This document shows positions 1 through 64,000 of a stretch of 64,000 nucleotides of DNA, piece after piece. The stretch's first letter is position 1, and each line of letters begins with the position of its first letter. The notes under the pieces were generated by a model that saw only the letters and a program-made list of their open reading frames with translations, had not been told where the DNA came from and ran no database searches. A program made the translations under genes and the position numbers. Source of the DNA: Niabella sp. (lineage in GTDB: Bacteria > Bacteroidota > Bacteroidia > Chitinophagales > Chitinophagaceae); NCBI GenBank assembly GCA_017744795.1, contig JAGIAQ010000011.1, forward strand, positions 1 through 64,000, read 5' to 3'.

Positions 1-462
1 ACTCAGCATTTGAGCCACTTCGCTGCATTGCAACCCCTCTTCTTTCACCAGTCTGAAAATCAGTTTTCGCTTTAAAGGCAATGTTTCCGTTGCGCGTTCC
101 AGCAACTCCATCAGCTCTTTGTTTTCAACAGTTTCTCCAACCGGCGCCGTTACCGCTGCAGCGCTCCGGTCATCCGGCTCAATGGCGTTTAACTTGTTTT
201 GAAGCGCTCTCCTGTAATCAATGACCGCGTTTTTGACAGCACTGTACAAATATGCTCCAGGCACCTGCACCGGATCAAGCAACGCTCTTTTTTGCCAGAG
301 CTTTGCAAAAAAAGCGGCAACAATATCTTCAGCGGTCTCCCGTTGTCCTGTTTGCCAAAAGACAAACCGTACCAGCGGGGCATAGTATTCCCGAAACAAC
401 CGTTCGAAAGCCTCACGGGAGCCGTTTTTAATTTCATTAAACAATAGATCGGGCGATTGCAT
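1..462 (-). CDS. ECF-type RNA polymerase sigma-70 factor (partial, runs off the window start)
   Basis: Own translation of the minus strand from ATG at 460-462: MQSPDLLFNEIKNGSREAFERLFREYYAPLVRFVFWQTGQRETAEDIVAAFFAKLWQKR...LPLKRKLIFRLVKEEGLQCSEVAQMLS. Region 2-like and region 4-like patterns. Not in the ORF track because it has no stop within the window. Confidence 0.85.
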   Translation of the reverse strand, partial: MQSPDLLFNEIKNGSREAFERLFREYYAPLVRFVFWQTGQRETAEDIVAAFFAKLWQKRALLDPVQVPGAYLYSAVKNAVIDYRRALQNKLNAIEPDDRSAAAVTAPVGETVENKELMELLERATETLPLKRKLIFRLVKEEGLQCSEVAQMLS

Positions 463-721
463 CCTGTACAGATTCAAAGACGGTAAGCTCTCAAAAAATA
501 CTCACTCATCCAACAGATTTTTTTAAAAATTTAAATACACATTACTATTATTTAATTCTATTGCGCAATCGTTTGCACAATTTTTTCCTTACTTTGCGTC
601 CCATTAACAAAAGCAGGGCAACAACGCTTCCTTTACTGATCTGGCCCGGATGTACCATCCGATACCGGCAGGGATTTTGCACAGGCAAGACGTTGTACTA
701 ATAATTAAAACAATCGATATT

Positions 722-2560
722 ATGTGCGGAATCGTTGGCTACACAGGACAAAAGCAGGCTTATCCGATTATTGTAAAAGGATTAAAAAGACTGGAATACA
801 GGGGCTATGACAGTGCAGGCGTTGCCATTTTGGACAGCGATCATTTAAGACTTTACAAGAAAAAAGGAAAAGTAGCTGATCTGGAAGAAGCCATCGGCAC
901 AAAAAATGTGCAGGGCACTACGGGCATCGGGCACACCCGCTGGGCTACTCACGGAGAACCGAGCGACCGGAATGCACACCCGCATCTTTCCAAAAGCGGC
1001 AGCATCGCTATGATCCATAATGGCATCATCGAAAATTATGCACAGTTGAAAAACGAATTACTAAAAAAAGGGTATACTTTTTCGAGTGATACGGACACGG
1101 AAGTGCTGTTAAATTTCATCGATGAAATTAAAACCCAAAACGATTGCTCTTTGGAGGAGGCAGTACGCATCGCCCTGAAACGCGTAACCGGTGCCTATGT
1201 CATTTTATTGATCGAAACCGCCAACCCCGATACGATCATTGCCGCAAGGAAAGGAAGCCCGTTGGTGATCGGCGTGGGCCACAATGAGCATTTCCTGGGC
1301 TCGGATGCCTCTCCCATGCTGGAATATACCAAAGAAGTGGTTTATATCAATGACTATGAACTGGCCATTGTAAAACCCGATCAGCTCATCCTCAAAAACC
1401 TGGGAAACGAGGTCATTACCCCTTATGTCCAAAAGCTCGATATAGAGCTGGCCGCCATCGAAAAAGGAGGCTTTGATCATTTCATGCTAAAAGAAATTTT
1501 TGAACAGCCCCAAACCATATTTGACTGTATGCGCGGGCGCCTCAATTCGCAGGCGGGCACCATCACCATGGCGGGCATTCAGCAGCATGCGGACCAGATC
1601 ATTAATGCCAGTCGCATAGTGATCATCGCCTGCGGCACCAGCTGGCATGCGGGTTTGGTTGCCGAGTATATTTTTGAAGAGCTGTGCCGTATCAATGTTG
1701 AAGTGGAGTACGCATCTGAGTTTCGCTACCGGAACCCCGTTATCAGCAAGGGAGATGTTATCCTGGCGGTGAGCCAGAGCGGTGAAACAGCCGATACATT
1801 GGTGGCGATTGAAACGGCAAAAGAAAAAGGCGCATTGATCCTCGGTGTTGTCAATGTAGTAGGATCGTCTATCGCCCGGGCCAGCCACGGCGGAGCCTAT
1901 ACACATGCGGGCCCCGAAATAGGTGTTGCCTCCACCAAGGCTTTTACTGCACAACTGGTCGTACTTACGTTGATCGCATTAAAGATCGCTTACCTGAAAG
2001 GCTCCATCGATGAAACCCGGTATAAAAAACTGCTGGCTGAGTTAGATCAGATCCCTGAAAAAGTAGCCTGGATACTGAACCACCACGAACAGATAAAATC
2101 GATAGCTGAAAAATATAAAGACGCCCGCGACTTCCTGTACCTGGGCCGCGGCTATAACTTCCCCGTTGCTTTGGAGGGAGCCTTAAAGCTGAAAGAAATT
2201 TCTTATATCCACGCAGAGGGTTACCCGGCGGCTGAAATGAAGCACGGCCCCATTGCCCTGGTAGATGAGCAACTGCCCGTAGTAGTGGTGGCTACGAAGG
2301 ATCAATATCATGAAAAAGTAGTGAGCAATATCCAGGAAATCAAAGCGCGCAAGGGAAAAGTGATCGGCATTATTACCGAAGGAGACGCCACCAGCGCCGC
2401 CCTTTGCGACGATGCGATCGCTGTGCCTGAAGCAGATGAAATTGTAGCGCCAATGCTATCCGTGGTGCCTTTGCAACTCCTGTCCTATTTTATAGGTGTG
2501 GCAAAAGAATGCAATGTGGACCAGCCACGGAATTTGGCAAAAAGCGTGACAGTTGAATAG
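722..2560 (+). CDS. glmS: Glutamine-fructose-6-phosphate aminotransferase (isomerizing)
   Basis: MCGIVGYTGQKQAYPIIVKGLKRLEYRGYDSAGVA with N-terminal Cys2 nucleophile, SIS domains and C-terminal LAKSVTVE. Start set at 722 (MCGIVGY), not at the ORF-track start 650, because the Cys must be residue 2. Confidence 0.97.
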   Translation: MCGIVGYTGQKQAYPIIVKGLKRLEYRGYDSAGVAILDSDHLRLYKKKGKVADLEEAIGTKNVQGTTGIGHTRWATHGEPSDRNAHPHLSKSGSIAMIHNGIIENYAQLKNELLKKGYTFSSDTDTEVLLNFIDEIKTQNDCSLEEAVRIALKRVTGAYVILLIETANPDTIIAARKGSPLVIGVGHNEHFLGSDASPMLEYTKEVVYINDYELAIVKPDQLILKNLGNEVITPYVQKLDIELAAIEKGGFDHFMLKEIFEQPQTIFDCMRGRLNSQAGTITMAGIQQHADQIINASRIVIIACGTSWHAGLVAEYIFEELCRINVEVEYASEFRYRNPVISKGDVILAVSQSGETADTLVAIETAKEKGALILGVVNVVGSSIARASHGGAYTHAGPEIGVASTKAFTAQLVVLTLIALKIAYLKGSIDETRYKKLLAELDQIPEKVAWILNHHEQIKSIAEKYKDARDFLYLGRGYNFPVALEGALKLKEISYIHAEGYPAAEMKHGPIALVDEQLPVVVVATKDQYHEKVVSNIQEIKARKGKVIGIITEGDATSAALCDDAIAVPEADEIVAPMLSVVPLQLLSYFIGVAKECNVDQPRNLAKSVTVE

Positions 2561-2613
2561 CAAATTTGAAAATGTGAAAATGTGTAGATGAAGAATATCA
2601 AATTAATAAAACG

Positions 2614-2704
2614 CGTCATCCCGACACCTGCGCAGCTGGCGAGGGAGCCCATGCAGGCGGAATGGAAATTTGAATCCCGATAGCTATCGAAAGTGAGAAT
2701 GACG
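2614..2704. repeat. REP-like intergenic inverted repeat with an internal 12-bp palindrome CGATAGCTATCG
   Basis: CGTCAT (2614-2619) pairs with ATGACG (2699-2704); perfect palindrome CGATAGCTATCG at 2678-2689; lies in the glmS-DUF4954 gap. Confidence 0.5.
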
Positions 2705-2855
2705 ATGAATAATGAATAGTCAGAGATGAGTGGTGAATAGCTCCGGGCATAAGGAGGTAGCGTTCTACTAACGTCAAATATCAATCCATTAACGCGTATC
2801 ACCTGAGACCTGGAACCTGAAACTTGTAACATTTAGTCCTGTATCTAAATCTAAT

Positions 2856-5069
2856 ATGAACCAGATAAAAAAACTTCCCGTAGGGGATTTGGGATATAAT
2901 TTTATTCCAAAGGAATTTTTACCCGAAGGTGAAAATGAATACTATATTCGTTTTAAACAGAACCCTGCCACAGACTACCGGCCGCTGACCCGCCAGGAGA
3001 TCGCTATATTAAAATCGAATGGCAACCGGTCGGACAATTGGTCCAATATTCTGGTTCGGGAGGGAATTGATGTATTGCTGATCGAGGATTGCACCTTCTT
3101 CGGACTGGTGCGCATCGGTAAACTGGAGCCCTATTTTTTGGAGTTCAGCCAGCTGCGCACACCCGTGGGCCTGTACCGCAGCTTTATTGTAAGCTGCGAT
3201 ATCGGCAATAATGTTGCCGTCAACAATGTGCGGATGCTGAGTCATTATATTATAGAGGATGAAGCCATCCTCATTAATGTAAATGAGATGTCCTGCACTT
3301 CTTACAGCAAGTTCGGGAACGGGATCATCAAAGAGGGAGAGCCTGAAGATATCCGCATCTGGCTGGAACTCTGTAATGAGAACGGCGGCAGAAAAGTAAT
3401 GCCCTTTGACGGCATGCTGCCCGGCGATGCCTGGCTATGGTCCAAATACCGGGCCAATGAAAAGCTGCTGGAAGCTTTCAAAGATTTTACGGATCGAAAG
3501 TTCGGCCGGCAGCGGGGCACATATGGCACTGTAGGAAAACGAACCATTATAAAGAATACACATATTGTTAAAGATGTACGTATAGGCAGCGATGCCTATA
3601 TAAAAGGTGCTAACAAATTAAAGAACCTCACCATTAACTCCGACGAAAACGCTAAATCACAAATTGGAGAAGGTTGTGAAATGGTAAACGGCATTATGGG
3701 TGCCGGCAGCCGGGCTTTTTACGGTGTAAAAGCCGTTCGTTTTATTTTAGCGCCGTTCTCTCAACTTAAATACGGGGCACGACTGATCAACTCCTACCTG
3801 GGTGAGAACGCCACCATTTCCTGTTGCGAGGTATTAAACACGCTCCTTTTTCCCGCACACGAACAACACCACAATAACTCTTTCCTTTGCGCATCATTGG
3901 TGATGGGACAAAGTAATATTGCTGCAGGAGCTACCATCGGATCGAATCATAATTCGCGCGCCGCAGATGGTGAATTGCAGGCCGGGCGCGGTTTCTGGCC
4001 GGGGCTTTGTGTAAGCCTGAAGCACAATTCAAAATTTGCATCCTTTACCATGATCGCCAAAGGCGATTATCCTGCCGAGCTCAATATACCAATACCTTTT
4101 TGTCTGGTAAGCAACGACCTGCACACGGATCAGTTAGTAATAATGCCTGGTTATTGGTTTTTGTATAATATGTATGCCATCCTGCGCAACGAACGAAAAT
4201 TTGCAGATCGTGATAAACGCAAAGAGAAAAAACAATTACTCGAATACGATTGTCTGGCCCCGGACACCGTAAACGAGCTCTTTACCGGGCTGCGCCTGCT
4301 TAGCCGGTATACAGGAAAGGCCTTCTATCAAAAGAATCAGTTAGTGGGCAGCGACCATGAGCAGGAACAAAAAGGACGTGAGCTGCTGGAAAGTCGTGCT
4401 CCTGTTGTAGCACAACTGGAGGTCTTTGCCGGAGACATAGAGAATTCTCATCGTCTGGTGCGGATCATAAAAGTACAGGAAGCCTATACCGTCTACAAAA
4501 GAATGCTCAGCTATTATGGCACCTGCCAGCTTATCAACTGGCTGAACCTGCAGGAAGAGAAAAATATTACTTCCATAAAAGATCTTTTTAGCAAAGCAGC
4601 AGAACGTAAAACCTGGTTAAACGTGGGCGGGCAACTGATCCCGGAGAAAGAAGTAAAAACACTGATCAGCAGTATTGAATCCGGCAGCACTGAAAAGGGC
4701 TGGGAACAGGTGCACACGTTTTATCAGCAACAGGCAGCAGCCTATGACACAGAAAAACTGCAGCACGGTCTTAGCGCCTTAAAAGAAATACATGGATTGA
4801 ATACTGATACAATAGAAGTGCCGTTGCTAACCGGTCTTTTGCAGGATGCAATAAACACCAAGGAGTGGATCGCCCAATCTGTTTACGATTCAAAAGTAAA
4901 GGATTATGAAAATCCATTTCGCAAAATGGTATATGAAAGCATTGTTGAAATGGAACAGGTTGTCGGCAAATTTTCCGACAACCAATTCGTGAACGAACAG
5001 CGCCAGGAAACAGCCACATTTAAAGAAAGCACAGAACAGCTGATTGCCCAATTAAAACTGTTGTTTTAA
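2856..5069 (+). CDS. DUF4954 family protein (probable left-handed beta-helix-like repeats)
   Basis: MNQIKKLPVGDLGYNFIPKEFLPEGENEYYIRFKQNPATDYRPLTRQEI... with hexapeptide-like stretches (NTHIVKDVRIGSDAYIKGANKLKNLTI, SNIAAGATIGSNHNSRAADGELQAGRGFWPGL). Family recognised from memory. Confidence 0.75.
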   Translation: MNQIKKLPVGDLGYNFIPKEFLPEGENEYYIRFKQNPATDYRPLTRQEIAILKSNGNRSDNWSNILVREGIDVLLIEDCTFFGLVRIGKLEPYFLEFSQLRTPVGLYRSFIVSCDIGNNVAVNNVRMLSHYIIEDEAILINVNEMSCTSYSKFGNGIIKEGEPEDIRIWLELCNENGGRKVMPFDGMLPGDAWLWSKYRANEKLLEAFKDFTDRKFGRQRGTYGTVGKRTIIKNTHIVKDVRIGSDAYIKGANKLKNLTINSDENAKSQIGEGCEMVNGIMGAGSRAFYGVKAVRFILAPFSQLKYGARLINSYLGENATISCCEVLNTLLFPAHEQHHNNSFLCASLVMGQSNIAAGATIGSNHNSRAADGELQAGRGFWPGLCVSLKHNSKFASFTMIAKGDYPAELNIPIPFCLVSNDLHTDQLVIMPGYWFLYNMYAILRNERKFADRDKRKEKKQLLEYDCLAPDTVNELFTGLRLLSRYTGKAFYQKNQLVGSDHEQEQKGRELLESRAPVVAQLEVFAGDIENSHRLVRIIKVQEAYTVYKRMLSYYGTCQLINWLNLQEEKNITSIKDLFSKAAERKTWLNVGGQLIPEKEVKTLISSIESGSTEKGWEQVHTFYQQQAAAYDTEKLQHGLSALKEIHGLNTDTIEVPLLTGLLQDAINTKEWIAQSVYDSKVKDYENPFRKMVYESIVEMEQVVGKFSDNQFVNEQRQETATFKESTEQLIAQLKLLF

Positions 5070-5074
5070 TTGGG

Positions 5075-5131
5075 CCGGTCCCACAAGTCGCATTAGTCCC
5101 ATTTGCAGGCTAGTGTGACAAGTGGGACCGG
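5075..5131. repeat. Inverted repeat (10-bp arms) downstream of the DUF4954 gene
   Basis: CCGGTCCCAC at 5075-5084 and reverse complement GTGGGACCGG at 5122-5131, just after the stop codon. Confidence 0.5.
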
Positions 5132-5223
5132 TGCCACAAACCGCAGCACCGCAGATAACCTATAACCCGCTACCTGTAACTTTCCTCCTCAAAAATCACC
5201 TGAATTAGCGATGGCCTTAAACG

Positions 5224-5252
5224 TTTTTCCGCAATTCCTCACGCTACCTTTG
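5224..5252 (+). promoter_or_regulatory. Candidate Bacteroidota-type promoter for the four-gene operon
   Basis: TACCTTTG at 5245-5252 matches the TAnnTTTG -7 consensus; T-rich -33 region GTTTTTC upstream. Would imply a leader of about 190 nt before the ATG at 5451. Confidence 0.4.
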
Positions 5253-5450
5253 TTAGCGAACAGGCGCAGATGACATAGCCCCGGGCAGGGCAATACTTAC
5301 TATATTTCTAAGAACGCCACCCAGTAATTAATGCAGTGCCCGACAGAAGCTGTCAGATCCTGAGACCCCATTAATGATCCTCTTTACGGCCGGGCCCTCT
5401 GGAAAAGACCAGCGATTTGCTTCATTGAAATCATTTTTAACCATTTCATT

Positions 5451-8400
5451 ATGGCAACAGCAACAGGCACCATTGAATCCCTCCTCTTAGAGTTAGGCAA
5501 GGCCATTGGCACCTTAGACCAGTCCCTGCAAACGCTCGGCGATGATATTTATGAAAAACTGGGAACCCCTTTGCCCGCGGCGCTCCGGGGCAATTCCGGT
5601 ATACTGGCCAAAACCAATGCGGTGGTATCAAAGGTTGCGGCGCTGGCCCCAATTGTAAGCGATCTGGCCGGAGCAATTGCCAGCACCAATATTGCCACCA
5701 TTATTCAAAAAGGAAGTGAACTGACCGCCGCGATTCCGGGTATTATCACCAGCATCAAAGAATTGGCAACCGCGATCACTAACCTGGCCAATGCGCTGCC
5801 TTCTGCCGCCGACCGGGATGCGTTATTGAATATGCTGCCCCAGCTGGCCGAACGTTTATTGGAATACGCCATCGTGGGCGCGCTGGGCGATAAAGCGCCT
5901 TATTTTACGCGCGTTGCCAACCTGCTGGGATTGATTGATAAAGAGCCCACTCCCCTGGCTGGTGTTACCCTTCCGCCCGCAACCACAGTCATTCCCAGAA
6001 GAATTTACCTGGACCAACTACCGGTGTTGCTGAGCGATCCGGGGCAATACCTGAAGAATACATTCCAATGGGGCAACCCGGGTTTCGACGGAAAGAAGCT
6101 TTATCAAAAAGTATTGGAGTTGATGCAGGAACTGGGACTTCCCGGCGACCTTACGGCAGCCGTTCCTCCAAAATTAGAAGCCGGCGGCACACCCGGTCAC
6201 CCTAACTTCACTTTGTCTTTAACCCCTTCCCTGAACCTGGGCTACCTGTTGCAGTTTGCAGCAGCAAAAAGCGCCCAGCCTTCTTTTAATATCTCACCCA
6301 ACTGGAAAGCCACAACCGACCTGGAAATAGCAGCGGCAGCAAGTATTGCAGGCGAGTGGTCTTTTCCCTTTGCCTTCACCGTTAATCCCACCGGCAGTTT
6401 CTCTTTAAAAACATCCGCAGGCGTTAAAGGTGAAAAATCAAGTGGCGATCCGATCAACATTATTTCCATTACCGGCAGCACCGGGTTGCAGGCCAAATCC
6501 ATCAGTGGCTCATTGGGGCTAACCGTTGATTCCGCCGGGATGCAGATCAATCCTTCGGTGCAAATAAAAGTGGAGGAGGGAAAATTAATCATCGACTTTT
6601 CGCAGGGCGATGGATTCATCCAGCAATTGCTTTCGGGCGTTCATTTCGAAGCCGATTTTGGTTTCACTGCTACCTGGGATCCCAAGAACGGGCTGAAGTT
6701 GCAGGGCAGCGGCGGCGTGGAATTATTCATTCCTCTGCAGGTAGACCTGGTATTGATCCAGGTAAAAGGCATTTATTTCTCCCTGGGATTTTCAACAGAA
6801 ACCCCGGTAAAACTGGGTCTGGGCGCACAATTGGGCGCCTGCCTGGGACCGTTGAAAGCGCTGGTAGATGACATTGGCACCAACATCAACCTAAGCTTTC
6901 CAACCAATGGCAGCGGCAATCTATCCTTTGCTCAAATGGGTTTTGGCTTTCAACCGCCCAATGGCGTTGGATTAAGCCTGGATACCGGGCCGATCAAAGG
7001 CGGCGGCTTTTTAAAGCTGGATCCGGCAAAAGGCGAATACTTCGGCTACCTGGAATTAAGTTTCCAGGGCATTGTTGATCTGAAAGCCATTGGCATCATC
7101 AACACCAAAATGCCCGACGGTTCCAATGGCTTCTCCTTGCTGATCCTGATCACCGCCGAATTCACGCCCATTCAACTGGGATTTGGATTTACGTTAAACG
7201 GTGTGGGTGGCCTGCTGGGGCTGAACCGCAGCACCGATGTTGACGCATTGAAGTTGGGTGTACGATCCGGCGCAGTAAGCAATATCCTCTTCCCTGAAAA
7301 CATTGAATCCAACTTCAACCAGATCATCAGTGATCTTAAGTCGATCTTCCCCATTGCAGAGGGGCATTTTATACTGGCCCCCATGGCTAAGCTGGGCTGG
7401 GGCACGCCTACACTGATCACGTTGGAGCTCGGAATCATTATCGACATTCCCAGCCCGCAACTGGTGATCCTGGGTGTGTTGCGCTGCATACTACCTTCTG
7501 AAGATGTACCGCTGTTGAGCCTGCAGGTAAATTTTGCCGGGGGCATTGATTTTACATCGGGGCTTTGGTTTGATGCCAGCCTGTTCGATTCAAAACTATT
7601 GACCTTTGTACTTACCGGCGATATGGCCCTGCGCATCAACTGGGGCGATCACCCTTCTTTCATTATTTCCGTGGGCGGGTTCCATCCAAAATTCAAAGAG
7701 ATCCCCCCCGACCTTGTGGGGATGAAACGGTTGAGTATCTCGCTGCTTTCCGGCGATAACCCGCGTATCACTATTTCTGCTTATTTCGCCATCACTTCCA
7801 ATACGGTGCAATCCGGCGCCCGGGCCGAGCTTTATGCCGCTGCCTGCGGATTTAATATTTACGGCTTCCTGGGGTACGATCTGCTCGTGCAATTTAGTCC
7901 GTTCCATTTTATTGCAGACATTGATGCCGGCATTGCCCTGAGATGCGGCACCGATGAGATCGCGGGCATCGACGTGCATTGCGAACTATCCGGCCCCACT
8001 CCGTGGAATGCGAATGGTGACGCCAGTTTGAAGATACTTTTCTTTAAGATCTCTGTTCACTTTAATGTTACCTGGGGCGATAATACACCGGCTCAGCCGA
8101 TAGAAAAAGTGATGGTGTTGGATCTGGTGGCCGCCGCCCTGAGCGATCAACGCAACTGGAAAGCAGACCTGCTGCCCAACACCTCCACCAACGTTACTTT
8201 AAAGACGATTGCGCTGCCGGCAGATCAGCCCGATGCCATCGTGGTGCAACCCTTTACTATTTTATCTGTAAGTCAGAAAGTAGCCCCGCTTGATTACAAG
8301 ATCGATAAGTTCGGAAACAAAGGGGTAGACGGAGACAATACCTTTACCATAACCACCACAGCGGCCAATACAGATACCAAAGAGGAGTTTGCCGTAAGCA

Positions 8401-8861
8401 ATTTCACCAAACTCAACGATGATGAAAAGCTTTCCCGCGAGTCGTTTACACAATTGAAAAGCGGCATCCGCTTCCAGACATCTGATGCCAGCCAATACGG
8501 GAACGAGATCGACAGAGAAGTAACCTATGAGTTGAAGTATTATCAGCGCAGCACAGGCCTGATATTTGTGTTTGGGCAGTTCCAGTTCCTGAAGGACGCG
8601 TTCGACATATTTGTAAAAGGCAATGCCATTAATAAAAGCGCGTTGGCAGTGAATAAAAAGATCGCCACCAATGCGCCGGCAACGATTAACGTAGCGCCCC
8701 CAGCTTATTCTGTAGTGCATACCAGCAATATGGAGCTTGTGAACGCTACTTCGGTGGCGGCTTCAGAAGCAGAAGCCTATAACCTGCAGCAGGCGCTGAT
8801 CAGCGGCGATCCCACACTGAAAAATAAAATCCAGGTCGTTTCACAATTTGAACTGAATTAA
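5451..8861 (+). CDS. Large DUF6603-like protein, 1136 aa, function unknown (giant-protein operon gene A)
   Basis: Complete ORF. Helical N-terminus, then long beta-rich hydrophobic/Gly segments (PIQLGFGFTLNGVGGLLGLNRSTDVDALKLGVRSG; LTFVLTGDMALRINWGDHPSFIISVGGFHPKF). I recall these motifs as DUF6603-like, but could not search. Confidence 0.8.
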   Translation: MATATGTIESLLLELGKAIGTLDQSLQTLGDDIYEKLGTPLPAALRGNSGILAKTNAVVSKVAALAPIVSDLAGAIASTNIATIIQKGSELTAAIPGIITSIKELATAITNLANALPSAADRDALLNMLPQLAERLLEYAIVGALGDKAPYFTRVANLLGLIDKEPTPLAGVTLPPATTVIPRRIYLDQLPVLLSDPGQYLKNTFQWGNPGFDGKKLYQKVLELMQELGLPGDLTAAVPPKLEAGGTPGHPNFTLSLTPSLNLGYLLQFAAAKSAQPSFNISPNWKATTDLEIAAAASIAGEWSFPFAFTVNPTGSFSLKTSAGVKGEKSSGDPINIISITGSTGLQAKSISGSLGLTVDSAGMQINPSVQIKVEEGKLIIDFSQGDGFIQQLLSGVHFEADFGFTATWDPKNGLKLQGSGGVELFIPLQVDLVLIQVKGIYFSLGFSTETPVKLGLGAQLGACLGPLKALVDDIGTNINLSFPTNGSGNLSFAQMGFGFQPPNGVGLSLDTGPIKGGGFLKLDPAKGEYFGYLELSFQGIVDLKAIGIINTKMPDGSNGFSLLILITAEFTPIQLGFGFTLNGVGGLLGLNRSTDVDALKLGVRSGAVSNILFPENIESNFNQIISDLKSIFPIAEGHFILAPMAKLGWGTPTLITLELGIIIDIPSPQLVILGVLRCILPSEDVPLLSLQVNFAGGIDFTSGLWFDASLFDSKLLTFVLTGDMALRINWGDHPSFIISVGGFHPKFKEIPPDLVGMKRLSISLLSGDNPRITISAYFAITSNTVQSGARAELYAAACGFNIYGFLGYDLLVQFSPFHFIADIDAGIALRCGTDEIAGIDVHCELSGPTPWNANGDASLKILFFKISVHFNVTWGDNTPAQPIEKVMVLDLVAAALSDQRNWKADLLPNTSTNVTLKTIALPADQPDAIVVQPFTILSVSQKVAPLDYKIDKFGNKGVDGDNTFTITTTAANTDTKEEFAVSNFTKLNDDEKLSRESFTQLKSGIRFQTSDASQYGNEIDREVTYELKYYQRSTGLIFVFGQFQFLKDAFDIFVKGNAINKSALAVNKKIATNAPATINVAPPAYSVVHTSNMELVNATSVAASEAEAYNLQQALISGDPTLKNKIQVVSQFELN

Positions 8862-8862
8862 T

Positions 8863-11800
8863 ATGGCAGACCAAATCACCGTTGGCAAATACACCTTTAG
8901 TTCCTGGTTAAGGAACGGTATTGGCGGCAACATTATTGAAACCGACAACCTGGGGCAGGGCAGCTCTTCTTTAAAAGAGCGCGCCAAAGTACCAGTAGAT
9001 ATTGCAGTGAATACAAGGGCCATTCACCAGGAGTTTTTCCTCATTGGCCCCGGCGATATCATCGGCATTAATCCGCAAATGATCGTGCGCACGGAACCGC
9101 TGAACTGGATCACTAATTTTGAACCGAATTACCTGCCCTTTATCGAATTTTATGAGGAGGATTTCCTCTGGCGCTATACGCCTGCAAAAGCCAACGGAGA
9201 CCGGCATCGCCCCTGGATGACCTTATTGGTTTTAAAAGATACCGATAACGCTGCCGACAAAGAATTTGTATTCAATCAGAACCGCGCCCCACTGGCAACA
9301 GTAGTCGTTTCCAAAGCAGAAACCCTTCCCTTAGCCGTCCAAAGCTGGGCCTGGGGCCATGTGCATATCAACGATGGGTTTACGCCGGAAGACCCGCTGG
9401 AAACTTTTCTGGAATCGGTGCATAACCTGAACGATCCGGGCAAGGATAAGATCATCTGCCGCCTCATGAGCAACCGCAAGCTGGAAGCCAATACCGGCTA
9501 CCGTGCCTTCCTGGTGCCCTCTTTTGAAACAGGACGTTTGGGCGGCCTGGGACTGGATACCAGTACTACGGATGCCCAACAGCCTTCCTGGCAGGATGGC
9601 CAGGCCAATATAGAATTTCCCGTTTACTACCATTGGTATTTCCGGACCAGCGATGATGCCGATTTTGAATCCCTGGTAAAAATACTGGAGCCGCGCCCTA
9701 TGGATAAGCGCATCGGCATCCGGGATATGGATGGTTCCAAACCGGGCTTTGGTATGACCGTTGGCACTGTGATCGGAGCAGCAGTATCCGGGGACCCGGC
9801 ACCCACAAGTATCATCGGGTTGGAAGGGGCACTGAAATCCCCGGACACTATCTCCAACCCCCAGGCTATTGATACTACACAACCTTTCTTTGGACAGTTA
9901 CAGGAGATCCTGAATTTTCCGGCCGAGCTGCAAAAAGAGACCAACAACAATGCGGACCCGGTGGTGAGCCCTCCTATCTATGGAGAGAACCATGCTATGA
10001 TCCATGAAATAGATGTTACACAACCCGGCTGGCTGCATGGCTTAAACAAAGACCCGCGCAACCGCGTGCCGGGCGGGTTTGGGGTGAGTGTGATCCAAAA
10101 GAACCAGGAAGATTTTGTAGCCCGCGCCTGGCAGCAGGTGAAGGATATTCTTGCAGCCAACCGAAAAATCCTGTTCGGTAATTTATCCATGCAGGTAACC
10201 CTGGCCATCGCCAAAAATTTTATTTCCAAACTCTCCCCCGAAAAGAATCTCTTGTTCTTTTCGTCGATCCTCAAAAAAGTAAAAGGCTCCCCCACCACCC
10301 TGCAATACCAGATCGAACAAAGCAAGATCCCTGCGGCAGCAGTGAGCACTCCTTTAAGAAGGATGTTACGACCCCGCGGCGCCTTTTTCAAAAAGCTGCA
10401 GGCCGCTGATCCCAATTTTTCCCACGGCACCCTGCTGCAAAATTTAAACAACGGCACCATCACCGCAGCGCCGCCGAAACAGGCTCCGGCAGACCTTTTC
10501 ACTGATGATACGTTTATCAATAATCTCAACACAAAAACGCCCGCCGGCATTCTTGATTTTCTTTTCAAACATCGCTTATTATTGCTCATCCTGTTGCTGC
10601 TCCTAGCTCTTTTTATGGGCCTGTTCCTGGGCGCGTGGTTAGCGGCCATTGGGTTAGCGGTTGTTGCTGTTGGGCTCTATTTCTATCTGGCCAACCATCA
10701 GCCCGATCCCGGCGAAGCCGAAATAGAAGCTCCAAAGGATGAAGCCAAATCCTTACAGGAAGCCCCGCCCAACCCGGGTTTCACCTTTATTGAAACCGAC
10801 CCGGTGGTGGTTCCGGCAACAACCGGTGGTACTACGGTAACCGCATCCGACCAGGCTACTTCGTCAGCTGCAAGTGCGGCACACTATGAGCAGGTGGCAA
10901 TGTACACTCCGGCCGCTGCCGGTGCAGATAGTCTGGAGGCGAATAATTTCCGCAAGGCCGCCATCGCATTAAATGAGCGCCTGGCCATAGTGGCGCCGGA
11001 AAAAACCTTTGTGGAATTTGATCTGCAAAATGCCTTCCAGAAACTAAACACGGCTACCGACCCCAGGTTGATCTTCCCCAAACTGATCGCATCGCATGTC
11101 AATTTCACATTCAATCCCGGGTGGTTACTGAATTGGGAACACCTGGTGCCGGCAATGGCGTATCCTGATTTTGACGATGCCATGTATAAACCGCTCAGTA
11201 ATATTTCAAGCGAACTATTGATCCCCAACCTGAAGTTAATACCACCAAACACTATTTCTTTACTGGTAACCAATCCCGCCTTTATTGAGTCCTACATGGT
11301 GGGATTAAACTACGAATTCGGGAAAGAATTGTTGTGGCGCGAATACCCTACAGATGAGCGGGGAAGCTATTTCCGCCAGTTTTGGGATGTAAAAGGCGTC
11401 ATCAATCAGAAACCGGGAGATGCTGCCAATGCAACGGTTGAAGCGCACAGAGACATTACGCCTATCGATACCTGGTACAGCTCCTCCCTGTTGGGCCAGC
11501 ATAATAAATCGAACCCAACCGGCGCTAAAAAAGTGGTATTGGTGATCAAAGGCGAGTTATTCAAAAAATACCCGAATACCATTGTGTACGCGCAAAAAGC
11601 GCATCCAAATCCGGATACTGCTACCGGCCCGGCTGCTGTAATCAAAGAGCCAAAAACATCAGATGACATGAATGCCGAAATTCAGTTCCCGCTGTTCACG
11701 GCGGACGTAGACCCGGACATTAAATTCTTTGGCTTTGACCTCACCGTTAACCAGGCCAAAGGCGATGACAATCCCAAAACCGATAAAGATGACTGGGGGT

Positions 11801-12111
11801 ACTATTTTGTGATCCAGCAGGTGCCGGGTGAACCGCGGTTTGGAATGGAGATCGACAATACAAAACAAACCGGACAAGCCCTTACATGGAACGATCTGGC
11901 CTGGACGAATTGTACGCTATCGCACGGGTTTATTAATGTATCCAATACGCCCACCCTATCGGGTTTGCCTTCCAATTCCAATAACAATACCCGCGACGGG
12001 TTGGATCAATGGGGGCAAAATGCCGCCCTCTTCGCTAATATTTTTTACAGAAGGCCCTACATGATGGCCGTGCACGCAAAAGACATGCTTGATAAACTGG
12101 CCGTAAATTAA
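8863..12111 (+). CDS. Uncharacterised 1082-aa protein with a mid-protein transmembrane hairpin (operon gene B)
   Basis: Starts 1 nt after gene A's stop. Motif blocks NYLPFIEFYEEDFLWRYTPA, YYHWYFRTSDDADFESLVKILEPRPMDKRIGIRDMD, NYEFGKELLWREYPTDERGSYFRQFWD. Hydrophobic stretch LLLLILLLLLALFMGLFLGAWLAAIGLAVVAVGLYFYLA. Confidence 0.8.
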   Translation: MADQITVGKYTFSSWLRNGIGGNIIETDNLGQGSSSLKERAKVPVDIAVNTRAIHQEFFLIGPGDIIGINPQMIVRTEPLNWITNFEPNYLPFIEFYEEDFLWRYTPAKANGDRHRPWMTLLVLKDTDNAADKEFVFNQNRAPLATVVVSKAETLPLAVQSWAWGHVHINDGFTPEDPLETFLESVHNLNDPGKDKIICRLMSNRKLEANTGYRAFLVPSFETGRLGGLGLDTSTTDAQQPSWQDGQANIEFPVYYHWYFRTSDDADFESLVKILEPRPMDKRIGIRDMDGSKPGFGMTVGTVIGAAVSGDPAPTSIIGLEGALKSPDTISNPQAIDTTQPFFGQLQEILNFPAELQKETNNNADPVVSPPIYGENHAMIHEIDVTQPGWLHGLNKDPRNRVPGGFGVSVIQKNQEDFVARAWQQVKDILAANRKILFGNLSMQVTLAIAKNFISKLSPEKNLLFFSSILKKVKGSPTTLQYQIEQSKIPAAAVSTPLRRMLRPRGAFFKKLQAADPNFSHGTLLQNLNNGTITAAPPKQAPADLFTDDTFINNLNTKTPAGILDFLFKHRLLLLILLLLLALFMGLFLGAWLAAIGLAVVAVGLYFYLANHQPDPGEAEIEAPKDEAKSLQEAPPNPGFTFIETDPVVVPATTGGTTVTASDQATSSAASAAHYEQVAMYTPAAAGADSLEANNFRKAAIALNERLAIVAPEKTFVEFDLQNAFQKLNTATDPRLIFPKLIASHVNFTFNPGWLLNWEHLVPAMAYPDFDDAMYKPLSNISSELLIPNLKLIPPNTISLLVTNPAFIESYMVGLNYEFGKELLWREYPTDERGSYFRQFWDVKGVINQKPGDAANATVEAHRDITPIDTWYSSSLLGQHNKSNPTGAKKVVLVIKGELFKKYPNTIVYAQKAHPNPDTATGPAAVIKEPKTSDDMNAEIQFPLFTADVDPDIKFFGFDLTVNQAKGDDNPKTDKDDWGYYFVIQQVPGEPRFGMEIDNTKQTGQALTWNDLAWTNCTLSHGFINVSNTPTLSGLPSNSNNNTRDGLDQWGQNAALFANIFYRRPYMMAVHAKDMLDKLAVN

Positions 12112-12117
12112 TTGAAC

Positions 12118-15100
12118 ATGAGCTATTCAGATACCATCCAACAAATCAGAAACGCCCGCACCGACAGGGATACGGCCAAAGAGCAATTGTACGCGCTCCA
12201 GATGCAGTACCAGCAATTGCTGAAGCAACAGCGCGCCGCAACCAATGGAAACATTATCCAGGATGCACAACTATCTGCAACTATTGATCAATTAAGGCAA
12301 CAAATTGCCGCGCTCAGCAGCCAGCTGAATACTGTGGAAGCGCAACTCAACGCCAATGATCAGCAAAAAGCACAACTGCTGAATGTACAGCAATACCTGC
12401 AGCAGGTGCAGGATGAGATCAGCACCCTGCAAAACAAAATTGACGGCATCAACAACGAGCTGCAAAACGGAGACCTGACCGATGTACAAAAACAGGAGCT
12501 GGCCATTCAACGGGATGCCCTGCAGCAGCAGGTAACATTACTGAAGCAAAAGGCAGCAGCACTGCAGCAATCGATAACAAGCATCCGGAACGGTTTATTA
12601 CCGCAACAGGATGAGGCCCGGCTGCGGGGGCTTCAAAGTAGTTTAACCGCGCAAATAAATGAATTGCAAACCGCGTTGAACGCTGCCGTAGCGCGGGGCA
12701 CCCAACAAGCGCCGGATCAGAAAGAACAGCTTGCCGGTCTGGAAGCGCAGATCGGCAAACTGAATGAAACCGTTAAAGGCAAAACCGGCACTGTTTCTTC
12801 AGTGATTGGCCAGTTGCTGCACCAAAACCCGCAACAGCTGATCGAGAGCTGGAATGATACTATTCCCATCCTGCTGCAGCCAGTACGTATGGAAACAAAA
12901 TTCAGCCAGAATGAGCTGTGGGTGCGGATTTACCCGGATGATATCGCCATTGTTACGCATGAAAAAATGCTGATGCTGGATGAGATCACTTATGGCATTA
13001 CCCACTGGAAAGAGATCTGGAATGCCAAAGACGACGCAGATAAAAAACAGGCCGTATGGAAAGTGATCACCGACAGTTACGGCCTAAACCGTTCTGCCTG
13101 GATCGTATTGCAGACCAAGCCTTCCAACTGGGCCAATGCTGCTACTCTCGCTTCGGCCGACGACCTTATATTTCCAACTTTCGATACAACGAAACCGGAT
13201 AGCTGGACGCAGGCGGCACATACCAAGGTAATGCCCGACCGGTTTGTGCTGCTCTGTTACCGCGGCGGTATTTTGGTGCATACTCAATTAGGCAACCCGA
13301 TAGACGACATTATCATTGCCGGCCCGGCGCCGGTCACAGGCGTTACGGATACTTCCATCAGCCGTGATGCCACAACAGGAGAAATTACCTATAGCGATGA
13401 CTTTATCTGGATCAAAGATTTTGATAATGCTGTTGGAAAAGGAATGGGCTTTAAAGTACCGCTGGATCAAACAAGCGCCGTGAATGGCTTTGATGAAGTA
13501 CTGGCCGTAGGCCTGAAGCTTTCCGCCGATGAAACAGACGGACAACAATTACTGGAAGAGTTACTGACCAATCACCGCTATGGGCAGGAAGGATTGAGTT
13601 TGATACAACAGGGAACACCCACCAACAATACAGATGACAGCTCCTCCGGTTATAGCCAGAAACAAACCATTGACGATATTGCGGGCTTTATCGAAAAAGA
13701 CCAGCGCTTATTTACACCGGCCAATAACTGGCAGGAAGCTACAGATGGGCAACGGTTAGCCGATTATCTTGGAATCAGTTATGAGTTGCTGCAAACCACT
13801 CAAAATAGCCAGTTGACCGACCACATGGAGGCCTTAGCCGCCAACAACGCTTTATACGCAGGCACATTGGGCTACTATATGCACAATATGCTGCAGGAAG
13901 TTTTAAGCGATGCCGGCATGCTGAATCTCCGAAACCACTTTACCAGTTTGGTCACTGGCCGCGGGCCACTGGCCTCCATCAAAGTGGGCAGTCAGCCCTA
14001 TGGCATTATTGTAACCAGCGATTTTTCAAACTGGAATTATCCGCAGCGCCCGGTCAATACGGAATTTGTTGTTGCCAACACCAGTCAGGATGCGTTCTAC
14101 CGGCTATTATACAATCTATTGGGGCGTTTGCAAACCCTGTGGCAAAGCTATGTTCCCAAACTGGCCACTATCAGCTCAACCGGCGATGCAGATGCCAACC
14201 TGCTCCAGGTATTGGGACTTAATCCCACCTCGGTAGATTTTTATCAGCGTATTGCTTTCAGCATGGACTATTTGCAGAACCTGGCCAATTTTAAGAACGG
14301 CGGCAAATATGCCCAGGATATTCTAAATGCACAACGGGAACGTTCTGATGTAATTGCCTTTCTAAAATCGTTGGGCTACCAGGACAAAGATGGCTCCGGA
14401 AAGCAAAAACCCTTTCCGTTATTGACCCAGCTTGTCTTTCAGCATTATCAAACAAGGTTAGATAATCTGAACCTGGTGGACGGTCCGGCATTATCAGAAA
14501 CAGATGGCATTGCGCCCTATGATAAAACAACGGGGGAAAATTATATGGACTGGCTGTTGAAAAACGCCACCAACACAACCGCATTACAACAGGTTGACTT
14601 CGGCGGAAACCCGCGTCCTACGTCAACCCTGTTTATGCTGCTGCTTTATGCACAGTTGCATGAAGCCAGTCAAAGTATTTACCAATACCTCTTGCAATAC
14701 AATATTGTCGCCAAAGAAATTGTACAGTCCCGCAAATTTATGAACATCAGCAGCAGTCCTTCCATTACGCACTGGGAAGTATTCGATGCGCCCGTTAATA
14801 AAATTGTTACAGATCCTTCTGTAACAGAAGCCCGTCCGTTGCTGCAATATATTTTTTCGTTATTACCCACCAATGTTAACCTGGTTCAGAATCTCGCAGC
14901 GCACCAATGGGGGTTAAACATCCTGAAAAGCCTGCCCGGTGCCCGTTTGGAGCGTTTATTAGTGGAGCACCTCGACACCCTGAGCTATCGCCTGGATGCC
15001 TGGGAAACTTCTTTATTCGATCAGCGCCTGCAGGCGCAACGAAACATTGCAGTCAATAAAAACAGTGATGGCAATAATAACATCCAGCGAAACACCGGAA

Positions 15101-17517
15101 TTTACATGGGCGCCTATGGTTATCTTGAAAAAGTGAAGCCAGGCAATAAACGCACCCGGGTGCGTGAAGAAATTTTGCCACGCTCCTTATGGACCCAGCA
15201 AAATAATTTATATACGGAAGCCGGCAACGGCGGCTATGTGCAGGCGCCCACGCTGAATCATGCAACGGCCGCAGCTATTTTGCGGAATGGCTTCCTGACA
15301 CATGCCAACCCCGCAGAAAAGGAACTGCTTACCGTAAACCTGTCTTCAGAAAGAGTACGCCGCGCCAAAGGATTGTTAGAGGGCATTCAAAACGGACAAA
15401 CACTGGAAGCATTATTGGGGTATCAGTTTGAACGCGGGCTGCACGACTGGACCACCCGCCCCGTAAACCCCGTGATCCTGGATATGCTTATCCCGGCTTT
15501 CCGGGATCAATTTCCGATCACAAAAACAAAAGTGCCTCAAAACGGCAATGTAACCGGCCCCGAGGAAACCATCAAAGATTACAGCGTTGTAAACGGATTA
15601 GCGTTAGCAAACATCACTGTGGATTTCCCCTATGGCATCGCAGTACCGGTGGCCTTGAGCAATGATCAGATCAATGCCGTAAAAGAGGAAAAGAAAGGCA
15701 TTGAAGATACACTGGACGCTATGCGGGATCTGCTCACTGCGGAAAGCGCTTACCAGTTAGCCCTCGGAAATTTTGACCGGGCTGCGGCGGTGATGCAGGC
15801 GATATCCGGAGCTTCCATCAGCCCGGAACCAGAGATCATTGGCTCCTCACGTGGCACAGACCTGAGTTTCACCAATAAAGTAGTGGTGCATTTTGATAAT
15901 ACCACGTCACTGCCCGCTCCCTGGGCGGCCATCCCGCTTACACAACGGGCATTAACGGAACCCGGACTGAACAGTTGGCTAACGGGCCTTCTGGGCGACC
16001 CCACTACCATCAAATGTGCAGTAGCAGCGGTGGACAGCGATGGGAATATTTTGAAAAGACCAGACAATTCGCCCATTGCCGGCATTATTTCTTTAGACCA
16101 GCTGGCGATACAGGCCATCGACCTTGTGTATCTGACCCAGACGAAGCAAGAAGCTTCCGGCACCTCGGAACTGGAAACCCGCATCCGGTACCGGTTTGCC
16201 CAGGACAACCAACTCACCGATGGTACCATTATAAAAATAACCTTTACGGATAGCGGCACTGCGGATCTTTCCACCCGCTCGTTTGCAGAAATATTGCCAC
16301 TGGCCAGCTATTTAAAACAAATAGTGTCGGCCGCCAGCGCCCTTGCTGCAAAAGAGTATGAACCGGCATCCAAAACACTTACGAATGCACCCGGCGATAA
16401 TGCCAATAACATTCAGTGGGCGGAACTGCAAAACCGGGCCGCAAACCTTTATACCAATTACCAGTCTTTGTCAGCCCAATTAAATTCGGCGCTTACTGAC
16501 GTGACGGCATTGAATACAGCAGCAGCCATTGAGCAACTGAGAAATACATTGGTACGTATTGCCAATGCCGGCTTCGCCTTTGCCTTCCCGCATTCCTGTT
16601 TTGGCGACGAGGCGGATCAGGCTTCCACTTTAGTAGCACAGGGAAACGGTATCCTGGCACAATTCTCAAAATTATTTGACGCCTATAATTCCAACCTGGC
16701 CACCGTTAACAAACCCGCCACTACCATTGATCAAAAAGTGCCATTGCTGACGGCGATGATCCGTTCTTTCCTGGGCGATGCATTTAAGGTAATGCCTGTC
16801 TTTAACTTCAATAATATTGCAGACGTTACCAAGGCAGCCGATCCTGCAAGCCGCGCACAATTACGGCAATTCATCAACGGCAAATACCCGGGCGCCCTGC
16901 CGGTTGACGAATGGCTGCACGGCACTTCATTGGTAAGACCAGCGCTGCACAAACTGGAAATGGTGCGGCTGCTGAACGATACATTAAACGGAGGAAATAT
17001 GGAATTATCGCCCCTGCAGTTGCCCTACCGGGATAATGATACCTGGCTGGCAACCGAGTATCCTGACGACACTTCCATATTGCAGGACACCTTCTCCGTT
17101 GTACAACTCAATTTCGATGCCTTTAATCCAACCGGGAACCAGTGCGGGTTGCTGATCGATGCCTGGACGGAAACCATTCCTAATAAAGAGGAAGTAACCG
17201 GTATTGCCTTCAACTACAATCAGCCCAACACCGTGCCGCCACAGGCTTTGCTGCTGGCCGTTACCCCGCAGCAAACCGGCAGCTGGAAATGGGATCACCT
17301 GGTCAATACCATACTAGACACTTTTGCCCGGGCCAAAAGACGCGCGGTTGAGCCGGACCATATTGATACCATGAGCACCATCAGTACCTTATTGCCCGCA
17401 CTGATCACCGAGTTCAGCACCAGTCCCTTCGGAATCTCGCTGGACCAGGCGATTAATATTAAATTCATAGCCAAGGCCGCATATAATATAAACATGCTTA
17501 ATCCTGTTCAACCATGA
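12118..17517 (+). CDS. Uncharacterised ~1799-aa protein with N-terminal coiled coil (operon gene C)
   Basis: ATG at 12118 (ORF track uses TTG 12112). About 220 aa of Gln-rich heptad-like sequence, then motif blocks GRGPLASIKVGSQPYGIIVTS, EHLDTLSYRLDAWETSLFDQRLQAQR, GIYMGAYGYLEKVKPG, SSERVRRAKGLLEGIQNGQTLEALLGYQFERGLHD. Confidence 0.8.
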   Translation: MSYSDTIQQIRNARTDRDTAKEQLYALQMQYQQLLKQQRAATNGNIIQDAQLSATIDQLRQQIAALSSQLNTVEAQLNANDQQKAQLLNVQQYLQQVQDEISTLQNKIDGINNELQNGDLTDVQKQELAIQRDALQQQVTLLKQKAAALQQSITSIRNGLLPQQDEARLRGLQSSLTAQINELQTALNAAVARGTQQAPDQKEQLAGLEAQIGKLNETVKGKTGTVSSVIGQLLHQNPQQLIESWNDTIPILLQPVRMETKFSQNELWVRIYPDDIAIVTHEKMLMLDEITYGITHWKEIWNAKDDADKKQAVWKVITDSYGLNRSAWIVLQTKPSNWANAATLASADDLIFPTFDTTKPDSWTQAAHTKVMPDRFVLLCYRGGILVHTQLGNPIDDIIIAGPAPVTGVTDTSISRDATTGEITYSDDFIWIKDFDNAVGKGMGFKVPLDQTSAVNGFDEVLAVGLKLSADETDGQQLLEELLTNHRYGQEGLSLIQQGTPTNNTDDSSSGYSQKQTIDDIAGFIEKDQRLFTPANNWQEATDGQRLADYLGISYELLQTTQNSQLTDHMEALAANNALYAGTLGYYMHNMLQEVLSDAGMLNLRNHFTSLVTGRGPLASIKVGSQPYGIIVTSDFSNWNYPQRPVNTEFVVANTSQDAFYRLLYNLLGRLQTLWQSYVPKLATISSTGDADANLLQVLGLNPTSVDFYQRIAFSMDYLQNLANFKNGGKYAQDILNAQRERSDVIAFLKSLGYQDKDGSGKQKPFPLLTQLVFQHYQTRLDNLNLVDGPALSETDGIAPYDKTTGENYMDWLLKNATNTTALQQVDFGGNPRPTSTLFMLLLYAQLHEASQSIYQYLLQYNIVAKEIVQSRKFMNISSSPSITHWEVFDAPVNKIVTDPSVTEARPLLQYIFSLLPTNVNLVQNLAAHQWGLNILKSLPGARLERLLVEHLDTLSYRLDAWETSLFDQRLQAQRNIAVNKNSDGNNNIQRNTGIYMGAYGYLEKVKPGNKRTRVREEILPRSLWTQQNNLYTEAGNGGYVQAPTLNHATAAAILRNGFLTHANPAEKELLTVNLSSERVRRAKGLLEGIQNGQTLEALLGYQFERGLHDWTTRPVNPVILDMLIPAFRDQFPITKTKVPQNGNVTGPEETIKDYSVVNGLALANITVDFPYGIAVPVALSNDQINAVKEEKKGIEDTLDAMRDLLTAESAYQLALGNFDRAAAVMQAISGASISPEPEIIGSSRGTDLSFTNKVVVHFDNTTSLPAPWAAIPLTQRALTEPGLNSWLTGLLGDPTTIKCAVAAVDSDGNILKRPDNSPIAGIISLDQLAIQAIDLVYLTQTKQEASGTSELETRIRYRFAQDNQLTDGTIIKITFTDSGTADLSTRSFAEILPLASYLKQIVSAASALAAKEYEPASKTLTNAPGDNANNIQWAELQNRAANLYTNYQSLSAQLNSALTDVTALNTAAAIEQLRNTLVRIANAGFAFAFPHSCFGDEADQASTLVAQGNGILAQFSKLFDAYNSNLATVNKPATTIDQKVPLLTAMIRSFLGDAFKVMPVFNFNNIADVTKAADPASRAQLRQFINGKYPGALPVDEWLHGTSLVRPALHKLEMVRLLNDTLNGGNMELSPLQLPYRDNDTWLATEYPDDTSILQDTFSVVQLNFDAFNPTGNQCGLLIDAWTETIPNKEEVTGIAFNYNQPNTVPPQALLLAVTPQQTGSWKWDHLVNTILDTFARAKRRAVEPDHIDTMSTISTLLPALITEFSTSPFGISLDQAINIKFIAKAAYNINMLNPVQP

Positions 17518-19301
17518 CCGCTACTACACTTACAGATATAATGATACAACCCGGGGCCAATTTGTTAAAAGAAGCTTACCGGCAGTTTTCCATCACGGCT
17601 TACAATCGTATGGAGCCAAGAGCCCGTTCGGAGAACTTCGACAAGAGCCTGCGGGCCGAAGTACGCGACCCGCTTTGGTACCTGACCCGTCAGTGGCAAA
17701 TGGGTGAATTTGAAGCAGAAGACGCCGGATCCGCTATTGATGCGCGCGTGGTTACGCAAAAGATCCACATCGATCGCATTGCCCTGAAAGGCACGGATGG
17801 CAGGGCTTACAGCGAAGCCATCCCGATGGAAGCATTGGTAGAACGGGAAGCGATCCCTTTTACACTGGCGCTTAAAATACAGGTAGCACAATATTTTTTA
17901 AAACTGCATTCCCCGGCCCTGTCAGCAAAGTACGTATCCAAGTATTTAACCCTGTATCCTATAGAAGCCGGTAAGGAAGCCGATTATAAAGGACAGGTAG
18001 ACGGATTGAACCTATACACATCGGTTTATAAACGCGCATTCGATGGTCAAAAACTATACGCAGATATTGCAGCAGGGACCTTTAAAACAAATGCAGGAAT
18101 TATTGATCCGGGCGATGAAGCAGCCATCAACCTTATTATTCCTGTTTTTCAAAGCTGGTATGCCCGCCAATACACCCAGCCCGCACAGCCCGGCGATGTG
18201 GCGTGGATACCGGAGCACCTGTCTTACAATGTTTCCATAGCCGCGCCCGATGCGTTTCAGTCGCAGGTGGTATTAAGCAGTGATCATTACCACCAGGGGC
18301 AGCTGGACTGGTTCGATTTTGATGAAGTGCAGAATGGCCCGTCGTTAAGCATCGACTATCCCGCGCAGGCTTCCACACCAGAAACGGCTGACCCGCTTTC
18401 ATTCATCCCCAACGCCGCTGGTTTCAAGGGGATGCCCAATCCCCGGTTTTGGGAAATGGAAGAAGGCCAGGTAAATTTTGGCAAGCTGAATGCAAAAACC
18501 ACCGACCACCTGTTGCTCAGTTTTGCAGAGTTTGGATTGATATACGCCAACGACTGGTTCGTTATCCCTTATAAAATGCCGGTGAATACCCTTTGTGAGA
18601 TCACCGGTTTTGTGGTTACTGATGTATTTGGCGAAAGAACATTGATACAGGCAGCTGATGCAGGAGCCGACAGCGATTGGCAGCGCTGGAGTCTATTCAA
18701 CATCAGCAATAAAGACCAGATCGGCAATTATAACCGGCAGTTCTTTTTACCTTCCACCCTTACCCGCACCCTGCAAAGCGACCCCATTGAACAGGTCAAT
18801 TTTGTGCGTGATGAAATGGCCAATATGGTTTGGGGCATTGAAGACACAATACCCGACGCTACAGGCGTGGGCATTAACGGGCATGATGCAGCTGATAAAG
18901 CAGGTGTATTACCGGAGCCTATTGACAATTCAGTGGCCAACATCCGCTATCTTTTGGGCACTACCGTTCCTGAAAACTGGATCCCCTTTTTACCGGTTCA
19001 CGCCCCCGGCAGCAACCAGTCGATCCGTTTTCAACGGGCCGCTATGCCCAAGCTGGGGGTTCCGCCCAAAGACGTGGTAAAGGCCAAAGGAGTACTATTA
19101 CAGGAAGTGCAGCCACATTTTTTTATTAATGAAGAAGAGATCCCGGATTCCGGAACCCTTGTAACCCGGTATTATCAGCGGGCGCGCTGGTATAATGGTA
19201 AAACATTTCTGTGGATTGGTCGCCGTACGCAAACCGGTAAAGGAGAAGGCAACAGCAAACTGGCATTCGACCAAATCACCTCTTTAAAGGGAACGAGCTA
19301 A
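17514..19301 (+). CDS. Uncharacterised 595-aa protein (operon gene D)
   Basis: 4-bp ATGA overlap with gene C. Motif blocks EVRDPLWYLTRQWQMGEFEAEDAGSAIDARV, FWEMEEGQVNFGKL, LIYANDWFVIPYKMPVNTLCEI, RARWYNGKTFLWIGRRTQTGKGEGNSKLAFDQI. Confidence 0.8.
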   Translation: MTATTLTDIMIQPGANLLKEAYRQFSITAYNRMEPRARSENFDKSLRAEVRDPLWYLTRQWQMGEFEAEDAGSAIDARVVTQKIHIDRIALKGTDGRAYSEAIPMEALVEREAIPFTLALKIQVAQYFLKLHSPALSAKYVSKYLTLYPIEAGKEADYKGQVDGLNLYTSVYKRAFDGQKLYADIAAGTFKTNAGIIDPGDEAAINLIIPVFQSWYARQYTQPAQPGDVAWIPEHLSYNVSIAAPDAFQSQVVLSSDHYHQGQLDWFDFDEVQNGPSLSIDYPAQASTPETADPLSFIPNAAGFKGMPNPRFWEMEEGQVNFGKLNAKTTDHLLLSFAEFGLIYANDWFVIPYKMPVNTLCEITGFVVTDVFGERTLIQAADAGADSDWQRWSLFNISNKDQIGNYNRQFFLPSTLTRTLQSDPIEQVNFVRDEMANMVWGIEDTIPDATGVGINGHDAADKAGVLPEPIDNSVANIRYLLGTTVPENWIPFLPVHAPGSNQSIRFQRAAMPKLGVPPKDVVKAKGVLLQEVQPHFFINEEEIPDSGTLVTRYYQRARWYNGKTFLWIGRRTQTGKGEGNSKLAFDQITSLKGTS

Positions 19302-19372
19302 TAATGAACCGGAATCAATTTTATTAAAACTTATAAGCCAGGCCAATAGTTCTCTACTGTTAGCCGCACTCC

Positions 19373-19402
19373 CTGAACAAGAGACTAAAGTCCCTTGTTC
19401 AG
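19373..19402. terminator. Near-perfect hairpin between convergent transcription units (probable bidirectional terminator)
   Basis: CTGAACAAG-A-GACT-AA-AGTC-C-CTTGTTCAG: 9-bp stem, one opposed mismatch, 4-bp stem, AA loop. Lies between the + strand operon end (19301) and the - strand response regulator end (19409). No long T tract. Confidence 0.6.
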
Positions 19403-19408
19403 AATAAA

Positions 19409-19810
19409 CTAATTGTTAAAAACGGCAACGGGTTCTGATTTCAGGAGCACCGACAGGTCTTCGCGCCTGAGGGGTTTGATCAGATAACTGATCACACAAT
19501 CGTAGGCGGAGGCCCGGTCCTTATCTGTTTGTGCAATCGAGGACGTAGCCATTACCACATAGATATTTTTTTTATACGGATAATCTTTTAACGCATCCAA
19601 CACCCCCCAGCCATCCAGCACCGGCATATTGATATCGAGGAATATTAAAAAAGCTAATTCCATGGAACTACGCTGTACTAATATTTCCAGCGCATCCTGT
19701 CCATTATGGCAGGTATGCTGCAATTGATTAAACCCCGCCATTTTTAGCATCAGCCCTGCGATCTTCGTAAATACCGGATCGTCATCTACGATCATCACCT
19801 CAAGGTTCAT
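19409..19810 (-). CDS. Single-domain response regulator (REC)
   Basis: MNLEVMIVDDDPVFTKIAGLMLKMAG...FLIFLDINMPVLDGWGVLDAL...VMATSSIAQTD...YLIKPLRREDL; REC acidic pair, DxNMP and KP motifs. No output domain. Confidence 0.9.
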   Translation of the reverse strand: MNLEVMIVDDDPVFTKIAGLMLKMAGFNQLQHTCHNGQDALEILVQRSSMELAFLIFLDINMPVLDGWGVLDALKDYPYKKNIYVVMATSSIAQTDKDRASAYDCVISYLIKPLRREDLSVLLKSEPVAVFNN

Positions 19811-21375
19811 TGCGCTTCGTTTTTTTGGTTAAGCTCTATTTGTTCAGATTTATCAATGATAGTGCCCAGTATACCATCAAGTTCCAGGCACGATTCATTA
19901 ATGGCTGCAAGCAAGCCATTTTCTTCTGTTTCGCCTGCCGGAACATTTTTGAAAAAATCTGCAATCGCCATGATGCGGGCCAGCGGCGCCCGAACCAAAT
20001 GCGACTGTATCCAGGTTATTTCATGTAATTTCCGGTTTTGCAATTCAATTTTTTGTACATGCAGCACCTGCTGTTCATATAAACTTTTCAGGCGCATTTC
20101 CGCCAGTTTTGTTTCGGTAATGTCGAGGCTGGCTCCAATCATTTTTGAGGGAGCGTCAGGGTTGTTATTAAAAAGCCGCGCCCAGCACCGCAAATACCGG
20201 ATAGCGCCATCCGGACGTACAATACGATGCTCAAACAGCGTTTCATCTCCTGTCTGTTGTATCTGCCGCAGGGTATTTATAACATCCTGCCGGTCTGCTT
20301 CATGCAGCGCTGCTAAATAATTTTCAAGATCCGGCGTGTAAGATCGGGCATCCACACCGTAGATATTATACAACGTGTGCGACCAGTGCACCTCGTTGGT
20401 CTCCATATTCCATTGCCAATTGCCAAATTTGGCCAGGTCCTGTACCTGGTACATTATTTCGTTTGCGTTCTGCAACTGGTCCTTTTTTAAAGCGCTCTCC
20501 AAAATGAGCTGCAGTAATTTAACAGCACGTTCAATAATCACCAGCTTTTTATTGCCGGGCTGCTGCACTTCCTTATAATACATGCCCAGTACGGCTATCA
20601 CGTTATTATCTGAATCTATAACAGGATAGGACCAACAGGCCTTATAACCAGCGGCCAGCGGTAAATGCGCATAGCCTTCCCACTCCCTTGCCCGCGCAAT
20701 ATCATTTACAAACACCGGTTTTTTTAAATAAGCTGCCGTACCACAAGAACCAATGTTTTCACCGATCGGATGTTTGTTAATAACATCAAGGTAGCTATCC
20801 GGTAGCGAAGGGGCAGCACAACGCAGCAGGCATCCATCCTGAATGTAGTGAATGGAGCCATATATCTCCGGATAAAGGAATTCCATCCCCTTCAGGTACT
20901 CAGATAAAATTTCATTAACGGAGAGCTCTTGCTTTTCATATAACTCCAGTATCCTGTTTTCGAGCTTATCCATTTCTGCCAGGCTTCTGCTTTCGGTAAC
21001 ATCCTGCATAATACCGTAAATACAGGCCATAGCATCCTCGTTCACTTCAGCCTTGCTGCCGGTTATCAGGAGCCATTTTTTATTACCTTTTAAGGTAACG
21101 ATGGGACAGGTTTCACAGAAATCTTTTCCCTGTTCTATAACAGCTGTAATAGCCGCTGCAATAAGCGCTCTGTTTTTTTCGCCTTCAAAAAAATCCAGGC
21201 AGGTACTCAGATCCGGTTTAAAATCTTTACCTGTTTCAAAAATATCCATCAGAAATTCAGACCAGATCAATTCCCGGTCCGGAAAATTAATTTGCCAGGT
21301 ACCGATATTTGCAGCAAGTAAGGTTTTGTCTATAATGCTACCGTGGAACGTAGTTGAATAAGTTTTCTCACGCAT
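19807..21375 (-). CDS. PAS/GAF sensor protein with C-terminal HisKA-like segment but no recognisable HATPase domain
   Basis: PAS-like segments (NGQW-type: MEDNEVHWSHTLYNIYG region), GAF-like middle (IGENIGSCGTAAYLKKPVFVNDIARAREWEGY), then ITWIQSHLVRAPLARIMAIADFF followed by only about 50 aa. ATGA overlap with the REC gene. Confidence 0.8.
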   Translation of the reverse strand: MREKTYSTTFHGSIIDKTLLAANIGTWQINFPDRELIWSEFLMDIFETGKDFKPDLSTCLDFFEGEKNRALIAAAITAVIEQGKDFCETCPIVTLKGNKKWLLITGSKAEVNEDAMACIYGIMQDVTESRSLAEMDKLENRILELYEKQELSVNEILSEYLKGMEFLYPEIYGSIHYIQDGCLLRCAAPSLPDSYLDVINKHPIGENIGSCGTAAYLKKPVFVNDIARAREWEGYAHLPLAAGYKACWSYPVIDSDNNVIAVLGMYYKEVQQPGNKKLVIIERAVKLLQLILESALKKDQLQNANEIMYQVQDLAKFGNWQWNMETNEVHWSHTLYNIYGVDARSYTPDLENYLAALHEADRQDVINTLRQIQQTGDETLFEHRIVRPDGAIRYLRCWARLFNNNPDAPSKMIGASLDITETKLAEMRLKSLYEQQVLHVQKIELQNRKLHEITWIQSHLVRAPLARIMAIADFFKNVPAGETEENGLLAAINESCLELDGILGTIIDKSEQIELNQKNEAQ

Positions 21376-21790
21376 TTTTCAAGCTATTAATCATGAAAAA
21401 TCATTGTTTTGGGTCGGGGCATATCGCATCTGTTTTAGTTCAGGCGCCCATAACATTAACATCCTGATTGTTGCTAAAACAATGCACTACAAAAGTAACG
21501 CATTTGCATAAAAAACATGGAAAACACTGCATTTACTTACGGCGATTTTATTTTACGAAAATGCCCGTGTGGCACCCCTGCCGCCTTACCCCCATTTTTC
21601 CCGCAACCATTTGCGAACCGGTTCATCATACCATTTCAAACTGGCAAAAGTATGATAGCAGTACAAAGTATTTTTTGATTACGAAGCGGCGAATGGCAAA
21701 CCCAGCCCGTTCCGATCGGGTATTAAGGATTAAGATACCCATTAAGCCGTTTTCTTAATGATCTTAATGTTTTAAATAAAAGGAGTCTTG

Positions 21791-23683
21791 TTACTTCACG
21801 CGTTTCTTCAGGTCCTCCACTTTTACCGACATCTGACGGCCGATTTGCTGTTTGCCCCTGTAGGTTACGATCCGCAGCAATTGTGCATCTTTAGGGATCT
21901 CCAAAGGCGCAGTATATTTGGGATAGAACCGGTCCGGCGCCGAATTATCAAAACTGGTATAAATATCCAGCCCTTCGATCTCGGGCGTAAGCGTTACCGT
22001 ATAAGCCGTTCCATTTTTCTGTACAGAGATCGCCGGGTCATAGATAGCCGGTGAATATTTTATTTCCGCTTCATCAAACCTTTTAAAGAACTGTTCCGTC
22101 TTTGCAGCAAAACTTTTCCAGTTCTTTTTATCAGCAGGCGACCATACGGACTCGGCTATTGCCAGGCCCCGGGGCCAGGTCATATACTCCGCCTGCCGCA
22201 TGGTGTACACATTTTCTGTCCAGAGATTGGCTTGTCCCCCTAAAACATATGCCGCATTGGCGCCCTGTGGGATGGGATTAAACTCATAGGTTTTGGAAAG
22301 GCGCAAGGAAGCATAAATGGGCACCTCGGTGCTTACATCGCCCTGCATATAATCGATATAAGTGTATTGCGTCGGGCTCATGACCACGTAGTGCTTAGAC
22401 TGCGAAGCCTCTATCCCGTATTTTTCGCCCCTCCAGCTCATAAGGGCCGCCGTGGGCGAAATCCCCCCTTCCAGTATTTCATCCCAGCCCATCAGTTTTT
22501 TGCCTTTTGCATTAACGATCTTTTCCAGTCGTTTTTCAAAATAAGCCTGCACCTGCGGAATGGTTGTTAACTTTTCTTTCTTCATCAGCTCCTGTACCTG
22601 TGGGCTTTTCTCCCAGAAATTATGCGGTGCCTCATCACCGCCTACATGGATATAAGGAAATGGAAATAGCTGCGCTACTTCGGTTATTACCTTATCCATA
22701 AACCCATATACCTTTTCATTAGCGGGGCAAAGCGTATTGTCGATCATTGCTATGGGCGGCGCACCGTGCGACCAATCCATAATGGGCTGCCCGAAGCGTA
22801 CCTGGTATTTATCAGCCCCTTCGGTGCAGGATAATTCAGGATAGGATGCGATGGCTGCCAGACTATGCCCCGGCACATCAATTTCGGGGACAATATTGAT
22901 AAAACGTTCTTTCGCATACTGCACCAGTTCTTTAATTTCTTCCTGGGTATAAAAGCCGCCATAGGATCTTTTTTCGTCGGGTTCCGCGGGCGAGAAGGTA
23001 TTGAACAGACCGGTGCGGTTGATGCGCCAGGCGCCTACTTCGGTCAGCTTGGGCAGACTTTTGATCTGGATCCGCCAGCCTTCGTCATCCGTCAGATGAA
23101 AATGAAACATATTATATTTAAACCGCGACATATTATCGATATACTTCTTCACCTCTGCCACGGTAAAGAAATGACGCGATACATCCAGCATCAGGCCCCG
23201 CCAGCCCACGCGCGGGTAATCCGTAATTTCCACTACCGGTGTTTTCCAGGCGACGCCAGTCACTTTTTCAGTGCTCTCAATTTGAGGTGGAAGCAATTGT
23301 AAAAAAGTTTGCACTCCGTAAAACAGCCCTGCGGGTTTATTGGCTTTGATGACCACATTTCCGGAGGTTACCGAAAGCGTGTAGCCTTCATCACCGATCT
23401 TTGCATCGCGGCTTTTATTCAGGATCAAATTAATAGTGGCAGTCGTGTTTCCCTCCAGTTTTTGAACTGTAGATCCGGCAAGAGCGATCTTGGTTTCCAG
23501 CAAGCCGATCGTATATCCGAGATCCGCCTTTGCGGGAACGCCGATCGAGACCTTGTCCGGCAGCGTAAATACACCCGTACCGGCAGCCAGTGAAACGGGT
23601 TCGGGTATGATCGCTATTTTTTCCTGTGCCTCTGCCATAGCTACCATAAGGGTTACAAGCAATGCAATCGAAAATTTTTTCAT
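21791..23683 (-). CDS. Beta-N-acetylhexosaminidase, GH20
   Basis: DYPRVGWRGLMLDVSRHF, FHFHLTDDEGWRIQIK, YIHVGGDEAPHNFW catalytic DE. Start set at MKKFSIALLVTLMVAMAEAQ (signal peptide). Confidence 0.93.
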   Translation of the reverse strand: MKKFSIALLVTLMVAMAEAQEKIAIIPEPVSLAAGTGVFTLPDKVSIGVPAKADLGYTIGLLETKIALAGSTVQKLEGNTTATINLILNKSRDAKIGDEGYTLSVTSGNVVIKANKPAGLFYGVQTFLQLLPPQIESTEKVTGVAWKTPVVEITDYPRVGWRGLMLDVSRHFFTVAEVKKYIDNMSRFKYNMFHFHLTDDEGWRIQIKSLPKLTEVGAWRINRTGLFNTFSPAEPDEKRSYGGFYTQEEIKELVQYAKERFINIVPEIDVPGHSLAAIASYPELSCTEGADKYQVRFGQPIMDWSHGAPPIAMIDNTLCPANEKVYGFMDKVITEVAQLFPFPYIHVGGDEAPHNFWEKSPQVQELMKKEKLTTIPQVQAYFEKRLEKIVNAKGKKLMGWDEILEGGISPTAALMSWRGEKYGIEASQSKHYVVMSPTQYTYIDYMQGDVSTEVPIYASLRLSKTYEFNPIPQGANAAYVLGGQANLWTENVYTMRQAEYMTWPRGLAIAESVWSPADKKNWKSFAAKTEQFFKRFDEAEIKYSPAIYDPAISVQKNGTAYTVTLTPEIEGLDIYTSFDNSAPDRFYPKYTAPLEIPKDAQLLRIVTYRGKQQIGRQMSVKVEDLKKRVK

Positions 23684-23712
23684 ATTTAACGAGGTTTTCT
23701 TTAATAACAAAT

Positions 23713-24753
23713 TCATTGATGCAATAATGCGTTAAACCCTGCAGAGGCTGTATCCGCTACTGCGCCGTTCGCTTTGGTATAAATAAAATAACATTCCAGT
23801 TCGGGGTGCTTTTTCAAAAAGGAAAAGGCCTCCGTGAGGTGCATGCCCATAAAAACGTTATCATACCCATCGGCAGTGATCCCATCTTTTGCCAATACCG
23901 TAACACTGACCATTTCATTCTGGATGGAGTAGCCGGTCCGCGGATCCATCAGATGCGAGATCTTCTTATTGCCGTTCTTATAAAAATTACGGTACTTTCC
24001 GGAGGTTGTCACCGCTCCTTCTTTTACATAAATAGATTTAATTAAAACAGGATTCGCATCATCATCTTCTTCAGAAGGGCTTTCCACCCCTATTTTCATT
24101 ACCGCGCCGGAAGGTTGCTTCCGGCCCTTTACTCTTATCTCCCCACCCACTTCAACCAAATAGTTTTGCACGCCTTTCGCTTCCAGGTAATTTGCTATCA
24201 CATCAACCGTGTAGCCCTGCGCTATTCCGTTTACGTCAATGGTTATACGGGGATCCTTTTTCAAAAGACTATCGCCTTTAAAATAGATCTTGCGGTAGCC
24301 GACGCAGGACAATGCGGCTTTTACCTGCTGCTCCGTCGGTTCCGTTTTTGATTTTCCATCGGGGCCAAAGCCCCAGAGCCGTACCAGGGGCATTACGGTA
24401 ATATCAAAGATCCCACCAGAGGCCTCAGACACTTCACCGGCTTTTTTTACTACCGCTTTCATGTGTTTGTCTGCAATAACACCCCTGCGTTCTTTATTGA
24501 ATTTTGTAATGAGCGAGTAGGCTTTATAAACAGACAACGAACTATCCAGCGAATGAAAAATACTGTCCGCCTGAAACTTTGTAAGCGCACTATCTTCGGC
24601 GTAATAGGTAATGTGATAGGTTGTTCCCTGGGCAAACCCGTTGATGTGAAAAGGATTCAGGGTTGACACCGTTCTGAAAAAAGAGAACGAAACCGCAAGC
24701 GCCAAAAGCAAAGCAACCGATCCATGTTTGAAAAAATGAGACATAGCGATCAA
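23713..24753 (-). CDS. FAD:protein FMN transferase (ApbE family)
   Basis: QGTTYHITYYAEDS, FDITVMPLVRLWGFGP, IDVNGIAQGYTVDVIANYLEAKGVQNYLVEVGGEIRVKG, HLMDPRTGYSI. Confidence 0.92.
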   Translation of the reverse strand: MIAMSHFFKHGSVALLLALAVSFSFFRTVSTLNPFHINGFAQGTTYHITYYAEDSALTKFQADSIFHSLDSSLSVYKAYSLITKFNKERRGVIADKHMKAVVKKAGEVSEASGGIFDITVMPLVRLWGFGPDGKSKTEPTEQQVKAALSCVGYRKIYFKGDSLLKKDPRITIDVNGIAQGYTVDVIANYLEAKGVQNYLVEVGGEIRVKGRKQPSGAVMKIGVESPSEEDDDANPVLIKSIYVKEGAVTTSGKYRNFYKNGNKKISHLMDPRTGYSIQNEMVSVTVLAKDGITADGYDNVFMGMHLTEAFSFLKKHPELECYFIYTKANGAVADTASAGFNALLHQ

Positions 24754-24849
24754 ATATAAGTAATAATAAGACGCCGGCTATACCACTGTTGTGTTATTTG
24801 TAAAGGGGCGTGTTGCAGATTTATCCAAAGGCGGAAGCGAATCTATGCA

Positions 24850-24917
24850 GGGAAGTCGGAAATACGGGAAGACATTGTTTTTAACTTACCGTTTCACCGG
24901 CTTCCCGGCCGAATATT
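24850..24917. repeat. Dispersed intergenic repeat, copy 1 (inverted partner at 59942-60008)
   Basis: GGGAAGTCGGAAATACGGGAAGACATTG...ACTTACCGTTTCACCGGCTTCCCGGCCGAATATT; the reverse complement of 59942-60008 aligns with one 1-nt indel and scattered substitutions. Confidence 0.75.
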
Positions 24918-24966
24918 ACTTTTGAAACAACCTCCTCACGACTAACATAACACTACAATCGCGTTC

Positions 24967-25003
24967 AAAAAAAACACCCTGTCCTATTAGGTCGGACAGG
25001 GTG
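24967..25003 (-). terminator. Rho-independent-type terminator of galM
   Basis: On the minus strand: CACCCTGTCC-gacctaata-GGACAGGGTG followed by eight T (10-bp perfect stem), 25 nt after the galM stop. Confidence 0.85.
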
Positions 25004-25027
25004 ACTATGGCGACTATAGTCTGAAAC

Positions 25028-26221
25028 CTATTTTGCTGAGAATTTATAATAACTAACTGTGTGATAGGTTTGTCCGGGTTTTAACTCCGTGCTGGGGAAG
25101 GCCGGCTGATTGGGCGAATCAGGAAAATGCTGTGTTTCCGCGCAAAAAGCGCCGCGGTGAATATCCTTTGCTCCGGATTTCAACGTATTTTTTCCTTCGT
25201 TAAAATTACCGCTGTAAAACTGCAGTCCCGGCTCCTGTGTATAAATATCCATTACAATTCCGGATTGATCTCCGGTAAAGGTTGCGGCATGTGTAAGGCC
25301 ATAGTCGCCTTTTGTGCCGTTTAATACAAAATTATGATCATACCCTTTACCAAATTTCAATTGCTCATTATCGGCGCCGATGCGCGCACCAATAGCGGTA
25401 GCTTTTGTAAAATCAAAAGGTGTGCCGGCAACGGGCGCCAGCTTACCCGTGGGAATCAGCGTAGAATCTACCGGGGTATATTTATCTGCATAGATCTGTG
25501 CCGTATGTCCCAAAATTTCGCCGCTGCCTTCTCCGTTCAAATTAAAATAGGCATGATTGGTAAGATTTACCACTGTTGGCTTATCAGTAGTTGCGGAATA
25601 ATCGATTTTTAACGCATTATCTCCGGTAACGCTATAGGTCACTTTTACTTTAAGTGCGCCGGGGAAGCCTTCTTCCATATCGGCGCTTGTGTAGCTTAAT
25701 TCAAGGGAACTGTCATTCGGCTGCACCGCATCCCAAACCACATACTGGTAACCTTTTTTACCACCATGCAACGTATTAGGACCATTGTTGGCCGCAAGCG
25801 GATATTCTTTGCCCTCCAGTTTAAATTTCGCCTTTGCAATACGATTACCATAGCGGCCAATAGTAGCGCCCAGATAGGCCTCGGTGGCATCCTGATAGCC
25901 TTTAGCGCTGTTAATGCCGATCACCACATCCGTTGCTTTACCGCTTTTATCCGGCACCCACAATCCCACAATACGTCCGCCGTAATTAGTAATCGCCACA
26001 GTCATTCCCTTATGGTTCGTTAGTTTATAGAGGGCTGTTTTTTTACCGTCGATGGTTCCGTTAAACCCTGCACTGTCCAGGTTTTCAGGACTGTCTGTTT
26101 TTTTCACCGTAGTTGAATCACCCGATGCAGAAGAATCCTTTTTTTCTGCAGGGTTGCTATTACAGGCAAGAAGACTGATGGCCAGTGACACCGCCGATAA
26201 CAATTTAAATGATTGGTTCAT
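25028..26221 (-). CDS. galM: Aldose 1-epimerase, lipoprotein
   Basis: LLACNSNPAEKKDS lipobox; VAITNYGGRIVGLWVPDKSG; NGPNTLHGGKKGYQYVVWDA; NLTNHAYFNLNGEGSGEILGH; QEPGLQFYSGN. Confidence 0.94.
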   Translation of the reverse strand: MNQSFKLLSAVSLAISLLACNSNPAEKKDSSASGDSTTVKKTDSPENLDSAGFNGTIDGKKTALYKLTNHKGMTVAITNYGGRIVGLWVPDKSGKATDVVIGINSAKGYQDATEAYLGATIGRYGNRIAKAKFKLEGKEYPLAANNGPNTLHGGKKGYQYVVWDAVQPNDSSLELSYTSADMEEGFPGALKVKVTYSVTGDNALKIDYSATTDKPTVVNLTNHAYFNLNGEGSGEILGHTAQIYADKYTPVDSTLIPTGKLAPVAGTPFDFTKATAIGARIGADNEQLKFGKGYDHNFVLNGTKGDYGLTHAATFTGDQSGIVMDIYTQEPGLQFYSGNFNEGKNTLKSGAKDIHRGAFCAETQHFPDSPNQPAFPSTELKPGQTYHTVSYYKFSAK

Positions 26222-26350
26222 ATTTTTTGATGCTTTATTTTAATAAACGTCAACTATACAATAAATCATGTCAAGGTAACTGATTTTCTTAAGCTGCCCA
26301 AACGAAATCTTTATACCCTGGCCTGCATACAAATCATCCGATCGATCGAT

Positions 26351-27334
26351 TCATTCCTTTTCTACCAGCGTTCTCCCGGTTTTCACCACAACAGGCCAGC
26401 CATTTTTATATACCAGCCGGTTCAGGTACATAAAACGGTGATAGTTTCCTTTCTTAAAATCTTCACGGGGTATGGCATGATAGGCAATCCATTTATTGCC
26501 AGCCCGGTCACTGAAGACTGAGTTATGCCCCGGAGCTACCAGAAAAGAGTCCTGTTCAAGGATCACGCTGCTTTTGTTTGCTGCAACGGCTCCCAACCGG
26601 GTATAGGGCCCGGTAATCTTTTTCGCACGGGCCACCATTATTGCATAATGAGCATTGATGCCACAGCAATTATCTCCTGAATAATACATATAATAAAACC
26701 CGTGGTCATAATCGATCCAGGCGCCCTCAATCAATCTTCCGTATGTTTTGTCTGCGCCCGGCTGTATCAGTTCTATGGCTTTTGATCCGTCAGCAAATTC
26801 CGTCATACCGGGGTTCAGTTCTCTGATCCGGATGGGCTGGCTGGCAGAACCCCAGGCCATATAATATTTCCCTGTTTGCAGATCTTTGAGCGTCATAGGG
26901 TCTATCGCTTCAAAGCTGGCGCCGATCAGCAGTGGCTTACCCGAATCAATAAACGGCCCTTCGGGTTTTTCTGAAAAAGCCACTCCTATTGCTTTTCCTT
27001 CTTTACTATCCGTTGTTTCAGCAGCATAAAAAAGTACAAACTTTTTTAGCTGTTCATTATACAAAACATGAGGGGCCCAGAAATCGCGGTCTGCCCATAC
27101 CGGCCGCACCGGTAAAGCATCCCCCACTATTTTCCAGCTTTTGAGATCTTCAGAAACGGCTACCGGTATGTTATACCATTTCCCTGCCGTACCGGAGTTG
27201 GTACCATATGCATAGTACTTTTCACCTACCCTCACAACAGTAGGATCGGGAAAATCAGCACGGATAGCGGGTTGCACTTGTGCACGCACTCCGGCGGAAT
27301 AAAAAACTATCAGGAATAAAAGCAGCGCTTTCAT
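26351..27334 (-). CDS. Glycoside hydrolase family 43 protein
   Basis: Start set at 27334 (MKALLLFLIVFYSAGVRAQ). AIRADFPDPTVVRVGEKYYAYGTNSG, DRDFWAPHVLYNEQLKKFVLFYA, APGHNSVFSDRAGNKWIAYHA. The ORF-track N-terminus overlaps the upstream gene and is not expected to be real. Confidence 0.88.
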   Translation of the reverse strand: MKALLLFLIVFYSAGVRAQVQPAIRADFPDPTVVRVGEKYYAYGTNSGTAGKWYNIPVAVSEDLKSWKIVGDALPVRPVWADRDFWAPHVLYNEQLKKFVLFYAAETTDSKEGKAIGVAFSEKPEGPFIDSGKPLLIGASFEAIDPMTLKDLQTGKYYMAWGSASQPIRIRELNPGMTEFADGSKAIELIQPGADKTYGRLIEGAWIDYDHGFYYMYYSGDNCCGINAHYAIMVARAKKITGPYTRLGAVAANKSSVILEQDSFLVAPGHNSVFSDRAGNKWIAYHAIPREDFKKGNYHRFMYLNRLVYKNGWPVVVKTGRTLVEKE

Positions 27335-27335
27335 T

Positions 27336-28373
27336 TTATTTTTTTGAGGCGGGTTCGGGCAGTGGTTCTCCGGCAGCCACCGGTTCTCCAAAATCGGGTG
27401 TGCCATCTTTATTCCAATTGAAGCGCTGCGCCCGCGGAGAGCGATGCCCGCCGCAACCCTGGCCCGGCGCCGCATTGGCATGATACAGTATCCAGTCTTC
27501 TTTTCCATCCGGCGATTTAAAAAAGGAATTGTGCCCCGGAGCAAAAACACCTTTTTCCGGAGCCGCTTTAAAAACCGGCTCTTTGCTTTTGATCCAGTTT
27601 GCCGGAGTTAAGAGATCTTTATCATTCTTTGCAGCCAGCATTCCCAAACAATAAAAGTCGGTCCAGCAGCCACTGGCAGAATAAACAATAAAAATACGGC
27701 TGCCATGCACCAGGAACTGTGGTCCTTCATTTACATGTACCTCTTCCGGTGTTTCGCCTTTCAAGTGCCCGTGCCGTTCCCAGTCGTATTCGGGCTGCGA
27801 GATCAGGACCCGCTCCCCGTCTATCGTCCAGGGATTGCTCATTTTAGCAATATAAATATTCTGCTGGCCATTTTTATTATCTGCCCAGCCGGACCAGATC
27901 ATATACAGCTGTTTTTTGTATTCCAGCACATCCCCATCAATAGCCCATTTATCGCCCGGGGCAGCCACTTTCCCCTTAAACACCCACTCCCCCTTCATAG
28001 GATCAGCAGCGCTGTTCTCAAGAACATACATGCGGTGGTTACGGTTATGACCATCATCGGCGGCAAAATACAGATACCATTTTCCTCTCAGGTACAGGAT
28101 TTCCGGGGCCCATAATTCTTTGGACCATGAGGTATTGGGGGGTGGCGTCCAGACAGTTTTTTGCTCGGCGTCCTTCAGATCAGCCAGGGTTTTTGTTTTC
28201 CATAAAACCAGCTTTGATCCTGTTGTGTGCGTATAATAGTAATAGCCGTCTTTGTAAAAACTATACGGGTCTGCGCCATAGGGCAACAGCGGGTTTGTAA
28301 AAGTTTGCTGAGCCCTTACCTGATACGCTCCTGCTGAAAGCAACAGTACTGCTAGTAAAAAAAACCGGGTCAT
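27336..28373 (-). CDS. Glycoside hydrolase family 43 protein
   Basis: QQTFTNPLLPYGADPYSFYKDGYYYYTHTTGSKLVLWKT, SKELWAPEILYLRGKWYLYFAADDG, HVNEGPQFLVHGSRIFIVYSASGC, APGHNSFFKSPDGKEDWILYHA. Confidence 0.9.
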   Translation of the reverse strand: MTRFFLLAVLLLSAGAYQVRAQQTFTNPLLPYGADPYSFYKDGYYYYTHTTGSKLVLWKTKTLADLKDAEQKTVWTPPPNTSWSKELWAPEILYLRGKWYLYFAADDGHNRNHRMYVLENSAADPMKGEWVFKGKVAAPGDKWAIDGDVLEYKKQLYMIWSGWADNKNGQQNIYIAKMSNPWTIDGERVLISQPEYDWERHGHLKGETPEEVHVNEGPQFLVHGSRIFIVYSASGCWTDFYCLGMLAAKNDKDLLTPANWIKSKEPVFKAAPEKGVFAPGHNSFFKSPDGKEDWILYHANAAPGQGCGGHRSPRAQRFNWNKDGTPDFGEPVAAGEPLPEPASKK

Positions 28374-29311
28374 TGATTGTTATTTAAAAAATGAAAAGTT
28401 TTGGGATCGGCGCTTAATTCGTTATTTTTTTTATTGAAGAGCAGTTCAATCAAGGCCGTTTTGCGAGGCGCTACTTTTTCATTGGAATAATGCGTATGAA
28501 ACACATACCACCATTTTCCGGCTTTATCTTTGAACAGATCTCCATGCCCGCTTCCGTTGGCACCGGTAACCTTGCGCGAAATAATGGGGTTGCCCTTAAA
28601 CTTCGTCCACGGGCCCACCGGCGAATGGCTTACCGCATACCCGATAGCATAGTCCGGATTACGAAAATCATTTGCCGAATAAAGCATATAATAAACCCCG
28701 TCATGTTGAAACACCGTTGGCCCTTCTGTTACGCTCCACTCCGCAGCTGCAGTATTTTCCCAGCCCTTTCCGGCATGGATACATTCTTTTGCGGTCGTTG
28801 CTATAATTGTGTCCAGGGTTGTATTAAGCTCCGCAACAAAGATCCGGTTTCCTTGCTGTAGCCGCACATGGTACAGGTACACTTTCCCTTCATCAAAAAA
28901 CACAAACGGATCAATCATCCGAACCGTTGCATCCAGGGGTTTTATTTCTTTTTGCCGGAAAGGCCCCAGGGGATTATCTGCAACCGCAATGGCTATATGT
29001 TCGCTGGCCGTATACGCCATATAAAACCGGCCGTTGTAACGGAACACCTGCGGAGCCCAAAAACCTTTGGTTCCAAAGGACTGGCCCGGCGTCAATACTT
29101 TCCCTGCCGGCTTCCAGCTGGTAAGATCTTTTGAAGTACAGGCAGTAAATCCGTCATTACTGTTGGCCCCATTCGTTCCATATAAATAATAGACCCCATC
29201 ATAATAAAAAATCGTTGGGTCAGCGAACAATGGGTTTCCTTGCTGCCCTTTAGCTATAAAAGGCAGCAGGAGCAGCAGATAAATCCCTGTTTGTAAAAGA
29301 CGTTTGTTCAT
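28370..29311 (-). CDS. Glycoside hydrolase family 43 protein
   Basis: Start set at MNKRLLQTGIYLLLLLPFIAKGQ. GNPLFADPTIFYYDGVYYLYGTNG, GFWAPQVFRYNGRFYMAYTA, SVTEGPTVFQHDGVYYMLYSA. ATGA overlap with the next GH43. Confidence 0.9.
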   Translation of the reverse strand: MNKRLLQTGIYLLLLLPFIAKGQQGNPLFADPTIFYYDGVYYLYGTNGANSNDGFTACTSKDLTSWKPAGKVLTPGQSFGTKGFWAPQVFRYNGRFYMAYTASEHIAIAVADNPLGPFRQKEIKPLDATVRMIDPFVFFDEGKVYLYHVRLQQGNRIFVAELNTTLDTIIATTAKECIHAGKGWENTAAAEWSVTEGPTVFQHDGVYYMLYSANDFRNPDYAIGYAVSHSPVGPWTKFKGNPIISRKVTGANGSGHGDLFKDKAGKWWYVFHTHYSNEKVAPRKTALIELLFNKKNNELSADPKTFHFLNNNQ

Positions 29312-29400
29312 ATATTTTATTAACCCGGCTGCACAATTACTATACGGCTTTGTTGCGTCGCACACTTGTACTGTAGTGCAGGTATCAGCTTTTTCAAGCT

Positions 29401-29425
29401 CTGTGAGGTTTTGAAAACCTCACAG
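29401..29425. repeat. Perfect 25-nt palindrome (12-bp arms) between GH5-like and GH43 genes
   Basis: CTGTGAGGTTTT-g-AAAACCTCACAG immediately downstream of the GH5-like stop (29429). Confidence 0.85.
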
Positions 29426-29428
29426 GTC

Positions 29429-30592
29429 CTACCGGCCGGTCATCATTTTTATAAACGCCGTCTCTTCCGGCTTATATGGGGTACCATCTTTATGGAAAAT
29501 ATCATGGAACCAAAGCGGCGGTTCAGCCGTGTATTTTTTAGTCCAGCTGTCCCAGGGATAAATCGTTTGAGATTTCCCATCCACAAATCCCCAGTTGATC
29601 ATAGCCACTTTATCCGGTTTGGCAACTGGTAAAGAGCTCTGAAAAGTGCTTTTATTAGGACGTGCCATATATTCCGTGCACCAGATCGGGCGGTTGTATC
29701 TTTTTAACTCATTTATTTTTTTGTGCAGCGTGGCAGAGTCATCATAGGAATGAAAAGAAATGATATCTGATTCTTCCAACTGCAATTTTTCAATGGGTTT
29801 TAACGTACTGTCTGATTGCCAGTTGCCGGCCCAAATACCGGAAGTCAGCGGCTGGGAAGGGTTTACAGACCGCGCCCATTCAAATGTTTTCTTTAACAGG
29901 GGCAGCACCAGGGCCACTTTGTTGGGCAGTTCTGCTTTTTGATAAGATGCTCCTGTCATATTATCGGGTTCGTTCCATACATCCCACCCGATGATACGGT
30001 TGTCCTGTGCAAATTTACCAACAATCGATTTGACGTATTTTTCCAGGCGCGGATACTCCGTGGAATCTTTTAACGCCAGTTGCCCGGGGCTTTGCACCCA
30101 GCCGGAATTATGCACAAAGGGCTTGGGATCGCGCTGCTGGCCCGCTTTCGGAAAAGGATCCCAGCAGGAATCGAAAATAGTAAACAGGATTTTTATATGA
30201 TGCCTGTCGGCGATCTCAAGAAATTTATTGATGCGTTCATAAAATCCCGGTGCATCATTGTCAAAAACCAGGTCATGCAAAAAAACGCGCATCACGTTCA
30301 TGCCGATCGACTGCGCCCATCCCAATTCCTTATCGATCGTAGCGGTATCGAAAGTTGCGGCCTGCCACATTTCCAGCTGGTTAATAGCCGTACTGGGCAA
30401 AAAGTTGGCACCCACATACCAGGGCTGTTTTCCATACCAGTCATTCGCCTGCTGAGCAGTCCATATCGCCCTGCCGGCGGCACTATCGGTTGTTTCTTTT
30501 TTTGTGTCCGGAGATTTACAGGAGGTAAAAAACAGGAATGCTGCCAGCATGCCTGCACCGGCACAGATACTTTTCAAAAAAACAGATTTCAT
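29429..30592 (-). CDS. Cellulase/GH5-like TIM-barrel glycoside hydrolase, lipoprotein
   Basis: LFFTSCKSPDTKK lipobox; WYVGANFLPSTAINQLEMWQ, GMNVMRVFLHDLVFD, IIGWDVWNEPDNM catalytic NEP, RPIWCTEYMAR. Exact GH family uncertain. Confidence 0.82.
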   Translation of the reverse strand: MKSVFLKSICAGAGMLAAFLFFTSCKSPDTKKETTDSAAGRAIWTAQQANDWYGKQPWYVGANFLPSTAINQLEMWQAATFDTATIDKELGWAQSIGMNVMRVFLHDLVFDNDAPGFYERINKFLEIADRHHIKILFTIFDSCWDPFPKAGQQRDPKPFVHNSGWVQSPGQLALKDSTEYPRLEKYVKSIVGKFAQDNRIIGWDVWNEPDNMTGASYQKAELPNKVALVLPLLKKTFEWARSVNPSQPLTSGIWAGNWQSDSTLKPIEKLQLEESDIISFHSYDDSATLHKKINELKRYNRPIWCTEYMARPNKSTFQSSLPVAKPDKVAMINWGFVDGKSQTIYPWDSWTKKYTAEPPLWFHDIFHKDGTPYKPEETAFIKMMTGR

Positions 30593-30661
30593 ATGTATAA
30601 ATAAATGTTGTTTATATGTTTAAAAATTACTACGAGCAATATTGGAAGCCGACAATGCCGC

Positions 30662-33124
30662 TTATTTATTCAGTTTTTTATCCAGCACTTTCATAAAATA
30701 CCCGCCCACCACACTGCGCGCCTGGAAGCCTACCTGGCGTCCGTCGGTGGTTTGATGCCAATCGCTGAGCGGCACGCGGGTAGGTGTTTCTGTAGCATAG
30801 CGGTACACCGGATTGACCAGTGCCTTAAAATCATTGCTGTTGGAAGCGAGTGTTGCTGTCCACAGGATCCAGTCTGATTTTGTGTAGGTTTTCCGGCTAT
30901 CCAATGGAAGACCGTATTTATTTTGTTTCTTCAGATACCAGGCTATTTCTTTCTGATAAACTGTTTTTGGGAAAATATTGAAGCGCAAAACCTTATCCCA
31001 GATCAGATTGTATTTCTGACTCCAGGTACCTTTTTTCTCAAATACCAATCCATAGTGATCTCCATCGGCTGCCAGCTGCATCCAACGCGGTACCATCCCT
31101 ATAGCAATGTTATGATACTTTGTATACAGATCATTTTTACCCAACATTTTGGCCAGTTGCGCATAGCTCTCTATTCCCATAATTGCTTTTATGGAAAGAT
31201 TAGCGTTGCGCGCCAGGTGCCCGGCAAAATCATCGGTGCACAATTGATTGGCCGGATCAAATCCATCCTTTACCAGATAATCAACCCATGTAGACAAAGT
31301 ATTCCAATGCTTTTCCGCGTAGCGGGCATTGCCTTCCACCTTTGCAATAGCAGCCGTCAGGCATAACATATTACCTCCTTCTTCCACCGGCATATCCTCA
31401 CCATAGGTTTGTCCGTTGGCCTGAGGGTAGGTTCCCAGATCATGTGCTGCAAAGGGTTTGGTCCACTTACCCGATTCGCTGTAGTAAAAAATACCATTCA
31501 TCATTCCTTTCAGCAGCTCAGGATTATACGCCAGGTACAGCGGTGCAGACGGATAGGTGATATCCACAGTGTTGATCGAGCCGTTACTAAAATTTTCTTT
31601 CGACAAAAACAACAATTCTCCCGCCGGGCTTTGCACCAGTTTGTGAGCGGCGATGCTTTGCCGGTAAGCCATTTCGCAAAGTCGCGCATACTCCGTTCCA
31701 CCGGCGTTCAACGCATCTGTGTAGATCTTTTTATCAACCGCTGCACATTTGTTCAGCACCGCAACATATTCGTTATTTGCTTTTTCCAGCTGTTGTTCAA
31801 TAGTACTTTTGCCGTCCCGGTTCCACCAGGGGCGCAGGTTCTCTCCAAAAAATTGAATAGAATAAAGATCATCGTAACCAATCAGCACCATTGCCGCACC
31901 CGACTTTGCTCTTCCCAGATCAAAAAGAGTATTCAAGCAAAGTTGCTTTCCTTTTTGACCCAGCAGCGGTGAAAACTTGTCAGTACTTTTCAATATTTTC
32001 AAAGAAGCGCCTTCCGATCCGGCAATATATTGATACGTATTTTTGCTAACGGGTGCTGCAACATAAAGATAGCCCCAGTCGATCCGCAAATTATCTCCTT
32101 TCTTCTGTAACACTGGCTGTGCAAGGGTTCCGGCTTTTAGCAAACTGAGGCCATTTGCCGTTGCTTTTGTTGCCTGCACTTCCTGACCCGGTGTATTTAC
32201 GGCAAGATCAGTGGATGTATTTAACAGTACTTCCACAGAATGCGCCATACCATCAGTACTGGAGGTTGCAAAGGTGATGTAAGAAACCGGACGCGACAGC
32301 AGCTCCAGGTCGTTCATCAGCAATGGAGAAACAAAGGCAACCTTTAATGCCACCGGCCCGCAGCTAAAGGTATAGATCGTTTGCGTGGCCTTTAGCTCCA
32401 GGCTTTTTTGTACGGCTTTTTCCACCGGATCCGCATTATTGAAGCGCGATTCATATACCAGTCCAAAATCAAGAAATTGTCCGCCTGCGGTATTTTTAAT
32501 ATGCACAGCTATGATATTCTTCCCTTTCTTCAGCAGCGCAGCATCTTTAATGGGAATATAAAGGTATTTCTCATTCCAGCAATTGCAGCTGTACACTGCT
32601 GCGCCATTCAGGTACACTTCAATATTATCGTCGTGTTTGATCTTTAAATACACATCCCCCGGAGGCAAATCATCCAGATCAAAACTACGGCGCACCCAAA
32701 GATCCGGCGATTTCCACTCTGTATGCACCTGGGTGTTATTATCCCCGAAGGGCGCCGTACCGGTTTTCCAGGCATTGTCTTTAAAGCCGCTTTCGCTCCA
32801 GCCGAGCCCCGGGTCCTTTTCGACATATTTTACTCTGTAATTACGTTCTTCCGAGCTGGGTAATACCGTTTGGTATTGCGCGGCTTCTTTTCCTAAAAAC
32901 CGGTAAATGCGGCCGTCCACTTTTAAATAACCGGTAAGCGATTGATCAGCACCCGTCCAGTGCCGGGTAGTGCCTTCATTTAATTTGTCCGTAAAAGACC
33001 ATACACTAAAATAAGGATCATGCGTCAGCAAAGGATAGGCCGGAGCCTGCTGCGATTGGGCATTGCTTTGAAAGCCCGTTAACAACGCCAGAAAGAGCAA
33101 ATAAAAAGCACCTCGTTTCATCAT
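30662..33124 (-). CDS. DUF4965/DUF5127 (glutaminase-like annotated) family protein, probable glycan-active enzyme
   Basis: PLLTHDPYFSVWSFTDKLNEGTTRHWTGADQSLTGYLKVDGRIYRFLG, NTVDITYPSAPLYLAYNPELLKGMMNGIFYYSES, LCTDDFAGHLARNANLSIKAIMGIESYAQLAKMLG, GYFMKVLDKKL. Confidence 0.82.
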   Translation of the reverse strand: MMKRGAFYLLFLALLTGFQSNAQSQQAPAYPLLTHDPYFSVWSFTDKLNEGTTRHWTGADQSLTGYLKVDGRIYRFLGKEAAQYQTVLPSSEERNYRVKYVEKDPGLGWSESGFKDNAWKTGTAPFGDNNTQVHTEWKSPDLWVRRSFDLDDLPPGDVYLKIKHDDNIEVYLNGAAVYSCNCWNEKYLYIPIKDAALLKKGKNIIAVHIKNTAGGQFLDFGLVYESRFNNADPVEKAVQKSLELKATQTIYTFSCGPVALKVAFVSPLLMNDLELLSRPVSYITFATSSTDGMAHSVEVLLNTSTDLAVNTPGQEVQATKATANGLSLLKAGTLAQPVLQKKGDNLRIDWGYLYVAAPVSKNTYQYIAGSEGASLKILKSTDKFSPLLGQKGKQLCLNTLFDLGRAKSGAAMVLIGYDDLYSIQFFGENLRPWWNRDGKSTIEQQLEKANNEYVAVLNKCAAVDKKIYTDALNAGGTEYARLCEMAYRQSIAAHKLVQSPAGELLFLSKENFSNGSINTVDITYPSAPLYLAYNPELLKGMMNGIFYYSESGKWTKPFAAHDLGTYPQANGQTYGEDMPVEEGGNMLCLTAAIAKVEGNARYAEKHWNTLSTWVDYLVKDGFDPANQLCTDDFAGHLARNANLSIKAIMGIESYAQLAKMLGKNDLYTKYHNIAIGMVPRWMQLAADGDHYGLVFEKKGTWSQKYNLIWDKVLRFNIFPKTVYQKEIAWYLKKQNKYGLPLDSRKTYTKSDWILWTATLASNSNDFKALVNPVYRYATETPTRVPLSDWHQTTDGRQVGFQARSVVGGYFMKVLDKKLNK

Positions 33125-33135
33125 AACAATTAAGT

Positions 33136-35220
33136 TTATTGTATTACAGGGAACGCCGCTATTCTTAACCGGGCGGCGCCCATGGGTATTAATTCCACTG
33201 TTTCTTTTTTTGTTGTAACGGTTACCGGGCTCTGCGGCAGTATGCCCGTGAGGCCGTTTTCATCAATCTTCCATTCCGGGATCTTACGAGCCATCGCCAG
33301 GATCACCACCGGCACTTTGTCCGGCTCAAAAGGGAAATCATCTTTGGGCCAGGGTCGTTTTATTAGTTTAAAATCCGCCATAGCGGGCACTAGTCCATAG
33401 TTCCAGGCCGATCCCGGAAGAATTTCATAAGAAGGCCATTTTTCCGGGTCTGCGGTTTCCTGCCATTTTGAATCACCGATCGCAGAAGCCTTGCTATCTG
33501 CTTTCACATAATCTTCTTTTATTTTCAGCGAATAGGTAAGCGGACCGCGGTTGATACTGATGCTGTTTTTATTTTTCGCCCATTGATGTACCTGTATTGT
33601 CATGGGCAGCGTCAACTCAACTTTATCGTTATCAGACCATACCCTGTTTATTTTAATATATGATCCGGGATTGAATTGTTGTTGCACCACCACCCCATTG
33701 ATCTTTAGCTGCGCAGTGCTGCACCATTGCGGCACCCGAAGGTAAAAGGGAAATTGAATCTTCTTTTGTGCATGTACTAAAAACGAGATTGTTTCATCAA
33801 AAGGATAATGTCCCCGGCTTTCCACGCGCACATCCCCTCCATTGCCTACCCTGGCGGTTACATCAGCTTCGCTATACAGCAAGGCCGCCAGCCCGTTATC
33901 AGGAGTAGCCATAAATACATGCTCTGCATAATAAGGCCAGCCCTGTGCATGATTGTGCTGGCAGCAACGGGAGCTAAAAGGGTTCATCATTAAGAAAGGC
34001 CCGTTGTTATCGATGCCCGGGTGATGGTTTTTACTGTCGCTGATGGACATATTCGGGCTGGTAATATACCGCAGGGCTTTAAAATCGGGCATTACGGCCG
34101 CCGGATATGTATTAAAGGCCACATCTTCCGCATTATCTGCCCAAAAGGGGTCGCCGGTTATACCGGTCAAGATCTCATCAGAAGCCATTTGTTCCACCAT
34201 GCCGCATGTCTCCACTCCCTGGCGCGGATCGGTATAACCCTTGCGGGCATTCTCATCTGCACCAAACATGCCCCCGGGCACATTGCCAAACCGCTCCCGG
34301 ATCAGCCGGAAATCATTATACGTGGCATCCAGGTCGGCCGTTGCCTTGCTTTGCTGAAAATAAGTTGCCGGCTCCCGGAAGGACTGGGCGATATTAACAT
34401 TATGCCAGTTAGGAAGGTTATTTTGCTGCCGCCAATCCGCGGTATTCCGGTCGATCTTCTTTGCCAGGTCCAGCAGCCAGCCTGCCCCCTTTATGCGGTT
34501 ATACAGCCAGTAAACGCTTATCAGGTTATCGCCGCCACGACTGTTTTCCCAATAATCCTTCAGGAACATGCTGTCGGGAAGTTGATATTCCCAACGGAAA
34601 TATTTTTCCATAAAAGGCAATACCCGTTTATCGTTGCTGAAATCGTAATACGACTGCAGGCACCAGAGCATGATCATATTGCCCCAAAGATCGGGCTTCC
34701 CTTTTTTTAATATCAAAGGGCCAAAATAACCATCCGCTCGCTGGCTTGCCAAAACAGCGTCCATCCAGGTTTTAGCTTCCGCTATTATTTTTTTGTCGTT
34801 AAGAATATAGCCAAGGTCGCCATAGCCTTTCAGCCAATAAGGAACTTCCTCCCAGCCATGATCACCTTTGCCATCCCGGCTCAGCCAGGCGTTATTTTTT
34901 TTTGCCAGCCAGGCGCTTATTTCTCCCAGGTGGCCGGTAAGCCCGTTCCGCTGCAGTTCCAGATACCGCAACAACCATCCTTTTGGCATAATAGAACCAA
35001 CGGGCAGCTTTATAAAATACAAAGGTTGCAACGGCTTTTGATTTCCGGTGTAATAGAGATTGAGGGCTCCGTTATCCGGACGGGTGGGGTTGGTAACAAC
35101 ACCGATACCCGCTTCTGCCTGCGCATAACAGTTTTGAGCAGCAGGTACAATGAACAAAAAAAGGAAGATCAATATATATTTAAACAATACTAATGGGATC
35201 CATTTGAAAGAACACCGCAT
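33136..35220 (-). CDS. Beta-L-arabinofuranosidase-like GH127 family protein
   Basis: Signal peptide; PVGSIMPKGWLLRYLELQRNGLTGHLGEI, EEVPYWLKGYGDLGYIL, QGVETCGMVEQMASDEILTGITGDPFWADNAEDVAFNTYPAAV, SRCCQHNHAQGWPYYAEHVFMAT. Confidence 0.87.
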   Translation of the reverse strand: MRCSFKWIPLVLFKYILIFLFLFIVPAAQNCYAQAEAGIGVVTNPTRPDNGALNLYYTGNQKPLQPLYFIKLPVGSIMPKGWLLRYLELQRNGLTGHLGEISAWLAKKNNAWLSRDGKGDHGWEEVPYWLKGYGDLGYILNDKKIIAEAKTWMDAVLASQRADGYFGPLILKKGKPDLWGNMIMLWCLQSYYDFSNDKRVLPFMEKYFRWEYQLPDSMFLKDYWENSRGGDNLISVYWLYNRIKGAGWLLDLAKKIDRNTADWRQQNNLPNWHNVNIAQSFREPATYFQQSKATADLDATYNDFRLIRERFGNVPGGMFGADENARKGYTDPRQGVETCGMVEQMASDEILTGITGDPFWADNAEDVAFNTYPAAVMPDFKALRYITSPNMSISDSKNHHPGIDNNGPFLMMNPFSSRCCQHNHAQGWPYYAEHVFMATPDNGLAALLYSEADVTARVGNGGDVRVESRGHYPFDETISFLVHAQKKIQFPFYLRVPQWCSTAQLKINGVVVQQQFNPGSYIKINRVWSDNDKVELTLPMTIQVHQWAKNKNSISINRGPLTYSLKIKEDYVKADSKASAIGDSKWQETADPEKWPSYEILPGSAWNYGLVPAMADFKLIKRPWPKDDFPFEPDKVPVVILAMARKIPEWKIDENGLTGILPQSPVTVTTKKETVELIPMGAARLRIAAFPVIQ

Positions 35221-35357
35221 ATATATGAATTATTTAACAATCGTTACAGGTAAAAATACTGTTTGAGCGGGCTTCTGCTATTCTATTTTGTATCAAGTTT
35301 TGATCAATTTGTCTCAATATGGATGAAAATTTAATGTAGGTTTGAAAAAAAAATTAT

Positions 35358-38300
35358 TTGAGCGCTTATCGCATATGCACGTTTATTGCCGTATTCCTTT
35401 TCCCCTTTCTCAGCCATTCGCAGGAGTATTATTTCCGCCATATACAGGTGGAGAATGGATTGTCGAATAATACAGCTACCTGTCTGATACAGGACAAAAG
35501 CGGATTTATATGGATCGGCACCAAGGATGGACTGGACCGGTTTGATGGCTACAACTTTAAAGTGTTCCGGAATCAGCCAGACGACAGTACCAGCCTGGGC
35601 AATAATTCCATCTGGAAACTTCATGAAGCCCGGAACGGAATGATATGGGTAGGCACAGAATTCGGGATCTACCGGTTTGATCCGGCAACCGGAAAATTCT
35701 CCTTTTTAAAAAATACACCTAAGACGCTGGTACGCGCTATTGCCGAAGATGACTATGGCAATATATGGATGATCCTTGGGATGGGACTGTATCGGTACCA
35801 GCCTCAAACACAGCAGGTGCAGCACTATTCCGGTCCGGCGCCCGAACAATACAGTACACTTACTGTTTGTAAAAACAACCAGCTATGGGTTGCTACCCAG
35901 TTCGGACAGGTGGGTGTCTATGAAGCTGCAGGCGATCACTTTACATTCCACTCTGTTTTTTCTCATTCAAAACCTGCTGTATCCAACTGGATCGAGCGGC
36001 TTTATGATGCCGGAAATGGTTCTTTGCTGATCGGGACCTCCAGTCAGGGAGTCAAGCTATTTGACACCCGAAACCATACATATAAAGACCTGCTCCGGTA
36101 TAATGAAGATAAAACCGAAATTTTTGCCCGTGATTTTATCCAAAGCGCCCCGGACGAATACTGGATCGCGACGGAGAAAGGACTGTATATATACAATACC
36201 GTGCGCGACAGTTTTACACATCTTCAAAAAAACTATCATGCTCCTTATTCTATCAACGATAATGCCCTTTACTCTTTCTGCAGGGACCGGGAAGGGGGCA
36301 TCTGGATTGGCACCTATTTTGGCGGCATTAATTACTTCCCAAAATCAAAGCCGCTGTTTGAAAAGTTTTTGCCAGGGGTTTCTCCGCAATCGATACAGGG
36401 CAATGCGGTGCGGGTAATAACTGCCGATGCTGCCGGACATGTCTGGATCGGAACAGAAGATGCAGGCCTGAATAAATTTGACCCGCAAACAGGGGTCTTC
36501 AAAAATTTCATCCCCGATGGCACCGGCAAGGGCATTGCATATACCAATATTCATGGATTATTATATGAGGGTAACCGCCTGTGGATCGGGACATTTGAGC
36601 ACGGGCTGGACATTATGGATCTTAAAACAGAAACCATCGTCCGACGTTTTACAGTGGGTCCGGGTTCCGGCGCCCTACGCAGCAACTTTATACACAGCAT
36701 TTACCAAACCAAAAACGGACAGATATGGATCGGCACTTCCAACGGTATCTACTTTTATGATCCTGTGAAAAGTTTTATTGCACCGGGCTATTTTCCCAAA
36801 TCAAGTTTTTATTCAAGCATTCTGGAAACCTCTGACGGCACTATTTGGGCGGGCACTTTCCAGGATGGGCTGCGATTCTATAACCCAAAGCAAAACATCT
36901 GTGGACAACTGCGCCTGCTCCGGCGCCAGCGGAATCTGCTGGCTGAAAACAGGATCACTTTTTTACGTGAATCAAAAAGAGGTGGCTTATGGGTTGCAAC
37001 AGAGAATGGCCTTTTTTATTTGAACCTTAACGACAAATCGACCACCGGCTATTCTATTACAAATGGGTTGCCTTCCAATTTGATATACACAGTAACCGAA
37101 GACGACCAGGACCGCATATGGGTAACCACCTCCAAAGGGCTTGCCCTGATCGAAAAAGATCTGAAGACCATCCGAACCTTCACCCAATCAACCGGATTAC
37201 CGGGGGAACAATTCAATTATTCATCAGTATTTAAAGCCGCTGACGGCAGCATGTATATGGGAACAGTAAAAGGCCTGATACGGTTTCAACCGGATCAGGT
37301 CAGGGATGACAATTACGTTCCGCCATTGTACATTACCAATTTCTCTGTATTTAACACCCCGCTGAATATTGACCCGAACGGAGGGCCGTTAAAAAAATCG
37401 CTGCAGATCACGGATACCCTCCGGCTGCCCTACAACGCCTCAACTTTTAATATTGACTTTGCGGCGATCAATTATACATCGCCCGATAACGTGAAGTATG
37501 CTTACAAACTGGTAGGGCTCGATAAAAACTGGAATTATATCAAAACCAACCGAAGTGTTTACTTCACGAACCTGCCTCACGGAACCTACCTGTTTAAAGT
37601 ACGATCTACGAACAGCAGCGATGTGTGGCAACCGAACGAGCGAACGCTTACCATCATTATTACGCCTCCGCTGTGGGAAACCACCGGAGCCTACCTGCTG
37701 TACACCCTGCTGCTGCTGCTGCTGCTATCCGGCGCTATAGTATTTTACCGGAATTATATGCACCACAAACAGTTGCGCAAAATGCAACTTTATGCCATTC
37801 AAAAAGAAAAAGAGCTGATTGAATCCAAAATAGATTTCTTCACTAAAGTGGCGCATGAGATCCGCACACCGCTGACCCTGATAAAAGCGCCGCTTGAAAA
37901 AATCACCAAACTGATCACCAAAACGCCGCAAACGGAAAAGTACCTCACCAGTATGAACCGGAATACGGAGCGCCTATTGGAGCTCACCAATCAGTTGCTC
38001 GATTTCCGGAAAATTGAATCGCAGCAGCTTTCACTCAATTTCATTGAAACGTCCGTTCCGCAACTGATAACTGATATCTGGAATCGCTTTCAGGCAACGG
38101 CGGAAAATAAAAATATTGAGTTCAGCCTGAAAGTCCCGGAAGGGTCGTTTACCGCTTTCATCGACAAAGACGCCTTTACAAAGATCGTCAGTAACCTGCT
38201 GGATAATGCCATCAAATATGGCAGCAGCCTGGTGCGCACTGAATTATCGGAACCAGATCGTTCGGGGCATTTTGAACTGCGGGTCTCCAATGACGGCACT

Positions 38301-38513
38301 CCTATTGCCCCCGAAGAGCAACAGCAGATCTTTGAATTATTTTTCCGTTCGAAGCTAACGGAAGCTATTTCGGGAACCGGCATCGGCCTTGCATTGGCCC
38401 AATCGCTTACCCACCTGCATCAGGGCAGACTATCCTTGGCTTCAAGCGAAAATTTAATTAGCTTTGAGTTGCGCATCCCAACACAACCGGGTAGCTTTAA
38501 ACAAGAACTATAA
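35358..38513 (+). CDS. HTCS-type periplasmic sensor histidine kinase (Reg_prop propellers, Y_Y_Y, TM, HisKA, HATPase), lacking fused REC/AraC
   Basis: HIQVENGLSNNTATCLIQDKSGFIWIGTKDGLDRFDGYNFKVF, repeated WIGT blades, FFTKVAHEIRTPLTLIKAP (HisKA), NLLDNAIKYG and GIGLALAQSL (HATPase). Start codon is TTG at 35358; in-frame TGA at 35343 excludes an upstream ATG. Confidence 0.93.
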   Translation: MSAYRICTFIAVFLFPFLSHSQEYYFRHIQVENGLSNNTATCLIQDKSGFIWIGTKDGLDRFDGYNFKVFRNQPDDSTSLGNNSIWKLHEARNGMIWVGTEFGIYRFDPATGKFSFLKNTPKTLVRAIAEDDYGNIWMILGMGLYRYQPQTQQVQHYSGPAPEQYSTLTVCKNNQLWVATQFGQVGVYEAAGDHFTFHSVFSHSKPAVSNWIERLYDAGNGSLLIGTSSQGVKLFDTRNHTYKDLLRYNEDKTEIFARDFIQSAPDEYWIATEKGLYIYNTVRDSFTHLQKNYHAPYSINDNALYSFCRDREGGIWIGTYFGGINYFPKSKPLFEKFLPGVSPQSIQGNAVRVITADAAGHVWIGTEDAGLNKFDPQTGVFKNFIPDGTGKGIAYTNIHGLLYEGNRLWIGTFEHGLDIMDLKTETIVRRFTVGPGSGALRSNFIHSIYQTKNGQIWIGTSNGIYFYDPVKSFIAPGYFPKSSFYSSILETSDGTIWAGTFQDGLRFYNPKQNICGQLRLLRRQRNLLAENRITFLRESKRGGLWVATENGLFYLNLNDKSTTGYSITNGLPSNLIYTVTEDDQDRIWVTTSKGLALIEKDLKTIRTFTQSTGLPGEQFNYSSVFKAADGSMYMGTVKGLIRFQPDQVRDDNYVPPLYITNFSVFNTPLNIDPNGGPLKKSLQITDTLRLPYNASTFNIDFAAINYTSPDNVKYAYKLVGLDKNWNYIKTNRSVYFTNLPHGTYLFKVRSTNSSDVWQPNERTLTIIITPPLWETTGAYLLYTLLLLLLLSGAIVFYRNYMHHKQLRKMQLYAIQKEKELIESKIDFFTKVAHEIRTPLTLIKAPLEKITKLITKTPQTEKYLTSMNRNTERLLELTNQLLDFRKIESQQLSLNFIETSVPQLITDIWNRFQATAENKNIEFSLKVPEGSFTAFIDKDAFTKIVSNLLDNAIKYGSSLVRTELSEPDRSGHFELRVSNDGTPIAPEEQQQIFELFFRSKLTEAISGTGIGLALAQSLTHLHQGRLSLASSENLISFELRIPTQPGSFKQEL

Positions 38514-38515
38514 TT

Positions 38516-39310
38516 TTGGAAAATACGACCCCCGAAAACATACACAACGAAAAATTTACGTTACTGCTTGTTGACGACAATGAAGAGATCCTCGAATTTC
38601 TGGCAGACGAGCTGAGTGAAAAATATAATGTAGTGACAGCAGCCAACGCCAACGCAGCCCTGGAGCTCTTAGAAACCCATACGGTACACCTCATCATCAG
38701 CGATATTATGATGCCCGGAATGGATGGACTTGAATTTTGCAACCGGGTAAAATCCGATTTTACTTTAAGTCATGTACCCATTATTTTACTTACAGCAAAA
38801 AATACACTGCAGGCAAAGATTGAAGGCCTGAGCGCAGGCGCCGATGCTTATATAGAAAAGCCTTTTTCACCCGAACATCTGAACGCACAGGTGGCAAGTT
38901 TGCTTGCCAACCGGATAAAAATAAAAGACTATTTTGCCAAGTCGCCCCTGGCCCATTTAAAAACAATGGCGCACACCCGGGTAGACGAGCAATTCCTGGA
39001 GCAATTGCAGCAAACCATCGAGGACAATCTGGCGAACACGATGCTGGACGTAGAGTTTTTGGCCAATGCATTAAATATGAGCCGCCCTACTCTTTACCGG
39101 AAAATAAAATCGATCTCCGATCTTTCACCGAATGAGATGATCAACCTTACACGGTTAAAAAAAGCCGCAGAGCTGATCAGCACCGGCAACCATCACATGA
39201 ATGAAATAGCGGAAACCGTTGGCTACAACTCCCTGACACAGTTCAGCCGTAATTTTCAACGGCAGTTTGAAATGACACCATCGGATTATATAAAGAAGAT
39301 GAGCATGTAA
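38516..39310 (+). CDS. Response regulator with AraC-type DNA-binding domain
   Basis: FTLLLVDDNEEILEFLADEL, IISDIMMPGMDGLEF, IEKPFSPEHL; AraC helices LANALNMSRPTLYRKIKSISDLSPNEMI and IAETVGYNSLTQFSRNFQRQFEMTPSDYI. TTG start 2 nt after the kinase stop. Confidence 0.93.
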   Translation: MENTTPENIHNEKFTLLLVDDNEEILEFLADELSEKYNVVTAANANAALELLETHTVHLIISDIMMPGMDGLEFCNRVKSDFTLSHVPIILLTAKNTLQAKIEGLSAGADAYIEKPFSPEHLNAQVASLLANRIKIKDYFAKSPLAHLKTMAHTRVDEQFLEQLQQTIEDNLANTMLDVEFLANALNMSRPTLYRKIKSISDLSPNEMINLTRLKKAAELISTGNHHMNEIAETVGYNSLTQFSRNFQRQFEMTPSDYIKKMSM

Positions 39311-39324
39311 AATTTATTATATGG

Positions 39325-39352
39325 CTCACAGATTGCACGGATTTTCACAGAA
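39325..39352. repeat. 28-nt dispersed repeat, copy 1 (inverted copy at 59904-59931)
   Basis: CTCACAGATTGCACGGATTTTCACAGAA; the reverse complement matches TTCTGTGTAAATCTGCGGAATCCGTGAG at 23 of 28 positions. Confidence 0.55.
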
Positions 39353-39440
39353 CGAATAAAAAATAGCATTTTGAACACTAAGCACTCTACATACTCCGAT
39401 AAAATTGATTCCGGCTTGCTATAATGCTATTTGTCGGCTA

Positions 39441-40676
39441 TTACACTGATTGCGCCGCAGCGGCAATCGCCTTTGCCGCCACATACCCGGTGCTCCAGGC
39501 ATTCTGAAAATTATAGCCTCCTGTGATGCCATCCACATCGATAACTTCACCTGCAAAAAATAATCCGGACATTTTTTTGCTCATCATTGTATGCGGTTCA
39601 ATTTCTGAAAGCGTAATTCCGCCCGCGGTCACAAATTCATCCTTATAGGTTGTTTTTCCTTTAACGGGCAATTCAAATGCCATCAGTTTATTGATCAGCT
39701 TATTTTGATTCTTCGCCGGAAGATCCGCCCAGCGGGTATTTTCATCGATCCCTGCCTCCATCAATAAAAACTGCCAGAGGCGATGGGGTAATTCAGCAAA
39801 ATGCTTTCCGGAAACTTTTTGAGCGGCCTTTTGTACCCGCCATTGCTGCAGCAAGCTTCTTAACTGATCTTCCTGAAATCCGGGAAGCCAATTAATCAGG
39901 GCTGTGAACTGCCACTGCATTGCCGCCAGCTCGCGTGCCGCCCAGGCGCTCAAACGCAATACTGCCGGCCCGCTCACCCCCCAATGCGTAATTAAAAGCG
40001 GCCCTTGCTGCTGCAATTTAGTGCCCGCAATCGCGATCCTTGCTTCCGCCGTACTTACGCCCATTAATTGCGTGAGCCGGTTTTGGGGACTGTTAAATGT
40101 AAACAAAGAAGGTACAGGCGCTGCTATGGAATGCCCCAGTTCTTCTAACCATTGAAACAGCGCAGCTTTCGGGAACCCGCCTGATGCAATGCAGATATAA
40201 TCGCCGTTAAAAGAACCGCCATTGGCTGTATGAATTAAGAACTGCCCCCCCTGCCGGGAAATCTTTGTTACCGCACACTGCATTTTTATAGCAACACCGC
40301 ATTGCTGTGCCTCCTGCAAGAGACAGTCGATGATGGTTTGGGAAGTATCTGTTACCGGGAACATTCGTCCGTCCGCTTCTGTTTTCAACTGCACCCCTCT
40401 TTCCTTAAACCAGGCAATACTATCTGTTGTAAAAAACTGGTGGAATATCTTTTTTACAAAATGCTGTCCGCGGGGGTAGCGCTTTGCCATCTCTGCAATC
40501 TCAAAGCAGGCATGTGTAGCGTTGCAGCGCCCACCGCCGCTGATCCGGACTTTAGAAAGTAATTTGTTCGTTTTTTCCAATATTGTCACCTCCAGCTCCG
40601 GGTTCATCCGTGCCGCATTTACCGCGCAGAAAAAACCGGCGGCGCCCCCTCCTATTACATATAATTTTGTTGCCAT
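39441..40676 (-). CDS. BaiN/YhiN (HI0933-like) family NAD(P)/FAD-dependent oxidoreductase
   Basis: LYVIGGGAAGFFCAVNAA, KVRISGGGRCNATHACFE, ITHWGVSGPAVLRLSAWAARE, GLFFAGEVIDVDGITGGYNFQNAWSTGYVAA. Confidence 0.92.
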   Translation of the reverse strand: MATKLYVIGGGAAGFFCAVNAARMNPELEVTILEKTNKLLSKVRISGGGRCNATHACFEIAEMAKRYPRGQHFVKKIFHQFFTTDSIAWFKERGVQLKTEADGRMFPVTDTSQTIIDCLLQEAQQCGVAIKMQCAVTKISRQGGQFLIHTANGGSFNGDYICIASGGFPKAALFQWLEELGHSIAAPVPSLFTFNSPQNRLTQLMGVSTAEARIAIAGTKLQQQGPLLITHWGVSGPAVLRLSAWAARELAAMQWQFTALINWLPGFQEDQLRSLLQQWRVQKAAQKVSGKHFAELPHRLWQFLLMEAGIDENTRWADLPAKNQNKLINKLMAFELPVKGKTTYKDEFVTAGGITLSEIEPHTMMSKKMSGLFFAGEVIDVDGITGGYNFQNAWSTGYVAAKAIAAAAQSV

Positions 40677-40791
40677 TATGTATGCCGCTTAACGCTGCCA
40701 AAAATAACGCTTAAACAACAACTGTTTCCCTTTTATGTTGTCCGGACATTCTGTAATTTCGGATTCATTCGGTTATTACTGATTGAGTTTT

Positions 40792-41490
40792 ATGCGTATT
40801 TCAGAAAAAACATTGTTGCTGTTATGGCTGTCGCTCCCTCTTTTTTTGCGGGCGCAGGAAGCACCGTTTGGTGTTCAAAATACCATCGCTCAATACAAAC
40901 AGGCCATCAAAGCCGATGAGCAGAACCGGATGGTCGAGTTAAAATCCGTCGTCCCCGGTCTGGTTTATGACCTGCGTTATGCCACGGCAAACAACTTTAT
41001 GCACCGCACCATGTACCCCGCCGGCACACATCAAACATTCCTCAGAATGCCCGCTGCCCGGGCCTTGCAACGCGTGCAGGCAGCTTTGGCCCAACAGGGG
41101 CTGGGATTAAAAATTTTTGATGCCTACCGTCCTTTTAGTGTTACGCAGCGTTTTTGGGAACTGGTAAAAGATGAACGCTATGTTGCCAACCCGGCAAAGG
41201 GGAGCAATCATAACCGGGGCACAGCCGTAGACCTGACGGTCATCGATCTGAAAACCGGGAAGGAGCTGCCCATGGGCACAGGCTTTGACAATTTTACCGA
41301 CTCCGCACATCAGGATTTTACACAGCTAGCGCCCCGGGTACTCCAAAACCGGCTTCTTTTAAAAACCCTGATGGAGCAACAGGGCTTTCAACCGCTGCGC
41401 ACAGAATGGTGGCATTATACTTTTTCAGACAATAACAGTTACGCCATCCTTGATCTTTCGTTTAAACGGCTGAAGCAATTACAGCGCTGA
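40792..41490 (+). CDS. D-alanyl-D-alanine dipeptidase (VanX/DdpX-like, M15)
   Basis: VVPGLVYDLRYATANNFMHRTMYP, LKIFDAYRPFSVTQRFWELV, GSNHNRGTAVDLTVIDL, RTEWWHYTF. Start at ATG 40792 (ORF track starts at TTG 40783). Confidence 0.92.
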   Translation: MRISEKTLLLLWLSLPLFLRAQEAPFGVQNTIAQYKQAIKADEQNRMVELKSVVPGLVYDLRYATANNFMHRTMYPAGTHQTFLRMPAARALQRVQAALAQQGLGLKIFDAYRPFSVTQRFWELVKDERYVANPAKGSNHNRGTAVDLTVIDLKTGKELPMGTGFDNFTDSAHQDFTQLAPRVLQNRLLLKTLMEQQGFQPLRTEWWHYTFSDNNSYAILDLSFKRLKQLQR

Positions 41491-41547
41491 TCAATAATCG
41501 GGAATATGGTAAGGCTTTTTTTAGGTTTATACACAGTCCCCTTTCCC

Positions 41548-41555
41548 TATCTTTG
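41548..41555 (+). promoter_or_regulatory. Candidate -7 promoter box (TAnnTTTG) upstream of the DUF5715-like gene
   Basis: TATCTTTG at 41548-41555, with TTTA at 41526-41529 as a weak -33 candidate, 20 nt before ATG 41575. Confidence 0.45.
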
Positions 41556-41574
41556 CGCCGTTCAGGCTATTTTT

Positions 41575-42138
41575 ATGAAGCGATTTTTGGTACTCTCCCT
41601 TACACTGTTAACAACCCTGTACGCACATTTTTCTGTTGCGGCACAGAGTGCCCGCTACCGCGCCCATTTAAATATTGCACGGCAGCATGGGGTTCCCGCA
41701 CTGAAGAATAACACACAACTGAAAACCTACGTTAGCAAAAAGAAACTGACCCGGGTAAGTGCGGGAAAAGGCTACAGGGTACGTGGACTCGATTATAGTC
41801 AGCCCTACCTGGTGCCCCGGGCCAAAACGGTGCTCAGCCAGCTGGCGAAAGCCTTCTATGCGAAAACGGGAAGCTCTTTTACTGTTACCTCCCTTACCCG
41901 AACAACCGGTTCGCAGAACCGGCTAAGAAGAGTGAACGGCAATGCCGTTTCGGGTGTAAGCTCACATAATTATGGTAGCTCGTTCGACATTTCGTACGTG
42001 CGCTTTAACGGACGCAAAGCACCCAACAGCCGCCTGGAACGGATATTGCACGCAGTACTGGCCGAATTCCAGGCCCGGGGGCAGTTGCTTTACATAAAAG
42101 AATATCATGTAAGCTGTTTCCATGTTACCGCGCGGTAA
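41575..42138 (+). CDS. DUF5715-like secreted protein with M15/LAS peptidase-like motifs
   Basis: MKRFLVLSLTLLTTLYAHFSVAAQ signal peptide; RTTGSQNRLRRVNGNAVSGVSSHNYGSSFDISYVRF (SxHxxGxxxD); EYHVSCFHVTAR near the C-terminus. Confidence 0.75.
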   Translation: MKRFLVLSLTLLTTLYAHFSVAAQSARYRAHLNIARQHGVPALKNNTQLKTYVSKKKLTRVSAGKGYRVRGLDYSQPYLVPRAKTVLSQLAKAFYAKTGSSFTVTSLTRTTGSQNRLRRVNGNAVSGVSSHNYGSSFDISYVRFNGRKAPNSRLERILHAVLAEFQARGQLLYIKEYHVSCFHVTAR

Positions 42139-42173
42139 CGGCACAAAATGTTACCTTTATCAAAATTGCGCTC

Positions 42174-43184
42174 ATGAAAAAAATCTTTGTTTATGTTCCC
42201 ATAAACGGCGTCATTGAGGCCATTACACCTGCTGTGCGCATCTTCCAGACCGCCAATGATTTTTTGGCCGCCAATGGATTACCACCCAAATTCAAAGTGG
42301 AGCTTACGGGTTTACAAAAAACCATCACCTTATCCGAAGGTCCTTATACTATAACGGTAGATCGTTTATTAAAAGACGTTACAGAAGCCGATCTTTTTAT
42401 TGTGCCTGCATTGCTGCACCCTTCTATGGCAACCGCCGTGGAAGCTAACAGCGCCGCGTTTCCCCGGCTTACCGCATTGCATGCTAAAGGAACGGAAATG
42501 GCATCGTTATGCCTGGGCGCTTTTCTGCTGGCCGCTACCGGGGTGCTGGACGGCAAAAAATGTTCCACGCACTGGGCCTACTATAACGAATTTATGCAGC
42601 TTTACCCGCAGGTAACCATCGCTTCCGGCTCTGTAATCACCGACGAAGCCGGGGTTTATTCCAGCGGCGGTGCCAATTCCATCTGGAACCTGCTGCTTTA
42701 CCTGGTAGAAAAATATACCAATCGTGAGATAGCCATCCTCCTGGCAAAATTTTTCGCCATTGACATCGACCGCAACAGCCAGAATGCCTTCTCCATATTT
42801 AAAGGACAGAAAGATCATAACGATGAGGACATTATTAAAACCCAGGACTTCATTGAAAAAAATATAAGTGAGCGCATTGCGATCGACCAGCTGGCTTCCC
42901 TGATCGCCGTGAGCCGGAGAAGCTTTGAGCGCCGGTTCAAGCAGGCCACCAACAATACCGTACTGGAATATATTCAGCGGGTGCGGATCGAGGCGGCAAA
43001 ACGCAAGTTCGAATCCCGCCGCCTTAACATCAATGAAGTAATGTATGATGTCGGATATACGGACACCAAGGCTTTCCGGGATGTTTTTAAAAAAGTGACC
43101 GGATTAACGCCGATAGAATACCGCAACAAATACTACAAACCCAACCTGGATATTTCGTTTACCCCGGGGTATGGGCTTTCTTAA
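42174..43184 (+). CDS. GlxA-family transcriptional regulator (DJ-1/PfpI-like plus AraC HTH)
   Basis: GTEMASLCLGAFLLAATGVLDGKKCSTHWAYYNEF; AraC domain RIAIDQLASLIAVSRRSFERRFKQATNNTVLEYIQRVRIEAAKR, VMYDVGYTDTKAFRDVFKKVTGLTPIEYRNKY. Confidence 0.93.
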   Translation: MKKIFVYVPINGVIEAITPAVRIFQTANDFLAANGLPPKFKVELTGLQKTITLSEGPYTITVDRLLKDVTEADLFIVPALLHPSMATAVEANSAAFPRLTALHAKGTEMASLCLGAFLLAATGVLDGKKCSTHWAYYNEFMQLYPQVTIASGSVITDEAGVYSSGGANSIWNLLLYLVEKYTNREIAILLAKFFAIDIDRNSQNAFSIFKGQKDHNDEDIIKTQDFIEKNISERIAIDQLASLIAVSRRSFERRFKQATNNTVLEYIQRVRIEAAKRKFESRRLNINEVMYDVGYTDTKAFRDVFKKVTGLTPIEYRNKYYKPNLDISFTPGYGLS

Positions 43185-43289
43185 ATGCATTGCTGATTCC
43201 TCATTTTTTATTTTGCGTACCTTGTCGATTATTTTCAAATCAAGATTGACTCAGGTTGATTTGCCCCGTCATAACAGACCGGTATGAAA

Positions 43290-43500
43290 ATTATTTTTAA
43301 GGGGTGTGCCTACGGCACACCAAAATAATCTGCTGCTATAACCAGTCTACCAACTGGCTGTTCCGATGGAACAAAACAAACGAAACAGCTTCCTGGTGCT
43401 TTGTATCAGAAGAGTATTGAAAAATGCCTTCGATATTGCCCATTTTTAGACCCGTAGTGTGTAATGACTGACCATGCCGTGTAGCGGCTACCCCTTAAAA
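43290..43500. repeat. Intergenic element with 11-bp terminal inverted repeats and internal hairpins (MITE-/REP-like or structured RNA)
   Basis: TTTTAAGGGGT (43295-43305) / ACCCCTTAAAA (43490-43500); GGTGTGCC-tac-GGCACACC (43303-43321), flanked by ATTATTTT/AAAATAAT; CCAGT-N6-ACTGG (43342-43357); TGTTCC-gat-GGAACA (43359-43373). Confidence 0.6.
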
Positions 43501-43533
43501 CGAAATAGTGTTAATTTTGACGGCGGTTCAGTA

Positions 43534-45981
43534 TCAATCATCGTCTTTTTCTTTTTTTATAGGTTTAAGAAAAGCAGCCCGTACGGGTGAAGGCATTACG
43601 GCATTTTCGCCTTTTACGGCTTTCCAGGTGATTTCGTTCATGAGCTGATCGGGCACCAGGTCCTCTTTGGAAAAATCTAAATGCTGAGACAGCAATGCCA
43701 GTTTGGTATGCGCAGGATTCAGCTCATTGAGGTTCACACGGGCAGGGCGCGTCTCAAAAACAGTATTGTTGGGCTGATTCGCGAAACAGCGCCACATTGG
43801 TTCCGCAGCAGCATCGTATTGGGTCATCGGCGGCATACCGGTAATCAGTTCAATCGTCCGGAGCACTGAAGCCGTGGTGTACAGGGTATGATCTACAAGC
43901 CGCCTTTTCACTAAGCCTCCTGCCACATAGGCGGGCGACCGGTGCGCATCCACATGATCGGGACCATTTTGAGCATCGTCTTCCAGGATAAACACTACTG
44001 TTTGGTTCCAGACCTTACTGGTGCTGAGATGGTGTACAAATAGACCCACTGCCAAATCGTTATCCGCCACATGGGCAAAGGGAGTAGGTCTTCCGGCCTT
44101 TGTTCCCTCGGTATGATCGTTACCAAATCGTACGGTCATTAATTGCGGCAACGCATCCGCGGCAACCAGGGAATCAAATTCCCGTTCCCAGGCCCGTTCT
44201 CTGAGGGTATCCCTGATTGTCATATTCATCCCGTCAAAATAAGGACAGGCATGCGCTTTTAATACCGGAACATAGGGATAAGCCTTATCCCGGTTGGCAA
44301 ACTCGCCATAAGTGCGATAGCTCACCCCGTATTTTTTTGCCTGATCCCAGATATACCCGGCCTTACTATTACTGAGGGGGTGCATGCCTGACGATATTTC
44401 CGTTCCGCCGCGTCCGCCATAACTGGTGGGCCAGTTCTTTTCAAGATAGTCGGTTGCATAAGCCCCCATGCTCCAGTTATGCCCATCGGAGCTTACTTCC
44501 CCGTTCACATAAAAATTATCGAGTAATACAAATTCTTTTGCCAGTGCATGCTGATTGGGCGTGATGGAATCCCCAAACAAAACCAACCGTTCATCACCAT
44601 TGCCTTCCTTCACATCGCCCAGTACCTGATCATAAGTACGGTTTTCTTTAATGATATAGAAAACATGCTTTATGGGTGAGGGCTGTCCTACTTTGGCGGG
44701 AATGGGGTTGCCGGCGTTAACGCTATCAGTGATCAGCTCCCTGTTTTTATGGTATGGTGTGTTCTGGTAAACGGCCTGTGCATACACAGCTAATTGTTTC
44801 GGTGTAGGCTCGGGAATAATACTCATCGTACCCATCAGCAATCCGCCGCCGATGTATTGCACTTTTTGGCTGTGGTTAGGATCTCCCCCGTGCAACACTA
44901 CTGTTTGCGACTTGCCTGCGGGGTTGGGACCATTTGGATTGGGCAAAGAGGAAAAACCTTTCCCGTTGGCAATATAAATTTTACCATTGATGACACGAAC
45001 GCAGGTCGGATACCATCCCGTAGGGATAAAACCTTTGGATACTGCCGAGCCGGGCCGGCTGATATCAAAAACGGCCAAACAATTATTATCTGCATTGGCC
45101 ACATACAGTGTTTTATCATCTTTGCTTACCGCCACACTGTTGGTAGTAGAGCCCGTAAGTGAGCCCGGATAGAGCGCCGCATTCAGGGTTTCAACCGCCT
45201 GACCTTTGCGCAGGTCCATCACGGACACTGTATTATCATTAGCGTTGGCCACATACAACCACTTTTCATCACGGCTTAAACAGATATCATTGGGATGATC
45301 GCCAACGGTAATGGTTTTAACCGGCTTCCGATTGCTGCAATCATAGACCACTATTTTTTTTCCGCCCCAAACGCTGATGTATAACCGGGACCGGTCCTTC
45401 GACAATACACAAGTATAGGCTTCCGCCCCCAGCGCTGATTTTTGCAGAATACGATGGGCGCGCATATCCACCACGTACAGGCTGCTGTCCTTCTGTGTTA
45501 CGGCGTAAAGCAGCTGGTGTGCATTGTCAACGGCAATTCCGGCAACGGATATTTTAACCGGCCAGGGATTCCCTAATTTAAAGGTATCCACCGTGGCTAA
45601 TTTTCCATTACGAATAGCATATTGTAACACCCAATTATCATTACCGCCGGACGCATACAGGCTTTTTTCATCATCACTGAACACAAGGCCACCCCAGGAT
45701 TTTGGAATAATGATACTATCGGATACCTTATCACTAACCGTGTTGATCAATTGTATCATCTGCGTACTTTGACCATTATTAGTAACTGCCGCCCATTTCC
45801 CTGAAGCGCTCCGCGCGATGTTCAACGGCAAATCCCCCAGCTGCAGGCTTTTACCCACAGGTGTAAGCCCCCAACCGTTAGGAAGCAGGATCCTTTGCCT
45901 GGAAAGCGTGGCCAGGTCCTGGGAAAAAACACATTGAACCGATACAATAAACCCTAAAAGAAACAGTATGTTTTTTTTCAT
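43534..45981 (-). CDS. Bifunctional YncE-like beta-propeller / alkaline phosphatase-superfamily phosphoesterase
   Basis: Propeller repeats (LYVANANDNTVSVMDLRKGQ, TLYVANADNNCLAVFDI) then phosphoesterase-like HVFYIIKENRTYDQVLGDVKEGNGD, DGHNWSMGAYATDYLEKNWP, VVFILEDDAQNGPDHVDAHRSPAYV. Start set at MKKNILFLLG. Confidence 0.9.
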   Translation of the reverse strand: MKKNILFLLGFIVSVQCVFSQDLATLSRQRILLPNGWGLTPVGKSLQLGDLPLNIARSASGKWAAVTNNGQSTQMIQLINTVSDKVSDSIIIPKSWGGLVFSDDEKSLYASGGNDNWVLQYAIRNGKLATVDTFKLGNPWPVKISVAGIAVDNAHQLLYAVTQKDSSLYVVDMRAHRILQKSALGAEAYTCVLSKDRSRLYISVWGGKKIVVYDCSNRKPVKTITVGDHPNDICLSRDEKWLYVANANDNTVSVMDLRKGQAVETLNAALYPGSLTGSTTNSVAVSKDDKTLYVANADNNCLAVFDISRPGSAVSKGFIPTGWYPTCVRVINGKIYIANGKGFSSLPNPNGPNPAGKSQTVVLHGGDPNHSQKVQYIGGGLLMGTMSIIPEPTPKQLAVYAQAVYQNTPYHKNRELITDSVNAGNPIPAKVGQPSPIKHVFYIIKENRTYDQVLGDVKEGNGDERLVLFGDSITPNQHALAKEFVLLDNFYVNGEVSSDGHNWSMGAYATDYLEKNWPTSYGGRGGTEISSGMHPLSNSKAGYIWDQAKKYGVSYRTYGEFANRDKAYPYVPVLKAHACPYFDGMNMTIRDTLRERAWEREFDSLVAADALPQLMTVRFGNDHTEGTKAGRPTPFAHVADNDLAVGLFVHHLSTSKVWNQTVVFILEDDAQNGPDHVDAHRSPAYVAGGLVKRRLVDHTLYTTASVLRTIELITGMPPMTQYDAAAEPMWRCFANQPNNTVFETRPARVNLNELNPAHTKLALLSQHLDFSKEDLVPDQLMNEITWKAVKGENAVMPSPVRAAFLKPIKKEKDDD

Positions 45982-46011
45982 ACACAATGATAACATTAAT
46001 TGGTTGTTTTA

Positions 46012-47757
46012 TTACCAGCCCGGACTTTGCTTTAGAGCCGGATTTAATACAAGCTGGCTGGTGGGTATAGGCTGATAATAATATTTATCATTCCAGGTGC
46101 GCTGCTTATCCAGGTTGTACAGCCAGTAAATATTGCCGGAGCTCCCATTGGTTAGTTTAATGGTACTGCCCGACACCACATCATACACTACCCCCGGCAC
46201 TTTTGTAGCCGGCGCCGTGGTTACAAACGAAACGTTCAGCACCCCGTCCCCGTTCATGGCATAGGGTTTATTAAGCTCGGGCACATAAACCCCCAGATAC
46301 GGCAGGGACATCATTGGTCCTTCTTTCCAACGACAGATATCGCTGAACCGCAGGCCCTCGCAAAACAGTTCTATACCCCGCTCGCGGCGTATTTCCAACA
46401 GCGCTGCATCTGATATATCAGGGAAGTAAGTGGTTTTAAGATAATTGTCGGCAGTGGCCGGATAAGCTGTATTCTGGATACCCGCGCGCTGGCGGATCAA
46501 TTTAATAGTTGCATTCCAGTCTGCTTCTGCAAACTGGCCCAGCTCTGCTTTTGCTTCCGCATAGTTCAGCAATACCTCAGCATACCTGAAAATTGGAATG
46601 GAATTGTTATTAATGGTGCTGGTATTAGCGGCTTTATTATCTATCGAATATTTCATGATCTGATAACCGGTAAAAGTATAGGCATAGTCCGGCGGGGCCG
46701 ATGTACCATCACTATATTTATATCCGTTGCAGCGGACGGACTGCTGCAACCTCGGATCCCTGTTCTTCATTTCATTCACAAAGAAGATAGTATCAAACAG
46801 CGGCCGGTCGGTAAAGCGCGATCCATCCAGGTTCAAATAGGTATCTATGAACTGCTTGGTGGGGCTATACCGGCCAGACAATGTAGTGCTATAAAAGATC
46901 GCGTTTAAATTGTTCCATAATTTCAGCACATTATTGTAGATCCGGGCCAGTATAATTTCATCAGCAGAAGGCGTTTCATTAATAAACAAGGAGCGGTAAT
47001 CCGCATTAGGGGCACCGGTGGTATGTAGTGAATATTGTTTGGAGCTTATGATCTGACCGGCCGCTGCCACCGCAGCGTTTAAATAATCATTTGCCGAAGC
47101 GGTAAGATTTAGCTCTGTATGATATTTACGAAACGTACCTTCAAACAGGCATACGCGGGCCTTCAGGGCAAGCGCCACCCATTTGGTTATTGTAGAACAG
47201 CCATTATCTTTTGCAGCAGGTATATGCGCAATGGCATAATCAAGATCGGCAACAATCGAATCCATCACCAGCACCCGGGAGTCCCTGGGCTTATACAGGC
47301 TGGAATCGCCGGCGGCTACCGGCTGGCCATACCAGGGCACATCGCCGTAGGCCCGCACCATATCATAATAAAACCATGCCCTGAAAAACCGGGCCATTCC
47401 TATGTAATTATTTTTTATTGCAGTATCTACTTTGGAACCGGCGGCATTGCTGAGGAAATAGTTGATGTTCCGCAAGGTGGTCCAGGACCAGCCTCCGGCA
47501 ATATCAGGTGTATAGGATGCCTGCATCATGGTAGAGATATTGTTGCTGCTGATATAATCAGCAGCTCCGTCTCCCTGGGCAATATCATTAGCCGAAGGTA
47601 TTTGGTTAATATAAAAGGAATTTACATACAAGGCCATATCATTGGCATTGGCAAAAACCTTATCGGGTGTAATGCTGGAGAAAGGCTGCTTGTCCAGGAA
47701 TTTGCTGCACCCCTGCAGTGCGGCAACAACGATCATTATACAAATTATTTTTTTCAT
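46012..47757 (-). CDS. SusD/RagB-like nutrient-binding outer membrane lipoprotein
   Basis: MKKIICIMIVVAALQGCSKFLDKQPFSSITPDKVF; ARFFRAWFYYDMVRAYGDVPWYGQPV; ILLNYAEAKAELGQ; IRRERGIELFCEGLRFSDICRWK. Confidence 0.95.
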   Translation of the reverse strand: MKKIICIMIVVAALQGCSKFLDKQPFSSITPDKVFANANDMALYVNSFYINQIPSANDIAQGDGAADYISSNNISTMMQASYTPDIAGGWSWTTLRNINYFLSNAAGSKVDTAIKNNYIGMARFFRAWFYYDMVRAYGDVPWYGQPVAAGDSSLYKPRDSRVLVMDSIVADLDYAIAHIPAAKDNGCSTITKWVALALKARVCLFEGTFRKYHTELNLTASANDYLNAAVAAAGQIISSKQYSLHTTGAPNADYRSLFINETPSADEIILARIYNNVLKLWNNLNAIFYSTTLSGRYSPTKQFIDTYLNLDGSRFTDRPLFDTIFFVNEMKNRDPRLQQSVRCNGYKYSDGTSAPPDYAYTFTGYQIMKYSIDNKAANTSTINNNSIPIFRYAEVLLNYAEAKAELGQFAEADWNATIKLIRQRAGIQNTAYPATADNYLKTTYFPDISDAALLEIRRERGIELFCEGLRFSDICRWKEGPMMSLPYLGVYVPELNKPYAMNGDGVLNVSFVTTAPATKVPGVVYDVVSGSTIKLTNGSSGNIYWLYNLDKQRTWNDKYYYQPIPTSQLVLNPALKQSPGW

Positions 47758-47785
47758 TTTCTGCACTTTTAATGATTGGGCATTT

Positions 47786-50700
47786 TTATAAACCAAGGTT
47801 AATGCCGAACGTGTAAGATTTTAACATGGGATAATCATATCCATTGCCGGCGCCTGACGATACTTCCGGATCGGCCCCGTAAATAACTTCGGGGTCAAAA
47901 CTTTTGGTATGTTTATATAAAGGCGACCAGGTAAACAGGTTCTGACCAGCAAAAAACACCTGGGCATTCCGGATGCCCTTAAACCATTTGGAGGGCAGCG
48001 TCCAGGTAAGGTTCACATTTTTTAGCCGTATGTACGCCACATTCTGCAGATATCTTGTTTGCGGAACCGCCAGCTCCCGGGAGCCCTGCAATGCCACATA
48101 GGCCCTGTAACGGGGAAAATAAGCATTGGGGTTCGTTTCGCTCCACACGTTTTGCATCATATTCGCAGGCACCGATTCATAAGGGCGGTTGTATTGTCCC
48201 CAAAAATAAGCAGCCTCCGTTCCGGGCCACCAGTCCTGGTGTCCGATTCCCTGGAAGAATGCCGTCATGGCCAGCGATTTCCAGGCAAGATTGGTATTGA
48301 TCCCAAAACTATACCGGGGCTGTGTATTACCGATCACTTTCAGATCGCCGTGATCTGCCAGCGTGCTTTTCCCGATATTAATTTTGCCGTCGCCATTCAG
48401 ATCTTTGAATTTAATATCGCCGGGCAGCAATACATTAGAGTTAGACACCACAACGTACGACTGGTCGTTATGCGGGCTGTTTAAATCAGCTTGGGTAAAA
48501 AGTCCGTCAGTAACAAAGCCCCATATTTCCCCCAGCCGTTGACCGGCATAGTAGGTAGTTGTATTATAGGGGATCACTCCATTAGGATTATTGTATTTGG
48601 TGATAAAGGCTTTGCTGTCAGCCAACACAAGCCCTACCCCATAGCTAAGGTTATTGCTTATTTTATCGCGCCAATTAATCGTCAGATCCCAGCCGTTGGT
48701 TTTAAGGTCGGCAAAGTTACCATAAGGAACCGCGGCACCAAAGACGCCCGGCAGCGGCATGCTTACGGTAAACATATTGCGGGTATAGCGCTGGTAATAG
48801 TCGAAGGACGCAGTAAGCCTGTTATGTAAAAAGCTGAGGTCTATGCCGCCATCATAGGTAGAAGCAGTTTCCCAGGTGAGCCCGCTGGGGAGCACTGCCG
48901 GCTGACCGGCATAGGTTGGGAATGCACCATTAATAGCGATTCCCGTAGACTGCCGCACCGGAATTGTTGAGATGAATTGATAGGGGTTCTTTAACTGCCC
49001 GTTACCCAAACTGCCAAAGGAGGCCCTGATCTTGATATTGTCTGCAAAGTCATTTGCAAACGCCATAAAAGGTTCCTTGGAGAGGATCCATCCGGCGGAA
49101 ACGGATGGAAATAATCCAAAGCGGGAATAGGAAGGGAATTTGGATGATCCGTCGTAACGTCCGTTAAACTCCAATAGGTATTTGTCTTTATAACTGTAAT
49201 TGCCCCTGAGGAAGAAGCCGGCGATGGCCCATTCGTAACCGCCGCCAATGACCGTATAGTTTTGGCCGTTCTGTAAACCAAAGCTTGGGTACGATGGATC
49301 CAGCAACCCGTCTCTTTTAACAGAAGTAGAATCGTACCGCTGATCTTCAATATTTACACCGGCAAGTAAGGTAAGGGCATGTTGTCCAAATTTTTTATCC
49401 AGCTGGCCATACAAGTTGGCCGCGTAGTATTTGGTGATCCGGGTAGTTTGCTGAAGGTAATTATTGGTATTGGCGCCGGTAATACCCGGACCGGAACTAT
49501 ATGTTACCGGGTAGTATTTGCCGGTCATCTGGTTGTTGGTATAAGCATAGGTAAAATCACCTTTCAGGGTCAGTGTTTTTTTAATAATGTCTGCTGCAAA
49601 GGATGCCGTATTGCGGATAAAGGTCTGTTTGGTTACTTGCGAGTTATTGCCCGTCCACAAATCGCCGACACCCAGGTAAGAAGAGGGCGTAAGGGTTCCG
49701 TCGGGATTGAACATTGTTCCCAGCGGCGCGCTGGCCACATCAATATACCGCCATACCGGCGACCCGCCATTTACAACCGGGTAATAATAATCATAGGTGT
49801 TAAAATCAATATTGTCGCTTAAGCTAAACCAGGGAGCCAGGTGAATATCTCCTTTAGCTCTCAGGTTGTATCGTTTAAAATTATCAGGGTGATAGCGGAA
49901 AATGCCGCCCTGGTTGTAATACCTGCCGGAAATAAAAAAATCAGCTTTCTCACTGCTTCCCGAAGCGCTTAAGGCAAATTCTTTTGCAGGCGTATAATCA
50001 CTGTACAGTTCATGATACCAATCGGTGCTTCCAAAATACAGGTATTTGCCGGTAGAAGGATCGATGGATACTTTTGGCAGCGAAGGGTTATCGTGCCGGG
50101 CTTTTAAAGAATCCATAATATCCGGTGTATAGGGAATGATACTATTGATGGTGGTGGGCGGTGTAAGGTAGTCGTACCAGGCATTGTAGCCGTTTACAAA
50201 GTCCTTTGTCCACTCGTATCCGTCCGTAACCACCTGCGGGGTTACGGTTCTTTTGTTGATGGTATAGTTGGCGCTGAAATTGATCTGCGTTTTTCCTTTC
50301 TTAGGGCTTTTGGTTGTAAACAACACTACGCCATAAGAACCGCGTGCGCCATAAATGGCCGCCGATGCTGCGTCTTTCAATACAGTAACCGATTCAATGT
50401 CATTGGGGTTCAGCAATCCCGGGTCGCCCGGCACACCATCAATCAGCACCAATGCATCACCACCGGAGCCGATCGAGGTAGTCCCGCGCACATTGTATAC
50501 CGGTGACCGGGTGGGTTTACCGTCCGACATCACTATGTTCAGGTTGGGGATAGCGCCTTCCAGGCCCCGCCCCACATCCGGCATGGGCCTGTTATTAAAC
50601 ACTTCGCTTCCCACCTGAGACACGGCTCCCGTAAGATCAATTTTTTTCTGCGTACCATAGCCTACTACCACAACCTGTTCCAGGTCGTTTTCCTTTTGCG

Positions 50701-51019
50701 CCAGTTTTACCAGCAGTTCACCGCTCTTTACTTTATAATTTTCCAGCTTCCAGGGCACGTAACCCACATGGGTCACTTCTATAGTATACTGATCGTCTCC
50801 CTCCTGCAAACCTGCAAAAGAAAAATGCCCCTGCTCGTCGGATATAGAGCTGTGTATTTTCTTATGCTGCCTGCCAATGATTTTAACGGAAGCATTGCTG
50901 ACTGCGCTGCCGGAGTCATTTACAACCGTTCCGGTAACGGATTGCGCGGAGCTCCTTATGCAAAAAAATAAGGCAAGCAGCGCGCATAACAAGTGTCCTG
51001 AACTTTTTAATTGTTTCAC
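47786..51019 (-). CDS. SusC/RagA-like TonB-dependent outer membrane protein
   Basis: Carboxypeptidase-like N-terminal domain VTGTVVNDSGSAVSNASVKIIG; VVVVGYGTQKKIDLTGAVSQV; VLKDAASAAIYGARGSYGVVLFTTK. GTG start at 51017-51019. Confidence 0.96.
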   Translation of the reverse strand: MKQLKSSGHLLCALLALFFCIRSSAQSVTGTVVNDSGSAVSNASVKIIGRQHKKIHSSISDEQGHFSFAGLQEGDDQYTIEVTHVGYVPWKLENYKVKSGELLVKLAQKENDLEQVVVVGYGTQKKIDLTGAVSQVGSEVFNNRPMPDVGRGLEGAIPNLNIVMSDGKPTRSPVYNVRGTTSIGSGGDALVLIDGVPGDPGLLNPNDIESVTVLKDAASAAIYGARGSYGVVLFTTKSPKKGKTQINFSANYTINKRTVTPQVVTDGYEWTKDFVNGYNAWYDYLTPPTTINSIIPYTPDIMDSLKARHDNPSLPKVSIDPSTGKYLYFGSTDWYHELYSDYTPAKEFALSASGSSEKADFFISGRYYNQGGIFRYHPDNFKRYNLRAKGDIHLAPWFSLSDNIDFNTYDYYYPVVNGGSPVWRYIDVASAPLGTMFNPDGTLTPSSYLGVGDLWTGNNSQVTKQTFIRNTASFAADIIKKTLTLKGDFTYAYTNNQMTGKYYPVTYSSGPGITGANTNNYLQQTTRITKYYAANLYGQLDKKFGQHALTLLAGVNIEDQRYDSTSVKRDGLLDPSYPSFGLQNGQNYTVIGGGYEWAIAGFFLRGNYSYKDKYLLEFNGRYDGSSKFPSYSRFGLFPSVSAGWILSKEPFMAFANDFADNIKIRASFGSLGNGQLKNPYQFISTIPVRQSTGIAINGAFPTYAGQPAVLPSGLTWETASTYDGGIDLSFLHNRLTASFDYYQRYTRNMFTVSMPLPGVFGAAVPYGNFADLKTNGWDLTINWRDKISNNLSYGVGLVLADSKAFITKYNNPNGVIPYNTTTYYAGQRLGEIWGFVTDGLFTQADLNSPHNDQSYVVVSNSNVLLPGDIKFKDLNGDGKINIGKSTLADHGDLKVIGNTQPRYSFGINTNLAWKSLAMTAFFQGIGHQDWWPGTEAAYFWGQYNRPYESVPANMMQNVWSETNPNAYFPRYRAYVALQGSRELAVPQTRYLQNVAYIRLKNVNLTWTLPSKWFKGIRNAQVFFAGQNLFTWSPLYKHTKSFDPEVIYGADPEVSSGAGNGYDYPMLKSYTFGINLGL

Positions 51020-51379
51020 TTTAAAACATTGAAAATTTAAAAAATCATATCGTGATCATCGTGCTTTTGAGATGGGGCTCTGGTGTAGCCTTAAACAGAA
51101 AAAATGTAATGCGTTTCTTTTTAAAAACGCAGTTCCCATTTTTGAAAAACAAAATTTTCGGCAAAATTGAATGGTTTACTTTTACCAACAGCTGCTTTGC
51201 CCACAATTAATAAAAAGTTAATAGCCGCTGTTTCAAAACAGCATGCTTTTTATTAAAACCCGCAACAGCAAAGGATTACAAACCAACATATGCATGCACT
51301 TCACTTGTAAAAAAAAGAGAGGCAATTATTACCTGAGCGATTAAACCTGGCATCAATGATCCGGTCAAAACAAAAAAAC

Positions 51380-52813
51380 ATGCAGCAACATAGCCGCTTC
51401 CCTGTTCTTTTTGCCGGCTTGCTGTGGATGGCAATGCTCAGCAGTTGCAAAAAAAATACAACGGAAACCCTCCCCTCTTTACCGGTGCCCCAGGGCACGC
51501 CCCTTACCCTGGTACTGCATCCGGATCAGCAGGGGGATGCGATACCTGCAACCTTTACCGGTTTTAGTTATGAAACCAGCGCTTTAACTGATGGCAATTT
51601 TCTTAGCCCCGGCAATACGGCCCTCATTCAACTGATCCGCAATCTGGGGCAGGGTTACCTGCGGGTAGGAGGTAACTCCAGCGATAACCTGGTCTGGACG
51701 GGCGGCCCCCGCGACGCGCAAACCGGCAAAGACTCGCTTACCACTACCGACATTGATCATTTTGCCGCTTTTGCCAATGCTGTAGGCTGGCCTGTTGTTT
51801 TCGGACTCAATATGGGCGTGTTTGATCTTTCTCGGGCGACAGCCGAAGCCGGCTATTTAAACAGCAGTTCCCTGAAAAATAATATTGCTTATTTACAAAG
51901 CGGAAACGAACCGGATCTGTTTGCAGGAAACGGGCACAGAAGCAGCACCTATCAATTAACCGATTACGAAAACCAATGGGAGCAATACTATAATGTCATT
52001 AAAAGCAGTAAGCTGTCCTTTCCATTTGCGGGGCCGGACGTAGCGTATAATACCAAATGGACCGCGGGCTTTTCGGCAGCTGAAAGCCATAACATCGGGT
52101 TACTGACAGCCCATTATTACCGCACCGGGCCGGCGAGCGATACCAGCATTACCTATAAAACCATCCTGGCTAACGACGCGCACCTCCCCACCTACCTGGA
52201 CGCGCTGAACAATACAGCAAAAACTTATCAGTTGCCCTACCGGATTGCGGAATGCAATAGTGTGTACTCCGGCGGGCGCAAAGGCGTCAGCGATGTATTT
52301 GCCTCCGCGCTTTGGGCATTGGATTTTATGTGGACGGCCGCCACGCATCATTGTCAGGGCGTTAATTTTCATGGCGGCCAGGGTGGCGCTTACACGCCTA
52401 TTGCAATAAGTAATGGCGTTCCGGAGGCAAGGCCTGAATACTACGCCCAGCTTGCCTTTCATGCCGGGGCCGTTGGCCAGCTGATCCCCGCCAGCCTTAC
52501 CAGCACGCCGCTAAACCTTAGCGCATTTGCCTGCACCGCTGCCGGCGCAGAATATGTCACCATCATTAATAAAGAGGAACAGCAAGCCATTGCCCTAACC
52601 ATTCAACCAGGAATAAAAGCACAATCGGCACAGCTAATGGCGTTAACTGCCCCCGGTCTTACTTCCGCCAGCGGCGTGAGCTTTGCCGGAAGTCAGCCGG
52701 ATGCTTCGGGTAATTTTACGCCACAAAAAAGTCAGGTGTATGCCCCCTCGAACGGGAACTTTGTTGTTACTATTCCTGCCGCAAGCGCAATGGTGATTGT
52801 TATTAAACAATAA
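51380..52813 (+). CDS. GH79-like glycoside hydrolase (beta-glucuronidase/heparanase-like), lipoprotein
   Basis: LLWMAMLSSCKKNTTE lipobox; TGFSYETSALTDGNFLSPGNTALIQLIRNLGQGYLRVGGNSSDNLVW; LQSGNEPDLF (acid/base-like NEP); YRIAECNSVYSGGRKGVSDVFASALWALDFMW; GVNFHGG. Confidence 0.78.
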   Translation: MQQHSRFPVLFAGLLWMAMLSSCKKNTTETLPSLPVPQGTPLTLVLHPDQQGDAIPATFTGFSYETSALTDGNFLSPGNTALIQLIRNLGQGYLRVGGNSSDNLVWTGGPRDAQTGKDSLTTTDIDHFAAFANAVGWPVVFGLNMGVFDLSRATAEAGYLNSSSLKNNIAYLQSGNEPDLFAGNGHRSSTYQLTDYENQWEQYYNVIKSSKLSFPFAGPDVAYNTKWTAGFSAAESHNIGLLTAHYYRTGPASDTSITYKTILANDAHLPTYLDALNNTAKTYQLPYRIAECNSVYSGGRKGVSDVFASALWALDFMWTAATHHCQGVNFHGGQGGAYTPIAISNGVPEARPEYYAQLAFHAGAVGQLIPASLTSTPLNLSAFACTAAGAEYVTIINKEEQQAIALTIQPGIKAQSAQLMALTAPGLTSASGVSFAGSQPDASGNFTPQKSQVYAPSNGNFVVTIPAASAMVIVIKQ

Positions 52814-52893
52814 GCCCATGCACTTGCAGTAACAAGGCCCGGGCCCTTCTCGCATTAGCTATAAAAATTTCCAATTCATTACATTTGCAATTA

Positions 52894-53103
52894 ATGGAAG
52901 TTATTTTAGTATCAACAATTACCTGCCCGCATTGCGCGCATAAAAAGTTGGAGACAATGCCCACTGATGCCTGCCAGTATTTTTATCAATGTGAGAACTG
53001 TAAAGCAATGCTAAGGCCCAAACCGGGCGATTGCTGTGTATATTGCAGCTATGGTGATGTAAAATGCCCGCCGGTACAGGGAGATAAAAAATGTTGTGGT
53101 TAA
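52894..53103 (+). CDS. GDCCVxC domain-containing small cysteine-rich protein
   Basis: ITCPHCAHKKLETMPTDACQYFYQCENCKAMLRPKPGDCCVYCSYGDVKCPPVQGDKKCCG; exact GDCCVxC motif. Confidence 0.85.
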   Translation: MEVILVSTITCPHCAHKKLETMPTDACQYFYQCENCKAMLRPKPGDCCVYCSYGDVKCPPVQGDKKCCG

Positions 53104-53159
53104 CCAGTAGCATTTATGCGCTCGCGACCACCCTATCATTTGTTCTTAATTTTAGATTT

Positions 53160-53185
53160 ACCCCGCCGGTCTGCGAGGTTTTTTT
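53160..53185 (+). terminator. Candidate terminator downstream of the GDCCVxC gene
   Basis: ACCCCGC-cggtct-GCGAGGT followed by a T tract; one stem mismatch. Confidence 0.55.
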
Positions 53186-53204
53186 ATGCCCTGGCACAAG
53201 GTGG

Positions 53205-53240
53205 CAATAAAAAACCGGCCTGCTACAGACCGGTTTTATC
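53205..53240 (-). terminator. Terminator at the end of the SSS transporter/ara operon (possibly bidirectional)
   Basis: AAAACCGGcCTG-cta-CAGaCCGGTTTT (53211-53237), 24 nt past the transporter stop on the minus strand, followed by a T-rich tract on that strand. Confidence 0.7.
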
Positions 53241-53260
53241 AATATTGAAAAGCAGTTCTC

Positions 53261-54952
53261 CTAATAGAACAATGTGTACAGCGCCACCAGGATACCGCAG
53301 ATGATCAGTGCGCCCACCAAAAATCCAGAATTTACTTTAAACATCTTCGTATCTACTTCCAGACCGTGAGGCTGCACGCCTTTGGCCGTCTCGATCCTGG
53401 AAATAATGTACATGCCGATGATGCACAGGACAAATACGATCCCCATCCGGTCCAGGAAAGGAATTTCATAAACGCCGCTGGCATTGGGAACAGAAAAACC
53501 AATAGGCGAAAGGAACTGCAGGTTCATGACGCCGGGCAGGAACTTCAACAATACAGAGAATATGAATCCGCCGATAGTCGCAAACAACGCCGCCGAAGAA
53601 GTGGTTCGCTTCCAGAAAAATCCTAAAAGGAACATGGCAAAAATACCCGGCGACACAAAACCGGTGTATTCCTGAATAAACTGGAACCCGCCTTTTTTAT
53701 CGATCCCCAAAAACGGGGAAATGATAATGGCCAGGATCATGGCCACCACGATAGTGATTCGCCCGATGCCCACCAGCTGCTTCTCCGAAGCATTGGCATT
53801 AATGCGTTTTTGATAAATATCCAGTGTAAAGATGGTAGAGATACTGTTAATTTTACCCGCCAGCGAAGCCACAATGGCCGCGGTAAGCGCCGCAAAAGCC
53901 AAACCTTTTAACCCGGCCGGCAGCAGGTTCAGTAATACAGGGTACGCCCTGTCAGGATTCATTTCCCCCTGATCCAGCATTTGGGCATGAAAATCCACCC
54001 CGGCTACAACCCCCTCCTTATGCAAAATATAAGCAGCAATGCCCGGGATCACCACAATGAGGGGCATTAATAATTTGAGAAATCCGGCAAATAACAAACC
54101 CGAACGCGCGGTTTTCAGATCCGCGCCCAACGCCCGCTGGGTGATATACTGGTTACAGCCCCAGTAATTCAGGTTTACGATCCACATACCACCCAATAAT
54201 ACCGTCAGCCCCGGCAAGTCCAGATAATTGGGATTATCCCGCTTTATGATCATATGAAAATGGTCGTCCGCCTTGGCTTTTAAGGTACCCAAAGCGCTCA
54301 TGATACCGTCCAGCTTAAAATGTTCCGCCACCATGGACAGGGCCAGGTAGGTAGTGGCCAAACCGCCCAATATCAGGAAGAATACCTGTATTACATCCGT
54401 ATAACCAATCACCTTCATACCACCCAGTGCAATTACCAATGCGAACAGGGCCAGCATCGACATACATACCCAAAAATTAATGCCGGAAATGGTGCTTACC
54501 GCCAATGCCCCCAGGAACAATATGGACGTAAGGTTTACCACAACATATAATAACAGCCAGAACACCGCCATGATCATTGCCACGGTTCCATTATACCGCT
54601 GGTTCAGGAATTGCGGCATGGTGTAGATCTTATTCTTTAAATACACGGGCATAAAGAAAACAGCCACGATCACCAGCGTGGCCGCAGCCATCCACTCGTA
54701 GGTAGAAATAGCCAGACCGATCTTAAAACCACTACCGCTCATACCAATAAACTGCTCGGCAGAAATATTGGAGGCGATCAGCGAAGCGCCGATAGCCCAC
54801 CAGGTAAGCGACCCTTCGGCAAGAAAATAATCATGGGATGCGGAAACCGAAGCCTGTTTCTTTTTCCTGTACACCCAATAGCCGTAGGAGGCTACAATGA
54901 AAAAATAGATAGCAAAAACGATATAATCCGATACAGCTAACTGATTGTTCAT
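53261..54952 (-). CDS. Sodium:solute symporter (SSS family), probable sugar transporter
   Basis: 14-TM-like protein: ISAEQFIGMSGSGFKIGLAISTYEW, GGMKVIGYTDVIQVFFLILGGL, LNYWGCNQYITQRALGA, AALTAAIVASLAGKINSISTIFTLDIY. Downstream of araA. Confidence 0.92.
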   Translation of the reverse strand: MNNQLAVSDYIVFAIYFFIVASYGYWVYRKKKQASVSASHDYFLAEGSLTWWAIGASLIASNISAEQFIGMSGSGFKIGLAISTYEWMAAATLVIVAVFFMPVYLKNKIYTMPQFLNQRYNGTVAMIMAVFWLLLYVVVNLTSILFLGALAVSTISGINFWVCMSMLALFALVIALGGMKVIGYTDVIQVFFLILGGLATTYLALSMVAEHFKLDGIMSALGTLKAKADDHFHMIIKRDNPNYLDLPGLTVLLGGMWIVNLNYWGCNQYITQRALGADLKTARSGLLFAGFLKLLMPLIVVIPGIAAYILHKEGVVAGVDFHAQMLDQGEMNPDRAYPVLLNLLPAGLKGLAFAALTAAIVASLAGKINSISTIFTLDIYQKRINANASEKQLVGIGRITIVVAMILAIIISPFLGIDKKGGFQFIQEYTGFVSPGIFAMFLLGFFWKRTTSSAALFATIGGFIFSVLLKFLPGVMNLQFLSPIGFSVPNASGVYEIPFLDRMGIVFVLCIIGMYIISRIETAKGVQPHGLEVDTKMFKVNSGFLVGALIICGILVALYTLFY

Positions 54953-54986
54953 ATGTCTGCAATAATTAAATGTTGTTTAATAATTT

Positions 54987-55007
54987 CGCTAATATAATAT
55001 ATTAGCG
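54987..55007. promoter_or_regulatory. Perfect palindrome, probable operator upstream of the SSS transporter gene
   Basis: CGCTAATAT-AAT-ATATTAGCG: 9-bp arms with 3-nt spacer, in the araA-transporter gap. Confidence 0.65.
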
Positions 55008-55027
55008 CTATCTATTTATTATAATGT

Positions 55028-56530
55028 TTAACTTTTATTCAACTGGTAGTACACATCGCTCCAGCGCAGCTCATTTTTAAAATGATACAGCTCGGTATTC
55101 TTATTAATGAGCGTAAACTCTATACCAGCTATTGTAGCAAAATCTTCCAGATGTTCTGCCGTGAGATTTTGTGAATAACAGGTATGGTGCGCACCGCCGG
55201 CCAGGATCCAGGCAGCACAGCCCGTATTCATATCCGGCAGGGGCTTCCACAACACCCTTGCTACGGGCAATTTGGGAAGGTTGTGCATCGGCGCCACAGC
55301 TTCCACTTCGTTTACCAACAAACGGAACCGGTTGCCCATATCCATCAGCGATGCGTTCAGCGCATTTCCGGAGGCTACATTAAATACCAGGCGCACAGGA
55401 TCTTCCTTGCCGCCAATGCCCAGCGGATGTATCTCACAGGACGGTTTCTTCAGGGCAATGCTCGGGCAAATCTCCAGCATATGAGATCCTAATACCAGCG
55501 GATCCTGCGGATCAAAATGGTAGGTGTAATCTTCCATGAACGAATTGCCGCCTTTTAACCCTGTTGCCATGGATTTCATCGCGCGCACCAATGCAGCCGT
55601 TTTCCAATCACCCTCACCCGCAAAGCCATATCCCTTCTGCATTAACCGCTGCGAGGCAATGCCTGGCAATTGCTTCATACCCTGCAGATCTTCAAACGTA
55701 TCGGAAAAGCCTTTAAAACCGCCCTGCTCCAGGAATGCGGTCATCCCCAGTTCAATACGGGCAGCATCTCTTAAAGACTGATATTGGGCACCGTCCTGTT
55801 TTAATGCGCCAACTACTTCATAGGTATCAAAATATTCCTGCACCAGACGGTCTGTTTCTGCATCCGATACCTGGTTGATCACCGCCACCAGGTCGCCGAT
55901 ACCATAGGTGTTAACACTGTAGCCGAACTTCAATTCCGCTTCTACTTTATCACCATCTGTTACCGCTACGTAGCGCATATTGTCGCCAAAGCGCACAAAT
56001 TTAGCGCCCTGCCAATCGTTCCAGCCAATGGCAGCGCGGCTCCAGGTCGCTATTCTTTCTAAAACTTTTTCATCCTTCCAATGCCCCACTACTACTTTAC
56101 GCTGCTTGTTCATGCGGCTGAGCATAAATCCAAATTCCCGGTCGCCGTGGGCGGATTGATTGGTATTCATAAAATCCATATCAATGCTGTCCCAGGGAAT
56201 ATCGCGGTTAAACTGGGTATGAAACTGCAACAAGGGTTTATGCAGGATCTTCAGCCCGTTGATCCACATTTTAGCGGGAGAGAACGTATGCATCCAGGCA
56301 ATAACGCCGATGCAGGAACTGCTGTAATTTGCTGCAGCCATTGTTTGATAAATTTCTTCCGTGCTTTTCACGGTTTCCTTCCAGATGATCTTGACCGGTA
56401 TTTTTGAAGTACCGTTGATATAGTTCACGATTTCCTGAGAATGCGCAGCCACTTCATTTAGTGTTTCTGCGCCATACAAATTCTGACTGCCGGTAACAAA
56501 CCACAATTCCAGTTCTTTTATATCATTCAT
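55028..56530 (-). CDS. araA: L-arabinose isomerase
   Basis: [96 protein letters not shown]. Confidence 0.97.
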
Positions 56531-56570
56531 GTATATTGATTTTTTTATTAATTAGGTGTGCGAATATTTT

Positions 56571-57269
56571 TTAAGATTGCCCGTAATAGCTGTCAGGCCC
56601 ATGTTTGCGCTGATAATGCTTATCCATTAAAGCTTGTTTCAACCGCTGCGCCTGCGGGTTTATCTGCAGGGTGAGGTAAGCCATTTTTGCCACCTGCTCC
56701 AGCACGGCGCTGTTATGTATCGCCTTATGCGCATTTTTGCCCCAGGTAAACGGAGCATGGTTGCCCACCAGGATCATTTCTACTTCATTATGGTCGAGCT
56801 GGTGCTCTTTAAAATGATTGATGATCTGGAAGCCGGTTTGTACCTCATAATTTCCTTTGATCATTTCATCGCTCATGGGCAGGGCACAGGGGATATTGGC
56901 GATATTATAATCGGCATGAGTGGTACCAAAAATGGGAATATCTTTTTGCGCCTGCGCCCAGGAAGTGGCATAGGTAGAATGGGTATGCACAATACCACCG
57001 ATCTCTTTCCAATGCTTGTATAATACCGCATGGGTCTGCGTATCCGAACTGGGATTCAACTTTCCATCCACCGTTTTTCCGTCAAAGTCCACTACCACCA
57101 TTTTTTCCGGTGTCAGGTCCTCATAAGCCACCCCACTGGGTTTGATGGCAAACACGCCTTCTTTGCGATCTGCTTCGCTGGCATTGCCAAACGTAAATAA
57201 TACCAGGCCCAATTGCGGCAGCTGCATATTGGCCGCATAAGCCTTCTGACGAATTTCTTCAAATTGCAT
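56571..57269 (-). CDS. araD: L-ribulose-5-phosphate 4-epimerase
   Basis: LVLFTFGNASEADRKEGVFAIKPSGVAYEDL, GGIVHTHSTYATSWAQA, PIFGTTHADYN, KHGPDSYYGQS C-terminus. Confidence 0.96.
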   Translation of the reverse strand: MQFEEIRQKAYAANMQLPQLGLVLFTFGNASEADRKEGVFAIKPSGVAYEDLTPEKMVVVDFDGKTVDGKLNPSSDTQTHAVLYKHWKEIGGIVHTHSTYATSWAQAQKDIPIFGTTHADYNIANIPCALPMSDEMIKGNYEVQTGFQIINHFKEHQLDHNEVEMILVGNHAPFTWGKNAHKAIHNSAVLEQVAKMAYLTLQINPQAQRLKQALMDKHYQRKHGPDSYYGQS

Positions 57270-57271
57270 AA

Positions 57272-58942
57272 CTAAAAATTATTTGCTTCTAAAAACGCCC
57301 CGATCTGGTTATATCGTTGCATGCGTTTTGCATAGTATTCATGGCGCCCGGCATCGGGAACAAATTCCTGATCAAAACCCTGCCCCATAGCCTTCATGGC
57401 ATCTTCTACTTTTGGATAAATCCCGGCAACCGTTGCGGCAAACATCGCCGCGCCAATGGCACAGGTCTGCTCCGATTGGTGGATGCGGATCGGCATGCCC
57501 ATTACATCCGCCATCACCTGCATTATGTAGGGCGATTTCCGGGCAACGCCGCCAACACCGATCAGGCCCTTAATAGGAACCCCTTCTTCTTCAAAACGAT
57601 CCACGATGGCTTTAGCGCCAAAGCAGGTGGCTTCTACCAGGGCTTTAAAAATTTGGGGGGCGTTGCTTCCCAGGTCCAGCCCCGTCAAAGCCCCGTGCAG
57701 CAATTGGTTGGCATCAGGCGTTCTCCTGCCATTCAGCCAATCGATCGCATACAGATCATTTTCCTGCAAGGGCAATTGCGCAGCGGCTTCCGCCAGGGCG
57801 GGAATAATTTTAGCCACTATTTCATCACTAACCGCATCGGCCGTTGCGGCATCTATTTGTTTCGATTCATGGAGGAAGCGCAAGGGCCATGCCAGCAGGT
57901 TCTTAAACCAGGCATACACATCACCAAAGGCGCTCTGCCCCGCTTCCAGCCCGATCATTACCGGGATCACCGAACCCGTAACCTGTCCGCAGATCCCCTT
58001 TACGGTTTTATTATCCGCCAGATCTTCAGCAGGCACCACCAGCATATCGCAGGTAGAGGTGCCCATTACCTTGCTCAGATAATAGGGTTCAATCTGGCCG
58101 CCCACGGCGCCCATATGCGCGTCCATAGCGCCAATGCCAATAACTACCTCTTCCGGTACGCCTAATTTAGCAGCCCATTCCTTGCTGATAATACCGGCCG
58201 CCACATCGGCAGCAAAAGTTTCTTTGGGCAGCCGCTCTACAAAACCATCCAGCACCGGATCCAGCGTGGCAAAGAATTCATTGGGCGGAAAACCACCAAA
58301 GGTCTCTGACCAAAGGGCTTTGTGCCCTGCTGTACAAACCCCTCTTTTTAAATCAGACACGGCCCTGCCGCCGGTTAACAAAAAAGGGATCCAGTCTGCA
58401 TGTTCCACCCAGCTCGCCGCGGCATCTTTCACCGCCGCATCGGTTTTAAAAATATGCAGCAGTTTTGCCCAGTACCATTCACTGGAATAAACGCCGCCTA
58501 CATATTGTAAGTAATCTGTATCAAATTTTTTTGCATGTGTGTTGATGGCACCTGCTTCCTGCGTGGAGGTATGATCTTTCCACAGGATAAACATCGCATT
58601 GGGGTTTTCCTTAAATGCTTCTGTTAAAGCCAGCGGTGTGCCCGCACCGTCTACAGCTACCGGTGATGATCCGGTAGTATCTACCGATATGCTTTTGATC
58701 TGCGCCGCAACCACAGGTCCGGCTTGTTTAACGCAATCTTTAATAGTAGCCTCCAGCCCTTCAATATAATCCAGCGGGTGCTGCCGGAACTGCTTTTTTG
58801 CAGGATCGCAGTACAACCCTTTTTTCCACCGGGGGTAATAAAAAACGGAAGCAGCGATTTCCTGTCCGTTCAAGGCGTTCACAATCACAGAGCGAACCGA
58901 ATCAGTTCCATAATCCACTCCTACTACATATGCTTCTTTCAT
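57272..58942 (-). CDS. araB: Ribulokinase (FGGY family)
   Basis: VGVDYGTDSVRSVIVNALNGQEIAASVFYYPRWKKGLYCDP, SVDTTGSSPVAVD, GAMDAHMGAVGG, MGTSTCDMLV, GLIGVGGVARKSPYIMQVMADV. Start set at ATG (MKEAYVVG). Confidence 0.96.
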   Translation of the reverse strand: MKEAYVVGVDYGTDSVRSVIVNALNGQEIAASVFYYPRWKKGLYCDPAKKQFRQHPLDYIEGLEATIKDCVKQAGPVVAAQIKSISVDTTGSSPVAVDGAGTPLALTEAFKENPNAMFILWKDHTSTQEAGAINTHAKKFDTDYLQYVGGVYSSEWYWAKLLHIFKTDAAVKDAAASWVEHADWIPFLLTGGRAVSDLKRGVCTAGHKALWSETFGGFPPNEFFATLDPVLDGFVERLPKETFAADVAAGIISKEWAAKLGVPEEVVIGIGAMDAHMGAVGGQIEPYYLSKVMGTSTCDMLVVPAEDLADNKTVKGICGQVTGSVIPVMIGLEAGQSAFGDVYAWFKNLLAWPLRFLHESKQIDAATADAVSDEIVAKIIPALAEAAAQLPLQENDLYAIDWLNGRRTPDANQLLHGALTGLDLGSNAPQIFKALVEATCFGAKAIVDRFEEEGVPIKGLIGVGGVARKSPYIMQVMADVMGMPIRIHQSEQTCAIGAAMFAATVAGIYPKVEDAMKAMGQGFDQEFVPDAGRHEYYAKRMQRYNQIGAFLEANNF

Positions 58943-58984
58943 TTGACGATGCACGTTTAGACGTTAAAAATACGATTTATTCAT

Positions 58985-59009
58985 AATAATTGTAAAAATT
59001 ACAATTATT
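58985..59009. promoter_or_regulatory. Perfect A/T-rich palindrome upstream of araB, candidate operator
   Basis: AATAATTGTAA-AAA-TTACAATTATT: 11-bp arms with 3-nt spacer, between the HAD gene stop and araB. Confidence 0.6.
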
Positions 59010-59010
59010 T

Positions 59011-59670
59011 TTAACAAAATAGACTGTTGAGTTCAGGATCGGTGAAATCCCGGATAAAGAAACGCACATTTCGCAGATGGCTGAACGCTGCCGGCTGATG
59101 GCCCGTGGTGACCACTACGGCATCCATACCTGCATGCTGCGCGGCTTCCACGCCTTTGGGCACATCCTCAAACACCAGGCACTCCTCCGGTGGCAACTGC
59201 AGTGCTGCTGCGCATTTCAAAAACGTTTCGGGATTGGGTTTGCTTAAAACCACGTCGTCTGCCGTAATGATCGCGGAAAAATAGTGCCTCAGGGGTAGGT
59301 TATCGACCACAAAATCCACATTAAAAGGAATGGCGGCGGTGCCGATGGCCATTGCGATATGTTGCGCTTTTGCGCTCTCCAAAAACCCGGTGATGCCGTC
59401 AATGCCGCGGAGGTGCGGTAAAAATTCAGCCTGGTAGATTTGTTCTTTCCGGACAGAAATCTGCTGTTTTTCTGTTTCAGAAAATCGTTCGGAGCCAAAA
59501 ATGCGGTCCAATACTTCACTGTTTTTCCCATACATTTCCCGGGCTACTGCATCAAGGGAGAGGGAGGCTCCCAGTTCTTCGTTCAGGATTTTATGCCATG
59601 CGTTGGCATGAAAGGGCATGTCATCAATAATCGTTCCGTTCAGATCAAAAATAAATCCTTTGTATTGCAT
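59011..59670 (-). CDS. HAD-superfamily phosphatase / beta-phosphoglucomutase-like
   Basis: GFIFDLNGTIIDDMPFHANAWHKIL, IGTAAIPFNVDFVVD, DDVVLSKPNPETFLKCAAAL, CLVFEDVPKGVEAAQHAGMDAVVV. Confidence 0.92.
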   Translation of the reverse strand: MQYKGFIFDLNGTIIDDMPFHANAWHKILNEELGASLSLDAVAREMYGKNSEVLDRIFGSERFSETEKQQISVRKEQIYQAEFLPHLRGIDGITGFLESAKAQHIAMAIGTAAIPFNVDFVVDNLPLRHYFSAIITADDVVLSKPNPETFLKCAAALQLPPEECLVFEDVPKGVEAAQHAGMDAVVVTTGHQPAAFSHLRNVRFFIRDFTDPELNSLFC

Positions 59671-59903
59671 TCGCTTATTGGTTTAAGCCGGGAAATTACT
59701 GAGAAATGAACGGTTTCGCGTTGCTTAATTTATAAGGAGGTTAAGCGATTTGTGAGGTCTTCAATGTTGCACGCAAAGACGCAAGGCTCGCTATATTTCC
59801 CGCGGCGACACAGCGAAGCAATGGCGCGGCGCAATGTTCCCTACAATTATTCAGCGGGGAAGGCGGTAAGTTAAAGATAGCAGCTTCAACATCCGCTTAA
59901 AAA

Positions 59904-59931
59904 TTCTGTGTAAATCTGCGGAATCCGTGAG
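59904..59931. repeat. 28-nt dispersed repeat, copy 2
   Basis: TTCTGTGTAAATCTGCGGAATCCGTGAG; see 39325-39352. Confidence 0.55.
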
Positions 59932-59941
59932 ATACATAGCT

Positions 59942-60008
59942 AATATCCGGCCGGGAAGACAGTGAGACGGTAAGTCAGAGCAATATCTTCCCGCATTTCC
60001 GACTTCCC
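59942..60008. repeat. Dispersed intergenic repeat, copy 2 (inverted relative to 24850-24917)
   Basis: AATATCCGGCCGGGAAGACAGTGAGACGGTAAGTCAGAGCAATATCTTCCCGCATTTCCGACTTCCC. Confidence 0.75.
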
Positions 60009-60028
60009 GGCATTCATTTAAGCTAAAA

Positions 60029-61021
60029 TTAACGAAGCAGCCGGGCAGGTACCCCCATAGTGGTAAGCACCACGGGCTTTATAGAACCGTCTGCATTAAA
60101 ATACATCCGCTCAATACAGGTTTCCCGGGAATTGCCGTCTTTCTCCGTCAGCGGCCGGCGATGATACACGATATACCATTCATCTTTCCCCGGAATTTTT
60201 ATCACGGAGTGATGCCCCGCTCCCGTTGCTATTTTGGGATCTTGCTGCAATATTTTGCCCACTCGTTTAAATGGGCCTTCCGGCGTATCGGCCACGGCAT
60301 AAGCCACGCAATAGTCCGGGCCCGTCCATCCTCCTTCCGACCACATAAAATAATATTTTCCATTGCGGAGGAACATAACCGGCCCCTCCACATAACCCTG
60401 CGGCGTTATTTCTTTAAATATAGTGCCATCTTTAAATGGAATAAAACCGGTAAAATCATCTTTCAACCGTGCTATATTGCAATGCCGCCAGCCGCCGTAT
60501 ATTAAATAATAAGCCCCGTCCTTGTCCTTAAACACAAACTGATCAATGGGCTGTGCCCCATTGTAAAATTTATCAACAAGCGGTTTTCCCAAATAGTCTT
60601 TAAACGGGCCTTCCGGCCGGTTGGCTACCGCTACTCCGATGCCGCCTATTGCGCTGTCGTTCTGAATATCATTCGCTCCAAAAAACAGATAATACTTTTG
60701 CGCTTTCTTTACAATCGCCGGCGCCCATAAGGCGCGCTTTGCCCATTTCACATCAGCGGTGTCAATAACATGCGAATGCTTTTTCCAGTTTACCAGGTCG
60801 GTGGAGGAAAACGCATCCATGAAAACCTGTTTATTATAAGGAGCCGAATAAGTGGGATAGATCCAATAGGTGTTGCCAAACAACGCAGCTTCCGGATCGG
60901 CATACCATCCGGGAAACAAGGGATTGCCGGACATTTTCTTTTGCCCCTGGACGATGCTCCCCCAAAGACACAATACAATCAACACCCAAACTTTTGCTAT
61001 GCGTTCAAACAATCGAAACAT
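60029..61021 (-). CDS. Glycoside hydrolase family 43 protein
   Basis: SGNPLFPGWYADPEAALFGNTYWIYPTYSAPYNKQVFMDAFSSTDLVNW, KRALWAPAIVKKAQKYYLFFGANDIQ, YVEGPVMFLRNGKYYFMWSEGGW, GAGHHSVIKIPGKDEWYIVYHRRP. Confidence 0.92.
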   Translation of the reverse strand: MFRLFERIAKVWVLIVLCLWGSIVQGQKKMSGNPLFPGWYADPEAALFGNTYWIYPTYSAPYNKQVFMDAFSSTDLVNWKKHSHVIDTADVKWAKRALWAPAIVKKAQKYYLFFGANDIQNDSAIGGIGVAVANRPEGPFKDYLGKPLVDKFYNGAQPIDQFVFKDKDGAYYLIYGGWRHCNIARLKDDFTGFIPFKDGTIFKEITPQGYVEGPVMFLRNGKYYFMWSEGGWTGPDYCVAYAVADTPEGPFKRVGKILQQDPKIATGAGHHSVIKIPGKDEWYIVYHRRPLTEKDGNSRETCIERMYFNADGSIKPVVLTTMGVPARLLR

Positions 61022-61120
61022 TGATTTTTAGTTTAGAGCTCCCGCTGGCTTCGCAGGGGCACGCAGAAATTTTCAATTCATTTCAGCAAATTCCGCGCAT
61101 GCTGCGGGAGGTTTAAATTG

Positions 61121-61540
61121 CTATTTCAACAACCGGTCCGCAACAAAGGTAATAGCTGTTTTGCCATGCGGTGTAGGCATTCCCTCTTTATTCAGGTTCA
61201 CAAACACCAGCCGGTCGATCGTTAAGATCTGCTGATGATCCATCTTATTACGCACTTCACAGCGAAGCGTTAACGAAGTCCTGCCAAATTTTGATGCCAC
61301 AATTCCGATCTCAATAATATCTCCCTGTTTTGGGGAGGAGATGAAATTTATTTCAGAAATAAATTTAGTAACGATATGTGTGTTCTCCAGCTGAATGATC
61401 GCATACAAAGCCGCCTCTTCATCGATCCATTGCAACAAACGCCCCCCAAACAGAGATTGATTGGGATTCAGGTCTTCCGGCTTTACCCATTTACGGGTAT
61501 GAAAACGCATCTCGTTATCCAGTTCTGTTTGTTCGTCCAT
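61121..61540 (-). CDS. Acyl-CoA thioesterase (hotdog fold)
   Basis: VKPEDLNPNQSLFGGRLLQWIDEEAALYAIIQLENTHIVTKFISEINFISSPKQGDIIEIG. Confidence 0.87.
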   Translation of the reverse strand: MDEQTELDNEMRFHTRKWVKPEDLNPNQSLFGGRLLQWIDEEAALYAIIQLENTHIVTKFISEINFISSPKQGDIIEIGIVASKFGRTSLTLRCEVRNKMDHQQILTIDRLVFVNLNKEGMPTPHGKTAITFVADRLLK

Positions 61541-61550
61541 CTCAGATTAT

Positions 61551-63614
61551 TTATAAGTTTCTCTTTTTATATTCAGCAATAACATTTTCAAGGTGTTTTT
61601 TAAAGCGTCCTTTCAGATCGGGCAGCGCATCATAAGGAAATCCATCCGGTGCCAGCCGTTCTTCCCTTCCATCCAGGAAAAAATAGAAAGGCTGGGTATT
61701 CGCTCCAAAACGGGATACCTGGATATCCGCATTCCGGTCGCCCAGATCCTCAATCTGCTTGCCCAGGTCTTTGGAATAATATTGCTCCGCCTGCGGAAGA
61801 TCTACCCCGTTGTGCGCGTCCACATATAAAGAAACGACCACAAATTCATTTTTCAGTAACTGCATCACCTCCGGGTCGCTCCAGACCTGGCCTTCCATTT
61901 TACGACAATTCACGCAGTTAATGCCTGTAAAATCAAGCATTAGCGGCTTTTTTAGTTTCCGGGCCACTTCCAGCGCTTCATTATAATCGAAATAGGTTAC
62001 CAGTCCATTGTTTACCACCACATCGGGCTCATATTTTTTCATTACGGCCGCATATTTAACCGGTTCCGGCAAGGCCCCTGTATAATGAGCGGTGGTATCT
62101 TTCGACTCCGATCCTTTCTTTAGCAAGGCACTTACATCAAAGCCAGGGGGCAAGTCATCGGCATTAAAATCCTGTGTACCCATCGGCGGCAAAAAAGTAC
62201 CCAGTCCTTTTAATGGCGCGCCAAACAGCCCCGGAATAAGATAGATCACCATAAAGAAAGAGGCAATGGCAAATGACAATCTTGTTACCGTTAGATGCGG
62301 AAGTCCAAAATCATTTTTGGGTAATTCATCGTCATGTTTAAATTTCAGTTTTCCTAAGAGGTATACCCCCAGCAGCAGGAAAATCACCACCCACAGACTG
62401 ATAAAAATTTCACGATCCAGTATACGCCAGTTTTTTGTCAGATCCGCATTTGAAAGAAATTTAAGCGCCAGTGCCAGTTCAATAAACCCGAGTGACACTT
62501 TAATCGTATTCATCCAGCCACCGGGTTTGCTTAAACTATTTAGCCACGATGGGAAAAATGCCAATAATGCAAATGGTATGGATAAACCAAGAGAAAAGCC
62601 GAAGAACCCTAATAACGGTCCGGCATAGCCTCCTTTAAAAATTAAAGGCAAAAGCAAACCAAGTATAGGTCCGGTACAACTAAATGAAACAATAACCAAA
62701 ACCAGCGCCATGAAAAATATGCCCAAAAAACTGGACGTATTGGCTTTTGCATCAGCCTTATTAGACCATGAGGAAGGAAGCGTAATTTCAAAGGCCCCTA
62801 AAAATGAAATGCCAAACAGGACAAATAAAACGAAAATAAATAAATTGAAAATCCAGTTTGTGGAAATATTATTTAATGCAGTAGGTCCCCAGATAAGTGT
62901 TATTAAAAAGCCTATAAATGTAAATATAAACACAATCGATGCCGAATAAATAAAAGCGTTCTTTCTGCCCTCCGCTTTTGTTTTACTCCTTTTGGTAAAA
63001 AAGCTTACTGTTACCGGGATCATGGAATAAATGCAGGGCGTTAATAGCGCCAGCAGCCCTCCTCCGAATGCCGCCAGGAATACCAGCCACAATGACTTGG
63101 ATTCAGCAGGGTTGCCATCCGACACAGCTGAACCCTGATTACCGCTTATGGAAGCTGCATTTTTTACGAAAAACTTAAACGGCTCTTCAAAACTCGAGAA
63201 CTCCCCGCCTGATTTATACGAATAAGTAATGCTTCCTTTAATGATTGCACTATCATTTTTTCCAAGCGTCACTAGCTGGATCCACTGAAGAGAATCCTTA
63301 ACATAAACAACAGGCGTATTCAGCACAGAGTCCCGCGCCTGTACCAGTTTTCCCCGCTGTTGCAACGAATCTTCCAGGAGCCTTTTGGCAGTAGAATCAA
63401 AAGCAACGGCTGAAAAAATGCCATTATTTTCGGCCGTCTGGATGCCAAATAATTCCGTTCCCGGTTGCAATACCCGGGCAGTTATAATAAGCCGGAATTT
63501 GTTCCCCTCCGCCTTTTCCTGGCGATAGTCAAATTTTATTTTTGAAGTATCCTGGGCAGTTGAAAACTGGGTTATTAAAAAAAATAATGCTGTTAGTACT
63601 ACGAATCGCTTCAT
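61551..63614 (-). CDS. DsbD-like thiol:disulfide interchange protein with C-terminal thioredoxin-like domain
   Basis: N-terminal signal peptide; multi-TM LLALLTPCIYSMIPVTVSFFTKRS, LVIVSFSCTGPILGLLLPLIFKGG; thioredoxin-like LMLDFTGINCVNCRKMEGQVWSDPEVM. Confidence 0.92.
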   Translation of the reverse strand: MKRFVVLTALFFLITQFSTAQDTSKIKFDYRQEKAEGNKFRLIITARVLQPGTELFGIQTAENNGIFSAVAFDSTAKRLLEDSLQQRGKLVQARDSVLNTPVVYVKDSLQWIQLVTLGKNDSAIIKGSITYSYKSGGEFSSFEEPFKFFVKNAASISGNQGSAVSDGNPAESKSLWLVFLAAFGGGLLALLTPCIYSMIPVTVSFFTKRSKTKAEGRKNAFIYSASIVFIFTFIGFLITLIWGPTALNNISTNWIFNLFIFVLFVLFGISFLGAFEITLPSSWSNKADAKANTSSFLGIFFMALVLVIVSFSCTGPILGLLLPLIFKGGYAGPLLGFFGFSLGLSIPFALLAFFPSWLNSLSKPGGWMNTIKVSLGFIELALALKFLSNADLTKNWRILDREIFISLWVVIFLLLGVYLLGKLKFKHDDELPKNDFGLPHLTVTRLSFAIASFFMVIYLIPGLFGAPLKGLGTFLPPMGTQDFNADDLPPGFDVSALLKKGSESKDTTAHYTGALPEPVKYAAVMKKYEPDVVVNNGLVTYFDYNEALEVARKLKKPLMLDFTGINCVNCRKMEGQVWSDPEVMQLLKNEFVVVSLYVDAHNGVDLPQAEQYYSKDLGKQIEDLGDRNADIQVSRFGANTQPFYFFLDGREERLAPDGFPYDALPDLKGRFKKHLENVIAEYKKRNL

Positions 63615-63770
63615 TCAATTACATTTATGCAGGTATATAAGCCTCAAATATATACAAATAAAAAAACGGAACAGGGGTACATCCCTGCTGCTTCATTATT
63701 TACAGAATATTCAAAATTAAGTGCATCCGGTTCCGGAACTTTTAATAAAAACACCGGATCATCAGATTTG

Positions 63771-64000
63771 TTACGCTCCTTCAATAATTTCGATGCATTT
63801 TTTTAAACTATCCTCCCAGTAGGGTATATCAAGCTGAAAGGTATTTTTAAAAGAAGACTTATCCAATACGGAATAAGAAGGCCGTTTTGCCGGTGTCGGA
63901 TAAGCTGAAGAAGGGATGGGATTTACAACGCAGTTGCTGTTAATAAGCTGCTTAATAGCAACGGCAAAATCGTACCAGGTAATAGCGCCCTCATTCGTGT
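63771..64000 (-). CDS. rfbD: dTDP-4-dehydrorhamnose reductase-like, C-terminal part (runs off the window end)
   Basis: Own minus-strand translation: TNEGAITWYDFAVAIKQLINSNCVVNPIPSSAYPTPAKRPSYSVLDKSSFKNTFQLDIPYWEDSLKKCIEIIEGA*; the AKRPxYSVLDK pattern is typical of RmlD/RfbD. Confidence 0.85.
   Translation of the reverse strand, partial: TNEGAITWYDFAVAIKQLINSNCVVNPIPSSAYPTPAKRPSYSVLDKSSFKNTFQLDIPYWEDSLKKCIEIIEGA

What the first reader, a model, noticed from the sequence alone, without database searches (positions are those of the whole stretch)
5451..19301. Four-gene operon of giant uncharacterised proteins: best candidate for an undescribed system
Four + strand ORFs of 1136, 1082, about 1799 and 595 aa are packed with a 1-nt gap, a 6-nt gap to the ATG and a 4-bp ATGA overlap. 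This suggests stoichiometric co-translation of a complex. None has a catalytic motif or domain whose function I know. Each has dense, highly specific motif blocks (NYLPFIEFYEEDFLWRYTPA, LWREYPTDERGSYFRQFWD, GRGPLASIKVGSQPYG, RDPLWYLTRQWQMGEFEAEDAGS). I recall near-identical blocks from unannotated proteins of Actinobacteria and other phyla, which would imply a conserved, horizontally spread multi-protein module. The recollection is unverified. The surrounding genes are housekeeping or sugar-related, so context does not give the role.
Basis: partly seen in the sequence, partly recalled or inferred. Interest (0 to 1): 0.88.

Follow-up and report, generated by a model that had tools for sequence, protein, structure and literature searches.

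The report
Four-protein platform with swappable enzyme
Four giant proteins of unknown function, always encoded side by side in many distant bacteria and some salt-loving archaea, appear to form a platform on which different bacteria mount different enzymes (proteases, phospholipases, phosphatases, oxidases), a kind of module for which I found no description.

Summary
Window genes A (DUF6603), B, C and D (5451-19301) form a tight operon, and the same genes recur, nearly always in the order A-B-C-D, across about ten bacterial phyla and in a haloarchaeon. All 44 genomes tested that carry D carry A 8-11.5 kb upstream on the same strand. Only A matches a Pfam family, itself of unknown function. None of the four has a real PDB relative by sequence. 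The modelled fold of D matches nothing in PDB or BFVD. A is a giant amphipathic beta meander. B, C and D were not found in IMG/VR.

The operon also has a fifth, variable gene. In 35 of 40 genomes a large gene ends within 200 nt of A. It belongs to at least ten unrelated types: trypsin-like, M64 and subtilisin proteases, PhoD phosphatase, phospholipase D, patatin, tyrosinase and others. Catalytic residues are kept; neither the enzymes nor A-D show Sec signals. Trypsin-like and subtilisin-like enzymes share one C-terminal ~125-aa domain, found only beside A-D; a blind search with it hit 5 of 150 genomes, all with D.

Best reading: a platform carrying exchangeable enzymes, probably for release or delivery. 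One lineage links it to an injection-system (eCIS) locus. The window copy has no adjacent enzyme gene. Destination and target are inferred.

The parts
5451..8861 (+). Gene A, 1136 aa, DUF6603 protein: helical N-terminal domain (about 1-230, with GTIE motif near the start), then about 39 long amphipathic antiparallel strands (about 250-875), then a mixed C-terminal region
   Evidence: Pfam PF20248 E 6e-127; AlphaFold2 pLDDT 77, pTM 0.47; strand amphipathicity
8863..12111 (+). Gene B, 1082 aa; conserved N- and C-terminal blocks; a hydrophobic, TM-like stretch around residues 570-610 in this copy (a strongly hydrophobic segment is seen in 27% of homologues)
   Evidence: ORF; alignment A5 with many near-invariant columns; hydrophobicity; no relatives in family or structure libraries
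12112..17517 (+). Gene C, 1801 aa (1799 from the ATG at 12118); N-terminal coiled coil (about 230 aa), then a conserved region with GRGPLASIKVGSQPYG and related blocks
   Evidence: ORF; alignment A7, mean column identity 33% over 23 sequences; only coiled-coil matches in PDB
17514..19301 (+). Gene D, 595 aa; overlaps C by ATGA; RDPLWYLTRQWQMGEF block with W55, R59-Q60-W61-Q62, G64, E65 invariant
   Evidence: ORF; alignments; AlphaFold2 pTM 0.76 without PDB or viral fold match
5070..5450 (.). Intergenic region where most homologous operons carry the enzyme gene. Here there is no enzyme, only 381 nt of non-coding DNA after a DUF4954-like gene (my own naming)
   Evidence: tag-domain search finds nothing in the window's genome

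Best explanation
A, B, C and D form one multi-protein platform (inferred from strict co-inheritance, fixed order and translational coupling). Different lineages mount different enzymes on it: a fifth gene, normally immediately upstream of A, encodes one or more apparently active enzymes of unrelated families (shown at sequence level). For the protease types, loading probably uses a C-terminal docking domain shared by trypsin-like and subtilisin-like enzymes and found only beside A-D (domain and exclusivity shown; docking role inferred), possibly recognised by the helical N-terminus of A, whose sequence covaries with cargo class (shown post hoc; role inferred). Enzymes of families that are usually exported are made here without Sec signals (shown by a simple calibrated test), so the loaded particle is built in the cytoplasm and most likely acts after release or delivery, on extracellular substrates or on other cells (inferred, about even odds). 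In the window's organism the enzyme would have to be encoded elsewhere and be of another class, or the copy is an empty platform.
For: Co-occurrence and order: (44 of 44). Interchangeable slot: 35 of 40 upstream, two directly downstream of D, families. At least 20 changes of cargo type on the D tree against 25.2 when shuffled and a minimum of 11. Four genomes have two modules with different enzymes; one Leptolyngbya module is rearranged but PhoD still sits directly 5' of A. Active sites kept: GDSG in 14 of 15 trypsin-like, HExxH in 6 of 6 M64, GDQIY plus DDH[ED] in 8 of 8 PhoD, two HKD motifs in 2 of 2 PLD; trypsin triad H151/D212/S340 invariant in 11 of 11. Shared tag: subtilases E 1e-20 and 2e-16 with the trypsin-derived profile. 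Exclusivity: 20 of 20 strong hits in 43 ABCD genomes lie in the slot. Blind test: 5 of 150 family genomes hit, all with D; three read, enzyme plus tag directly upstream of A. No Sec signals: 1 of 287 A-D homologues and 2 of 34 enzymes, against 10 of 10 secreted controls. A N-terminus covaries with tag cargo, 11 of 13 against 2 of 25, Fisher 4e-6, independent pairs median p 0.03.
Against: The window copy has no enzyme next to it and no tag-domain protein anywhere in its 90%-complete genome. Nothing computed shows physical assembly, loading or export. PhoD, M64, PLD and the other types do not carry the tag found here, so a general docking rule is not shown. The GTxE motif was picked after looking at the data, and co-transfer of the adjacent cargo and A genes would also give the covariation. 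The A model is only moderately confident.
Confidence: 0.5

Rival explanations
1. Intracellular effector platform: A-D sense a stress or an invader and unleash the bound protease, phospholipase or other enzyme inside the cell, as modular defence systems do.
For: Conserved core plus swappable hydrolases (trypsin-like, subtilase, PLD, patatin) is the layout of many defence systems (established knowledge); no Sec signals; patchy distribution, 8 of 396 Bacteroidota.
Against: PADLOC matches no A-D protein except coiled-coil noise in C, and matches the enzymes only to generic subtilase and PLD (DrmC) models. No nucleotide-binding or sensor domain found. Tyrosinase, galactose-oxidase-like and PhoD enzymes are unusual defence effectors.
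Confidence: 0.2
2. [quoted passage not shown]
For: In a Chitinophaga filiformis genome and a Flavihumibacter MAG the PhoD-A-B-C-D operon is followed after 0.5-0.8 kb on the same strand by a complete eCIS cluster. eCIS tube genes occur in 33 of 47 ABCD genomes against 45 of 198 Bacteroidota, including the window's genome.
Against: 14 of 47 ABCD genomes, including isolates, lack the tube gene. Linkage is essentially one lineage. Tube genes are common in this genus without ABCD (14 of 17 genomes have them, only two of these with ABCD), so the enrichment is confounded. No eCIS_core domain in the enzymes.
Confidence: 0.17
3. Membrane translocon: A is an outer-membrane beta barrel that exports the enzyme, with B-D as partners.
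For: The A model is a ladder of about 39 amphipathic strands; the best fold matches are outer-membrane barrels such as PapC, FimD, LptD and SprA.
Against: A has no Sec signal and occurs in Actinobacteria and a haloarchaeon without a comparable outer membrane. Fold matches have TM below 0.3 and rmsd mostly above 20 A, i.e. only the strand pattern is alike.
Confidence: 0.08
4. Structural genes of a phage, prophage or tail-like particle.
For: One unverified faecal 'bacteriophage' scaffold carries B-C-D.
Against: None of B, C and D found in 2.9 million viral contigs; no significant PHROG match; D matches no viral fold.
Confidence: 0.03

Closest known systems
Pfam DUF6603 (PF20248)
   Same: Gene A is a clear member (E 6e-127).
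   Different: The family has no known function and no paper in the held library mentions it. It also occurs in other operons without B, C, D.
Extracellular contractile injection systems (Afp, PVC, AlgoCIS type)
   Same: Environmental distribution across Bacteria and haloarchaea, payloads without Sec signal that vary between genomes; directly adjacent to an eCIS locus in one lineage.
   Different: A-D have no sheath, tube, baseplate, PAAR or ATPase homologue; 14 of 47 ABCD genomes lack the tube gene.
Encapsulin-type cargo loading (works like)
   Same: A shared terminal element on unrelated enzymes that are encoded beside the carrier genes.
   Different: No HK97-fold shell protein recognised; four unrelated giant proteins; the tag is a ~125-aa domain, not a short peptide.
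ABC (Tc) toxin complexes (works like, from general knowledge)
   Same: Several very large proteins without signal peptides plus an exchangeable enzyme part.
   Different: No Tc or Rhs family match in Pfam or NCBIfam for any of the four proteins; the enzymes are separate genes, mostly upstream.

Membership tests
DUF6603 family | Match to PF20248 above the curated cut-off | tested here: met
   424.7 bits against a cut-off of 27
eCIS | Sheath, tube, baseplate, PAAR and ATPase genes in the same locus | tested here: not met
   None among A-D; the genome's eCIS is on another contig
eCIS | eCIS_core (PF13699) domain on payload proteins | tested here: not met
   No match among 37 slot proteins
eCIS | Genomic linkage to eCIS | tested here: inconclusive
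   Linked in one lineage only
Phage or tail-like structural proteins | PHROG match, viral fold match, or occurrence in viral contigs | tested here: not met
Known anti-phage defence system | PADLOC model match of core genes | tested here: not met
   Only coiled-coil matches in C
Encapsulin nanocompartment | HK97-fold shell protein | tested here: inconclusive
   No Pfam match in A-D; D fold not similar; B and C not folded
Tc or Rhs toxin complex | TcA, TcB or Rhs domains | tested here: not met
   No Pfam or NCBIfam match
Outer-membrane translocon | Signal peptide on the barrel and restriction to diderms | tested here: not met
   No Sec signal; present in Actinobacteria and a haloarchaeon

The most novel reading that the evidence does not exclude
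A previously undescribed, cross-domain enzyme-carrying nanomachine: four giant proteins with new folds assemble a signal-peptide-independent particle that is loaded with exchangeable active enzymes through a dedicated C-terminal docking domain (in the protease types), and releases or delivers them outside the producing cell.
Probability: 0.4. Interest if true: 0.93.

Novelty: categorically new. Interest (0 to 1): 0.84.

Why it matters
If true, bacteria and archaea share an unrecognised way to package and deploy enzymes that are normally exported one by one through Sec or Tat. The operon names its own test: a docking domain predicts which proteins are carried. It would add a modular delivery or compartment system in ordinary environmental bacteria such as Chitinophaga, Streptomyces and Leptolyngbya, give functions to four large orphan protein families, and offer a possible route for loading chosen enzymes.

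Tried and rejected
Phage or prophage origin: no viral-contig relatives, no significant PHROG match. Homology among B, C and D by profile comparison: none. Solved relatives by profile: none beyond coiled coils. A as an outer-membrane barrel: fold hits are only strand-pattern matches and taxonomy argues against it. A cargo remnant or subtilase orthologue in the window or its genome: none convincing. A first signal-peptide threshold was too strict: most secreted controls failed it, so it was replaced by one calibrated on controls. eCIS dependence: enrichment looked strong but is confounded by lineage, and 14 of 47 genomes lack the marker. Literature searches for DUF6603/PF20248 and for this gene combination returned nothing relevant; the library is open-access PMC only, so an undetected description remains possible.

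Full report
WHAT IS THERE. The window is contig 22 of a 4.57-Mb, 241-contig, 90%-complete assembly. Only A has a family: Pfam DUF6603, E 6e-127. B, C and D match nothing in Pfam, PHROGs, NCBIfam or PADLOC except weak noise, mostly coiled-coil matches in the N-terminus of C. Profile searches of the PDB find only coiled coils, and B, C and D are not related to one another.

CONSERVATION. Relatives of D were found first on plasmids of Gemmatirosa, Streptomyces, haloarchaea, Rhizobium and Paraburkholderia. Reading those loci showed A, B, C and D in the same order in Gemmatirosa, Rhizobium (B and C each split in two), Paraburkholderia and the haloarchaeon Salinigranum. A scan of the GTDB genome collection found 389 places that encode D relatives. 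The 80 loci held come from Bacteroidota, Actinomycetota, Chloroflexota, Acidobacteriota, Cyanobacteriota, Planctomycetota, Verrucomicrobiota, Nitrospirota and Pseudomonadota, and B-C-D order is general in them. In 44 of 44 genomes checked, DUF6603 is present and lies 8-11.5 kb upstream of D on the same strand; 14 control genomes have none. The module is sparse: 8 of 396 Bacteroidota genomes. The D tree crosses taxonomy: the window's D belongs to a 100%-supported clade with Verrucomicrobia, Gammaproteobacteria and Gemmatimonadota, whereas the same-genus Niabella copy groups with Algoriphagus. Horizontal spread is the simplest reading.

THE VARIABLE FIFTH GENE. I read 20 kb around and upstream of A in 40 genomes. 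In 35 a same-strand gene of at least 380 aa ends within 200 nt of the start of A, usually overlapping or within about 50 nt. In two more (G116, G132) a pair of such genes sits directly downstream of D, and in one A carries a long N-terminal extension. Pfam scans and clustering show that the slot holds unrelated enzymes: trypsin-like proteases related to Nal1, M64 metallopeptidase-like proteins, S8 subtilases, PhoD-like phosphatases, phospholipase D, patatin, tyrosinase, galactose-oxidase-like, beta-lactamase-like and M10-like proteins, plus several unknown families. Catalytic motifs are intact (the trypsin triad is invariant in alignment A10). On the D tree the cargo type changes at least 20 times among 38 rows, with 11 the minimum and 25.2 the shuffled mean. 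Four genomes carry two modules with different enzymes. In Leptolyngbya PCC 7375 the second module is rearranged to C-D-PhoD-A, yet the enzyme is still immediately 5' of A.

A DOCKING-LIKE DOMAIN. The last ~125 residues of the trypsin-like enzymes form a domain that recurs at the C-terminus of subtilisin-fold enzymes in the same slot: G021 (E 1e-20) and G143 (E 2e-16), and as a stand-alone 136-aa protein in G113 (alignment). In 43 genomes with the module, all 20 strong hits lie in the slot and none elsewhere. As a blind test I searched 150 genomes of the window's family: five had the domain (two of them already known to me, G021 and G560, which is the same genome as G121), and all five also have D, although D is rare (2% of the phylum sample). 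In the three newly read (G539, G549, G605) it sits on subtilases or a trypsin-like protease directly upstream of A. The start of A covaries with cargo: a GT[LIV]E motif near the N-terminus accompanies tag-bearing proteases in 11 of 13 and other cargo in 2 of 25 (Fisher 4e-6; phylogenetically independent pairs about 6 to 0, median p 0.03). I chose that motif after seeing the sequences, and joint transfer of the neighbouring genes would give the same pattern.

LOCALISATION AND FOLD. With a hydrophobic-core test that detects 10 of 10 secreted proteins of the window and 0 of 5 cytoplasmic ones, 1 of 287 A-D homologues and 2 of 34 slot enzymes look like Sec substrates. So enzymes of families that are usually exported are made here as cytoplasmic proteins. 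AlphaFold2 of A (63 sequences; pLDDT 77, pTM 0.47) gives a helical N-terminal domain and about 39 long antiparallel strands with alternating hydrophobicity. Its best PDB matches are large outer-membrane barrels and apoB at TM below 0.3, which says only that it is a large amphipathic beta meander. D (pLDDT 79, pTM 0.76) has no PDB or viral match with E below 0.1.

LINK TO eCIS. The eCIS tube marker PF06841 occurs in 33 of 47 genomes with the module, against 45 of 198 Bacteroidota. In one lineage (a Chitinophaga filiformis genome and a Flavihumibacter MAG) the operon PhoD-A-B-C-D is followed on the same strand by a full eCIS cluster with sheath, tube, hub, PAAR, gp25, Baseplate_J, Pvc16 and eCIS_core proteins. 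The window's genome also has an eCIS, on another contig. This is a lead, not a conclusion: within the genus the marker is common without the module (14 of 17 genomes have it), eCIS is known to be frequent in Chitinophaga and Algoriphagus (PMC8213781), and 14 of 47 module genomes lack it.

INTERPRETATION. Shown: the four genes are one co-inherited, horizontally spread unit; they stand next to an interchangeable enzyme with intact active-site motifs, made without a Sec signal; two enzyme folds share a C-terminal domain exclusive to this operon. Inferred: the four proteins assemble, the domain docks the enzyme, and the loaded particle acts outside the cell. The window copy has no adjacent enzyme and its genome has no tag-domain protein. 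It may use an enzyme of another class encoded elsewhere, have lost it, or have it in the missing 10% of the assembly. Novelty rests on the absence of family, fold and literature matches in the resources available; the paper library is open-access only.

Noticed in passing
L150-L155 (G017, G132, G126, G020, G111): DUF6603 also occurs in a second kind of operon without B, C or D: proteins of about 1500 or 3200-3900 aa beside other large unknown proteins; in L154 a gene that looks like an MBL-fold enzyme (my reading) lies directly upstream.
   Followed up: partly
L164-L165 (G000 contig C161): The window's genome carries an eCIS locus with a 1710-aa eCIS_core protein ending in Ntox4/Ntox1-like domains.
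   Followed up: partly
L119:3009-7009, L120:2959-5070: Slot proteins of different families (beta-lactamase-like, M10-like, unknown) share an N-terminal MCKTT or MCKSS stretch, possibly a second tag type.
   Followed up: no
L063 / G121 / G560: The MAG titled 'Williamsia sp. isolate E01' appears to be the same genome as one placed in the window's own family; the title looks wrong, so it should not be counted as an actinobacterium.
   Followed up: partly
L009 (MT835531.1): An unverified faecal 'bacteriophage' scaffold carries the 3' end of A and B-C-D; probably a bacterial contig, as no other viral contig has them.
   Followed up: partly
L004 (Streptomyces anthocyanicus plasmid): D stands with only a short C remnant and IS5 transposases about 4-6 kb upstream; looks like a decayed module.
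   Followed up: no
L006:20007-22727: In the haloarchaeon Salinigranum, D is extended C-terminally by lamin-tail domains and C is 2322 aa with a BGTF surface annotation.
   Followed up: no
window 2856-5069: The DUF4954-like gene (naming from my own knowledge) just upstream of A is 381 nt away and seems unrelated to the operon.
   Followed up: no
L125, L083, L172: Two or three tandem trypsin-like enzymes, mostly with the tag domain, in one slot, suggesting several enzymes per platform.
   Followed up: partly
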